From an uncultured Clostridia bacterium (GTDB lineage Bacteria > Bacillota > Clostridia > Oscillospirales > CAG-272), in NCBI GenBank assembly GCA_944384515.1, contig CALWTU010000073.1, positions 1 through 42,506 of the forward strand: a DNA stretch of 42,506 nucleotides, read 5' to 3'. Below the pieces are notes generated by a model. The model searched no databases, was not told where the DNA came from, and worked only from the letters and a program-made list of their open reading frames with translations. This document shows, one piece after another, positions 1 through 42,506 of the stretch. Position 1 is the first letter of the stretch, and each line of letters begins with the position of its first letter. The position numbers were made by a program, and so were the translations under genes.

Positions 1-956
1 TTACGCTTGAAAACGGCAAGTACTCATTTGACTTCAAACTTCTTGACAAGTGGATAAGAATGTGCAAGAGAGTGGGTATCAAATATTTTGAGATAGCCCA
101 TCTTTACACTCAATGGGGCTGTGAGCACGCGCCGAAGGTTATGGCGACGGTGGACGGTGTTTATAAAAAGATTTTCGGTTGGGAGACTCTTGCAACAAGC
201 GATGAGTACCGCACTTTCCTGCGTGAGTATCTGACGGCGCTTCTCTCGCATATGAAAGAAAAGAGACTTGACAAAAACTGCTTCTTCCATATCTCCGACG
301 AGCCGAGCGAAGCGCATCTTGAATCATACAAGGCAGCAAAAGAACAGGTAGCGGATATTCTTAAGGGTTATACTATTATGGACGCGCTCTCAAATTACGA
401 CTTCTGGCAGCGCGGAATATGCGACACTCCCATTCCCTCAAATAACCACATTGCTCCGTTCATTGAGGGCAAGGTTCCGAATCTTTGGACATATTACTGC
501 TGCAGTCAGCAAAACAAGGTGTCAAACAGACTGATAGCCATGCCGTCATGCAGAAACCGCTCTATCGGATATCAGATGTTCAAATATGATATTGTAGGAT
601 TTTTGCAGTGGGGATACAATTTCTACTACAACTATCTGTCTGTAAATCTTATCAATCCGTTTTTGCAGATGGACGGCAACTCATGGGTTCCTGCGGGAGA
701 TGCCTTCTCTGTCTACCCGTCAGCTCAGGGCGAGGCTCTGGAGTCGCTGCGCATTATAGTTTTCCATGAAGCTCTTACCGACCTTAAGGCTATGAAACTG
801 TGTGCAAAACTCTACGATAAAGAAACGGTAGTCAAGATAATCGACGAGGAAATAGGCACCGATGTAACATTTGACGACTGCGCATACAGACCGTCTCAGA
901 TCCTCAATATAAGACAGAGAGTAAACGCTCTTATCAAGGCAAAATTAACAAAGTAA
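1..956 (+). CDS. DUF4091 domain protein, C-terminal part (5' end outside window)
   Basis: The reading frame is open from the window edge, so the first in-frame ATG (60) is not the real start. The visible 318 residues contain the typical DUF4091 end: an acidic HISDEPSE segment, then DGNSWVPAGDAFSVYP followed by an ESLR segment, which in this family follows a TIM-barrel-like region. DUF4091 proteins are glycoside-hydrolase-like, of unproven activity, and often sit in carbohydrate-use loci. What is seen is the family signature; sugar hydrolysis is inferred. The gene ends at a TAA and is followed by hairpins at 1031-1053 and 1098-1163. A signal peptide cannot be judged because the N-terminus is missing. 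Confidence 0.85.
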   Translation, partial: TLENGKYSFDFKLLDKWIRMCKRVGIKYFEIAHLYTQWGCEHAPKVMATVDGVYKKIFGWETLATSDEYRTFLREYLTALLSHMKEKRLDKNCFFHISDEPSEAHLESYKAAKEQVADILKGYTIMDALSNYDFWQRGICDTPIPSNNHIAPFIEGKVPNLWTYYCCSQQNKVSNRLIAMPSCRNRSIGYQMFKYDIVGFLQWGYNFYYNYLSVNLINPFLQMDGNSWVPAGDAFSVYPSAQGEALESLRIIVFHEALTDLKAMKLCAKLYDKETVVKIIDEEIGTDVTFDDCAYRPSQILNIRQRVNALIKAKLTK

Positions 957-1333
957 TCTCTGTGCCGGCCGACAAGCCTGAACGGCAGTCTTTAACATTG
1001 AAAACGAATTTAAATTATAAAAACCAAAATGCCGTCGCAAATTTTGCGGCGGCTAAATTAATTTATAAATAATATTGGCGCTTTTTCAGAAGCAATAAAA
1101 ACATCCGCAGTATTTTTGGCAGAGGGTTAGCAATCCTGCCCAAATAATTACTGCGGATGTTTTGCCGTCAGAATAATTCTTAAGCGATATTTTTGCCATT
1201 AATTATTACCCTCTCGCTTTTAAGCGCATATAAATACGTTTTAATATAAACTCACAGCGAGAGTATTTTATGCCAAAATTCCGCTTGTACAGACGATTTT
1301 TGACTTCGGGTAATTCAAAATATAAAAAGCAAA
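957..1333. other. intergenic region between convergent genes, with three inverted repeats
   Basis: This 377-nt stretch holds no credible gene. It contains a hairpin just after the DUF4091 stop (1031-1053), a long perfect-stem hairpin (1098-1163) and an 8-bp inverted repeat with a 37-nt loop (1211-1218 with 1256-1263). The first two probably act as terminators. The third has no clear role. Confidence 0.6.
1098..1163. terminator. probable bidirectional terminator
   Basis: A perfect 15-bp stem (1098-1112 with 1149-1163) encloses an inner GGCAG/CTGCC stem. It is flanked by T4 on the plus strand and T5 on the minus strand. It lies between the convergent DUF4091 gene and the ppx-ppk unit and could end both. 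Confidence 0.65.
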
Positions 1334-1624
1334 TTACTCCGCTTTTTCTTGGACATCTGAATTTGATGACTCGTCATCCTTTTCACAGTCGCAAACCGCA
1401 TTATCGCCGAGATTTTCATCCTGACAGTCCTCTTCTGCGCACTCTGTGCATACATCCACCGGTGCATCCGTTTTAAATACAAGCACTGCTTTCTGTGCGG
1501 CGGTTACAGCCATGGTTACAAGCTCATAACCCAAAAGAGCCATTTCATTTGATTTTTCTTCAACCGCTTTTGCAAGCTGCTTTGTCTTATGAGCATCACT
1601 TATCACTATACTTTTGTAAGTCAC
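1334..1624 (-). CDS. small DUF4177-like protein with acidic Cys-rich tail
   Basis: I start this 96-residue protein at GTG 1624. An AAAGGAG ribosome binding site lies 8 nt before it, inside the longer frame that begins at ATG 1642. The first 50 residues have the alpha/beta pattern of DUF4177-type small proteins: a KSIVI strand, a helix with NEMALLGYELVTMAV, then KAVLVFK. The remaining 45 residues are highly acidic and contain five cysteines in a CTEC-AEEDC and CDC arrangement, suggesting metal binding or disorder. It follows ppk by about 45 nt on the same strand, so it is probably the last gene of the polyphosphate unit. The fold assignment is by pattern only and the function is unknown. Confidence 0.65.
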   Translation of the reverse strand: MTYKSIVISDAHKTKQLAKAVEEKSNEMALLGYELVTMAVTAAQKAVLVFKTDAPVDVCTECAEEDCQDENLGDNAVCDCEKDDESSNSDVQEKAE

Positions 1625-1667
1625 GGTAATATCTCCTTTCATTTATTATATTTTATAATTATTGTAT

Positions 1668-3824
1668 TTATCCTTGTTTTTCAGTGAGAAAAAATTTGGA
1701 TATGCGGGACACCGCTCTTTTTATAAATCCCTTTTTCTCAGGCGTAAAATCCGTGTTTTTATGCAGTGATAAATCCGCAAAAACCTTGTGACTCTCAAGC
1801 GGTACCGGAGAATTGTCAAATTTTCTGACATAACTGCCGTCAGGCATCATTAAACTTGCCTTTGCCGTATCATTCAGCTGATTTGACAGAATCCAAAGCA
1901 GTTGGTCACGAATCTCGCTGTCATATATAGGACAGGCAATTTCAACACGGCGGTTTAAGTTTCTCGTCATAAGGTCGGCTGAGGAAATATAAAGTTTTGC
2001 GTCCTCTCTCCTGCCGAAGCAGTAAATCCTCGCATGCTCAAGATATCTTCCCACAATACTTGTGACGCTTATATGTTCGGTATATGTCGGTACGGACGGA
2101 AGAATACAGCAGATTCCTCTTATTATGAGCTCAACCTCCACGCCGCTGCAGGATGCCTCTTTCAGTTTGTCAATAATCTCCCTCTCGGTTATCGAATTTG
2201 CCTTTATGCATATATAACCGTCGCTTCCCTTTGCAATCTGTTCATCTATCAGTTTGGAAAGAGTCTTTTTTATTCCGTTCGGAGAGACGGCAAGCTCTTT
2301 ATAATCTCCATCAAGATTATTAATGAGCATATTCCTGAAAAATGATGTGGCGTCCTCGCCTATGGTTTGAGATGCGGTAATATAACTGAGGTCCGTATAC
2401 ATCTTGTTTGTTTTCTCGTTGTAGTTTCCTGTACCGATTTGAGTAATATAACTCATCTTGTTTTTGTTGCGCATTGTAATAAGGCATATTTTGCTGTGGC
2501 ATTTATAATCCTCTATGCCGTATATCACCTGACAGCCCGCCTCCTCTAACAATTTTGACCAGGAGATATTATTTGCCTCGTCAAAGCGGGCGCGCAGTTC
2601 CATAAGTACAATAACTTCTTTTCCGTTTTCCGCCGCTCTGCAAAGCGCACGGGCAATTTTGGAGGAAGATGCAAGCCTGTAAATGGTGATCTTTACAGAT
2701 ACAACATCATCTCTTTGAGCCGCCTCGTTGAGCAGCTGTATAAATGGCTCCACTGAATCGAATGGATAAAAGAGCAGCTTGTCCTTTCGACGGATTTGCT
2801 CTATAATACTGTAATTTTGACTTATATCCTCAGGCCATCTCGGACAATAAGGAGAATACATTAGCGGCGCAGACTTGCTCTGAGAAATATCGCCTATCAT
2901 TTTGTATACATATTTCATATTGAGAGGACATGAATCAAAATAAATCTGCCTTTTCTCAACATTTACCGTCTTTAATATAACCGAAAGAAAGCTGTCTGAT
3001 ATTTTTCGGTCGATTTCAAGCCGCACGGCAGACAGTCGCTCCCTCTTTTTGAGCAATTTCATCACTCTGCTTCTGAAATCCTCTTCTCCGTCCTCAAACT
3101 TATCACTGTCAAAACTTATATCTGCATTCCTTGTAACAGATATCACGCATGTCTGCTCTACCGAATATGCGCCGAACAGTTTTGATATCCACTGCAGTAT
3201 GATATTCTCCATCCTGATATAGGATAAATCCGTGTCTTCAATCTTAACATACGGTTCCAGAGCGTCCGTTATAGGCACCAAGCCCAGTGAACTCTTTCCC
3301 TTGCCGTCCTTAAGCAATGCAGTCACATAAAGGGCTTTATTAACAAGATGCGGAACCGGATGCCTCGGACCGATTATTATCGGAGATATAATAGGCAATA
3401 CACTTGTTCTGAAATATTTATAAATATACTTTTGCTCTTTTGAATTAAGCTTATCAAAGCTCAAGTCCCTTATCCCTACGCTGTCAAGGTCCTCGCACAG
3501 CGATGTATATATCTGATTTTTAAGTTTAATAAGCCCGGGAATAACGCTGTATATTCTGCTCAGCTGCTCCGACGAGGTCATTCCCGTTTTATTGTCAGTC
3601 TCATCCGGAGATATCAGCGACACATCAAAGAGACTGCCTACCCGTACCATGAAAAATTCATCAAGGTTTGCTGAAAAAATCGAGACAAACTTTAACCTCT
3701 CAAGCACGGGATTTGTCTTATCATCAGCCTCTTCCAATACACGCCTGTTAAACCTCAGCCAGCTGAGTTCTCGGTTTTGGGTGTAGGCGTACTGCTCTGC
3801 TCTTTTTTCAGAAACTTTTGACAT
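1668..3824 (-). CDS. ppk: polyphosphate kinase 1
   Basis: PPK1 reversibly transfers the terminal phosphate of ATP to inorganic polyphosphate. The 718 residues match the usual length of about 700. The family-typical N-terminus (NRELSWLRFNRRVLEEA, NLDEFFMVRV) is present, and the phospholipase-D-like C-terminal half contains CHSK with His443 as the likely phospho-accepting histidine, plus conserved ITIYRLAS, IGTGNYNEKT and SADLMTRN blocks. The start at 3824 has a GAGGG site just upstream. The gene begins inside the 3' end of ppx (70-nt overlap), so translation is probably coupled. Pairing with the opposing enzyme ppx is a classic polyphosphate operon. Confidence 0.96.
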   Translation of the reverse strand: MSKVSEKRAEQYAYTQNRELSWLRFNRRVLEEADDKTNPVLERLKFVSIFSANLDEFFMVRVGSLFDVSLISPDETDNKTGMTSSEQLSRIYSVIPGLIKLKNQIYTSLCEDLDSVGIRDLSFDKLNSKEQKYIYKYFRTSVLPIISPIIIGPRHPVPHLVNKALYVTALLKDGKGKSSLGLVPITDALEPYVKIEDTDLSYIRMENIILQWISKLFGAYSVEQTCVISVTRNADISFDSDKFEDGEEDFRSRVMKLLKKRERLSAVRLEIDRKISDSFLSVILKTVNVEKRQIYFDSCPLNMKYVYKMIGDISQSKSAPLMYSPYCPRWPEDISQNYSIIEQIRRKDKLLFYPFDSVEPFIQLLNEAAQRDDVVSVKITIYRLASSSKIARALCRAAENGKEVIVLMELRARFDEANNISWSKLLEEAGCQVIYGIEDYKCHSKICLITMRNKNKMSYITQIGTGNYNEKTNKMYTDLSYITASQTIGEDATSFFRNMLINNLDGDYKELAVSPNGIKKTLSKLIDEQIAKGSDGYICIKANSITEREIIDKLKEASCSGVEVELIIRGICCILPSVPTYTEHISVTSIVGRYLEHARIYCFGRREDAKLYISSADLMTRNLNRRVEIACPIYDSEIRDQLLWILSNQLNDTAKASLMMPDGSYVRKFDNSPVPLESHKVFADLSLHKNTDFTPEKKGFIKRAVSRISKFFLTEKQG

Positions 3825-4699
3825 AGATATCCCTCTCTGACTCCGTATTTACACACATAGATTTGCTCAGCCCTTGTCTTTTTGATTATATGCTTCAATA
3901 TCATAAATCCGGGTATAAGCGTATGAATTCTGTCCGGCTCATACTTTAAAATGATATTTACCGCATTTTTATCTGCTTTGAACAGCATATTGCACATTTT
4001 TTTAAACTGTGCCGATGTGATCTTATTTGAGTTTTCTTCAAGGGAAAAGAGTTTGGTCGCTATTTTAAGCGCCGCACGGGCGGTTCCGCCGACACAAACT
4101 ACGGTTGAACCCTCACTTAACTGCGGAAGATTTCCGTCTGCAAAATTCTTTGCAATCTCATCATCCATAAGAGTAAAAGCCTCCCCTTTCGGAAGAATTT
4201 TCTTGACACATTCACGGTAAAGGCTAAGCGAGCCGACTCTGTGGCTCTCCGCACGCTCTGCCTCTCCGCCTTTGACCGTAACAATCTCCGTGCTGGCTCC
4301 GCCTATATCAACTATAATTCCGTCACAAACTCTGTTTAAATGCATTGCGCCGTAATATGCGTACATCGCTTCCTCTTCTCCGCTTATCACCTCAACAGAA
4401 TATCCCGTAGCACGGTTCAATGCGCTTATTGCCTGTTCTGTATTTTCAATATTTCTGAGAGACGCTGTGGCGAATACCGATATATTTTTTATATTCAGTG
4501 AGTCAAGCGTTTCCTTAAACTGTGACAGTGCGAGTACAGCACATTCTATACCTTCCTTTGTCAAAATACCTTTTTCCACATATCCCGCAAGTCCTGCCAT
4601 AATCTTTTCCCTGAAAAGAATTCTGAAATTTGATTTATATGCTTCATATACGCTCAGGCGCATAGAGTTGGAGCCTATATCTACAATTGCGTATTTCAT
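3755..4699 (-). CDS. ppx: exopolyphosphatase / GppA family phosphatase
   Basis: This 314-residue protein is an ASKHA-fold Ppx/GppA phosphatase. The N-terminal phosphate-binding loop reads IVDIGSNSMRLSVYE, and the second ATPase-like motif is IVDIGGASTEI. The length matches the short single-module Ppx proteins that lack the C-terminal HD domain of E. coli Ppx. It removes terminal phosphates from polyphosphate, and some relatives act on pppGpp; sequence does not settle which. It is the first gene of the unit, with a likely promoter at 4757-4785 and a 70-nt overlap with ppk. The ribosome binding site (GAGGGG about 10 nt upstream) is only moderate. Confidence 0.92.
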   Translation of the reverse strand: MKYAIVDIGSNSMRLSVYEAYKSNFRILFREKIMAGLAGYVEKGILTKEGIECAVLALSQFKETLDSLNIKNISVFATASLRNIENTEQAISALNRATGYSVEVISGEEEAMYAYYGAMHLNRVCDGIIVDIGGASTEIVTVKGGEAERAESHRVGSLSLYRECVKKILPKGEAFTLMDDEIAKNFADGNLPQLSEGSTVVCVGGTARAALKIATKLFSLEENSNKITSAQFKKMCNMLFKADKNAVNIILKYEPDRIHTLIPGFMILKHIIKKTRAEQIYVCKYGVREGYLCQKFLKKEQSSTPTPKTENSAG

Positions 4700-4756
4700 C
4701 TGTAATCAATCCCCTCTTATAATCTCGACATAAAATATTTCTCGACATTTTTATTC

Positions 4757-4785
4757 ATTATATATTTCGGATGTGTTATTCACAA
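4757..4785 (-). promoter_or_regulatory. predicted sigma-A promoter for ppx-ppk
   Basis: On the minus strand, TTGTGA (4785-4780), a 17-nt spacer and TATAAT (4762-4757) lie about 58 nt upstream of the ppx start. Confidence 0.6.
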
Positions 4786-4920
4786 TCATATTCAAGTAAA
4801 ATTTATGTGTTATATTATGTAGTATTTGTATATTTCATCATTTTATTTTTCTCTTTGCTCTTTCGGCATAAAATATGCCTTGCCGCAATATAAGATAAGG
4901 TCCGTTTGCTTTTTGACATA

Positions 4921-4950
4921 AAAAAAGAGGGCACTCCCGTGCCCGCTTTT
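4921..4950. terminator. strong hairpin with A/T flanks, in a divergent intergenic region
   Basis: A GGGCAC-TCCC-GTGCCC stem-loop (4929-4944) has an A-run on the left and a T-run on the right, so it could terminate either strand. It lies between the divergent ppx and phosphatase promoters, where neither neighbour needs a terminator. It may end a small RNA or be a relic. Apart from this and the two promoters, 4700-5141 shows nothing else. Confidence 0.6.
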
Positions 4951-5011
4951 ATGTTTTTAAAGTACCCTTTAGGCATAAAGCCGTATTTAATTTGAAAACG
5001 GAAATTTACTA

Positions 5012-5040
5012 TTGCAGGGACAATTGATTTATGCTATAAT
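5012..5040 (+). promoter_or_regulatory. predicted extended -10 promoter for the phosphatase gene
   Basis: TATAAT at 5035-5040 is preceded by TGC, giving an extended -10. A weak -35 (TTGCAG, 5012-5017) lies at a 17-nt spacing. The phosphatase start is about 100 nt downstream. Confidence 0.6.
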
Positions 5041-5141
5041 TTTCAATATAAAAATTTATTTTAAGAATACTGAAGCTTCAGCCGAAACGGTTTATCTGTG
5101 ACAGAATATACTGTTTTGTGCTTTTTGAGAAAGGAGACGGC

Positions 5142-5603
5142 ATGATAAAAATTATGTTTGTATGCCACGGCAATATTTGCCGCAGTCCCATGGCGGAGTT
5201 TATCTTTAAAGATATGGTGAAAAATGCGGGGAGAGTGGGTGATTTTGTTATAGCCTCCTCTGCCACAAGCACCGAGGAGATATATAACGGCGTCGGAAAC
5301 CCCGTATATCCCCCGGCACGGGCGGAACTGAAAAAGCACGGCATCCTTTGCGATGGCAAAAGAGCCGTGCAGCTTCAGAAAAGTGACTATGACAAATACG
5401 ACCTTTTTATTTGTATGGACAAAAACAATCTTCAGGGCGCCGCGCGCATTTTCGGAGGCGATCCGCAATGCAAACTGAGAATGCTCCTCTCTCGGCTCGA
5501 TGTATCCGACCCGTGGTACACATCGAGATTTGATATTGCATATAATGATATCTTTACGGGATGCAAGGAGCTTTTTGATACTCTCACAAAAGATGGAAAC
5601 TAA
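5142..5603 (+). CDS. low-molecular-weight protein-tyrosine phosphatase
   Basis: The 153-residue protein has the complete LMW-PTP active site near its start: VCHGNICRSPMAE, with nucleophile Cys8 and Arg14 of the CX5R loop. The catalytic-acid motif DP is at Asp123-Pro124. The start at 5142 is chosen because AAGGAG lies 5 nt upstream; an earlier in-frame ATG at 5118 has no such site. Family members dephosphorylate tyrosine in proteins, and some homologues act on arginine phosphate. No partner kinase is visible nearby. It is a single-gene unit ended by the hairpin at 5631-5664. Confidence 0.95.
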   Translation: MIKIMFVCHGNICRSPMAEFIFKDMVKNAGRVGDFVIASSATSTEEIYNGVGNPVYPPARAELKKHGILCDGKRAVQLQKSDYDKYDLFICMDKNNLQGAARIFGGDPQCKLRMLLSRLDVSDPWYTSRFDIAYNDIFTGCKELFDTLTKDGN

Positions 5604-5627
5604 CTTTCCGACATATGAAAAATCGGT

Positions 5628-6983
5628 TTAAGGCAGAAGAAACTCATCCTCTTCTGTCTTTTTTCTTCCGATAAAAGAGACAATCACGAATAAATATGTA
5701 AGCACTGCAATTTCTGCGCAGGCGTGATATATCAAAACCTTTAAATAGTCTGTCTGTGTCGACAAAAATGCCTCCACTCCCATAAGCAACACAAAGCACA
5801 CTATCCCGATAAAGTTTAGTTTATGTATCTCTTTTTGCCGGATAAGCGCTGTCAGAACCATTGAAAGTCCGAGGAAACTGAATAACAGACATATAATCTG
5901 AAGGGCAAGCTTTGTGTCGGATGTCATGGTGACAAAATATATACCTCCCTCCATTATCTCGCTTATAAAGTAATCTCTGATATGAATGGATATCTCTTTA
6001 CCGATATTTAAGACGACCTGAGATAGAGCGGCGATGAAAACTCCGAGTGAGAACAGCTTGCTCTGCCTTTGCCTCAAAAATTCATAACCGAAATAACTCA
6101 AAAACATAATGTAGGCAACATTTACATAAACTTTGAGAATCGAGAGTGCTGATACAAGCATGACCGCTTGCGCCTCGCTCTCTGAATTTGCTTCTGTCAT
6201 CACGGTCAAAAAAGCATAGACTGCATAGATAAGAATTGACACGGCGAGAGTTATAAGTGCGGATTTTGAGATAAAGTGATTTGTATTATTACTCGATTTT
6301 TCCAGCAGTGAAAAAAGCAAATATAAAAGCGACAAAAATACAAAAAGCAAAAGGTAATATATCAGTATTAAAAAAATATTTGCAGGCAATGCCGCGCTCT
6401 CCCTCACCGGGACAGGCCAAAAAATTAACGAGGCAAACGAAATACCAAAGAGCAACAGAAACCAAAGGGCAAGCCTGCCGATGTTTTTAAATACGCAACT
6501 TATATAATCTTCTCTGTCCATTATCGAGTAGTTAAAGTATATATTGTGTTTGCGGAAGGAGAAGATAACATATATTCCGACGGATAGAACCAAGACCGAA
6601 AATATGTTGCCGAACTTTCCCTGAATGTAAAACTCCGAATTGCCGATATACAGTGCTATGGGCAGTGATGCGGCAAAAATCAGCGATAAGATCTTTACCT
6701 CCAAAACCAAGGCACGCCCGTAAAAAATACTCTCTTTCTCTGTAATATACTCATCCTTCGGCGTGCGTAAGTAACGGAAAAGTCCGAGCGCAAAAACAAC
6801 AATTCCCGCCAAAATAACAGCGCCTTCCGGTATAAGATGTATGAGATACACAGGATTATCTGAATTTTTCAGTATAACCGCAACTCTGAGGGCAAAAATC
6901 AGCGCCGAGATCAAAGCGGACATTACTATGGCATTTTTTGAAATTTTTCCTCTTTCTTTTTCAATTCTCTCATCGTAAAACAT
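5628..6983 (-). CDS. polytopic membrane protein of unknown function
   Basis: The protein has 451 residues when started at ATG 6983, which has a GGGAGGGG site 5 nt upstream. The longer frame would need a TTG at 6998. About 12 hydrophobic segments span the whole length (examples: VMSALISALIFALRVAVIL near residue 20, then LILIYYLLLFVFLSLLYLLF), separated by short charged loops. I see no catalytic or transporter motif. It starts 2 nt after the XRE regulator stop, and its ribosome binding site lies in the last codons of that gene, so the two are translationally coupled. Such regulator/membrane-protein pairs are frequent in Bacillota; the role here is unknown. Confidence 0.75.
   Translation of the reverse strand: MFYDERIEKERGKISKNAIVMSALISALIFALRVAVILKNSDNPVYLIHLIPEGAVILAGIVVFALGLFRYLRTPKDEYITEKESIFYGRALVLEVKILSLIFAASLPIALYIGNSEFYIQGKFGNIFSVLVLSVGIYVIFSFRKHNIYFNYSIMDREDYISCVFKNIGRLALWFLLLFGISFASLIFWPVPVRESAALPANIFLILIYYLLLFVFLSLLYLLFSLLEKSSNNTNHFISKSALITLAVSILIYAVYAFLTVMTEANSESEAQAVMLVSALSILKVYVNVAYIMFLSYFGYEFLRQRQSKLFSLGVFIAALSQVVLNIGKEISIHIRDYFISEIMEGGIYFVTMTSDTKLALQIICLLFSFLGLSMVLTALIRQKEIHKLNFIGIVCFVLLMGVEAFLSTQTDYLKVLIYHACAEIAVLTYLFVIVSFIGRKKTEEDEFLLP
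5631..5664 (+). terminator. terminator of the phosphatase gene
   Basis: A 10-bp stem with one G-U pair (5631-5640 with 5650-5659), a 9-nt loop and a T6 tract. It lies inside the 3' end of the convergent membrane-protein gene. Confidence 0.7.
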
Positions 6984-6985
6984 TT

Positions 6986-7177
6986 CTACCCCTCCCAAAA
7001 CAACTCGTCAAGAGTAACACCGAGTTCCCTGCAAATTTTAACGCACAGCGCAATTGTAGGATTGTATGTGCCGGTTTCAATCATATTTATGGTTTGCCGT
7101 GATACGCCTATTTTTTTTGCCAGATCTGTTTGAGATATTTTTTTCAAGGTACGAGCCTTTCTCATTTTTTCGTTCAT
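6986..7177 (-). CDS. small XRE-family transcriptional regulator
   Basis: This 63-residue protein is essentially one helix-turn-helix domain: RKARTLKKISQTDLAKKIGV, then SRQTINMIETGTYNPT, ending in LGVTLDELFWEG. It matches the compact COG1476 type of regulator. ATG 7177 is chosen because AGGAG lies about 10 nt upstream and homologous regulators begin this way; the longer frame from 7228 runs through the promoter. It precedes and is coupled to the membrane protein. A dyad overlapping its own -35 suggests autoregulation. It probably controls only this two-gene unit. Confidence 0.9.
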   Translation of the reverse strand: MNEKMRKARTLKKISQTDLAKKIGVSRQTINMIETGTYNPTIALCVKICRELGVTLDELFWEG

Positions 7178-7199
7178 CTCGGTCACTCTCCTTTTTTTC

Positions 7200-7241
7200 A
7201 TTATACTCTGAAAATTGAAGTTTGTCAATTATATTTGACAA
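7200..7241 (-). promoter_or_regulatory. consensus promoter overlapped by a dyad operator
   Basis: On the minus strand, TTGACA (7228-7223), a 17-nt spacer and TATAAT (7205-7200) form a perfect sigma-A promoter. The -35 is one arm of the inverted repeat TTGTCAA-N6-TTGACAA (7222-7241). The predicted start (about 7193) falls almost on the AGGAG site, so the leader would be very short. Confidence 0.8.
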
Positions 7242-7250
7242 TTTTTCAGT

Positions 7251-7286
7251 AAAAAAGATACGCAAAACTGATTTGCGTACCCTTTT
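7251..7286. terminator. bidirectional terminator downstream of the GH2 gene
   Basis: An 8-bp perfect stem (7259-7266 with 7272-7279) has an A6 run on the left and a T5 run on the right. It ends the minus-strand GH2 gene, whose stop is about 50 nt away. Confidence 0.8.
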
Positions 7287-7329
7287 TAAACACATCTGCC
7301 GAAAAACAACTATGTGAGCGGTATACTCT

Positions 7330-10300
7330 TTATCCGTTTAGCGACCGGCGCACCGATTTAATTTTATATTCGGTATGTCCTTTTTTGTTTGCGGCAGTCA
7401 CTGAAACTGTTATCTCTCCGTTTGACGGAATTTTTGTTACGGCAAACGGAGACTTATCAAGAGGGGTACCGTTTATTTTTATGCACGCTTTCGGGTCAAA
7501 CGCGGCGGCGTGAACTTTGAGTTGTTGCTCCCCCGGCTGAAGAACTATTGTGTACTCCTTCTTATACGGGCTGAAAACAATGTCCTTGCCATAGATACCG
7601 AGGTGCTTGAGATTATACTCCAGAACAGAATCAACGCCCATATCCTTATATATTTCTATTCCGCATACAGCGGCGTTCGAGTATTGCTCCCTCTCACGGT
7701 TTGTGCCTATTTCCTTAAATAGAATTTTAACATACCTTACATTTTCCGCATTGAACCTGTCGACTGTATTATTCGCCTGACCTGTTTTTGCAACGCTTAT
7801 CGCCGTATTCCATTGCAGCTTATCAGAGGAGGTCTGTATTTCGTATTTGTATGTTATACTGTCATGCAGTACACCTACTTTCGCTCCGCTGATATTTATG
7901 CTTTCACCCAGGTCAACTATAAGATACTGCTCATTTGCATTTTCCCCCTCGCCGACAAGCTCGCCTATCCAGACAGTTGCGTCATTGCCGTCTGTCGCAT
8001 ATGCCGCTGATGAGTCCGGGAGAGTGCTCGACGCCTCTGTCGGTTTTCCGAGAGCAATATCGGTGTACAGCTCGCTTTCATCCGTCACAGACTTTCCGTA
8101 CTCAAGTACGGGAGAGAGCCATATGTACCGGTCAAAATTTTTGTAATCATGACCTACATTGCATACACGCAGAGTTATTTGCTCTCCGTTTGGAATATCA
8201 ACATCAAATTTTTCGGTCTCGCCTCTCTTTATGACATTACTCATATAAACAAGAGTTGAATCGACATAAATTTTAAATACAGCTTGTGCATCATCATTTG
8301 CACTGCCGTCCACCGCAACAGCACCTTTGATATTGTTAAAGTCAGCGCCCATATTGTATACAAGCTCGGATGTGCCCACGCTTACTATACTGTTTTTGTA
8401 TTCATCTTTATTTATGCGCAGATTTTCAACGGTTACTGTACCGCCCGCTCTGCTGTCTGAAGATGTCAAATTTGAGACATATATGTTTGAGGCATCCTCA
8501 CCGCCACCCGTATATGCTATAAGATAACAGGGGCTGACAGGCTCTGTCATCTCGCGTGATGTTATCACAATTTCACTGCTCTCCAGTCCCTCGCTCTCCA
8601 CTCTTATCACTATATCAGACGGTTCTGTGCCCATTTTGACATATACTCCGAAAATACCTGCCTCCGCATTTACGGGATTCGCTCCGACACGGGCAATGCC
8701 GTCGCCGACAATAGTTGCGTCTCCGGACACAACGGTAAACTTAAGAGTGTTGTACGCATCGGTGCAAAGAACGCCGGCGGCATCTCTGATATAAGCATAC
8801 ACCATAACCGTGTCCGAACCGTCCGCAACAGGCTGCATTCCCATAGTATCAACAGATAAGGTAACCTTAGCCGGAGCAGATGCAGTATAAACCTCATGCT
8901 CTGCCAAAAGCGCACCCTGTGAGTCATATCCCTCTGCCTCAAGATGAGAGCCGGGTATATACGGCACATCCGAAAACTCAAACGGAGCATTTATGTATTC
9001 GCGATTTTTGCCCGTCATCGGAGTTTGTATCTCTTCCCACAGCACCTCTCCGCTTTCCGAAACAACCGAGAGTTTTACCGTTTCGGTGTTTGAATACACA
9101 AGAATAATTCGTTTATCGTCTGTACCTATCTTGTCAAAAGCTTCATTTGTTTTATCTACGGTTGGAGCATTTTTTGTCCAGAAAGACGCTATAAACACCA
9201 TAGGTCCGTTGTCAATTCCAAGTGAGGTAAGATATGGGTCTTCTTCTACCGGGCGCTGGCTCGCCATTGCGTAATACGAAAACTTCGGCAGTCTCAGAAG
9301 ATCCCAGAGTCCGCATGCACTTATATCGGGTGAGTATGTGCGGTTATGGTCAATACCTATCCAGCTTGTTCCGCCGATAAATGCAGGACCGTCTCCGTTT
9401 ATCGAGTCGATATATCTCTCAACTATATTGAGATACGAGCGACTTGAGCCTGACGCTCCGCCGATACTTCCGCTTGATGCGTCAACCGGACAGAAATATT
9501 CAGTATCATTCTGGTTTCCCATAAGCCGCTTTACAGCCTGAAGAAACATTGCTCCCTCGCCGCCCGGATAGTATCCGTAATCCATGCCCGTGCCTCGGAA
9601 CACACGGCGGAAAAAGAAATTCTCAGGACTGTACTGCTCTCTGTAACTGTCGCCGTACTCTCTCTGAAATCCGACTGCAAAATCAGACCTTTCGGGATTC
9701 ATATACATTATGTCGCTGACTGTATCCTTCTCTCCCTCGGGTACGGAGTTTTCGGTAGCGACCTTTGCAGACGGGTACTCCTCTTTTGCCACCTCTGCCA
9801 AACTCAGCGTAAATCCCGCCGGCACGGATGTCTCATTAAGCACCGTCTCATAAGCCAAAATGCATGGACGGTTTCTGTCTCGCCGTACCATCTGTCTGAT
9901 ATCGTTTTTAACTCTTGCGGAAAAGAGCGGGTCGGGGTTATACCACTGCCATCCAGGAGTGGGCTCTATTACAAGTATACCGAGCTCGTCACATGCATCG
10001 AGAAAATCGGGAGACTGTGGGTAATGTCCTGTCCTGACTACATTTATTCCGCACTCCTTAAATTTCATCGCATCCCGGCGTTGCAGAGATTTCGGTGCCG
10101 CATATCCGATATAGGCATATTCCTGATGGCGGTTGACTCCCGAGAGCATCGGCTGAATTTCGCCGTTTATCTTCAGTCCAAAGTCACGGTGCATCTCTAT
10201 TTTCCTTATTCCTATCCTTGTTTTTACGGTATCGGTAAGTACTCCGTCTGAATAAACCCTTGAAACGAGTGTGCAGAGATTCGGTGTATTAATGCTCCAA

Positions 10301-11127
10301 AGCTTCGGATTTGAAACCGAGAGGGTCTGCTCAAAGCTAAAGCTGTCACCTGCCTTTATCTCTGTACTCTCTGTTTTTCCGATGGCAACACTCATTCCGT
10401 CTCCGTTGACAAGCTCCGTCTCGACAAAGACTGATGCATAATTAATATTTTCGTTGCGCACATGGGTTTTTACATACACCTGTGCAAGCTCCTTTGAAAC
10501 CTCGGGAAAATCAACAAGAATTCCGCCGCCGCAAGCAATATTTTCATAATTTGCATCTGTTATATGAACTCTGTCGGTTACCGTCATTGTAACAGAGCGG
10601 TATATTCCACCAAAGTACGAAAAATCAAGCGCGTTTGGATCCTTTCCCGGAGGAACGGCAGGATTGTTCCGGCTGTTTGCATAAACCACAATTATATTTT
10701 CCGTTTCCCCGTCGCATACAGCAACATCCGTTATATCGATAACGAAAGGAAGATATCCGCCGTACCATGTATTATCTCCTGTTTCGGATGCAAGATACGC
10801 AGTCATTTTCACTCCGTTGACCCAAACATCCGTCACACCCATAACGCCCTCAAATCTTATATATATCTTCTTCCCCGCATTCTCACTCGGTATCGGAAAG
10901 TGCTTTATATACATTGCATCTCCCGTATAAACTCCGCCGATACCGCTGTTTGAATACTTCTCAACCCTAACTGTATGGGGCAGGTTTACATTTTCCCATT
11001 TCCGAAGTTCGCTTAAACTGTAGCTTGGACTTTGTGCATTTGGAATATATTCGGCTTTAAACTTCCAGCCGTCATTGAAGTTAAACTCTCTTTCAACTTT
11101 TTCGCTTTTCAAAAAATTGTAACTCAT
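7330..11127 (-). CDS. GH2-family glycoside hydrolase with F5/8-C-type and cadherin-like domains
   Basis: The 1265-residue protein begins with a GH2 sugar-binding jelly roll (residues 15-185, including RFEGVMGVTDVWVNGVK), an Ig-like domain (about 205-305) and a TIM barrel with SGVNRHQEY near 330. The likely acid/base is Asn431-Glu432 (TVLNET). C-terminal parts look like Ig-like domains, a malectin-like module (about 900-1000), a discoidin/F5-8 type C domain (about 1020-1150, TEASSTLPDSSAAYATDGND) and a cadherin-like beta-sandwich at the end. No signal peptide is visible, so it may act in the cytoplasm despite carbohydrate-binding modules usually found outside cells. Substrate is unknown; beta-galactosidase or beta-glucuronidase type activity is possible. 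It has its own promoter and terminator. Confidence 0.9.
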   Translation of the reverse strand: MSYNFLKSEKVEREFNFNDGWKFKAEYIPNAQSPSYSLSELRKWENVNLPHTVRVEKYSNSGIGGVYTGDAMYIKHFPIPSENAGKKIYIRFEGVMGVTDVWVNGVKMTAYLASETGDNTWYGGYLPFVIDITDVAVCDGETENIIVVYANSRNNPAVPPGKDPNALDFSYFGGIYRSVTMTVTDRVHITDANYENIACGGGILVDFPEVSKELAQVYVKTHVRNENINYASVFVETELVNGDGMSVAIGKTESTEIKAGDSFSFEQTLSVSNPKLWSINTPNLCTLVSRVYSDGVLTDTVKTRIGIRKIEMHRDFGLKINGEIQPMLSGVNRHQEYAYIGYAAPKSLQRRDAMKFKECGINVVRTGHYPQSPDFLDACDELGILVIEPTPGWQWYNPDPLFSARVKNDIRQMVRRDRNRPCILAYETVLNETSVPAGFTLSLAEVAKEEYPSAKVATENSVPEGEKDTVSDIMYMNPERSDFAVGFQREYGDSYREQYSPENFFFRRVFRGTGMDYGYYPGGEGAMFLQAVKRLMGNQNDTEYFCPVDASSGSIGGASGSSRSYLNIVERYIDSINGDGPAFIGGTSWIGIDHNRTYSPDISACGLWDLLRLPKFSYYAMASQRPVEEDPYLTSLGIDNGPMVFIASFWTKNAPTVDKTNEAFDKIGTDDKRIILVYSNTETVKLSVVSESGEVLWEEIQTPMTGKNREYINAPFEFSDVPYIPGSHLEAEGYDSQGALLAEHEVYTASAPAKVTLSVDTMGMQPVADGSDTVMVYAYIRDAAGVLCTDAYNTLKFTVVSGDATIVGDGIARVGANPVNAEAGIFGVYVKMGTEPSDIVIRVESEGLESSEIVITSREMTEPVSPCYLIAYTGGGEDASNIYVSNLTSSDSRAGGTVTVENLRINKDEYKNSIVSVGTSELVYNMGADFNNIKGAVAVDGSANDDAQAVFKIYVDSTLVYMSNVIKRGETEKFDVDIPNGEQITLRVCNVGHDYKNFDRYIWLSPVLEYGKSVTDESELYTDIALGKPTEASSTLPDSSAAYATDGNDATVWIGELVGEGENANEQYLIVDLGESINISGAKVGVLHDSITYKYEIQTSSDKLQWNTAISVAKTGQANNTVDRFNAENVRYVKILFKEIGTNREREQYSNAAVCGIEIYKDMGVDSVLEYNLKHLGIYGKDIVFSPYKKEYTIVLQPGEQQLKVHAAAFDPKACIKINGTPLDKSPFAVTKIPSNGEITVSVTAANKKGHTEYKIKSVRRSLNG

Positions 11128-11185
11128 ATCTCTCCCTCACTCTCTGCTTCCGCATTTTAAAAAACGGCAAATATCTCTTAACTTA

Positions 11186-11214
11186 ATTATATTGAACATG
11201 CTCAGCCTTGTCAA
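11186..11214 (-). promoter_or_regulatory. consensus promoter of the GH2 gene
   Basis: On the minus strand, TTGACA (11214-11209), a 17-nt spacer and TATAAT (11191-11186) lie about 60 nt upstream of the GH2 start, which has a GAGGGAGAG site. Confidence 0.85.
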
Positions 11215-11236
11215 TCAAAAGATATTGCAAAATCTC

Positions 11237-11485
11237 TTAAAGAATCGTCTCATCGCTCCACGGACTGCATGAAATCTTTCTTACATTAGGTATCTTCGTC
11301 AGCAAATCAATTCTGTCCGACAATCTCTCGCAGCAGCCGTAATAGACATTTCCAAAGTAGCTTGCAATTCTTGAAATATACGGGACCTCAAACTCCTCAG
11401 TTACACTCCTTGATACCGATGTGAAAAGCTGTGCCATACCAAATGTCCACACGCTCTGCGAAACACGCTCCCGCACGGTATCTCT
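11237..11485 (-). pseudogene. fragment of a uroporphyrinogen-decarboxylase-like gene
   Basis: About 80 residues in frame resemble the C-terminal third of URO-D-like proteins of anaerobes. VWTFGMAQLFTSVSRSVTEE is followed by YYGCCERLSDRIDLLTKIPN and RKISCSPWSDE, the last two being the typical substrate-site region. There is no ribosome binding site or plausible start, the rest of the barrel (over 200 residues) is missing upstream, and the frame stops soon after the SPWSDE motif. This is therefore a remnant. It lies between the GT39-like gene and the GH2 promoter. Confidence 0.65.
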
Positions 11486-11544
11486 TTTTGGAAAATATTT
11501 TTCGTAAAAACATAACTGTAAAATGAATTTGGCAGACTGAACAG

Positions 11545-13626
11545 TTATTTAGCCAAAATTCTGAATACAAGCGTGCCTTCACGCTTCTCTCCGTTTATCA
11601 TATACTCGGAAATTCCGGTATATGACTCGAGATATTCCATAAACGAAATGCAGTTGTTAAGTTCTGTGTTGACGCCTGTGCATGTGAGTTTTAAAACATA
11701 TTCTCCGCTCTCAATCTCTACGGGCTTTTTAAATATAAACTCATTGTAAGCCATGTTCTCAAAATCTCTTGCGTCAACGGTAACCGAAGTAATCTCCCTG
11801 TCATCCTTCAGTACCTGCATGGTAATTTTGCAGTTATTAGCTCTCATATATGTTGCCAGATAAAATGATATTCCGGTGAGTTTCTTGCCTGAAATCATCT
11901 CATCCGTAATGATAACTCTCTGCTCGTATTCATCAATATTGAGCATAGGACCGACATAGTTTAAATATCCGCCCAGAGTCTCATACACGCCTCCGAGCGT
12001 TATGGATATCTTCTCCAAGGCTTCGGCATAGTAATCGTTTTTTATCCAAATGTTTGTATTTTCGTATTTGGTATAATTTGCATTCATATACTCGATAAGT
12101 TCTGGGGCATAATCTCTCAGATTATACGACCAAACTATATTATCCGGGCTGAAAAGCGCTACACGGGGTGGGGTTATACCGTTTTGCTCCAAATAATCAA
12201 GCCCGAATGCGTCCCAAAACCACGGAACACCGGATATTTGGTAAGCCGAGGGGCGGTCGGAGTTGATAACGGCGGTGTTGGTGGCGATTTGCAGCTGCCA
12301 GACAGCCTCATTTTCATCAGTGATGATATTTAAAACTTCATACTCCGAAAATCTGTCCGTATCAAGTTTACCCATTGCATACTTCGCATCGTCAATACGG
12401 GATGTAAACGGCAATGCCCAATTTAAAGAAAATGACAGAATAATAACTCCTATCATCACCTGACGGGAAAATGTAATATTCTTATATTTTTCCGAGCACT
12501 TTATAAAAACAGTAAAGACAGTAATTGCGGCAAGAAGTGCTATAACCGCAACCCACTGCGTTCCGTGGAAGTTATATGTTCCGCGCACACCGAGCAGCAG
12601 TATATAAACGAGAAGCACCGTGCCCTGGAGTCTGCCCGCCACTCTGAAATAATAGATAATAAAAACAATTGCCAACACAAATGCCGCCGCCATTGAAAGA
12701 GTTGATATACTCCAGGATGCGGGGCTGAAAAGTCCTCTCAAAACCTCAAGGTTTGCGTCAACGGTAGTGAGCGTTGCCTCAAAGATGCTTGAGCCCAATC
12801 CGCCGTTGTATTTTGAATAAATAGTCCTGTTCATGGTATAAGCGGAATAAAATGCGACACCCAATGCTCCGTTCAGGATAAAGTATAAGACTATCAGTAT
12901 CCACGGGCTGATACACCATATTGCGACAGGATAAAATTTCTTCAGAATATTTACCGCCGCCTCTTTGAATTTGTATTTTGAGTTTACCTGATATATAATC
13001 TCTGTTATAAAAACCGCAAGAACTATCACGAACACCGAGTATGCCGCAACAAAAATCGTGCCGAATGTGAAGAGAATCGAGACGGATATCATAAGACAGT
13101 TATGCCACTTTAACGAGTGCGACTTCAGAAAAGCCCAATATTCAAGCAAGAGTATAACAAATCCTATTCCGGCGATATGCTCCGACAAAACGCATTTTCC
13201 CCTGAAATAAACACTTGTAAGACAGTTAAAGATCACGGGGTAAAAAATGAGAGCTCTCTTGGGTACGGTGTCCTTATATTTATAAACCGTCACTGTCCAA
13301 AACAGGGCAAAAAACAGATAAAAAGCTATTCTCTGAGCATAAATACCTTTCGCTCCGATAATGTAAAAGAACGCACTGATAAAGTAGCTTACCGGCATAT
13401 GCTGAGAGAAAAATTCCTTGTAGAGGACAAGTCCGCTTGCAATAGACTGTCCTCCGATAAATATATCCCCCTCGTCGCTGTCAAAAAAGGCGTCTCCCAA
13501 AAACAGCATCTGAAGTGCAAAAAAGCCAAGAAAGACCAAAATCTTTTCAATTATGGGATAATAATCATACTTTTTGGCATTTTGTATTAAATTTGAATTT
13601 TTAATTTTTTCAATTGTCTTTATCAT
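11545..13626 (-). CDS. GT39/ArnT-like membrane glycosyltransferase
   Basis: This 693-residue protein has about 11 hydrophobic segments in its first 420 residues. The first extracytoplasmic loop contains FDSDEGDIFIGG and FSQHMPVSYF, the acidic-loop arrangement typical of PMT/ArnT-type (GT39/GT-C) enzymes that use polyprenyl-phosphate sugar donors. A soluble C-terminal region (about 430-690) ends in a beta-rich domain. It is the last gene of the glycan operon, following the GT2 gene by 60 nt, and starts at 13626 with a CGGAG site. In context it probably moves a lipid-linked sugar onto an outer-surface glycan. Donor and acceptor are unknown. Confidence 0.8.
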   Translation of the reverse strand: MIKTIEKIKNSNLIQNAKKYDYYPIIEKILVFLGFFALQMLFLGDAFFDSDEGDIFIGGQSIASGLVLYKEFFSQHMPVSYFISAFFYIIGAKGIYAQRIAFYLFFALFWTVTVYKYKDTVPKRALIFYPVIFNCLTSVYFRGKCVLSEHIAGIGFVILLLEYWAFLKSHSLKWHNCLMISVSILFTFGTIFVAAYSVFVIVLAVFITEIIYQVNSKYKFKEAAVNILKKFYPVAIWCISPWILIVLYFILNGALGVAFYSAYTMNRTIYSKYNGGLGSSIFEATLTTVDANLEVLRGLFSPASWSISTLSMAAAFVLAIVFIIYYFRVAGRLQGTVLLVYILLLGVRGTYNFHGTQWVAVIALLAAITVFTVFIKCSEKYKNITFSRQVMIGVIILSFSLNWALPFTSRIDDAKYAMGKLDTDRFSEYEVLNIITDENEAVWQLQIATNTAVINSDRPSAYQISGVPWFWDAFGLDYLEQNGITPPRVALFSPDNIVWSYNLRDYAPELIEYMNANYTKYENTNIWIKNDYYAEALEKISITLGGVYETLGGYLNYVGPMLNIDEYEQRVIITDEMISGKKLTGISFYLATYMRANNCKITMQVLKDDREITSVTVDARDFENMAYNEFIFKKPVEIESGEYVLKLTCTGVNTELNNCISFMEYLESYTGISEYMINGEKREGTLVFRILAK

Positions 13627-13686
13627 TTATAACTCCGAAATTTTTATCTCTACACGGAAAATGTGCATCTAAATCAGATATTTATG

Positions 13687-14658
13687 TTATTCTTTTGCCT
13701 CTTTGTCGGCACCCGTGTCAAAATTCAGCCTGTTTTCTTCTATAACGAGCGGACGCTTCATTATACGGTTGTTAATTGCCATGATATACTCGCTCATAAA
13801 TCCGATAAACGCCAGCTGTATTCCTCCCATGAAAAATACCGCTATGATTATCGGGGCGTATCCTGCGGAAAAGCTGTTCCACCATATAAGCTTTGCTATC
13901 AAAAATCCTATCGCCGTCATAAAACTCAAAAAAGAAATCAAAAATCCAAGCAGCGTCGCAATACGCATGCCCGCTTTTGTATAGCTTGTGAAGCTTAACA
14001 TTGCGGCGTCATAGAGGGTGTAAAAATTGTTGTGAGTTTTTCCCGCTCTGCGCTTCGGCTGCTCATATTCGATCTCCTTGCGCTCCGGACCGAGCTCGGC
14101 GACTATACCGCGTATAAACGGAGTGCTGTCCCCAAGATTACGCAGTACCTCAATAAATGATTTGTCATAAAGTCCAAAGCCCGTAAACTGCTCTATCATC
14201 TCTACACTGCTCATTTTGCGGATGAGTTTATAGTAAAAGCCTCTCAGAGAATACATAATTTTGTTCTCTTTACTGCGTGTCTTTTTGCCTATTACGATCT
14301 TATAGCCCTCTTCCCACGCGGCAACAAACTTCGGTATCATATCCACAGGGTCCTGAAAATCCGCACATACAGAAATAGTGCAATCACCCGTTGTTTGCGT
14401 CAGTCCGTAATAAGGACTGTTGAACTGACCGAAATTTTTAGAGTTGAAGATAGCCTTGACATTTTTGTCTTCCCTGCATATCTCTTCGATTATCTGTCTT
14501 GTTCTGTCCTTTGACTTGTTGTCGATAAAGAGTATCTCATAGTTATAGTTCGGACAGCTTTTTGTTATCTCGTCCCTTACAGCCTCGTATATGGGACGGG
14601 CGTTTTCCTCTTCATTATAGCAGGGGATCATTACAGATATTGTCTTCTTCTGTTGCAT
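13687..14658 (-). CDS. GT2-family glycosyltransferase with C-terminal membrane helices
   Basis: The 323-residue protein has a GT-A domain beginning MIPCYNEEENARPIYEAV, with the nucleotide-binding DNKSKDRT and metal-binding CADFQDP motifs in the first 100 residues. Two membrane helices follow at about 230-300 (LLGFLISFLSFMTAIGFLI and APIIIAVFFMGGIQLAFIGF). This is the DPM1/GtrB architecture: transfer of a sugar from a nucleotide to polyprenyl phosphate at the inner membrane face. Here it likely uses the CDP-linked or another operon-made sugar and feeds the GT39-like enzyme. The start has a GGAAGG site upstream. Confidence 0.9.
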   Translation of the reverse strand: MQQKKTISVMIPCYNEEENARPIYEAVRDEITKSCPNYNYEILFIDNKSKDRTRQIIEEICREDKNVKAIFNSKNFGQFNSPYYGLTQTTGDCTISVCADFQDPVDMIPKFVAAWEEGYKIVIGKKTRSKENKIMYSLRGFYYKLIRKMSSVEMIEQFTGFGLYDKSFIEVLRNLGDSTPFIRGIVAELGPERKEIEYEQPKRRAGKTHNNFYTLYDAAMLSFTSYTKAGMRIATLLGFLISFLSFMTAIGFLIAKLIWWNSFSAGYAPIIIAVFFMGGIQLAFIGFMSEYIMAINNRIMKRPLVIEENRLNFDTGADKEAKE

Positions 14659-14689
14659 CTCGTTTTCCTTCCGATGATATATAAGCTTT

Positions 14690-15613
14690 TTAAACTGTAT
14701 TTTCTATTGTTTGTCTGATTCCGACAGAGAACGGCGTAAAATCTTTAAATCCGGTATCCTCCAGGAGCTCTCTGTTGTCAGCCTTTAAATTCATTACCTG
14801 GTTCTCGGAATAGGGTATTTGACCGAAGCCGAGCTGCAAGGTGGGATCTATGGCATCTCTGAGCTGTTCAATATACTCCCTCAGCGGCAATGACACGCCG
14901 CTGCCGAAAACATATATTTTACCGTCCGCACCATGGTTTGCAACAAGTCTGAAAAGCTGTGCCGCATCTTTTGAATACAGATAATCCCACATCTGCTCTC
15001 CCGCCGTCAAAGCAGGCACCTGCCCGCATTTCAGTTTATTTATAACAGTGGAAATCATAGTATTCGGACTGTCGTTTTCTCCATATACGCTGAGTATCCT
15101 TGCCCAGATGTGCGAGATACCGAGCTTCTGCGCCTCAATACGGGTTAACTGCCCTGCGCAAAGCTTTGCCGCTCCGTATCCGCTTTCGGGAAAAGTCGGA
15201 GTATTCGCACTCAAGGCAGAATTACATCTTCCGTACTCCGCCTGACTGCCTGCTCCTATAAAAACACTGCATCCGAGTGCTGCGGCGGCGCGGAGCGCCG
15301 TTATACTGCACATTATGTTTTTTGTCTGCGCTACGGTATCGTTCCTGCCTGCACCTGTTGTCTTGCTCCATGCAAAATGATAAAAAGCATCCGCTTTGTG
15401 CCCGATTTTTTCCGCCAAAGTCTCAAAGCTCTCCATATCACACTCTACCGGATGTATATTTTCATGTACGGGGAGGGCGCTCGCCCTGTGGCTGTTAGGT
15501 CTGACAACCGCATACACACATATACCCTTTTCCGCCATTTCCCGGCAAAGTGCCGTACCTATTGCACCGGTAGCGCCTGTTATTACGGCGGTTTTTATGT
15601 TCCTGTCTATCAT
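14690..15613 (-). CDS. NAD(P)-dependent epimerase/dehydratase (extended SDR)
   Basis: The 307-residue SDR has the nucleotide-binding TGATGAIGTALCREM near residue 13, and a YxxxK active site in GYGAAKLCAGQ at about 147. It starts at 15613 with a GGAGG site formed by the last codons of the TPP gene, so the two are coupled. In the CDP-yersiniose pathway an SDR (YerF) reduces the ketone of the branched product made by YerE. The position right after a YerE-like gene suggests the same step. Alternatively it could be a CDP-sugar reductase or epimerase of the abequose/tyvelose type. Confidence 0.8.
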   Translation of the reverse strand: MIDRNIKTAVITGATGAIGTALCREMAEKGICVYAVVRPNSHRASALPVHENIHPVECDMESFETLAEKIGHKADAFYHFAWSKTTGAGRNDTVAQTKNIMCSITALRAAAALGCSVFIGAGSQAEYGRCNSALSANTPTFPESGYGAAKLCAGQLTRIEAQKLGISHIWARILSVYGENDSPNTMISTVINKLKCGQVPALTAGEQMWDYLYSKDAAQLFRLVANHGADGKIYVFGSGVSLPLREYIEQLRDAIDPTLQLGFGQIPYSENQVMNLKADNRELLEDTGFKDFTPFSVGIRQTIENTV

Positions 15614-15616
15614 AAC

Positions 15617-17449
15617 TTAAACCTCCGGCAGCATGGGAATAAACATCTGCTCCTTGAGTTCCTCGCGCGGCAAAAACGGCGCCAAATCCTCAAGAGGAGG
15701 AGACACCAATGTTCCGTCTGCAAGACGCTTTACACTGCTCTTAGGCTCCCAAACCTGCTCCGTATCGGTAAATATCTCGCAGAAAACAGGTCCGTCCTCA
15801 GAGAGCACCTCTTTTACCGTTTCCGAAAGCTCGCTGTTGCGCTTTGCGCTGAAATATTTATATCCGAAAGCCTTTGCAATTAGTTCAAACTTGGGGAAGG
15901 AGAGGTCATTGCTCTCAGGTCCGATTCCCACCTTTTTATGCGTGGAAAACAGGTTATTCTGAGTTATGCGGATTGAATGGTATCCGCCGTTGTTTATCAG
16001 AAAAATTTTAATCGGCAGGCGGTTTGTTATAACCGTCTGAAGCTCCTGCAAATTCATCATGATACTGCCGTCTCCCTCAAGACAAACGGTATCACGGCAA
16101 CCGCCCGAAATACATGTGCCTATTGCCGCAGGTAATCCGTATCCCATACTTGCAACCGCACTGTTGTTGGTAAACCTTGAGCCCTTGCCTATTACATATG
16201 CCTGACTGCCCGCAACACAGCACGCTCCGTTTGATACCGCCGTCAGACTGCCGTCGGGCAATGCCTCGCTGAGGCATTTGATAAAGGCATAGACATTTGC
16301 GCCCTTGTCGCTGTCCTCCATCTGTCTTTTACCGACGACGGGATATTTTCTTTTCCAGCCGTCACAGGCACTAAGCCACTCTTCACCCGCAAAGAGCGGT
16401 CCCTCTCCGACAATCGAGAGAAGCTTATCCATAAAATCCTTTACATCGGCGTGTATCGGCATCTCGACATGCAAAGTGGGCTTTTTTAGCTCCGCCTCGT
16501 CAATATCAACCATTATTACCTCTGCCATACGCGCCCAGGACTGCCAGTTATATCCCACCTGCCTTATCGAAATACGGGTGCCTAACGCAAGAACCAAATC
16601 CGCATTCTGAACAGCAAAATTGCCTGCTCTGTCTCCCATATTTCCGCCTCTTCCGCAATAGAGAGGATGTTCGTTTTCAATTAAATCTATCGCATTCCAA
16701 TATGTTACAATCGGAACATTCAACTTTTCAATCAGAGCTCTGAATGATTCATAACCGCCCGAGAGTCGGATTCCGTATCCCGCATAAATAACAGGGCGCT
16801 TTGCAGACCTGATTTTTTCACAAACGGTCCTTACCGTATCCGGTGATACGGGCGGAGGCAATGAGTTGTCCTCCTCGGGGTTATATCCGCAAAGCTCGTC
16901 CGTTTCAATATATGCTCCCTGAAAATTCACAGGTATATCAATCCAAACCGGACCCGGTCTCCCCGTCCTCGCAAGGTGCCAGCCCTTTTCAAGCGCATAC
17001 CGTATGTCCTTGGGATCTTCTATCATAACAGCATATTTTGTCATATGCTCGACTGATTTTACAATATCGTATTCCTGGTCTCCCATCGCGCGCAGAGAGA
17101 TTCCCGCCTTTGCCTTGGCATACCTTGCAGTCGTATCGTATCTCACCTGCCCCGAAATAATAAACATCGGTATCGAATCAAGCCAGCCGCAAGCCACGCC
17201 GTTGAGCGTATTTATTCCGCCGGGGCCCGTCGTTACGCACACCACCGCAATTTTATTCTCGAGACGGGCATAAGCCTCTGCGCAGATAGCAGAGGCTTGT
17301 TCATGGTGGTTATATGTCACATGCAGTCTGTCATGATGTCCGAACGAATCGTTGAGGTGCATAGCTCCGCCGCCTACGACGGAAAACACATCGCTGACAC
17401 CTCTGTCTGCAAAAAAGTCGGCAACATAATCTGAAAGTTTTATCTTCAT
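15617..17449 (-). CDS. thiamine-pyrophosphate enzyme, acetolactate-synthase-like (YerE-like)
   Basis: The 610-residue protein has the three-domain layout of ALS-type TPP enzymes. The activating glutamate is Glu50 in NHHEQASAICAEAYAR, a central FAD/Rossmann-like domain follows, and the C-terminal TPP site reads LEGDGSIMMN with NNGGYHS about 25 residues later. ATG 17449 is preferred because AAGGGG lies just before it; the longer frame needs a TTG start. It is embedded among rfbFGH and an SDR gene rather than with ilv genes. YerE adds a two-carbon unit from pyruvate to CDP-3,6-dideoxy-4-keto-glucose. That role is inferred from context; a true acetolactate synthase is less likely here. Confidence 0.8.
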   Translation of the reverse strand: MKIKLSDYVADFFADRGVSDVFSVVGGGAMHLNDSFGHHDRLHVTYNHHEQASAICAEAYARLENKIAVVCVTTGPGGINTLNGVACGWLDSIPMFIISGQVRYDTTARYAKAKAGISLRAMGDQEYDIVKSVEHMTKYAVMIEDPKDIRYALEKGWHLARTGRPGPVWIDIPVNFQGAYIETDELCGYNPEEDNSLPPPVSPDTVRTVCEKIRSAKRPVIYAGYGIRLSGGYESFRALIEKLNVPIVTYWNAIDLIENEHPLYCGRGGNMGDRAGNFAVQNADLVLALGTRISIRQVGYNWQSWARMAEVIMVDIDEAELKKPTLHVEMPIHADVKDFMDKLLSIVGEGPLFAGEEWLSACDGWKRKYPVVGKRQMEDSDKGANVYAFIKCLSEALPDGSLTAVSNGACCVAGSQAYVIGKGSRFTNNSAVASMGYGLPAAIGTCISGGCRDTVCLEGDGSIMMNLQELQTVITNRLPIKIFLINNGGYHSIRITQNNLFSTHKKVGIGPESNDLSFPKFELIAKAFGYKYFSAKRNSELSETVKEVLSEDGPVFCEIFTDTEQVWEPKSSVKRLADGTLVSPPLEDLAPFLPREELKEQMFIPMLPEV

Positions 17450-17470
17450 ATTTTCCCCTTTTAACAACCG

Positions 17471-17953
17471 TTAATCTTGTTGTGTACCTTCCTCGTCTTC
17501 GCTTTTTTGGTTTCTGCTCTTCTTGAATGTCCAAAACTTGTTTATTACAAAATTAAGAGGTATCGTAATGAAGAGGTTTATGACGGGTGCGTATACTTTG
17601 CTTATGCTCAAAAATGCCACCTCAATCCATAAGAGAACATTTGAGAGAATAGAGGTTCCGCCGTAACTTATATAGGTTTTCCCGAGTCTTGCCGCAAGAC
17701 TTTTAATGTCCCTGCTGTTTCCCGAAAAAACAAACAGCTCATTAAATATAAATGCATTTAAAATGCTGACTACCGTTCCCACAATGCTTCCGACTAAATA
17801 AAGGTCCTCATCTATCCAAAGAAACAGATAGTATATAGCCATACTTACAACGGTATTGCTGACGCCCACCATTCCAAATTTGAAAAATTGCCAAAAAACT
17901 TTATAAAAGTCCGCCTTGGTCTCAATTTCAAACTTCTTTAAAATCCATTTCAT
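17471..17953 (-). CDS. GtrA-like membrane protein
   Basis: This 160-residue protein has the GtrA pattern of four membrane helices, beginning FFKFGMVGVSNTVVSMAIYY and including IVGTVVSILNAFIFNELFVF. The FKFGMVG and FVINKFWTF ends are characteristic. GtrA-like proteins are thought to help flip or present polyprenyl-phosphate sugars, and they often pair with GtrB-type GT2 enzymes such as the one in this operon. Its ATG overlaps the rfbH stop by 4 nt, implying translational coupling. Confidence 0.88.
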   Translation of the reverse strand: MKWILKKFEIETKADFYKVFWQFFKFGMVGVSNTVVSMAIYYLFLWIDEDLYLVGSIVGTVVSILNAFIFNELFVFSGNSRDIKSLAARLGKTYISYGGTSILSNVLLWIEVAFLSISKVYAPVINLFITIPLNFVINKFWTFKKSRNQKSEDEEGTQQD

Positions 17954-19293
17954 TGATTTACGGCCTCGCCTATAACCTTTGCCATATAATCAATCATCTC
18001 ATCCGTCATACCGGGATATACGCCGACCCAAAATGTATTGTTCATGATGAAATCGGTGTTTTCAAGCGTGCCTGCCACTCTGTATGCGGAAGAGCCTCGG
18101 ATCTGGTCAAAGCAGGGATGCTTAATCAGATTGCCGCTGAAAAGAAGTCTTGTCTGTACATTTTTGCTCTCGACAAACCTTGTTATCGCATTTCTGTCAA
18201 GTCCGCTTCCCTCCCTGACGGATATTAAAAATCCAAACCATGACGGCTCACTGTTTTCTGCCGGCTGCGGCAAAATCAGTTTGTCCTCAAGCGGCTTCAA
18301 AGCATTGTAGAGCCGTGCCCAGTTGTGGCGGCGGCGCTCAACAAAAGACGGGAATTTCTTCAGCTGCTCACAGCCGATAGCCGCCTGCATATCCGTCACC
18401 TTCAGATTGTATCCGAAGTGGCTGTACACATATTTATGGTCATACCCTTTGGGGAGCTCGCCGTACTGCCCCTCAAAGCGCTTATTGCAGAAATTATCAT
18501 GTCCCGACGGGCAAATACAATCTCTTCCCCAGTCGCGGTATGACAAAATCAGACGGTTAAGTTTTGGATTGTTTGTATAAACACATCCTCCCTCTCCCAT
18601 TGTCATATGGTGCGGAGGATAAAAACTCGATGTTCCGATATCTCCCCATGTTCCGGTAAAGCGTGTTTCTCCGTTTATTGTGTAACGGGTTCCGAGTGCG
18701 TCGCAGTTGTCCTCGACAAGCCACAGATTATGCCTGTCGCAAAACGCCTTTACGCTCTTAAGATCAAACGGATTGCCGAGAGTATGTGCAATCATCACAG
18801 CCTTTGTCTTCTCGCTCAAAGCCTCTTCAAGCTTTGTAACATCAATGTTGTACTGAGGTACCGTTACATCAACAAACACCGGTATAGCGCCGTACTGAAG
18901 AATCGGCGTTACCGTCGTCGGAAATCCGCACGCCACCGTTATTACCTCATCTCCCCGGCGAATTTGTCTATCGCCGAGTTCGGGTGCCGTAAGCACCGAA
19001 AAAGCAATCAGGTTCGCCGATGAACCGCTGTTTACAAGGTGGGCGTATTTTACGCCGATCCACTTTGCAAATTCCCTCTCAAATTCATCTGCATACCTAC
19101 CCGTTGTAAGCCAAAAATCAAGAGCAGAATCCACAAGAGAACACATCTCCTTCTCGTCAAACACGCGGGAAGCATAAGAAATTCTGTCTCCCTCTTTAAA
19201 TCCGCCCTTCTTCTCTTTATACTCGTGATAATACTCGCTTACCGCCTTTAATATTTCCTCGCGCGCTTCCTTTTCGCTCTTCCACCTTGCCAT
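17950..19293 (-). CDS. rfbH: CDP-6-deoxy-4-keto-glucose 3-dehydrase (E1)
   Basis: RfbH/E1 uses PMP and an iron-sulfur cluster to remove the 3-hydroxyl of CDP-4-keto-6-deoxyglucose. The 447-residue protein shows the defining substitution of the PLP lysine by histidine (FYPPHHMTMGEGG, His228) and the [2Fe-2S] ligands C-x-C-x7-C (Cys259, 261, 269) with Cys197 upstream. The Cys197-Cys259 spacing is 61 residues, against 57 as I recall it for the Yersinia enzyme, because of a slightly longer loop. ATG 19293 is chosen: GGAG lies 8 nt upstream and it begins 1 nt after the rfbG stop. The usual partner reductase E3 is not in this operon. Confidence 0.95.
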   Translation of the reverse strand: MARWKSEKEAREEILKAVSEYYHEYKEKKGGFKEGDRISYASRVFDEKEMCSLVDSALDFWLTTGRYADEFEREFAKWIGVKYAHLVNSGSSANLIAFSVLTAPELGDRQIRRGDEVITVACGFPTTVTPILQYGAIPVFVDVTVPQYNIDVTKLEEALSEKTKAVMIAHTLGNPFDLKSVKAFCDRHNLWLVEDNCDALGTRYTINGETRFTGTWGDIGTSSFYPPHHMTMGEGGCVYTNNPKLNRLILSYRDWGRDCICPSGHDNFCNKRFEGQYGELPKGYDHKYVYSHFGYNLKVTDMQAAIGCEQLKKFPSFVERRRHNWARLYNALKPLEDKLILPQPAENSEPSWFGFLISVREGSGLDRNAITRFVESKNVQTRLLFSGNLIKHPCFDQIRGSSAYRVAGTLENTDFIMNNTFWVGVYPGMTDEMIDYMAKVIGEAVNQ

Positions 19294-19294
19294 T

Positions 19295-20353
19295 TTATCT
19301 ATCTCCGAAAAATTCATTTATTTGTTTTTGCATAACCTCGGTCACGTTTTCCCCGCCAAGCCATGCCTTGCTCCACCCAACCGTTTTTTCAATTGCGGTA
19401 TCAATATGCCAGGTAGGTTTCCAGCCAAATGTCTTTTTGATTTTAGAGCAGTCAAGCTTTAAAAAATTAGCCTCGTGAGGTGCTCCGTCTTGACTCTGAG
19501 CCGTCCAGACGGCACCCTCTCCCCACTTTTGGCAAAACAGATCTACCAGCGCTCCGGTCGTAACGCAATCGCACTCATCAGGTCCCACATTGTAAGAGCC
19601 TGCAAAAGACCTGTCCTCAAACTGCCGTTTCACAATTGTCAGATATACAGACAGCGGCTCAAGTACATGCTGATACGGTCTTGTTGAGTACGGATTTCTG
19701 ACAATTATTTTTTCATTTTTTATCATCGCCCTGATACAGTCCGGAATAATGCGGTCATTGGCAAAATCCCCTCCGCCTATCACATTTCCCGCTCTCGCCG
19801 TAGAGATTGCGACATCTGCATCCGAAAAGAAACTGCGCTTGTATGTGTGAGTTACAAGCTCGGAGCAGGACTTTGAGTTGCTGTAAGGGTCGTATCCGTC
19901 AAGTTCTTCGTTTTCACGGTAGCCCCACTCCCACTCGTTGTTCCTGTATACCTTATCCGTCGTAACATTCAAAAAACTTCTGACACATCCGCTCTTTCTG
20001 ATACACTCAAGAATGTTTACCGTACCGAGTACATTTGTCTCGTATGTGTAAACCGGGTCGAGATAACTGTCCCGGACAATAGGCTGCGCCGCCATGTGTA
20101 TAACTAATTCGGGCTTGTACTCCGAAAAAACAGACATAAGCTTTTCCAAATCTCTTACATCACCCACAATATGTGTCATCTCGTCTTTCTCACCCGAAAG
20201 TTCAAATAAACTGACCGCCTTTTTGCTTCCCCTTGAGTATCCGATAACATCCGCACCCGCATCAATCAGAATACGGCTGAGCCACGCCCCTTTAAAGCCG
20301 GTGTGCCCTGTGAGCAATACTCTCTTTCCCTTGTAAAACTCTCTTAAATCCAT
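19295..20353 (-). CDS. rfbG: CDP-glucose 4,6-dehydratase
   Basis: The 352-residue SDR starts at ATG 20353, giving the family N-terminus DLREFYKGKRVLLTGHTGFKG with the NAD-binding TGHTGFKG; the longer frame would overlap rfbF. The active site contains TTDKVYRN with a YxxxK-like YDPYSNSK segment, and RAGNVIGGGDFANDRIIPD is a strong RfbG signature. It converts CDP-glucose to CDP-4-keto-6-deoxyglucose, the substrate of RfbH. An AAAGG site lies just upstream. Confidence 0.96.
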   Translation of the reverse strand: MDLREFYKGKRVLLTGHTGFKGAWLSRILIDAGADVIGYSRGSKKAVSLFELSGEKDEMTHIVGDVRDLEKLMSVFSEYKPELVIHMAAQPIVRDSYLDPVYTYETNVLGTVNILECIRKSGCVRSFLNVTTDKVYRNNEWEWGYRENEELDGYDPYSNSKSCSELVTHTYKRSFFSDADVAISTARAGNVIGGGDFANDRIIPDCIRAMIKNEKIIVRNPYSTRPYQHVLEPLSVYLTIVKRQFEDRSFAGSYNVGPDECDCVTTGALVDLFCQKWGEGAVWTAQSQDGAPHEANFLKLDCSKIKKTFGWKPTWHIDTAIEKTVGWSKAWLGGENVTEVMQKQINEFFGDR

Positions 20354-20370
20354 TTTATTGCCTTTCCCGG

Positions 20371-21147
20371 TTACCATTTTTTCCAAGGAGCTATTCCCTC
20401 GCTGTAAAGCTTCTCGACCATGTCCATCTCGCGCTTTGTGTCCATACACTGCCAAAATCCCCTGTGCATAAACGACATAAGTTCATTTTCCGACGCAAGC
20501 TTTTCAAGCGGCTTTCTTTCAAAAACAGTCTCATCCCCCTCAATGTAGTCAAACACCTTTGGGCTTAAAACCATATACCCTGCATTTATCGGGGCGCTGT
20601 CCGCCAGGTTTTTCTCTCTGAAGGAATGTACGGCGTTATCGCCGCCGATATCGAGAATTCCCTTTTGCTGCTCAAGCATTACCGCTGTAAGCGTTGCAAT
20701 TTTACCGTGTGACTTGTGGAACTTTACAAGTTCGGCAATATTGACATCGCACACGCCGTCGCCGTAAGTGAGCATAAAAGTCTCGTCTCCGACATACTGC
20801 TGAATTCTCTTTATTCTTCCGCCCGTCATTGTATTAAGTCCGGTGTCAACAACCGTAACCTTCCACGGCTCTGCGTGCATATCATGTATAATCATATCGT
20901 TTTTGCCGCGTGTAAAATCAAACGTAACATCTGAGGTGTGCAGAAAATAATCGGAAAACCATTCTTTGATGAAATGCTGCTTATACCCGGCGCATATGAT
21001 AAACTCATTAAACCCGTAGTATGAGTACTCTTTCATGATATGCCATAAAATAGGCATGCCTCCGATCTCTATCATGGGTTTGGGTTTAAATTGACTTTCC
21101 TCCGAAATTCTGGTGCCGAAACCGCCGGCGAGCAAAACGACCTTCAT
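20371..21147 (-). CDS. rfbF: glucose-1-phosphate cytidylyltransferase
   Basis: RfbF makes CDP-glucose from CTP and glucose-1-phosphate, the first step of the CDP-deoxysugar pathway. The 258-residue length is typical. The nucleotide-binding start is MKVVLLAGGFGTRISEES, followed by KPKPMIEIGGMPILWHIM and the catalytic TYGDGVCDV. ATG 21147 is chosen because AAGGAG lies 9 nt upstream and the longer frame only adds non-conserved residues. It is the first gene of the eight-gene glycan operon. Confidence 0.96.
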   Translation of the reverse strand: MKVVLLAGGFGTRISEESQFKPKPMIEIGGMPILWHIMKEYSYYGFNEFIICAGYKQHFIKEWFSDYFLHTSDVTFDFTRGKNDMIIHDMHAEPWKVTVVDTGLNTMTGGRIKRIQQYVGDETFMLTYGDGVCDVNIAELVKFHKSHGKIATLTAVMLEQQKGILDIGGDNAVHSFREKNLADSAPINAGYMVLSPKVFDYIEGDETVFERKPLEKLASENELMSFMHRGFWQCMDTKREMDMVEKLYSEGIAPWKKW

Positions 21148-21185
21148 ATTATCAAACTCCTTAAAATATGATAAATACTTACTTA

Positions 21186-21215
21186 ATATTACCATAACAC
21201 AAGCAAAAAAGTCAA
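21186..21215 (-). promoter_or_regulatory. predicted promoter of the glycan operon
   Basis: On the minus strand, TTGACT (21215-21210), an 18-nt spacer and TAATAT (21191-21186) lie about 40 nt before rfbF. It is a moderate match. Confidence 0.5.
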
Positions 21216-21560
21216 TACATATTAAGTTTTAAGGGTGGTTATTTCATGCACGGCAGATGGTTTGCTTTTAACAAAGACAATCTGTAGCATTAAAAACTTG
21301 ACACGGGGCGGCATTTGCACAATACCTTTTTAAGCGTCCGCCGCAGAATAAAAATATCTTATGACAAAGGTTTTGCAGCCGCAAATAACAAGACCGCACC
21401 ATATTAACTTTTTTGAAATTTTGTGCAGCAACGAATATAATTATGCGATAAACAAGAATAAATTACCGAATAATGCCGCACGCCCCCGGTCTTTTTCATT
21501 AATAAATCTGTTTTTTGACGAATAAAACTTCCATCATTGCGGGTTGTATATCTATTATTG
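21216..21560. other. AT-rich intergenic region without recognisable features
   Basis: Between the rfbF promoter and the first tRNA-Ser-derived repeat I see no credible gene, RNA or strong hairpin. The open frames here lack ribosome binding sites and run into the repeats. Confidence 0.5.
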
Positions 21561-21562
21561 TC

Positions 21563-21722
21563 AAAAAACAAAACACCAACCGCAAGGGTTGGCGCAGGAA
21601 GAGGGATATTCGTCTTTGGTGAAGATACCCACACCCTGCGCCTGAAGAGCGAGCTCTTCGATCTTCGGGTGGGGTATGCGAACCCCATTCTGAGACTTTT
21701 TGGTCTCAGAGGGGCGTTAGTT
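21563..21722 (-). repeat. tRNA-Ser-derived degenerate repeat, copy 1
   Basis: On the minus strand the copy ends with the same CTTCCTGCGCCA sequence as the 3' end of the intact tRNA-Ser, immediately followed by a terminator hairpin (21576-21592) and a T-rich tract. Upstream it has a T-arm-like GGGGTTCGCATACCCC and a hairpin of the form CTGAGAC...GTCTCAG. No complete cloverleaf can be drawn, because extra sequence separates the T-arm-like motif from the acceptor end. Confidence 0.6.
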
Positions 21723-21810
21723 CTCGTTGCGACTCGGTCACATTTCGGCTCTGACGTTATTAACGTCATTCACTACCGAAATGCCGCTACGCTACCTCTC
21801 GTTCCGAGAA

Positions 21811-21966
21811 AAACAAAACACCAACCCTTGCGGTTGGCGCAGGAAGAGGGGTATTCGTCTTTGACGAAGATTTTTCACCTTGCCGCTTACAAGCGAGCTT
21901 GACGCGCTCTACGGCTCAAATGCGAACCCCATTCTGAGACTTTTCGGTCTCAGAGGGGCGTTAGAA
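21811..21966 (-). repeat. tRNA-Ser-derived degenerate repeat, copy 2
   Basis: This copy lies 245 nt from copy 1 in the same orientation. It shares the acceptor-like GGCGCAGGAAGAGGG segment (plus-strand reading), the GTATTCGTCTTTGACGAAGA hairpin, the GGGGTTCGCAT motif and the CTGAGAC hairpin. Its terminator hairpin (21821-21837) is the exact reverse complement of that in copy 1. Confidence 0.6.
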
Positions 21967-22163
21967 TCCTCTCTAAAAGGAAGAGGGGTATGCTGCTCGG
22001 GGCGAGGTTTGTTGAAAACGTTCCGCTTTGGTATAAATTTAAGCCGACATCTCCTCGCGACGCAGATACCGCGAAAACTTTGTGCCTCGAGGTTTGCTCT
22101 GTGCCTGCGGTATGCGAACTCCCCGTTTCGCTTTGCGAACGAGAGTTCGTCCCCTCTGACTGA
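21967..22163 (-). repeat. more diverged copy of the tRNA-Ser-associated repeat, copy 3
   Basis: It retains AGGAAGAGGGGTAT and, about 130 nt on, a GGTATGCGAACTCCCC motif, in the same order as copies 1 and 2 but with different intervening sequence. It lies directly before the terminator of the functional tRNA-Ser. Confidence 0.4.
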
Positions 22164-22166
22164 GGC

Positions 22167-22200
22167 AAAAAATTAAGGACACCCACAAGGAGTGTCCTTA
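22167..22200 (-). terminator. terminator of tRNA-Ser
   Basis: A 9-bp perfect stem (22174-22182 with 22192-22200) is followed on the minus strand by AATTTTTT. It begins 6 nt after the tRNA CCA end. Confidence 0.85.
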
Positions 22201-22205
22201 TTTTT

Positions 22206-22293
22206 TGGCGCAGGAAGAGGGATTCGAACCCCCGTGCCTTTTGGGCAAACGGTTTTCAAGACCGCCTCGTTGTGACCGCTTCGATATTCCTGC
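22206..22293 (-). tRNA. tRNA-Ser (anticodon UGA)
   Basis: The 88-nt gene has acceptor strands GCAGGAA/TTCCTGC, an anticodon loop with TGA (GGTCTTGAAAACC), the long variable arm of class II tRNAs (TGCCCAAAAGGCA) and T-arm GGGGGTTCGAATCCCCC. The CCA end is encoded. A strong terminator follows. Confidence 0.97.
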
Positions 22294-22460
22294 ATATACT
22301 GCAACCCATAGGGCTGCGGTTATATGCAGAGAATATCTACACGGCTCTGAAAAATTCATTTTTCAGAATCCGCTTCGCATACCCCGCGAAGTCATCGGGG
22401 AACTTGCTCACCAGTGACGAATGTGGGTATTCTCGTCTTTGACGAGATATTCTGTTACAG
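22294..22460 (+). repeat. inverted diverged copy of the tRNA-Ser-associated repeat, copy 4
   Basis: Read on the plus strand, this segment has the same module order as copies 1-3 on the minus strand: a CTGAAAAAT...ATTTTTCAG hairpin, then CAGAATCCGCTTCGCATACCCC-like sequence (compare CAGAATGGGGTTCGCATACCCC-like in copy 1, reported here as modules), then a TATTCTCGTCTTTGACGAGA hairpin at 22427. It lies on the 5' side of tRNA-Ser. The rest of 22461-22763 is AT-rich and shows nothing further apart from sequence just before tRNA-Leu. Confidence 0.4.
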
Positions 22461-22763
22461 CCTTTTTGGATTGTAAATTACTATTAAATTGTGATTTTGG
22501 AAAGTGTTAGATATTACGTTAGATATGCGAGTTTTCGCAAACCTTGTCAAACAAAAATGTATCAATCGCAAGGACTGTGCATATAATGTAATGTACATAC
22601 ATCAGTTGCCTCAAAACAATTGCCTTATTATAATACCATATTATTTGGCTTTTGTCAAGTGGAAAAAAATATTTTCTTAAAAAAATCAAAAAAAGTATTG
22701 ACATTAATGCAAAATAATGATATAATTATTAGGCAATGCGGAAGTTTCTGTTGTCGCACCAAT

Positions 22764-22852
22764 GCCGGAATGGCGGAATAGGCAGACGCCCGGGACTTAA
22801 AATCCCGTGAGAATTTTTTCTCGTACCGGTTCGACCCCGGCTTCCGGCACCA
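22764..22852 (+). tRNA. tRNA-Leu (anticodon UAA)
   Basis: GCCGGAA pairs with TTCCGGC. The anticodon stem-loop CGGGA-CTTAAAA-TCCCG reads TAA, the long variable arm is GTGAGAATTTTTTCTCGT, the T-arm is CCGGTTCGACCCCGG, and CCA is encoded. Confidence 0.97.
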
Positions 22853-22861
22853 TATTAATAT

Positions 22862-22939
22862 CGCGGGATGGAGCAGTCTGGAAGCTCGTCGGGCTCATAA
22901 CCCGAAGGTCGTGAGGTTCAAATCCCACTCCCGCAACCA
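22862..22939 (+). tRNA. initiator tRNA-fMet (anticodon CAU)
   Basis: It has the initiator hallmarks: an unpaired C1-A72 at the acceptor end (CGCGGGA versus TCCCGCA) and three consecutive G-C pairs next to the anticodon loop (GGGCTCATAACCC). The T-arm is GTGAGGTTCAAATCCCAC with encoded CCA. It lies 9 nt after tRNA-Leu, probably in one transcript. Confidence 0.96.
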
Positions 22940-22945
22940 AAAAGA

Positions 22946-22974
22946 AAAGTCGCGCAAGCGGCTTTTTCTTTTTG
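22946..22974 (+). terminator. terminator of the tRNA-Leu/tRNA-fMet unit
   Basis: An AGTCGC-GCAA-GCGGCT stem with flanking A and T runs starts 7 nt after the tRNA-fMet CCA end. Confidence 0.8.
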
Positions 22975-22976
22975 TA

Positions 22977-23038
22977 CTCTTCACTATTATCTTTTCACTC
23001 TTCACTTTTCACTCTTCACTCTTCACTCTTCACTTTTC
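22977..23038. repeat. short tandem repeat of CTTCACT-type heptamers
   Basis: About eight imperfect copies of TTCACTC / TTCACTTT follow the tRNA terminator. A similar shorter tract occurs at 29302-29329, so it is a dispersed low-complexity repeat in this accessory region. Confidence 0.7.
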
Positions 23039-23141
23039 TCTAACTCTCCCGCGCGACTTTTCCAGAGAAGAAATAAGAGAGAAGAGAGAAAAGAAAAGGT
23101 AGCCTTTCTCCCTTTGGTCGAAAAGCATTTTTTATTTTATG

Positions 23142-23169
23142 TTGAAAGTAGTAGGTTATATGGTATAAT
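23142..23169 (+). promoter_or_regulatory. promoter of the truncated hydrolase gene
   Basis: TTGAAA (23142-23147), a 16-nt spacer and TATAAT (23164-23169) precede a GAAAGGTGG ribosome binding site and ATG 23200. Confidence 0.65.
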
Positions 23170-23199
23170 TGATATTGAAAACTGAAAGGTGGCAAAGTT

Positions 23200-23331
23200 A
23201 TGAAAACAACAGAAAATATTTCATATGGAAATCTTGACTCCGTACAGGAGATTGACTTATATTTGCCCGATGGTGCAGCATCTTCAATGTTCGTGTATTT
23301 TCACGGCGGAGGATTAGTGGGTCAGAAATAA
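23200..23331 (+). pseudogene. 5' stub of an alpha/beta hydrolase gene
   Basis: A 43-residue frame has a proper promoter and ribosome binding site. It encodes the start of an esterase/lipase-type protein, with DLYLPDG and the oxyanion-hole motif YFHGGGLV, then stops. Everything after the HGGG strand (catalytic Ser, Asp and His) is missing. The sequence after the stop looks unrelated, so the gene was cut by a deletion or insertion. Confidence 0.75.
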
Positions 23332-23505
23332 ACATTCCGCAATACACGGTCTGCTTTTTCTTTTGCTACGGTGTGTTTTGCCCTCTGCGACTGACTGTAT
23401 GGATCGACCTCCGCCTTGGCGGAAGATCGTGACATTGGAGAGAAAAGAAAATATTTACAAAGAAATATTGTGTTTCGCAGGGAAATGTGATATAATAAAA
23501 CCAAA

Positions 23506-23604
23506 GTGACAACAAAGCCTTGCGGCGTTGTCACGGCATATGTAGGTTTTATTGAATCATAATGCCTTCGGCACCGACAAGCAAGCTTGTCTTTATGATA
23601 TAAT
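23506..23604 (+). repeat. hairpin-rich element ending in an extended -10 promoter
   Basis: It contains an 8-bp inverted repeat (23506-23513 with 23527-23534) and a 7-bp palindrome-like repeat GACAAGC-AA-GCTTGTC (23576-23591), nested within a TCATAA...TTATGA pair. It ends with TGATATAAT (-10 at 23599-23604). A second TGATATAAT (23491-23496) precedes it. The layout resembles the element at 28348-28523. It is probably the promoter region of the putative glycosidase. Confidence 0.5.
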
Positions 23605-23642
23605 GAGTTAGTCAAATAAAAGCTATGAAGGAGGATACGGCG

Positions 23643-25766
23643 GTGGGAACAACAAACAAATACGGTGAAGCGCTTTATTCATTACCAAAGGTCGGTACAG
23701 CGGCTATAGAATTGTCACATTTTCCAACAAAGCATCAGGCGTTTATCTTCAGGGCGTATGAATATGTACCGATAGATAGGATCGCAAAGGTATTGGGAAC
23801 GGATGTTGAGACGGTAAGACATGCAGCCGGTGAAATGGGATTGCCCGATTACGCCCCGGGCGATCTGTGGCTGCGGCGCGGTTTTATTACGATCATTCGC
23901 AGAATGTGGCATATTTTACCGTATGAGCAGTTATTAGAGCTGCTGGACATGGACGAACAAACTCTTGCGCGTATGATGCGTCAAAATGATTTCCTTGATG
24001 TCAAACTGTCAGATAAGCCACTCTGTGAAAGAGTTGTGTGGCGAAAGCTCACCGAGGAAGAAAGAATAAGTACGCTCCGGATCAAAAAAGTGATGTGTTC
24101 GCTTGATCTGTCGGGAAAGCGACCGTTCGAATTTGAATATGATGTTCCAACGTTGCATTTTGAGGGTGAGCAGCGCTTTGCTACGCGTATGATCTATGCT
24201 TTTTCGGGCTTATATCAGAATGCATTTGAGGTGGATAGTGAGGAATTTTTGCCCGATGAGCAGTTGAAGGCATATCAGGCACTGGGTATCAATGGGATCT
24301 GGACCCAAGGCACACTCTCTCAACTCGCCCCTTTTCCGTTTGATCCTAGCGTTTCAGTAGGATATGAAAAGCGCATTGAAAAGATGATAGCGATGACCGA
24401 GCGCCTTGCTCGCTACGGTATCAAGCTTTATCTTTATCTCAACGAGCCGCGCTCAATGCCACTTACTTTTTTTGAAAAGCACTCTGAGTTGCTTGGACAT
24501 GTGAGGAATGATGAAGGGTGCCTCTGCACATCCAAGCCGCAGGTGCGGGATTATCTTAGGGATTCCGTTGAATCGATATGCCGTACCGTGCCATTGATAG
24601 GTGGCTTTTTCACCATAACCAGATCGGAAAATCTGACGAACTGCTACTCTCATTCCGGCTTTCCGAATAGACCTTGCAACTGTTCCAAATGTAAGAGTAG
24701 AAGCGTTGCGGATGTGATCTCCGAAACAATAAGCTGCTTTTCGGAGGGCGCGCAGCGTGTAGATCGGAACATCAAGGTGTTTGCGTGGAGCTGGGGATGG
24801 GATGAGTTTAATGAGGATATCATTAGACAGCTTCCCAAAGATGTTATACTCTTATCGCAGAGCGAATTGGATATTCCGTTTGAGATAGGCGGAGTTAAGG
24901 GTAATGTCCTTGACTATTCTATGAGCATTGTCGGTCCGGGAGAGCTTGCGCGCCGTGAATGGAAGATAGCAAGGGCTCGTGGATTAGAGGTTGGAGCAAA
25001 GGTGCAGATAAACACCACGTGGGAGGCATCCACCGTTCCCGCAATACCGATTTCACCGTCTGTCGAAGAGCATATGAGAAACCTTCAAAAAGAGGATGTC
25101 AAACACCTGCTGTTGAGTTGGACGCTTGGTGGATATCCATGTCACAATATTGTGGCGGCGGCAAGGTATTTCTACGAAAAATGTACGGGTCAAACTCAAA
25201 GTCCCACACTGTATGAAGCGGAAAAGCAATTCGTCGAGGCATTCAGAGAGTTTCCGTTCCATATCAATGTTCTCTATTTCGGACCGCAAAATGCGGGGCC
25301 CTCTAATCTTCTGTTTGAAAAGCCGACGGGATACAAAGCATCTATGACCTGCTTTGCCTATGATGATCTTAAAGGCTGGAGGTCGATATATCCGCTCAGC
25401 ACCTTTGAGGAGCAATTTTCAAAGCTATGTAAAAAATGGGAGATCGGCTTGGATATGCTGGATGAAGAAGATGAAAGTGAGACCGCTATTATGGCAAGAG
25501 CAACTTATTGCCTTTTTAAATCTTCTTTGAATCAAATCAGATTTATTCGCGCCAGAGACGAAGGGTTCTATTCAGATGCCGTATCTGCCGCAAAGGAAGA
25601 ATTGCTCACCGCAAAAAGAATGTTAGCGCTGATGAACAAAAACGCGGCAATCGGATATGAAGCGGCAAACCACTATTATTATTCCAAGGGGCAGCTTGCT
25701 GAAAAGATAATAAACTGTAACTACATAGTTGAGGTCTTTACAGGAAAGGAAAAAGAATCTGTTTAG
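23643..25766 (+). CDS. putative glycoside hydrolase with N-terminal HTH-like region
   Basis: I start at GTG 23643 because AAGGAGG lies 8 nt before it; ATG 23625 would place that site inside the gene. The 707-residue protein has two helix-turn-helix-like stretches first (about 40-115: PIDRIAKVLGTDVETVRHA and PYEQLLELLDMDEQTLARMM). A TIM-barrel-like region follows (about 210-530) with GINGIWTQGTLSQL, YGIKLYLYLNEPR, GGFFTITRSENLTNC and FAWSWGWDEFNED, resembling GH20-type or DUF4838-like glycosidases. A CNCSKCKSR cluster could bind metal. No signal peptide is visible. The exact family and substrate are not recognised. It is intact and monocistronic, amid broken genes. Confidence 0.65.
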   Translation: MGTTNKYGEALYSLPKVGTAAIELSHFPTKHQAFIFRAYEYVPIDRIAKVLGTDVETVRHAAGEMGLPDYAPGDLWLRRGFITIIRRMWHILPYEQLLELLDMDEQTLARMMRQNDFLDVKLSDKPLCERVVWRKLTEEERISTLRIKKVMCSLDLSGKRPFEFEYDVPTLHFEGEQRFATRMIYAFSGLYQNAFEVDSEEFLPDEQLKAYQALGINGIWTQGTLSQLAPFPFDPSVSVGYEKRIEKMIAMTERLARYGIKLYLYLNEPRSMPLTFFEKHSELLGHVRNDEGCLCTSKPQVRDYLRDSVESICRTVPLIGGFFTITRSENLTNCYSHSGFPNRPCNCSKCKSRSVADVISETISCFSEGAQRVDRNIKVFAWSWGWDEFNEDIIRQLPKDVILLSQSELDIPFEIGGVKGNVLDYSMSIVGPGELARREWKIARARGLEVGAKVQINTTWEASTVPAIPISPSVEEHMRNLQKEDVKHLLLSWTLGGYPCHNIVAAARYFYEKCTGQTQSPTLYEAEKQFVEAFREFPFHINVLYFGPQNAGPSNLLFEKPTGYKASMTCFAYDDLKGWRSIYPLSTFEEQFSKLCKKWEIGLDMLDEEDESETAIMARATYCLFKSSLNQIRFIRARDEGFYSDAVSAAKEELLTAKRMLALMNKNAAIGYEAANHYYYSKGQLAEKIINCNYIVEVFTGKEKESV

Positions 25767-25777
25767 GCGAAGATTGA

Positions 25778-25836
25778 ATAGGTTCCCGCTTTAGAACCCC
25801 GTAACAATCGGAGTCGAGAGTGGGAATCTTCTTTTA
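25778..25836 (+). terminator. terminator after the putative glycosidase
   Basis: A long imperfect stem (GGTTCCCGCT near 25782 with AGTGGGAATC near 25819) is followed by CTTCTTTTATTT. It also abuts the 3' end of the convergent transposase remnant and may belong to that element. Confidence 0.55.
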
Positions 25837-26317
25837 TTTGCAAGTGCGCGTAAAGAACTCCGTTTCAAATTGAAGCGGAGTTTTCATGTTCAATTTTCTA
25901 TGCGGTCGCTCGGCGTTATAAAAATGAAAATATTCTCTCATCACCGCATCCAATTCTTGTGGATTTTCATAAAGATGGTGATAGATCGCCTCTTTTTTTC
26001 AAAGTATGAAAAAATGATTCACATACCGGGTTGTCATACGGAGTTCCCGGCGTGGAAAAGGATTGTGTAATATGTAACTCTCTCAATCGTTTGCGAAAGG
26101 CATATGCGGTATATTGCACGCCCTGGTCGCTGTGGAACATCAGCCCGTTTGGTTTTCCTCGGGAGTTGTATGCATCATCAAAGGTTTTCATTACGAGTGT
26201 TGTATCAATAAGATCGGAAATCCCATATTTTTTGATGGTTTCCGCAATCGTGTGATTGGTCTGATAATACTTGACAACTTCTTCTTTGAAACTTTGTGGA
26301 TAAATCTTTTTCTGCAT
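25834..26317 (-). pseudogene. IS3/IS150-type transposase remnant (internal deletion and frameshift)
   Basis: The first 30 residues (KKIYPQSFKEEVVKYYQ...IKKYGIS) are the HTH start of an OrfA. They join directly to the end of an OrfB rve domain: GLMFHSDQGVQYTAYAFRKR, FSTPGTPYDNPVCESFFHT. Roughly 200 residues, including the first catalytic Asp region, are therefore deleted. The frame breaks at an A7 run near 25996. Shifting one base restores the expected EAIYHHLYENPQELD and FHFYNAERPHRKLNMKTPLQ to a TAA at 25834. Terminal inverted repeats were not identified. It cannot encode an active transposase. Confidence 0.85.
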
Positions 26318-26380
26318 AATATTCTCCTTTTTGAAATATTAAATATTATACAACAAAAAAGTTAATATTTTTAGCTAATA

Positions 26381-26413
26381 AAAAATCGGGCCGGCTTTTG
26401 CAAGTCAACCCGA
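26381..26413 (-). terminator. terminator after the DUF4926 gene
   Basis: An approximately 11-bp stem with one mismatch (TCGGG 26386-26390 with CCCGA 26409-26413 at its base) is followed on the minus strand by T5. Confidence 0.65.
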
Positions 26414-26427
26414 ACATTGTGATTATT

Positions 26428-26613
26428 TTAAGCTTTACTAACTAATACTAACTGATCTTTGGGTGTCATAATGACATCTATGGTGTTTCCTTTGTCATCA
26501 AAATATTCGACCTCAAACATAGTGCCATCATAGTCATGTACGATTGTGCCTTCTGTTCCAAGCGGCAAACCGCTAAATTCTCTAGTCAACTTAACTACAT
26601 CTAATTCTTTCAT
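26428..26613 (-). CDS. DUF4926-type small protein (possible immunity protein)
   Basis: This 61-residue protein matches the DUF4926 pattern: an ELDVVKLTREF start, a TEGTIVHDYDGTMFEVEYFD core and a final PKDQLVLV, a small SH3-like barrel. A GGAGG-type site precedes it. DUF4926 proteins are commonly encoded right after DUF6883-type toxin domains, as here (10-nt gap), and are predicted to be immunity partners. That role is inferred from the pairing. Confidence 0.75.
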   Translation of the reverse strand: MKELDVVKLTREFSGLPLGTEGTIVHDYDGTMFEVEYFDDKGNTIDVIMTPKDQLVLVSKA

Positions 26614-26622
26614 ATAGCCTCC

Positions 26623-27024
26623 TTAATCGGGATATACAGTAATAATTTTATACGTGACTTGTCCGTGATCTTTTTGAATTACAACTACGACCTTCGCTGA
26701 TACACTTTGACCGTTTTTACCAATTAATGTGGTGTGATATGTATGTTTCACCCCGTACTGAGTAGTTTCAGTTTTGCTTGGCGTTTTTCCAATGATTGAC
26801 TTTGTCACATTTTCGTGAAAGAGTTTGGAATCACTTTGAGAATATCCTAAAACATCTTTCATAAATTTTGCTTTTGCAGAACCTACCGGATGGTCAGGAT
26901 TCAGCAAGTACCCCTCGGTTTTTTGCTGACTATACTGTAAATCCGACGTGTTTTTTATGGGTGCAGAACTATTGTTGTTCGCTCCCTTAGTGTTTGAATA
27001 GTTTCCTGACATACCTGCGCCCAT
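26623..27024 (-). CDS. DUF6883-like orphan toxin C-terminal domain
   Basis: The 133-residue protein has a Ser/Asn-rich linker of about 30 residues. A domain follows beginning YLLNPDHPVGSAKAKFMKDVLGYSQSD and ending in beta strands, typical of the DUF6883 family found at the C-terminal tips of polymorphic toxins. The long N-terminal delivery region is absent, so this is an orphan toxin-tip cassette with its likely immunity gene downstream. Its ATG overlaps the stop of the DUF4417 fragment by 1 nt, and GGAGGG lies just before. Toxicity is inferred only. Confidence 0.65.
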   Translation of the reverse strand: MGAGMSGNYSNTKGANNNSSAPIKNTSDLQYSQQKTEGYLLNPDHPVGSAKAKFMKDVLGYSQSDSKLFHENVTKSIIGKTPSKTETTQYGVKHTYHTTLIGKNGQSVSAKVVVVIQKDHGQVTYKIITVYPD

Positions 27025-27371
27025 TATACCGCCCTCCTTCTTTTTGTGGAAGTCCAGTCGGGATAATTAACAAAATGAGTTCTGTCCCTGAATTCGCCGA
27101 AAATACATTCTGGCATACCGCCGTATACAAGCACCACCTCGGGGGTGAGTTCATCCAGCATAGCTGCTAAACCTTTGCGAAAATAATTCTTATTTTCTCG
27201 GCTCTTAATACATCCATATGTACCAATGGAAACAATACTGTTTTTAGGTGCGCCAATAAATGCAAATTTTTCGGGCAGTTCAATTGTTGTAAAGGATATG
27301 TTATAATAATCAATGCCCAGTTGGTTATTATAATATATCCGACGCGAGAAAGCATTTCTTGGTTGCGCCAA
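27024..27371 (-). pseudogene. C-terminal half of a DUF4417 protein
   Basis: About 95 residues match the end of DUF4417 proteins: FAFIGAPKNSIVSIGTYGC, YFRKGLAAMLDELTPEVVLV and YGGMPECIF. The N-terminal half usual in this phage- and ICE-associated family is absent. The frame is closed upstream by a stop, and the only early start is a TTG without a good ribosome binding site. It was probably joined to the ImmA/IrrE remnant by the same deletion that truncated that gene. Confidence 0.6.
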
Positions 27372-27401
27372 CAGCCTATGAGATGCTTTTTTGCTTTTTT
27401 A

Positions 27402-27758
27402 TTAAAACCATTGCCGCGCCCTCCTTTCCAAAGGAGTTTTCGGTTCGGGTTTGCGATAATTATGCAAAATATGTGCGCGATAGCCACCAATGCCCTCGGC
27501 GGCACCATCGTAAATACTCGATTTTACCTCTATCGTGTAATGACCTTCAAAGTCGGGAACGCATCGTGCGGGAATATCGCCCTCAATTTCATCATCCTCA
27601 ACGACCAAACAAGTGACAGCGGGAATAACGGAAGGAATTCTTTCAAAAGCATCCATTACATCGAAGCGATATTTATTTTTGCATTTAAACAACTTGCGAA
27701 TAAACCGCGCGATACCTCGCAGCTCTTCTCGGGACGTAGGTTTTGTCTTATAATCCAC
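27402..27758 (-). pseudogene. truncated ImmA/IrrE-family metallopeptidase
   Basis: GTG 27758, with AGGA upstream, overlaps the end of the XRE gene and starts a frame with the ImmA/IrrE N-terminal pattern: SREELRGIARFIRKLFKCKN, YRFDVMDAFERIP, IPARCVPDFEGHYTIEVKSS and YDGAAEGIGGYRAHILH. At exactly that point the expected HExxH zinc motif should follow, but the sequence becomes unrelated and stops. The 118-residue product thus lacks its catalytic site. The usual pairing with an upstream XRE repressor is preserved. Confidence 0.75.
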
Positions 27759-28119
27759 TCTTTTTGTTCCTCGCAATAATTTCCAAGATTTCTTTCGCGG
27801 TTTCATCATCCATATCATCGAAAGAGCGCTGGAATTGTATTGCGGCACTTCTTTGTGTAATTGACGAACGGGAAAGATTGATTTTGATGCTGGTCTTTGA
27901 TTCTTCGATGGCTTGTTTTAATTCCGAGATTTCTTTTTCCTTCAAATTATAATGCTCGGAAATCAGAGTCACCCACTCTTCGGGAACAGGCCTTTTTCCG
28001 CACTCTACGGATGAGATATATGCGCTTGTTACCTTCAAAAATTTACTTGCGTCGCTCAATATCTCGTGGTGTTTGATCCTTAATGTTCTGAAAAATTCTC
28101 CAAAAGGTGTATAGCTCAT
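27748..28119 (-). CDS. XRE-family repressor of an ImmA-type pair
   Basis: Started at ATG 28119 with a GGAGG site (the longer frame adds promoter sequence), the protein has 123 residues. The N-terminal HTH reads FGEFFRTLRIKHHEILSDAS, then FLKVTSAYISSVECGKRPVP. A helical C-terminal half follows (LKEKEISELKQAIEESKTSI). It is like repressors of integrative elements that are cleaved by a partner ImmA protease, whose gene here is broken, so induction by that route should be lost. It has its own strong promoter. Confidence 0.88.
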   Translation of the reverse strand: MSYTPFGEFFRTLRIKHHEILSDASKFLKVTSAYISSVECGKRPVPEEWVTLISEHYNLKEKEISELKQAIEESKTSIKINLSRSSITQRSAAIQFQRSFDDMDDETAKEILEIIARNKKSGL

Positions 28120-28161
28120 TTTGCGCCTCCAATATACACTAATTTCCAATTCAACGTCTAT

Positions 28162-28190
28162 AGTATAGCACACTTAATTTGTCTTGTCAA
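28162..28190 (-). promoter_or_regulatory. promoter of the XRE repressor gene
   Basis: On the minus strand, TTGACA (28190-28185), a 17-nt spacer and TATACT (28167-28162) lie about 45 nt before the repressor start. Confidence 0.8.
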
Positions 28191-28234
28191 CATCTTTTGT
28201 TAAAAAAATCAATCATATTTTGTTAAAATTCAAG

Positions 28235-28335
28235 TTGGCATCTATTTTGGATGCACATGAAATTGCCTCAAAAGTTGAAAAGACTTTGATTTTATTGACT
28301 TTTTCGCTGTGGCATCTAAATTGGTTGCAATGAAG
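28235..28335. repeat. two imperfect direct repeats
   Basis: TGGCATCTATTTTGGATGCA (near 28237) recurs as TGGCATCTAAATTGGTTGCA (near 28310), each followed by an ATGAA-like end. They lie between the divergent XRE gene and the next element. They could be regulator sites or element ends; the role is unknown. Confidence 0.45.
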
Positions 28336-28347
28336 CGCACCGATGGT

Positions 28348-28523
28348 GTATGAAAAATGAAGCAGAACTTCGTTCTGTGAAGCGAGCCTTCGGCTCACGG
28401 AGAGGTTACTGTGCGCTTCGCTTCATGGCGGCAGAGCCGCCGCTTAATAGAAGCCGCAAGGATTCTGCTTCATATTCGCATAGCGAATGCTTCATTGACA
28501 AAGCTTTGAATTTATGATATAAT
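28348..28523 (+). repeat. hairpin-rich intergenic element carrying a perfect promoter
   Basis: A chain of short stems (AGAACTTCGTTCT, GAGCCTTCGGCTC, CGGCAGAGCCG, TTCGCATAGCGAA), with outer GAAGCAGAA...TTCTGCTTC, leads into TTGACA (28495-28500), a 17-nt spacer and an extended TGATATAAT (-10 at 28518-28523). The promoter faces the 28607/28684 genes. The design parallels the element before 23604. Confidence 0.6.
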
Positions 28524-28549
28524 TATTTCAACAAATAATCAAAACTCTC

Positions 28550-28577
28550 TGGACTTTTCTCATTCTTTCGGTATAAT
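28550..28577 (+). promoter_or_regulatory. second predicted promoter before the small ORF
   Basis: TGGACT (28550-28555), a 16-nt spacer and TATAAT (28572-28577), 30 nt before ATG 28607. It may be the original promoter of the unit. Confidence 0.5.
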
Positions 28578-28606
28578 GTGTATTACCACCCGAAAGGAGC
28601 GCGAAA

Positions 28607-28669
28607 ATGATAGACTTAGCAACGCTCATTTCATCAATAAACAGTATTAACGTTTTTATTTCTAAATAG
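28607..28669 (+). CDS. 20-residue small ORF (leader peptide or gene remnant)
   Basis: ATG 28607 has a strong AAAGGAG site 10 nt upstream. The frame encodes MIDLATLISSINSINVFISK and ends with TAG, 14 nt before the next ATG. It may be a leader peptide or the start of a truncated gene. No family is recognised. Confidence 0.4.
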   Translation: MIDLATLISSINSINVFISK

Positions 28670-28683
28670 ACTGGAGAAGTTAT

Positions 28684-29295
28684 ATGAAAACAGAAGCTAT
28701 GCGCGAGCCGAAAAAAGGCACAAACATCTATTGCAGCTTTGCAGATGAATCTTGGAAAGAAGAGCTTATTCAAGCCTACTCATTTCGTTTCACGGAAACT
28801 CCGGATTTCAAGCAGAGGGATAATCACATCACAACGGCTGTAAATTCTGAGCACAGGGAGGGGTTTGATAACATTAGCTTGCTCTCTCCGGATACCTATA
28901 CCGCGGGGGTGAAATTAACGCTTCGTTGCTCGTTTGACGGCATCGGATGCCCTGAAATAATTCTTGTGAGAAAGCCGGAAAAATGCCAAGATGGAGCCGT
29001 GCGTTACGGCGAATGCTTTGAGGTTGTCTTATGGAAAAACGGTGTCAACGTTTGGCGCCATTTTATGGATGATAATCACAAATGCAGCTGGCATAAACGT
29101 CTTGGACTGACGATGTCCGTAGCAGAAAAGGACATACACGAGTTTAATGTGGAAACTAAAGCAGGCTACATTGTTTTTAGTGTTAACGATATAAAAGCAG
29201 AACTGCGCACCGAGGACTTATTTGAAGAATTTTACGTAGGTGTAACTGCGTGTGAGGGAATCGTGCGTCTTTATGATTTTAAGGTTGAGTGTTAA
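28684..29295 (+). CDS. conserved-looking protein of unknown function, beta-rich
   Basis: The 203-residue protein starts at ATG 28684 with GGAGAAG just upstream. Residues from about 70 to the end alternate strands (AGVKLTLRCSFDG, PEIILVRKP, CFEVVLWKNGVNVWRHFMDD, AGYIVFSVNDIKAEL, FYVGVTACEGIVRLYDFKVE), suggesting a jelly-roll or concanavalin-like carbohydrate-binding fold. No signal peptide or membrane segment is seen. I do not recognise the family. It is driven by the promoters at 28495-28523 and 28550-28577. Confidence 0.65.
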   Translation: MKTEAMREPKKGTNIYCSFADESWKEELIQAYSFRFTETPDFKQRDNHITTAVNSEHREGFDNISLLSPDTYTAGVKLTLRCSFDGIGCPEIILVRKPEKCQDGAVRYGECFEVVLWKNGVNVWRHFMDDNHKCSWHKRLGLTMSVAEKDIHEFNVETKAGYIVFSVNDIKAELRTEDLFEEFYVGVTACEGIVRLYDFKVEC

Positions 29296-29597
29296 TACCT
29301 ATTCACTCTTCACTCTTCACTTTTCACTCATTTTTCCCGGATTCTATGACTTTTTCGGTGGTTTAGATTTGTAAGGGTCCTTTTCACTTTTCCCGCTTAA
29401 CCCCTATCAAATAAACTTGACCCAAACCGTGACCCATACGGGAGTTTGGAGCGGTTAGGGGTAGAGAGTCTCGGAAAGTTCCCTCCCGACTTCAATCTCA
29501 ACAATACTTTCTGCACCACTATTTGCTCTGGGGGTATAGCCATTTTTCTTTTTCTGTGATAGAGTGGTAAATCACATCACAACAGAAATGGGAATAG
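29296..29597. other. intergenic region with CTTCACT repeats
   Basis: After the 203-residue gene comes a CTTCACT-type tract (29302-29329), related to 22977-23038, then sequence with a weak inverted repeat (TAACCCCTA near 29398, TTAGGGGTA near 29455). No gene is supported. Confidence 0.5.
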
Positions 29598-30017
29598 ATG
29601 AACTTGAATGTTATAGCCTATATTTTTGAGGTAGCCCTACCGGTATGGTTCTTCGGATGCATTGTGACATATCGCCTGGGGCGTGTGCTGCCGGTAGAGG
29701 GCATGGGCACAAAAAGTGCTGAATTCGGCATGTTTGTCATCTATACAGCAAGCCTTGCACTAAGGACTGCTTTTGTGCAGGCAGGAAAATGGTTTATGCT
29801 GGTAGTATTGGTTTTCTGGTTAGTGGTGCAGTATTTCTGCCATTGGCATTTTACAATTTTCGGAGCAACTCCAGAAAAAATCCGTGGATATAATCAGTGC
29901 TTTGAAAGCACCCTTTGTATTGTACCACGCCGGGAGGATAGATTGATTCCGGACTTTTATCATATTGCCCTGTATGGTCTAATTGTTTTGAATCTTGTAT
30001 TCCTATGTCTAGTATAG
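29598..30017 (+). CDS. small multi-pass membrane protein of unknown function
   Basis: The 139-residue protein has about four hydrophobic segments (VIAYIFEVALPVWFFGCIV, FGMFVIYTASLALRTAFV, WFMLVVLVFWLVVQYFCHW, FYHIALYGLIVLNLVFLCLV) with short charged loops. The ribosome binding site (GGGAA) is weak. I recognise no family. Its end lies 32 nt from the convergent integrase remnant, so it may be cargo of the same former element. Confidence 0.5.
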   Translation: MNLNVIAYIFEVALPVWFFGCIVTYRLGRVLPVEGMGTKSAEFGMFVIYTASLALRTAFVQAGKWFMLVVLVFWLVVQYFCHWHFTIFGATPEKIRGYNQCFESTLCIVPRREDRLIPDFYHIALYGLIVLNLVFLCLV

Positions 30018-30048
30018 AAAGGTTAGCCAAGTAGTTTTTAGCCATCAC

Positions 30049-30545
30049 TCACCCCTCAATCGTCCCCGCCGGCACACTCCCCATGATCTGTGCCGCCTGC
30101 CTTAGGGCGGCACTGGTGATGTGGGCATAGGAGTCCAAGGTAAAGCCCGCGGAGAAGTGGCCCAGCATCCCGGACACGGTTTTCACATCCACCACGTTTT
30201 GCAGGGCCAGCGTGGCAAAGGTGTGTCTCAGATCGTGAAAACGCACCTTGGGCAGCCCTGCCCGTTTCAGCACTCGATGCAGCATATACAGCACACTATC
30301 CGGGGAGATGGGCCCGCCATTGGGGGACGGAAACACCCATGGGCTATTCCCCACTTTTCTCCTCTGTTCTTTCAGAACGCTTACCGTATCCTCTGCCAGG
30401 GGCAGGTTGCGGTAGGCGATTTTCGTTTTCAGGGGCGCTTCCACCACTTCCCCGTTGATGCGAGAGACTTGCCGCCGTACCCGGAGGTCACCCCTTTCCA
30501 GATCAACATCTTCCCATTTCAGCCGCAGCGAGAACGCTGAACCCC
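30049..30545 (-). pseudogene. C-terminal fragment of a tyrosine recombinase (phage/ICE integrase)
   Basis: The frame holds the end of the catalytic domain: LKWEDVDLERGDLRVRRQVS at the 5' limit, then RFHDLRHTFATLALQ, SGMLGHFSAGFTLDSYAHI. The second Arg, both His and the Tyr nucleophile are therefore present. The N-terminal arm-binding and core-binding domains are missing, and sequence upstream of about 30545 is unrelated. The fragment is clearly GC-richer than its neighbours, a sign of transfer. It is not expected to be active. Confidence 0.85.
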
Positions 30546-30592
30546 ATATCCCGGGAAGCGGGTGCAGGATTTTTCAAATCAAATTTATAGAA

Positions 30593-30638
30593 AAATGGCA
30601 GCTCAATCTGAAAATTGGGCTGCCATTTCATTTTTATC
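30593..30638. terminator. bidirectional terminator between accessory region and scf operon
   Basis: A perfect 10-bp stem AAATGGCAGC/GCTGCCATTT (30593-30602 with 30619-30628) with an extended inner stem and T-rich flanks on both sides. On the minus strand it ends the scf operon. Confidence 0.8.
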
Positions 30639-30704
30639 CGCCCGAGGATTTATTCGGGGGGGGTTTGAGATTTTCTTTTGCGCATTTACCGTGACGGCAA
30701 AATA

Positions 30705-31250
30705 TCACAGAAGTTTGTCGTCATAAACGGCGCGGGCGCCGCCGATAAATTTTGGGCGGGTCCTTGCGCAAATAATTATCGCCTCGCCTATACGGTTGAG
30801 CGAGAGCCTTACAGGCACTGCAACAGGCTTGAGGTGCATACCGATAAGCGTGCCGCCTATATCTATGCCGGCGTCGGCTCTGATATTTTCAAGGGCAACG
30901 GGATCCTTAAATCTTTTGTATGCAGTTGTTGCAAACGAGCCGCCTGCCTTGGGCTGAGGGACAACATTTACAATATCGCACTTGCCTACTGCTTCCCTCT
31001 CAACGATAATGGCACGGTTAAGGTGCTCACAGCACTGCGCGGCAATATAAATTCCCTTGCCGTCAAAAACACTGCTCAGTCCCTCATACACCGCCTCGGC
31101 GGTTGAAAGAGAGGAGTCGCTGCCTATTTTTTTGCCGCAGACCTCACTTGAAGAACATCCGACAACAACTATATCTCCCGCACGCAGTCCTGCCGCAGAA
31201 ACCAGCTCCTCTGCCACCTTTGCGGCTTGATTTTTAATGTTCTCTGTCAT
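30705..31250 (-). CDS. TIGR01440 / YwlG family protein
   Basis: This roughly 181-residue protein starts at ATG 31250 with AGGAG upstream and overlaps the end of the ECF gene by 17 nt. It matches the TIGR01440 (DUF436) family: DIVVVGCSSSEVCGKKIGSD, then AAQCCEHLNRAIIVER, VVPQPKAGGSFATTAY and DAGIDIGGTLIGMHLKPV. The conserved cysteine and histidine (QCCEHLNR) suggest an enzyme or metal site, but the function of the family is not established. It is the last gene of the operon before the terminator at 30593-30638. Confidence 0.9.
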   Translation of the reverse strand: MTENIKNQAAKVAEELVSAAGLRAGDIVVVGCSSSEVCGKKIGSDSSLSTAEAVYEGLSSVFDGKGIYIAAQCCEHLNRAIIVEREAVGKCDIVNVVPQPKAGGSFATTAYKRFKDPVALENIRADAGIDIGGTLIGMHLKPVAVPVRLSLNRIGEAIIICARTRPKFIGGARAVYDDKLL

Positions 31251-31788
31251 TGTGATTAAACTCTCCTTTAGTCGGTATGATTTTCTTAATTCCCGCTTTC
31301 TCAAGCAGAAGATACAGCACGCTTGCGCTTACAATTCCGAAAGCGCCCTGAAGGCAGTTAGGTAAAATGCCTGCCGCGGCACCGATGCCGTACCTCATAA
31401 CGGTGTACTCGAAAACAAAATATGAGAGCACCATTATTACCTCTGCTGTCAATGAAGCGACGACGAGCGAAATTACACGGCGACCGTGAAAAGCTCTGAA
31501 CAGAATTTTTGATACATAATACGCCGCAAGAGCCATGAGCCCCTTAATAACAAATGTTGCAGGCGCATATATGGCATACCCCAAAAACAAATCTGAAAGC
31601 GAAGAGCCGACCGCTGCCGCAAGGGTACCCCAAACAGGTCCGAGCGTCAATGCGGATACAATGACAAAGCCGTCACCCAAATTAACATATCCGCCGGTGG
31701 GTGTCGGTATTGAAATTACAATCGTAGCAACAGTAATCAGCGCCGCCATCAAAGCACTCATCGCAATGAGTGCAGTTTTGTTTTTCAT
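31234..31788 (-). CDS. ECF transporter S component
   Basis: The 184-residue protein has about six hydrophobic segments and the S-component signature GYVNLGDGFVIVSALTLGP, followed by GSSLSDLFLGYAIYAPATFV. These small proteins bind a vitamin or related micronutrient and share an energising ECF module (EcfA, EcfA', EcfT) encoded elsewhere. It resembles the PF07155/PF12822 group, and the substrate cannot be read from sequence. A GAGGTGAT site precedes the start. It overlaps the next gene, so they are co-translated. Confidence 0.88.
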   Translation of the reverse strand: MKNKTALIAMSALMAALITVATIVISIPTPTGGYVNLGDGFVIVSALTLGPVWGTLAAAVGSSLSDLFLGYAIYAPATFVIKGLMALAAYYVSKILFRAFHGRRVISLVVASLTAEVIMVLSYFVFEYTVMRYGIGAAAGILPNCLQGAFGIVSASVLYLLLEKAGIKKIIPTKGEFNHNDREH

Positions 31789-31863
31789 TTTAAATCACCT
31801 CGAAATAAAGTTAATATTATATGTAATTGCCTTTGAGTTTTGCACTTAAAGCATTACGAAAAA

Positions 31864-33213
31864 TCAAATTACCTTGACACGGTCTATGCCGTAATAGCGG
31901 AAGATCTCTATTGTCTCCCTGTCTATTATCTCGCCGCATACGGCAATCGGTACGGCGGGCGGACAGGAGACATTTATCTCACAGAGTACTCTGCCCTGCG
32001 CCATAGACACGGGCAGATATTCTCCGGCAGAATATATTACTGAAGATGGCTTCATCCCTGCCTTCGGAATATGAAGTTTCGGCGGTGAGTCAATTATCGG
32101 CTCTCTGCCGCTTTTAAGAACGGTGATAAGTGCAGAGGAGAGTTTTAAAATCCAATCACGCTGCATACACTCACTGAGCATAAAGACGGTAAAATCACTG
32201 TCACAGAACTCAGCGACAATATTATATTCATCCTTTAATTTTTCTGCAAGTTCGAAGCCTGTAAATCCGCACGGCTTAGGCTTTACGGTCCATTTGAGCG
32301 GCTCATCGCCGATGAGTGAAATCCCGCTCTCCCTGAGTTTTTCTTTTTCTTCATCCAAAAAAAGCGCAAACTGCCCAAGTCTTTCGGAATATCCGTCAGC
32401 TATATATGCATTTGCCATATCCAACGACTCGAGGATAAGGTATGACGGACTCGTTGTTCCGAAGAGGGAAAGAGCCGTCTTTTGCATATCAAGAAGATAG
32501 GGTTTTATATCCTTACCCATATGGAAATATGCGCCGGGAGTCAACACGGGAAGCGTCTTATGCCCTGAATCCGCACACATATCGCATCCGAAATCGAGCG
32601 GATGCATTGACGGGGACAAAAACCTGAGGTATGCCCCATGGGCATTGTCGCACAGAAGTAAAACTCCCTCTTGTTTGCATATTTCCTTAATTCCGGATAA
32701 GTTCTGAATGCCGCCGAGATAGTCGGGCGTGGTGAGATAAAGTGCGGCGGGCTTGTACTTTGCTATTTCATCTCTGAGCGACTCGACAGATTTTATCGGA
32801 CAGCTGAGATATGAAGCCGTGTCGCCGGGAGTGAGCCATGCAACATCTATATCGAGTATCGCGGCGGCTGTAATAAAGGTCTTGTGCGCATTTCTTGCCG
32901 CCAATATCAGTTTGTTCTTACCCTCTCGCTCGGCATATACCTTTGTAAGATACAGCATGGCGCGTATAACATGCGAGGAGCCCTCGGTCGAATATGCAGT
33001 TTTTGCACTGCCGAAAAGAGATGCGGCAATCTCCTCGCTCTCTGCTATAATGCCGCTCGGACTGTAAAGATTGTCAGCACCTGAAATCTCCGTGATGTCC
33101 ATATTCTCTATGCCCAAAAAGCACCCGCCTTTATGCCCGGGCATATGCATTCTGAGAGCATTGCTGTCGCTGTATGCTCTGACAAAATCAATTATAGGTG
33201 TTCTGACTTTCAT
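31864..33213 (-). CDS. short Orn/Lys/Arg decarboxylase-family PLP enzyme
   Basis: The 449-residue protein has the family start LRMHMPGHKGG, then ITEISGADNLYSPSGII, a STEGSSHVIRAML segment and the PLP-lysine site CADSGHKTLPVLTPGA. It lacks the N-terminal wing domain of the large inducible enzymes, like the YaaO-type proteins of Bacillota. It could decarboxylate arginine, lysine or ornithine; the true substrate is unknown. A second family member (speA) is 7 kb away in a polyamine operon. This copy lies 38 nt after scfB and is probably co-transcribed with the SCIFF genes. Confidence 0.85.
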   Translation of the reverse strand: MKVRTPIIDFVRAYSDSNALRMHMPGHKGGCFLGIENMDITEISGADNLYSPSGIIAESEEIAASLFGSAKTAYSTEGSSHVIRAMLYLTKVYAEREGKNKLILAARNAHKTFITAAAILDIDVAWLTPGDTASYLSCPIKSVESLRDEIAKYKPAALYLTTPDYLGGIQNLSGIKEICKQEGVLLLCDNAHGAYLRFLSPSMHPLDFGCDMCADSGHKTLPVLTPGAYFHMGKDIKPYLLDMQKTALSLFGTTSPSYLILESLDMANAYIADGYSERLGQFALFLDEEKEKLRESGISLIGDEPLKWTVKPKPCGFTGFELAEKLKDEYNIVAEFCDSDFTVFMLSECMQRDWILKLSSALITVLKSGREPIIDSPPKLHIPKAGMKPSSVIYSAGEYLPVSMAQGRVLCEINVSCPPAVPIAVCGEIIDRETIEIFRYYGIDRVKVI

Positions 33214-33251
33214 AACTCATCCGCCTTAATTCAATATGGCATATGTAAAAT

Positions 33252-34652
33252 TCAGCTCTCACAGTTCTTCTTTCTGTCCAAAAGTTCGGTTGCGGCAACC
33301 GCAATCGCACACTCCATTCTCTTTTTGAAAAGCTCACAGCCGTACTTATATACGCCCTTTACACTGCCGGTTGAATGGAATGCATTTGCCGCACATCCGC
33401 CGGAGCAGTAAAGCTTCGCCCAACAGTCACGGCAGTCCTCTCTTGCGTAAACATTGCACTCCTTAAACTCGCACTGCTTTTCAAGATTCGTAACACCGTC
33501 CCAAATATTTCCGAGAGAGTAACTCTCCTCTCCTACAAACTGGTGGCACGGATAAAGCTCTCCCCACGGTGTGACAGCCATATACTCTGTGCCCGAGCCG
33601 CAGCCGGAAATTCTCTTGTAGATACACGGGCCGCCCTGAAGATCTATCATATAGTGATAGAATGTAAACGGATCCCCTGCTCTTCTCTTCTCTATCATAA
33701 GCTCTCCGAGCTTCTCATACTGACTGAGTATCAGCGGTAAGTCCTCTTTTGTAAGAGCGGAGGCGTCTGTCTCCGCACAGACAACAGGCTCCATACTAAG
33801 CTCTCTGAAACCAAGGTCGAGCATGGTTTTAATGTCCTCGAGAAAATCGGGATTTCTATGCGTGAAGGTACCGCGCATATAGTAATTTTTGCCCCCTCTT
33901 TTCTCAACAAGCTTCTGAAATTTCGGGACAATGGTGTCAAAGCTTCCCTTTCCGCTGTAATCTACTCTGAACCTGTCATGCACCTCTTTTCTTCCGTCAA
34001 GGCTGAGCACAACATTGCTCATTTCCCTGTTTGCAAAGTCAATTACATCATCGTCAATGAGCATACCGTTGGTTGTAAGGGTAAATCTGAAGTTCTTGTT
34101 CTTTTCCTTTTCAATGCTTCTTGCATACTTTACAAGGTCTTTTACAACACCGAAATTCATAAGCGGCTCGCCGCCGAAAAAGTCTACCTCAAGGTTGCGG
34201 CGTGTACCCGAATTTTCAACAAGAAAATCAAGCGCCCTCTTGCCGACCTCATAACTCATAAGTCCACGCTCGCCGTGGTATTTTCCCTGACTTGCAAAGC
34301 AGTACGAGCAGTTAAGATTACATACATGGGCAACATGAAGGCACAGCGCCTTGACAACGCCGCTTGTCTTTTCCTTGAGTTCACCCGCAATAGGCTCAAA
34401 CGAATCCTCAACAAAAAGTTTGCCTGCCTCCTTTAGCTGAGCCACCTGGTCATAGCACTCGGCAACATCTTCTCTTGTAACCGTCTCGCCCTTTGCAGAG
34501 AAGTCTGAGAAAACCTTGTCTACTATCTCATCTTTCGTATGCTCCGAGAACATACCTATAACATCATACGCAATATCGTCAACCAAATGCACAGAGCCCG
34601 AGCATATGTCAAGCACTATATTCAGTCCGTAAAGTTTATACTGATGAATCAT
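33252..34652 (-). CDS. scfB: SCIFF peptide maturase, radical SAM/SPASM enzyme
   Basis: This 466-residue enzyme forms thioether cross-links in the SCIFF peptide. An N-terminal RiPP-recognition-like region comes first (1-90). The radical SAM cluster motif CNLNCSYC is at Cys111, 115 and 118, with FFGGEPLMNF about 50 residues on. The C-terminal SPASM domain is cysteine-rich (GGPCIYKRISGCGSG, GELYPCHQF, CRDCWAKLYCSGGC). The length and the N-terminus MIHQYKLYGLNIVLDICSGS are typical of the family. It follows its substrate gene scfA by about 70 nt, with a terminator-like hairpin between them. Confidence 0.96.
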   Translation of the reverse strand: MIHQYKLYGLNIVLDICSGSVHLVDDIAYDVIGMFSEHTKDEIVDKVFSDFSAKGETVTREDVAECYDQVAQLKEAGKLFVEDSFEPIAGELKEKTSGVVKALCLHVAHVCNLNCSYCFASQGKYHGERGLMSYEVGKRALDFLVENSGTRRNLEVDFFGGEPLMNFGVVKDLVKYARSIEKEKNKNFRFTLTTNGMLIDDDVIDFANREMSNVVLSLDGRKEVHDRFRVDYSGKGSFDTIVPKFQKLVEKRGGKNYYMRGTFTHRNPDFLEDIKTMLDLGFRELSMEPVVCAETDASALTKEDLPLILSQYEKLGELMIEKRRAGDPFTFYHYMIDLQGGPCIYKRISGCGSGTEYMAVTPWGELYPCHQFVGEESYSLGNIWDGVTNLEKQCEFKECNVYAREDCRDCWAKLYCSGGCAANAFHSTGSVKGVYKYGCELFKKRMECAIAVAATELLDRKKNCES

Positions 34653-34681
34653 CTTTCTCTCCGAAATATGCCGTCAAAAAG

Positions 34682-34718
34682 AAAGGCGCGGAAGAAATCT
34701 CCAACCGCGTCCCATCAT
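34682..34718 (-). terminator. partial terminator between scfA and scfB
   Basis: On the minus strand, GACGCGG (34711-34705) pairs with CCGCGCC (34691-34685) with one mismatch, followed by TTTCTTTTT. It probably lets scfA be made in excess over scfB and the downstream genes. Confidence 0.6.
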
Positions 34719-34724
34719 CAGGCA

Positions 34725-34877
34725 TTATTTGCTTTCCTTTTTATTTTCGCACTTCTGATTTGCAATACCGCAGCTGGTCTTGCATGCTGACTGACAAGAT
34801 GTCTGGCACTCGCCGCATCCGCCGTTCTTTGCACTCTGGCAAAGATTCTTTGTTTCCAAAGTCTCAATATGTTTCAT
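34725..34877 (-). CDS. scfA: SCIFF ribosomal peptide precursor
   Basis: The 50-residue peptide starts at ATG 34877 with a GGAGG site; the longer frame runs through the promoter. It has the canonical SCIFF (six cysteines in forty-five) sequence: MKHIETLETKNLCQ leader, then CGECQTSCQSACKTSCGIAN. Cysteines lie at 13, 21, 24, 28, 32, 36 and 43, so seven in total. Neighbouring Thr residues (26, 34) are potential thioether acceptors. It is the substrate of ScfB. The physiological role of SCIFF in Clostridia is unknown. Confidence 0.97.
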   Translation of the reverse strand: MKHIETLETKNLCQSAKNGGCGECQTSCQSACKTSCGIANQKCENKKESK

Positions 34878-34911
34878 TATTAATCCTCCAATGAGTTTTT
34901 TAACATCTGTT

Positions 34912-34940
34912 ATTATATCACAATACAAAAAAATTGTCAA
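34912..34940 (-). promoter_or_regulatory. perfect promoter of the scf operon
   Basis: On the minus strand, TTGACA (34940-34935), a 17-nt spacer and TATAAT (34917-34912) with an upstream TG (extended -10), about 35 nt before scfA. Confidence 0.9.
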
Positions 34941-34996
34941 TATATAATATATATTTTTACAAAAAGCCTTAAACGCAAAAAAGTTGGTCAGAAAAG

Positions 34997-35025
34997 TTGA
35001 ATATTCAAAAAAGATGTGATATAAT
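34997..35025 (+). promoter_or_regulatory. promoter of the PanE-like gene
   Basis: TTGAAT (34997-35002), a 17-nt spacer and TATAAT (35020-35025) preceded by TG. It is divergent from the scf promoter. Confidence 0.75.
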
Positions 35026-35078
35026 CGGTTTTGTAATGTTTATTATTACCGACACTTTTCACAGGAGGAAATTTATAT

Positions 35079-36098
35079 ATGTTAAGATGTGCAATTTACG
35101 GCGCAGGGTCTCTGGGCACGGTGCTCGGCGCCTTTATGACAAAAAACGGAGCGGATGTAACTCTTATAAACCGAAACCGTGAGCATGTTGACGCACTGAA
35201 CAAAAACGGTGCGACGATTACCGGAAAAATAAAAATGAACCAGCCTGTAAAAGCCATACTGCCGCAAATGATGGATGGCAAATACGATGTGATAATACTG
35301 CTGACAAAGCAGCTGTACAACAAAGAAGTCGTAGAGCACCTTAAAAGCTTTCTTGCCGACGACGGCGTTTTGGTAACTTTGCAAAACGGTCTGCCCGAGC
35401 CGCAAATAGCCGAAATCTTAGGCGAAAACAGAACTATGGGATGCACCGTTGAATGGGGAGCTTCGATGACCGAGCCCGGTGTATGCGAGCTGACAAGCGA
35501 ACCTGACAGTCTGTCCTTCCATATGGGAAGAATGGAGGGTATCAGCGACGAGCAGTTTAACAAGGTAAAGGGTCTGCTTGAACTTATGTGCCCGGTACAT
35601 GAAGAAAAAAATCTTATCGGAGCACGCTGGTCAAAGCTGCTTATAAACGCTACATTCTCAGGTCTTGGAACGGTTATGGGCGGAGTATTCGGAGATGTAT
35701 GCGATAGCTCTAAGGCGAGAGAGGTTGCCGTAAGGCTTATGAAAGAGGTAATAGATGTCGGAACAGCGGCAAATGTGGAGTTTGCGCCTGTGCAGGGCAA
35801 ACAGATAACAAAACTCTTCTATTACAAGTCTCCTATAAAGAAATTTATTGCAAAATCCCTTATTCCGATAGCGATGAAAAAGCACAGAAGCATTGAGCCG
35901 TCAATGCTCCAGGATCTGAAAAAGGGCAAGCCCACCGAGATTGACGCAATAAACGGCGTTGTTTGCGAATGGGGCAAAAAGGTCGGCGTTGCGACACCGA
36001 TAAACGACAAGGTTGTTGAAATTGTCAAAATGTGCGAGAAAGGCATTATTACCCCCGCTAAGGAAAACATAAATATGTTTGACAGTTTGATAAAATAA
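35079..36098 (+). CDS. 2-dehydropantoate 2-reductase family protein (PanE/ApbA-like)
   Basis: The 339-residue protein begins with the NADP-binding MLRCAIYGAGSLGTVLGAFM and has the family pattern VTLINRNREHVDALNKNG, VIILLTKQLYN, VLVTLQNGLPEP. The catalytic lysine region is RWSKLLINATFSGLG, and the C-terminal helical domain ends DAINGVVCEWGKKVGVATPIN. Members reduce ketopantoate for coenzyme A synthesis, but many paralogues reduce other 2-keto acids. No panB or panC is nearby, so the pantothenate role is uncertain. An AGGAGG site precedes ATG 35079. It is a single-gene unit. Confidence 0.9.
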   Translation: MLRCAIYGAGSLGTVLGAFMTKNGADVTLINRNREHVDALNKNGATITGKIKMNQPVKAILPQMMDGKYDVIILLTKQLYNKEVVEHLKSFLADDGVLVTLQNGLPEPQIAEILGENRTMGCTVEWGASMTEPGVCELTSEPDSLSFHMGRMEGISDEQFNKVKGLLELMCPVHEEKNLIGARWSKLLINATFSGLGTVMGGVFGDVCDSSKAREVAVRLMKEVIDVGTAANVEFAPVQGKQITKLFYYKSPIKKFIAKSLIPIAMKKHRSIEPSMLQDLKKGKPTEIDAINGVVCEWGKKVGVATPINDKVVEIVKMCEKGIITPAKENINMFDSLIK

Positions 36099-36171
36099 CA
36101 AGAAACTCAACACGGTGGCGGGCTTAAGCTTCAAACTGCCTCCCCGTTGAATATTACCCGTTGGGATGACA

Positions 36172-36225
36172 AAAAGGATAATTTTCAGTACTTTAATTAT
36201 GCTGAAAATTATCCTTTTGTTTTTT
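36172..36225. terminator. strong bidirectional terminator
   Basis: A perfect 17-bp stem (36172-36188 with 36202-36218) with A and T flanks lies between the convergent PanE-like gene and nspC. Confidence 0.9.
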
Positions 36226-36306
36226 GAGTACGAATTAATACACGCACCCTCACGGATCTATAAATTTTACATACGGGTTGAGGTATTCAATGCCGTTTGC
36301 GGATTT

Positions 36307-37509
36307 TTATTTTTTACTGCCCAGACGGCTTTTAAAGTCGTCATAGCCGAAGTTTGTAAGGCGTGTAAACTCACCGTTTACATCACGCTTATATATATCC
36401 GGCAGAGGCATTCCGTTAAAAGTATTGTTTTTGCAGGTGGTATATATTGCCATGTCCCCGAAAATCACCCTGTCTCCGACTCTCAGCGGCTCGTCAAACG
36501 AATAATCTCCTATAACATCTCCGCTAAGGCATGTAGGGCCTGCAAGGCGGTATGTATTGTATTTAACCCCGGCATTATCCGCCAAAAGCAGAGGAGGTGT
36601 ATAAGGCATCTCTATTACATCCGGCATATGGCACGCCGCACTTGTATCAAGTATAGCAATATTATACCTGTCGTTTTTAACAATATCAAGAACACTGCTG
36701 ACAAGGAATCCCGCATTCAGCGCAACCGCCTCGCCCGGCTCAAGATAAACCACAAGATTATACTTTTCCTGAAAAAGTCTGATACAGCTCTTCAGAGTTT
36801 TGATGTCGTAATCCTCCCGTGTTATGTGGTGGCCGCCGCCCATATTGATCCACTTCATTCTCGGGAGAATATCCGAAAAGTTTGCCTCTACAGCACAGAG
36901 TGTTGTCTCAAGATCATCCGAATTCTGCTCGCAGAGCGTATGAAAATGTATTCCGTCAAGCAAACTCAATGTCTCACTGTCCATGCCTGCGTCCCACTCC
37001 TGCCGTGTAACGCCGAGCCTGCTGCCCGGAGCGCAGGGATCGTATATCTCATGTCCTGTTTGAGTTGAACACTGCGGGTTTATTCTAAGCCCAAGGCTCT
37101 TTCCCTCGCTTTTTGCACGGGGACCGTATTTTTTGAGCTGATATATCGAGTTGAAAACTATATGGTCGGCATATTTGAGTATCTCGCAAAACTCATCCTC
37201 ACGGTATGCGGCAGAGAAAACATGCACCTCTCTGTCTCCCATCTCCTCCCGTCCGAGCCTTGCTTCAAAGACGCCGCTCGCTTCGGTACCGCTCAGATAC
37301 TGCTTTATCAAAGGGTAAAAATCATAATTTGAAAAAGCCTTTTGTGCAAGGAGTATCCTGCACCCCGTGTCAACTATTACAGAATTCAGTATCTGTAAAT
37401 TCTTAATAAGCCTCGCCTCATCTATCACATACGCAGGTGTGGGAATGGAGGTAAAATCACTGCGCAGTATACCGATAAACTGAGGGCGGAAATCAACCTT
37501 CTCCCTCAT
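36307..37509 (-). CDS. nspC: carboxynorspermidine/carboxyspermidine decarboxylase
   Basis: NspC is a PLP enzyme of the alanine-racemase fold that decarboxylates carboxyspermidine to spermidine (or the nor-form). The 400-residue protein has PTPAYVIDEARLIKNL, the PLP lysine in LLAQKAFS (Lys57), DGIHFHTLCEQN, WINMGGGHHIT, YLEPGEAVALNAG and the C-terminal AGPTCLSGDVIGDY. It overlaps the stop of the preceding dehydrogenase gene by one base and lacks its own clear ribosome binding site, so it depends on coupling. It is the last gene of the polyamine operon. Confidence 0.95.
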   Translation of the reverse strand: MREKVDFRPQFIGILRSDFTSIPTPAYVIDEARLIKNLQILNSVIVDTGCRILLAQKAFSNYDFYPLIKQYLSGTEASGVFEARLGREEMGDREVHVFSAAYREDEFCEILKYADHIVFNSIYQLKKYGPRAKSEGKSLGLRINPQCSTQTGHEIYDPCAPGSRLGVTRQEWDAGMDSETLSLLDGIHFHTLCEQNSDDLETTLCAVEANFSDILPRMKWINMGGGHHITREDYDIKTLKSCIRLFQEKYNLVVYLEPGEAVALNAGFLVSSVLDIVKNDRYNIAILDTSAACHMPDVIEMPYTPPLLLADNAGVKYNTYRLAGPTCLSGDVIGDYSFDEPLRVGDRVIFGDMAIYTTCKNNTFNGMPLPDIYKRDVNGEFTRLTNFGYDDFKSRLGSKK

Positions 37510-38768
37510 CAGTCAACAAGTGTGGGGTTAAAGCTTTCCTGATAAGGAAGTCCGTATTTGCTAAGTGCGTCAAGGAACGGATCCGGATCAAACTCTTCAA
37601 CAGTATAAACGCCCTTCTTATCCCACTTTCCCGTAAGGAGCATAAGAGCTCCGCACATTGCAGGAACGCCTGTCGTATAGCTGATAGCCTGGCTCTCAAC
37701 CTCACGGTAGCACTCCTGGTGGTCGCAAATATTGTAGATATAATAGTTTCTCTTCTCGCCGTTCTTCTCGCCCGTGAATATGCATCCGATATTGGTCTTG
37801 CCATGAGTTCTCGGTCCGAGACTTGCCGGGTCGGGCAAAAGTGCTTTTAAGAACTTAATCGGAACTATCTCATGTCCCTCAAAGTTTATCGGAGTAGTCG
37901 AGAGCATACCGACATTCTCAAGACATCTCATATGAGTGAGATAGCTCTGACCGAATGTCATAAAGAAACGAATTCTCTTGACCTCGGGAAGATTTTGTGC
38001 AAGAGACTCTATCTCCTCATGGTGCAAAAGATACATATCCTTGTCTCCGACACCGTCAAAATTGTATTCACGCTTAATGCTCATCGGAGGGATCTCCACC
38101 CAATGTCCGTCCTCCCAATAACTGCCCATTGCGGAAACCTCTCTGAGGTTTACCTCGGGGTTAAAGTTTGTCGCAAAGGGGTATCCGTGGTCGCCGCCGT
38201 TGCAGTCAAGAATATCAATTGTATCTATTTTATCGAAATAGTGCTTCTTTGCATATGCGCAGTATGCCTGTGTTACACCAGGATCAAATCCGCATCCGAG
38301 CAGTGCAACAAGTCCTGCACGCTGAAACTTCTCACGGTATGCCCACTGCCAGCTGTAATCAAAATATGCGGTAAAGCCTTTCTCCTTACAGCGCTTCTCA
38401 TATATCTTGCGCCACTCGGGATCATCTGTATCCTCGGGCTCATAATTTGCGGTATCCATATAGTTTACTCCGCATTTGAGACAAGCGTCCATAATTGTAA
38501 GATCCTGATAAGGAAGCGCTATATTCATGACAAGATCAGGCTTATAGGAATTGATAAGCTCGCAAATCTCATCTACATTATCAGCATTAAGCTGTGCTGT
38601 GGTTATTTTTGTGTTTGTTTTGCCCTGAAGTGAGTCCTTCAAAGCGTCGCACTTTGATTTTGTCCTGCTGGCTATGCAAAGCTCGCTGAAAACCTCGCTC
38701 ACCTGACAGCATTTTCTGATTGCAACGGACGCAACTCCTCCGCATCCGATAACTAAAACTCTACTCAT
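37509..38768 (-). CDS. carboxynorspermidine/carboxyspermidine dehydrogenase (saccharopine dehydrogenase-like)
   Basis: The 419-residue enzyme begins with the NADP-binding SRVLVIGCGGVASVAIRKC and contains VNMDTANYEP-type and LLGCGFDPGVTQAYCAYA motifs typical of the Lys1-like carboxynorspermidine synthase group, with a TFGQSYLTHMRCLENVG segment later. It condenses a diamine (putrescine or diaminopropane) with aspartate semialdehyde and reduces the product to the carboxy-polyamine. Pairing with nspC confirms this over lysine metabolism. With speA and speB upstream the likely diamine is putrescine. It begins 15 nt after speB. Confidence 0.93.
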   Translation of the reverse strand: MSRVLVIGCGGVASVAIRKCCQVSEVFSELCIASRTKSKCDALKDSLQGKTNTKITTAQLNADNVDEICELINSYKPDLVMNIALPYQDLTIMDACLKCGVNYMDTANYEPEDTDDPEWRKIYEKRCKEKGFTAYFDYSWQWAYREKFQRAGLVALLGCGFDPGVTQAYCAYAKKHYFDKIDTIDILDCNGGDHGYPFATNFNPEVNLREVSAMGSYWEDGHWVEIPPMSIKREYNFDGVGDKDMYLLHHEEIESLAQNLPEVKRIRFFMTFGQSYLTHMRCLENVGMLSTTPINFEGHEIVPIKFLKALLPDPASLGPRTHGKTNIGCIFTGEKNGEKRNYYIYNICDHQECYREVESQAISYTTGVPAMCGALMLLTGKWDKKGVYTVEEFDPDPFLDALSKYGLPYQESFNPTLVD

Positions 38769-38783
38769 ATTACCCTCCGATAA

Positions 38784-39638
38784 TTACTTATTTAACGCTA
38801 ATATCAATTCGCGAAGAACTTTGCAAGCGGTTGCAGTGGACGCACCGCTTGCGTCAAGCATAGGTGCAAGCTCGTTTATATCCGCACCTACAATATTACA
38901 TTGAGAGACCTCAATAATTGCACCGAGAAGCTCCCTGAAAGTCACTCCCCCCGCCTCAGGCGTACCCGTGCCGGGAAAAACAGAGGAGTCAAGGCAGTCA
39001 AGGTCAATGGTAAAATATACGGGAACATTTTTCTGACAAAGCTCCGAAACGACCTCTTTCAGCCCGTCAAAACCAAACGGGTGCATATCCGTGTGCTCTT
39101 TTGCAAAGAGAAACTCTTCCCTGTCTGCGCTCCTTATGCAGAACTGATGTATCCTTCCGTCGCCCATCAGGTCATGACTGCGCCGCATTACTGCGGCGTG
39201 ACTGAGCCTTGCGCCGAGGTAATCGTCTCTTAGATCGGCGTGCGCATCAAAATGTATGATGTGCATATCCGGATATTTACGAAGCACCGCACGCACAGCA
39301 CCCAAGGTCACCAGATGCTCGCCGCCGATAAGAAGCGGCAGTTTTCCGAAGGAGAGTATCTGCTCCGCCCTTGCCTCTATATCAGAAAGCGCACTTTCCG
39401 CACTGCCGAAACAGAGCTCAAGGTCTCCGCTGTCAAAAGTATTGTAATCTGTCAAATCCTTGTCCTGATAAAGACTGTATGTCTCAATTCCGTAAGACTC
39501 GTGGCGTATTGCGCTGCTGCCGAACCTCGCACCAGGCCTGTAACTCGTTGTGGAATCAAACGGCGCTCCGAAAAGGACTATATCCGCCTTCTCAAACTCA
39601 CAGTCGCAACCGATAAAATTTTCTACATTTCTTTTCAT
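38784..39638 (-). CDS. speB: agmatinase-family ureohydrolase
   Basis: The 284-residue arginase-fold protein has the two-manganese site: GGEHLVTLGAVRAV, HFDAHADLRDDY and YFTIDLDCLDSSVFPGTGTP. These, and the PFDSTTSYRPGARFG start, are typical of bacterial agmatinases, which hydrolyse agmatine to putrescine and urea. The gene overlaps speE by 4 nt. It could also hydrolyse aminopropylagmatine, as in Thermus, given the adjacent speE. Confidence 0.93.
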   Translation of the reverse strand: MKRNVENFIGCDCEFEKADIVLFGAPFDSTTSYRPGARFGSSAIRHESYGIETYSLYQDKDLTDYNTFDSGDLELCFGSAESALSDIEARAEQILSFGKLPLLIGGEHLVTLGAVRAVLRKYPDMHIIHFDAHADLRDDYLGARLSHAAVMRRSHDLMGDGRIHQFCIRSADREEFLFAKEHTDMHPFGFDGLKEVVSELCQKNVPVYFTIDLDCLDSSVFPGTGTPEAGGVTFRELLGAIIEVSQCNIVGADINELAPMLDASGASTATACKVLRELILALNK

Positions 39639-40489
39639 TTCTCAACCTCCACAAGCATTCTCTCAAGAAAGGCGGGCAGATAAAATGCTCCGATATGCAG
39701 TTTTGTAGTATAATAATCGGTTTTCAAATGCCTTGATAACCATTTTTCCGCATTCATATCATCTATCGGATGATATTTTTTGCTCGCAAATCCAAAGAGC
39801 CAATATCCTGCGGCATATGTAGGAATATGTGCCTGATAAACACGGCTTATCGGAAATGTGCTGACAATCCTCTTGTGACTGCGCTGCATCGCCTCCGCAT
39901 CATGTCTGTAAAACGGACTGCCCTGCTGATTTACCATAATACCGTCCTCGCGCAGAGCGTTATAGCATATTCCGTAAAACTCTCTTGTAAAGTATCCCTC
40001 AGACGGTCCGAACGGGTCCGGAGAGTCAACGACTATAAGGTCATACTCATTCATTTTTCTTCTTATAAACCTGAGAGCATTGTCATAGTATATATGCACT
40101 CTGCTGTCGTCAAGCCTGCTGGCGTTTTCCGGCAGATATGTACGGCACACATCAACAACCATCGGGTCCATCTCAACAAGGTCAATGCGCTCGATACTGT
40201 CATACCTTGCAAGCTCCCTTACAACACCGCCGTCCCCCGCTCCTATCACAAGCACATCCCTTACATTCGGATGCACAGACATCGGCACATGTGTTATCAT
40301 CTCGTCATATATAAATTCGTCACGCTCAGTCAGCAGGACATTTCCGTCCAAGGTCAAAACTCTGCCGAACTCATCCGTCTCAAAAATATCTATCTGCTGA
40401 TACTCACTCTTCTTTGAAAAGAGATGACGGTTTACCCTGATACTGTGTTTGACATCAGGCGCGTGAAACTCACTGAACCATAAATCCAA
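39635..40489 (-). CDS. speE: spermidine synthase (aminopropyltransferase)
   Basis: The 284-residue protein has the SpeE hallmarks: LTLDGNVLLTERDEFIYDEM, VLVIGAGDGGVVREL, VEMDPMVVDVCRTYLP and IVVDSPDPFGPSEGYF. It transfers an aminopropyl group from decarboxylated S-adenosylmethionine to putrescine (or agmatine). The donor requires SpeD, which is not encoded in this window. Its place in the same operon as the carboxyspermidine enzymes is notable, since both routes give spermidine. It starts 13 nt after speA. Confidence 0.95.
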   Translation of the reverse strand: MDLWFSEFHAPDVKHSIRVNRHLFSKKSEYQQIDIFETDEFGRVLTLDGNVLLTERDEFIYDEMITHVPMSVHPNVRDVLVIGAGDGGVVRELARYDSIERIDLVEMDPMVVDVCRTYLPENASRLDDSRVHIYYDNALRFIRRKMNEYDLIVVDSPDPFGPSEGYFTREFYGICYNALREDGIMVNQQGSPFYRHDAEAMQRSHKRIVSTFPISRVYQAHIPTYAAGYWLFGFASKKYHPIDDMNAEKWLSRHLKTDYYTTKLHIGAFYLPAFLERMLVEVEK

Positions 40490-40502
40490 ATTCTACCCCT
40501 CC

Positions 40503-41963
40503 TTACAAAAGTACATTAAGGTGTTCTATATGCGGGTCCTCCGGTCCTGTCATCGAACAGCCCTTGATTTTGGCGTACTCAATATACTGAAGAACCTCTT
40601 TTGTAATTCTCTCACCCGGAGCAATAATCGGAATTCCGGGAGGATAGCACATTACAAACTCGGAACATACAAGCCCCTCGCTCTCACCGATAGGCACGCT
40701 TCTCTTATTTGCATAGAATGCCTCCTGCGGACTTGCAACAACTACCGGCTCTATATATTCCTGATTCAAAAGTCCCGACGGATCTTTATGATATCTTCGT
40801 CTTATCTCAGCCAATGCGCTGACTAATCTCTCTATATCCTGTGCTCTGTCGCCCATAGAGAGGTACGCAAGAATATTTCCTATATCTCCGAACTCAATCT
40901 GTATATCGTATTCATCTCTCAAGAGGTCATAAACCTCAATGCCCGCAAGTCCGATATCTCTTGTATGTACGCTGAGCTTTGTCGGATCAAAGTCGTATAC
41001 CGAATTGCCGTTTATAAGCTCCTTGCCAAAGGCATAGTATCCGCCGATAGAGTTTATCTCCTCCCTCGCATACTCCGCCATCTCTACAACCTTGCGGAAC
41101 ACCTCCTTGCCCCTAAGTGCAAGATTTCTGCGGCTGATATCAAGGCTTGACATCAGAAGATAACTTCCTGATGTTGTCTGTGCGAGGTTGATAATCTGCC
41201 TTACATAACCGTGATTTACATTTTCGCCTACAAGCAAAAGGCTTGACTGGGTAAGACTGCCGCCGCTCTTATGCATTGAAACCGCCGCCATATCCGCTCC
41301 TGCCGCCATTGCTGAAATCGGCATTCCCTCTCCGAAGTAAAAATGCGTTCCGTGAGCCTCGTCAACAAGACAGCGCATATTTGCCTCATGCGCCATTTTC
41401 ACTATTGCAGGCAGGTCGCTGCATATTCCGTAATATGTAGGGTTGTTGACAAGTACCGCAACCGCATCGGGGTTTTCATTTATCGCTTTCTGAACCTGCT
41501 CCCTTTGCATTCCGAGAGAAATTCCGAGCCTTACATCAACCTCGGGATTTACATACACCGGAACGGCACCGCAGAGAACCAATGCATTGATAACACTTCT
41601 GTGAACATTGCGGGGGAGTATGATTTTGTCTCCTCTCTTGCAGGTAGAAAGCACCATCGTCTGCACCGAGCTTGTCGTTCCGCCCACCATAAGAAAGGCA
41701 TGTGCGGCGCCGAATGCCTGTGCGCACAGGATCTCCGCATCATGAATAACGGATATCGGGTGACACAAATTGTCAAGCGGCTTCATACTGTTTACATCAA
41801 TCTCAACGCATCTCTGCCCGAGAAAATCTCTCAGCTCGGGATTTCCCCGTCCGTGCTTGTGTCCGGGCACGTCAAACGGCACTACCCTGTTATCCCTGAA
41901 GGTTTCAAGCGCTTCATATATCGGCGCTCTTTTTTGATCAAGAAGTTCTGTTGTTTTTTCCAT
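40503..41963 (-). CDS. speA: arginine decarboxylase, Orn/Lys/Arg decarboxylase family
   Basis: The 486-residue PLP enzyme has FDVPGHKHGRGNPELRDFL, then DNLCHPISVIHDAE, VGGTTSSVQTMVLS, VDEAHGTHFYFGEG and the PLP-lysine motif SMHKSGGSLTQSS. The length and sequence fit Bacillus-type SpeA (biosynthetic, no wing domain). Arginine to agmatine is the expected reaction because agmatinase is in the same operon, although lysine or ornithine activity cannot be excluded. A GGAGAGGGAG site precedes the start. A terminator lies only about 45 nt upstream, so expression depends on read-through of the structured leader. Confidence 0.92.
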   Translation of the reverse strand: MEKTTELLDQKRAPIYEALETFRDNRVVPFDVPGHKHGRGNPELRDFLGQRCVEIDVNSMKPLDNLCHPISVIHDAEILCAQAFGAAHAFLMVGGTTSSVQTMVLSTCKRGDKIILPRNVHRSVINALVLCGAVPVYVNPEVDVRLGISLGMQREQVQKAINENPDAVAVLVNNPTYYGICSDLPAIVKMAHEANMRCLVDEAHGTHFYFGEGMPISAMAAGADMAAVSMHKSGGSLTQSSLLLVGENVNHGYVRQIINLAQTTSGSYLLMSSLDISRRNLALRGKEVFRKVVEMAEYAREEINSIGGYYAFGKELINGNSVYDFDPTKLSVHTRDIGLAGIEVYDLLRDEYDIQIEFGDIGNILAYLSMGDRAQDIERLVSALAEIRRRYHKDPSGLLNQEYIEPVVVASPQEAFYANKRSVPIGESEGLVCSEFVMCYPPGIPIIAPGERITKEVLQYIEYAKIKGCSMTGPEDPHIEHLNVLL

Positions 41964-42008
41964 AATACTCCCTCTCCGACAGATTCATTAAGAAAAATCG
42001 GAAATAAA

Positions 42009-42041
42009 AATAAAAAAAGCAAGTTGTTTAACACAACTTGC
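42009..42041 (-). terminator. intrinsic terminator upstream of speA
   Basis: On the minus strand, GCAAGTTG (42041-42034) pairs perfectly with CAACTTGC (42026-42019), followed by T7. It separates the structured RNA from speA, and no promoter is visible between it and the gene. Confidence 0.9.
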
Positions 42042-42389
42042 AAAAAAATCCTTAAAGCGCTCTGTCCCACAAAGAGACAAAAGGCGACAAAACTGACCAA
42101 AGTCCGCATAAATCGATAAATGATCTACACAAAATTCGGCTGGATATGTGGGTACGCAGAGTCTATATAGCAATGTTACTTTTACTACTCATTATTGACC
42201 GTTTCACAAGTTAGCGTATAAACGCATTTCGGTTATAAGTAACCAACTTATAAAATTTGAGCTTTTAACTCAATCAACAAAGCGGAAAATCCGCAAATCG
42301 GCAGTGGACCCGGCTGTCCGTGTGGCCTAAACTCTCAACGAGTGGTCCGTAAAAATCGCTTGGATTGACTCTGTGTGAGACACAATCCT
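42019..42389 (-). ncRNA. large structured RNA / possible attenuator leader of the polyamine operon
   Basis: From the predicted start near 42389 to the terminator the transcript is about 370 nt and contains no credible ORF with a ribosome binding site. Visible stems are: GGATTG/CAATCC (42388-42362); GGACC/GGTCC (42348-42344 with 42310-42306) enclosing an ACTC/GAGT hairpin and a GGC/GCC hairpin as a three-way junction; GCGGA/TCCGC (42294-42282); TTGAG/CTCAA (42273-42257); an 8-bp stem (42253-42233); and GCGT/ACGC (42225-42214). A 7-bp long-range pairing, CAGAGTC (42373-42367) with GACTCTG (42163-42157), closes a domain of about 230 nt. It does not match the riboswitch classes I know. A raiA-type large ncRNA is one candidate by size, host and complexity. 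Confidence 0.65.
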
Positions 42390-42394
42390 TGAAG

Positions 42395-42423
42395 ATTATA
42401 GCACACAAAAGTAACCTTGTCAA
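42395..42423 (-). promoter_or_regulatory. perfect promoter of the structured RNA / polyamine operon
   Basis: On the minus strand, TTGACA (42423-42418), a 17-nt spacer and TATAAT (42400-42395), a full consensus match. It is the only strong promoter found upstream of speA. Confidence 0.9.
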
Positions 42424-42506
42424 TACCTTTTTTTCTTAAAAATTATTTTTTCAAAAAGCAGTTTCAAAGCAAAACAATAATCAACAAAAAGTTTTATTTT
42501 CGGGCA

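Follow-up and report, generated by a model that had tools for sequence, protein, structure and literature searches.

Does the large structured RNA encoded directly upstream of a polyamine operon in an uncultured Clostridia bacterium act as an independent transcript, or does it control the genes that follow it? An earlier note on this DNA, describing an unplaced RNA between a promoter and a terminator, had offered two readings: an abundant RNA acting on its own, with speA expressed by read-through, or a ligand- or polyamine-responsive attenuator. The window (the whole stretch of DNA analyzed, 42,506 nucleotides) contains the following features of this locus.

42395-42423, minus strand: sigma-70 promoter, TTGACA-17-TATAAT, with TG preceding the -10 box
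42157-42373, minus strand: conserved domain, helices P1a to P8, 217 nt by helix placement
42012-42041, minus strand: intrinsic terminator, stem 42041-42019 of 9 pairs plus U-run 42018-42012
40503-41963, minus strand: speA-type Orn/Lys/Arg decarboxylase (Pfam PF01276, E 1.2e-72, above cut-off; every NCBIfam match below its cut-off)
39635-40489, minus strand: speE, spermidine synthase (TIGR00417 and NF002010, above cut-off)
38784-39638, minus strand: speB, agmatinase (TIGR01230, above cut-off)
37509-38768, minus strand: carboxynorspermidine synthase-like gene (NF043000, E 7.4e-121, 404 bits, the curated cut-off of 800 not being reached)
36307-37509, minus strand: nspC, carboxynorspermidine decarboxylase (TIGR01047, above cut-off)

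The layout outlined in the earlier note was recovered. The promoter, called perfect, matches the consensus at 12/12 positions. The multi-stem structure of about 230 nt corresponds to the 217-nt domain, in which P7 forms the three-way junction with P7a and P7b, and the 7-bp long-range pairing joins CAGAGUC (42373-42367) to GACUCUG (42163-42157). The roughly 115 nt said to follow are a spacer of 115 nt (42156-42042), and the terminator, placed about 45 nt ahead of speA, has its U-run 48 nt from the speA ATG (41963). The five-gene polyamine operon was likewise confirmed by Pfam and NCBIfam models. Folding of the region 42392-42009 gave -115.5 kcal/mol, compared to -89.5 kcal/mol (sd 5.7) for 100 shuffled sequences, none of which reached this value (z -4.57). 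The window genome carries a single copy of the RNA.

The carboxyspermidine-route genes and speE are located in one operon (36307-40489). S-adenosylmethionine decarboxylase (speD) was not found in the window genome (assembly 85% complete) and speE is present, so the carboxyspermidine route may supply spermidine in this organism. Elsewhere in the window (22209-22936), Rfam models identified three tRNA genes, two of them plus-strand and one minus-strand.

An Infernal search against Rfam, suggested in the earlier note, divided the domain into a catalogued and an uncatalogued part.

42298-42348, minus strand: core, Rfam RF02440 (SpF59 sRNA, ldcC RNA), 62.2 bits against a gathering score of 37.2, full model 1-54
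42157-42295, minus strand: 3' domain, 139 nt, in no Rfam family; 136.7 bits with covariance model R1, which was built from the 3' domain alone (42 sequences, the window among them)

RF02440, a 54-nt model typed as sRNA, is the sole family reaching its gathering score in the leader. The description of the RNA as unplaced therefore does not hold for the 51 nt matched by this model and stands for the adjoining 139 nt. T-box, lysine, cobalamin, M-box and guanidine-I motifs, which the earlier note had not recognized, are absent from the seven leader matches up to E 10. The raiA motif (RF03072), named in that note as a candidate, was not matched up to E 10, and 41950-42440 gave no match to the SAM family up to E 10, as a SAM-I-type riboswitch would.

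Of 147 relatives, own genome counted, 19 carry the core, and an exact core pattern scan places it in at least 118 stretches of species genomes. Among the 80 titles listed for these stretches, one refers to a Spirochaetes MAG and the others, judging by name, to Bacillota, including Faecalibacterium, Blautia, Paenibacillus and Bacillus. Strong conservation continues for about 140 nt 3' of the core. An R1 match adjoins the core in all 35 core loci given to the model (L001 to L020, L001 being the window, and L139-L153), 25 of them outside the R1 alignment. Judged by this conservation, the catalogued 54 nt represent part of a larger conserved RNA, since the 3' domain accompanies the core in 35/35 loci. 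R1 was detected in 24 and the Rfam core in 18 of 398 genomes from the phylum of the window; all 18 lie within the 24, and each genome has one copy. An 18-nt domain pattern had no exact match in viral contigs; among plasmids there was one record, from Paenibacillus cellulosilyticus, covering 42% of the query and without listed genes.

The comparative locus set is biased, having been drawn with an exact core pattern and containing some near-duplicates (L016 equals L075 in the stretch shown). Sufficient flank was available for 133 loci, and 17 lacked the 3' boundary; after near-identical and overlong sequences had been discarded, 109 trimmed domains remained, which supplied alignments A1 (59 sequences) and A2 (42 sequences) and the 95 loci of the P1b test. 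The proposed helices are as follows.

42373-42367 with 42163-42157, minus strand: P1a, 7 bp; score 14.0 compared to 12.5 (sd 0.2) with swapped partners, 104 loci
42360-42355 with 42174-42169, minus strand: P1b, 6 bp; own-locus score 16.5 compared to 13.6 (sd 0.3) with swapped partners, 95 loci, the best stem of the window lying in a different register
42348-42344 with 42310-42306, minus strand: P2a; one pair changes on both sides (59 sequences)
42343-42340 with 42334-42331, minus strand: P2b; all five pairs change on both sides (59 sequences)
42294-42291 with 42285-42282, minus strand: P4; carries two-sided changes
42277-42274 with 42198-42195, minus strand: P5; encloses P6 and P7, near-invariant
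42271-42268 with 42262-42259, minus strand: P6; carries two-sided changes
42255-42245 with 42212-42202, minus strand: P7; encloses P7a and P7b, near-invariant
42244-42240 with 42235-42231, minus strand: P7a; two pairs change on both sides
42225-42222 with 42217-42214, minus strand: P7b; all four pairs change on both sides, 68.9% of cells paired
42190-42182 with 42173-42169 and 42162-42159, minus strand: P8; near-invariant

Covariation, proposed in the earlier note as a check on the structure, was found in the 59-sequence alignment, where the helices exceeded 500/500 shuffles. Pairing across nine helices is seen in 94.8% of cells, compared to 33 to 46% when the partners are slid. The covariation score (0.172) lies above that of shuffles (0.092; 0/500 as high) and of slid controls (at most 0.066), and the number of cells changed on both sides is 159, compared to 44 in shuffles and at most 52 in slid controls. 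Counted as pairs, two-sided changes (18) exceed the shuffles (8.7) and are near the slid controls (11 to 17). In the separate alignment of the 3' part (42 sequences), covariation likewise exceeds all 500 shuffles. P5, P7 and P8 have zero two-sided changes; the outer pairs of P8 are kept in 54 to 58 of 59 sequences, and each P1a pair, in the aligned register, in 36 to 56 of 58. P1b joins the linker ahead of the core to the P8 region. Since the 3' strands of P1 and P8 overlap, the two helices would be either in competition or part of a pseudoknot.

A local hairpin 5' of P1b received weak support (11.1 compared to 9.9, sd 0.26, in permuted controls; 104 loci), and a first RNAalifold run, on aligned sequences with long flanks, reached no more than -13.4. 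A pairing of GACC with a distal GGUC, proposed by the second RNAalifold run, was rejected. Although 54 to 59 of 57-59 sequences could form it, it shows no variation; the local P2a helix, in contrast, covaries at its outer pair.

Several natural variants depart from this architecture. In L176 and L177 (about 1350-1700, before speD) the linker, the P7 3' strand and P8 are kept, as judged by eye, whereas the core is missing together with most of the domain; in these minimal leaders most of the domain would be dispensable. L150 lacks most of P7. These three variants may mark where sensing happens. In L086 and L115, large insertions inside an otherwise conserved domain separate the P7 3' strand from the core by 272 and 259 nt, a distance that is usually 90 to 160 nt.

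The genes following the RNA could be typed in 155 of 159 loci, those with sufficient downstream DNA. The first gene was speA-type in 51 cases, speD in 51, potA-like in 24, carboxynorspermidine synthase-like in 24, an M28 peptidase gene in four and a P-II gene in one; thus, a polyamine gene of one of four types adjoins the RNA in 150/155 loci. The potA, speD, M28 and P-II references used for typing were taken from the loci themselves; when two potA-like proteins were compared with curated models, one scored above both cut-offs and the other above TIGR01187 only. These genes encode enzymes for agmatine or putrescine, enzymes of two spermidine routes, or polyamine importers, and spermidine is their common product. 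Together with the covariation and the R1 matches beside the core, this context shows a conserved, aptamer-like structure in the leaders of related genes, as would be expected of a riboswitch.

The M28 peptidases, which have a PA domain and no obvious polyamine link, follow the RNA in L012, L057, L088 and L138 (assigned by Pfam in three loci and by similarity in L057). In L089 (1554-1952), a P-II nitrogen regulator gene follows the RNA and is itself followed by a potA match, an arrangement hinting at a link between nitrogen signalling and polyamine uptake.

Promoter placement was examined in 134 of 138 loci with shuffles that preserved base composition only. Promoter-like sites (at least 10/12) were present upstream of the RNA in 98/134 loci, compared to 3.9 in shuffles, and in the 125 nt before the gene in 0/134, compared to 2.5. 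The earlier note had seen no second promoter in the window, and the same holds across these loci. Since promoter-like sites precede the RNA in most loci and none was found directly before the gene, the latter seems to depend on read-through.

If so, read-through could be governed by an alternative pairing between the domain and the terminator, for which two complementary segments are proposed.

42202-42212, minus strand: P7 3' strand, putative first half of an antiterminator, 11 bp with 42045-42035
42035-42045, minus strand: U-stretch and terminator 5' arm, putative second half, complementary to the P7 3' strand

The window segment UUUUGCAAGUU (42045-42035) can form 11 bp with AACUUGUGAAA (42212-42202), the 3' strand of P7; the multi-locus scan counted 12 instead of 11 for this pairing. 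Terminator-like hairpins were found in 115/138 loci, 15 of the 138 being set aside for want of a P7 pattern match and 8 for want of a terminator. Removal by hand of L015, L096, L117 and L129, whose hairpins were distant downstream or weak, left 111 loci for the comparative test. Near the terminator 5' arm, 87/111 loci have a pentamer able to pair with CUUGU in the P7 3' strand, compared to a mean of 18.2 and a maximum of 29 in 100 shuffles, despite distances ranging from 70 to 228 nt. Mean complementarity along the leader peaks at the terminator 5' arm (14.4 compared to 10.0), with control values of 10.8 for the terminator 3' arm and 9.3 for the spacer.

The G/A change in CUUGU(G/A)AAA tracks its terminator partner (61/89 paired compared to 56.0 in permutations, 0/5000 as high): U stands opposite in 8/10 GUAAAA domains and in 8/79 GUGAAA domains, the latter having mostly C (45) or A (23). 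Among seven flanking positions, one covaries with the terminator arm and two are uninformative, their domain base being invariant; at position -3 fewer pairs were counted than in permutations (14 compared to 34.3). In 63/111 loci a different 14-nt leader stretch pairs better with the terminator arm. Full-length prediction gave -114.6 for the fold with aptamer and terminator and -102.0 for the antiterminator fold; as the terminated fold is 12.6 kcal/mol more stable, the alternative would need to form co-transcriptionally. The comparative signal supports the antiterminator pairing, short of proving it.

Comparison of the loci shows a covarying domain of about 220 nt, preceded by a promoter and followed by a terminator and a polyamine gene. 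With reasonable confidence, the RNA is regarded as a cis-acting leader controlling its operon through premature termination, most likely a candidate polyamine riboswitch class, with spermidine as the best guess for its ligand. This corresponds to the attenuator option of the earlier note, favored by the covariation, the polyamine genes in 150/155 loci, the promoter placement and the complementarity of terminator and P7. The four M28 loci, the minimal leaders of L176 and L177, and the count of two-sided pairs close to the slid controls weigh against it. Because its 3' strand is complementary to the U-stretch and terminator 5' arm, P7 would be mutually exclusive with the antiterminator. With polyamine bound, P1 and P7 would hold, the terminator would form and transcription would stop; without it, the P7 3' strand would capture the terminator arm and the genes would be transcribed. 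An off switch is proposed because P7 belongs to the conserved domain and the genes are biosynthetic. Such a system would explain how polyamine synthesis and uptake are gated in these bacteria. Polyamines bind RNA unspecifically, which makes a dedicated polyamine switch hard to prove.

Three other explanations were weighed against the polyamine-responsive leader. One is a small RNA that stands alone and acts in trans, like SpF59 in its annotation, while transcription reaches the following gene by incidental read-through; this would agree with the sRNA type given by Rfam and with the S. pneumoniae tables, whose excerpted entries list F59/srn235/Spd_sr49 as an sRNA, with "Lung" in a virulence table. 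This option of the earlier note is disfavored, and appears quite unlikely, given the four polyamine gene types that adjoin the RNA in 150/155 loci, the promoter-like sites directly before the gene in 0/134 and the match of the terminator arm to the domain. Ribosome stalling on a short ORF, selecting between terminator and antiterminator, has a parallel in polyamine-gene leaders with uORFs, e.g. the odc1 (uORF-25-1) motif as excerpted from PMC8632094. However, Shine-Dalgarno-preceded short ORFs were found in 32/110 leaders compared to 67 in shuffles, and the distances from the core to GTCAATA are spread over the three reading frames (46/36/25 of 107), none being kept, which makes a leader-peptide attenuator highly improbable.

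A regulatory RNA-binding protein that holds the domain and sets termination would account for its high invariance, and retention of P8 and the P7 3' strand in the two natural deletion variants would be compatible with a protein site. Nevertheless, four gene types with one end product, the size of the domain and its junctions would suit a metabolite aptamer equally well or better, and a protein-bound leader is considered unlikely. The polyamine-responsive leader can also be put in a more specific form, to which we incline by a small degree: an orphan aptamer class of about 217 nt, phylum-wide and distinct from SAM-I, which would sense spermidine or a relative and attenuate both synthesis and import, pneumococcal F59 being the terminated leader before SP_0916.

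Among the known RNAs close to the window RNA, RF02440 matches 51 nt at 62.2 bits, but it is a 54-nt sRNA model, whereas in the window its counterpart is the core of a 217-nt domain with a terminator before polyamine genes. In S. pneumoniae, excerpted table entries place F59/srn235/Spd_sr49 in the gap between SP0915 and SP0916, oriented like SP0916, with a length of 82 or 327 nt (PMC3395615, PMC12323649, PMC4387999); SP_0916 is an arginine decarboxylase according to the title of a cited paper. F59 shares its Rfam name with the window core and precedes SP0916, and in these entries is treated as an sRNA. It is probably the same leader, the larger domain being suggested there by name and position, and if this is true a pneumococcal sRNA would be recast as a cis-regulator of arginine decarboxylase. 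Among the literature matches listed for RF02440, the ldcC RNA motif and speA/speD motifs, none added to the pneumococcal table entries, and a text search of PMC11109978 was equally negative. A 2017 paper is reportedly a possible source of the name "ldcC RNA", and the ldcC motif may already have a published description.

The raiA motif RNA resembles the window leader as a large conserved RNA of Bacillota and differs from it in sequence family, being unmatched up to E 10. The odc1 (uORF-25-1) and potE (WRC-18-1) motifs are, like the window RNA, candidate regulatory RNAs tied to polyamine genes; the likeness is one of descriptions, and the excerpted text of PMC8632094 assigns odc1 a uORF and rates potE a weak candidate for a riboswitch. 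According to an excerpt of PMC10853860, the validated spermidine riboswitches are rare SAM-I variants, which have speE, speB and ldcC downstream in Gram-positive hosts, polyamine genes as here, and act as off switches through a terminator and antiterminator, the working mode proposed for the window leader. The window leader differs from them in size and sequence, without a SAM-family match up to E 10, and spermidine is for it a candidate ligand only. From its conservation and gene context, the RNA is best read as a conserved cis-acting leader, a fragment of which has been catalogued, and as a candidate polyamine riboswitch class; if this is true, a second, larger polyamine class, unrelated in sequence to the SAM-I variants and present in common genera, would make a strong independent case.
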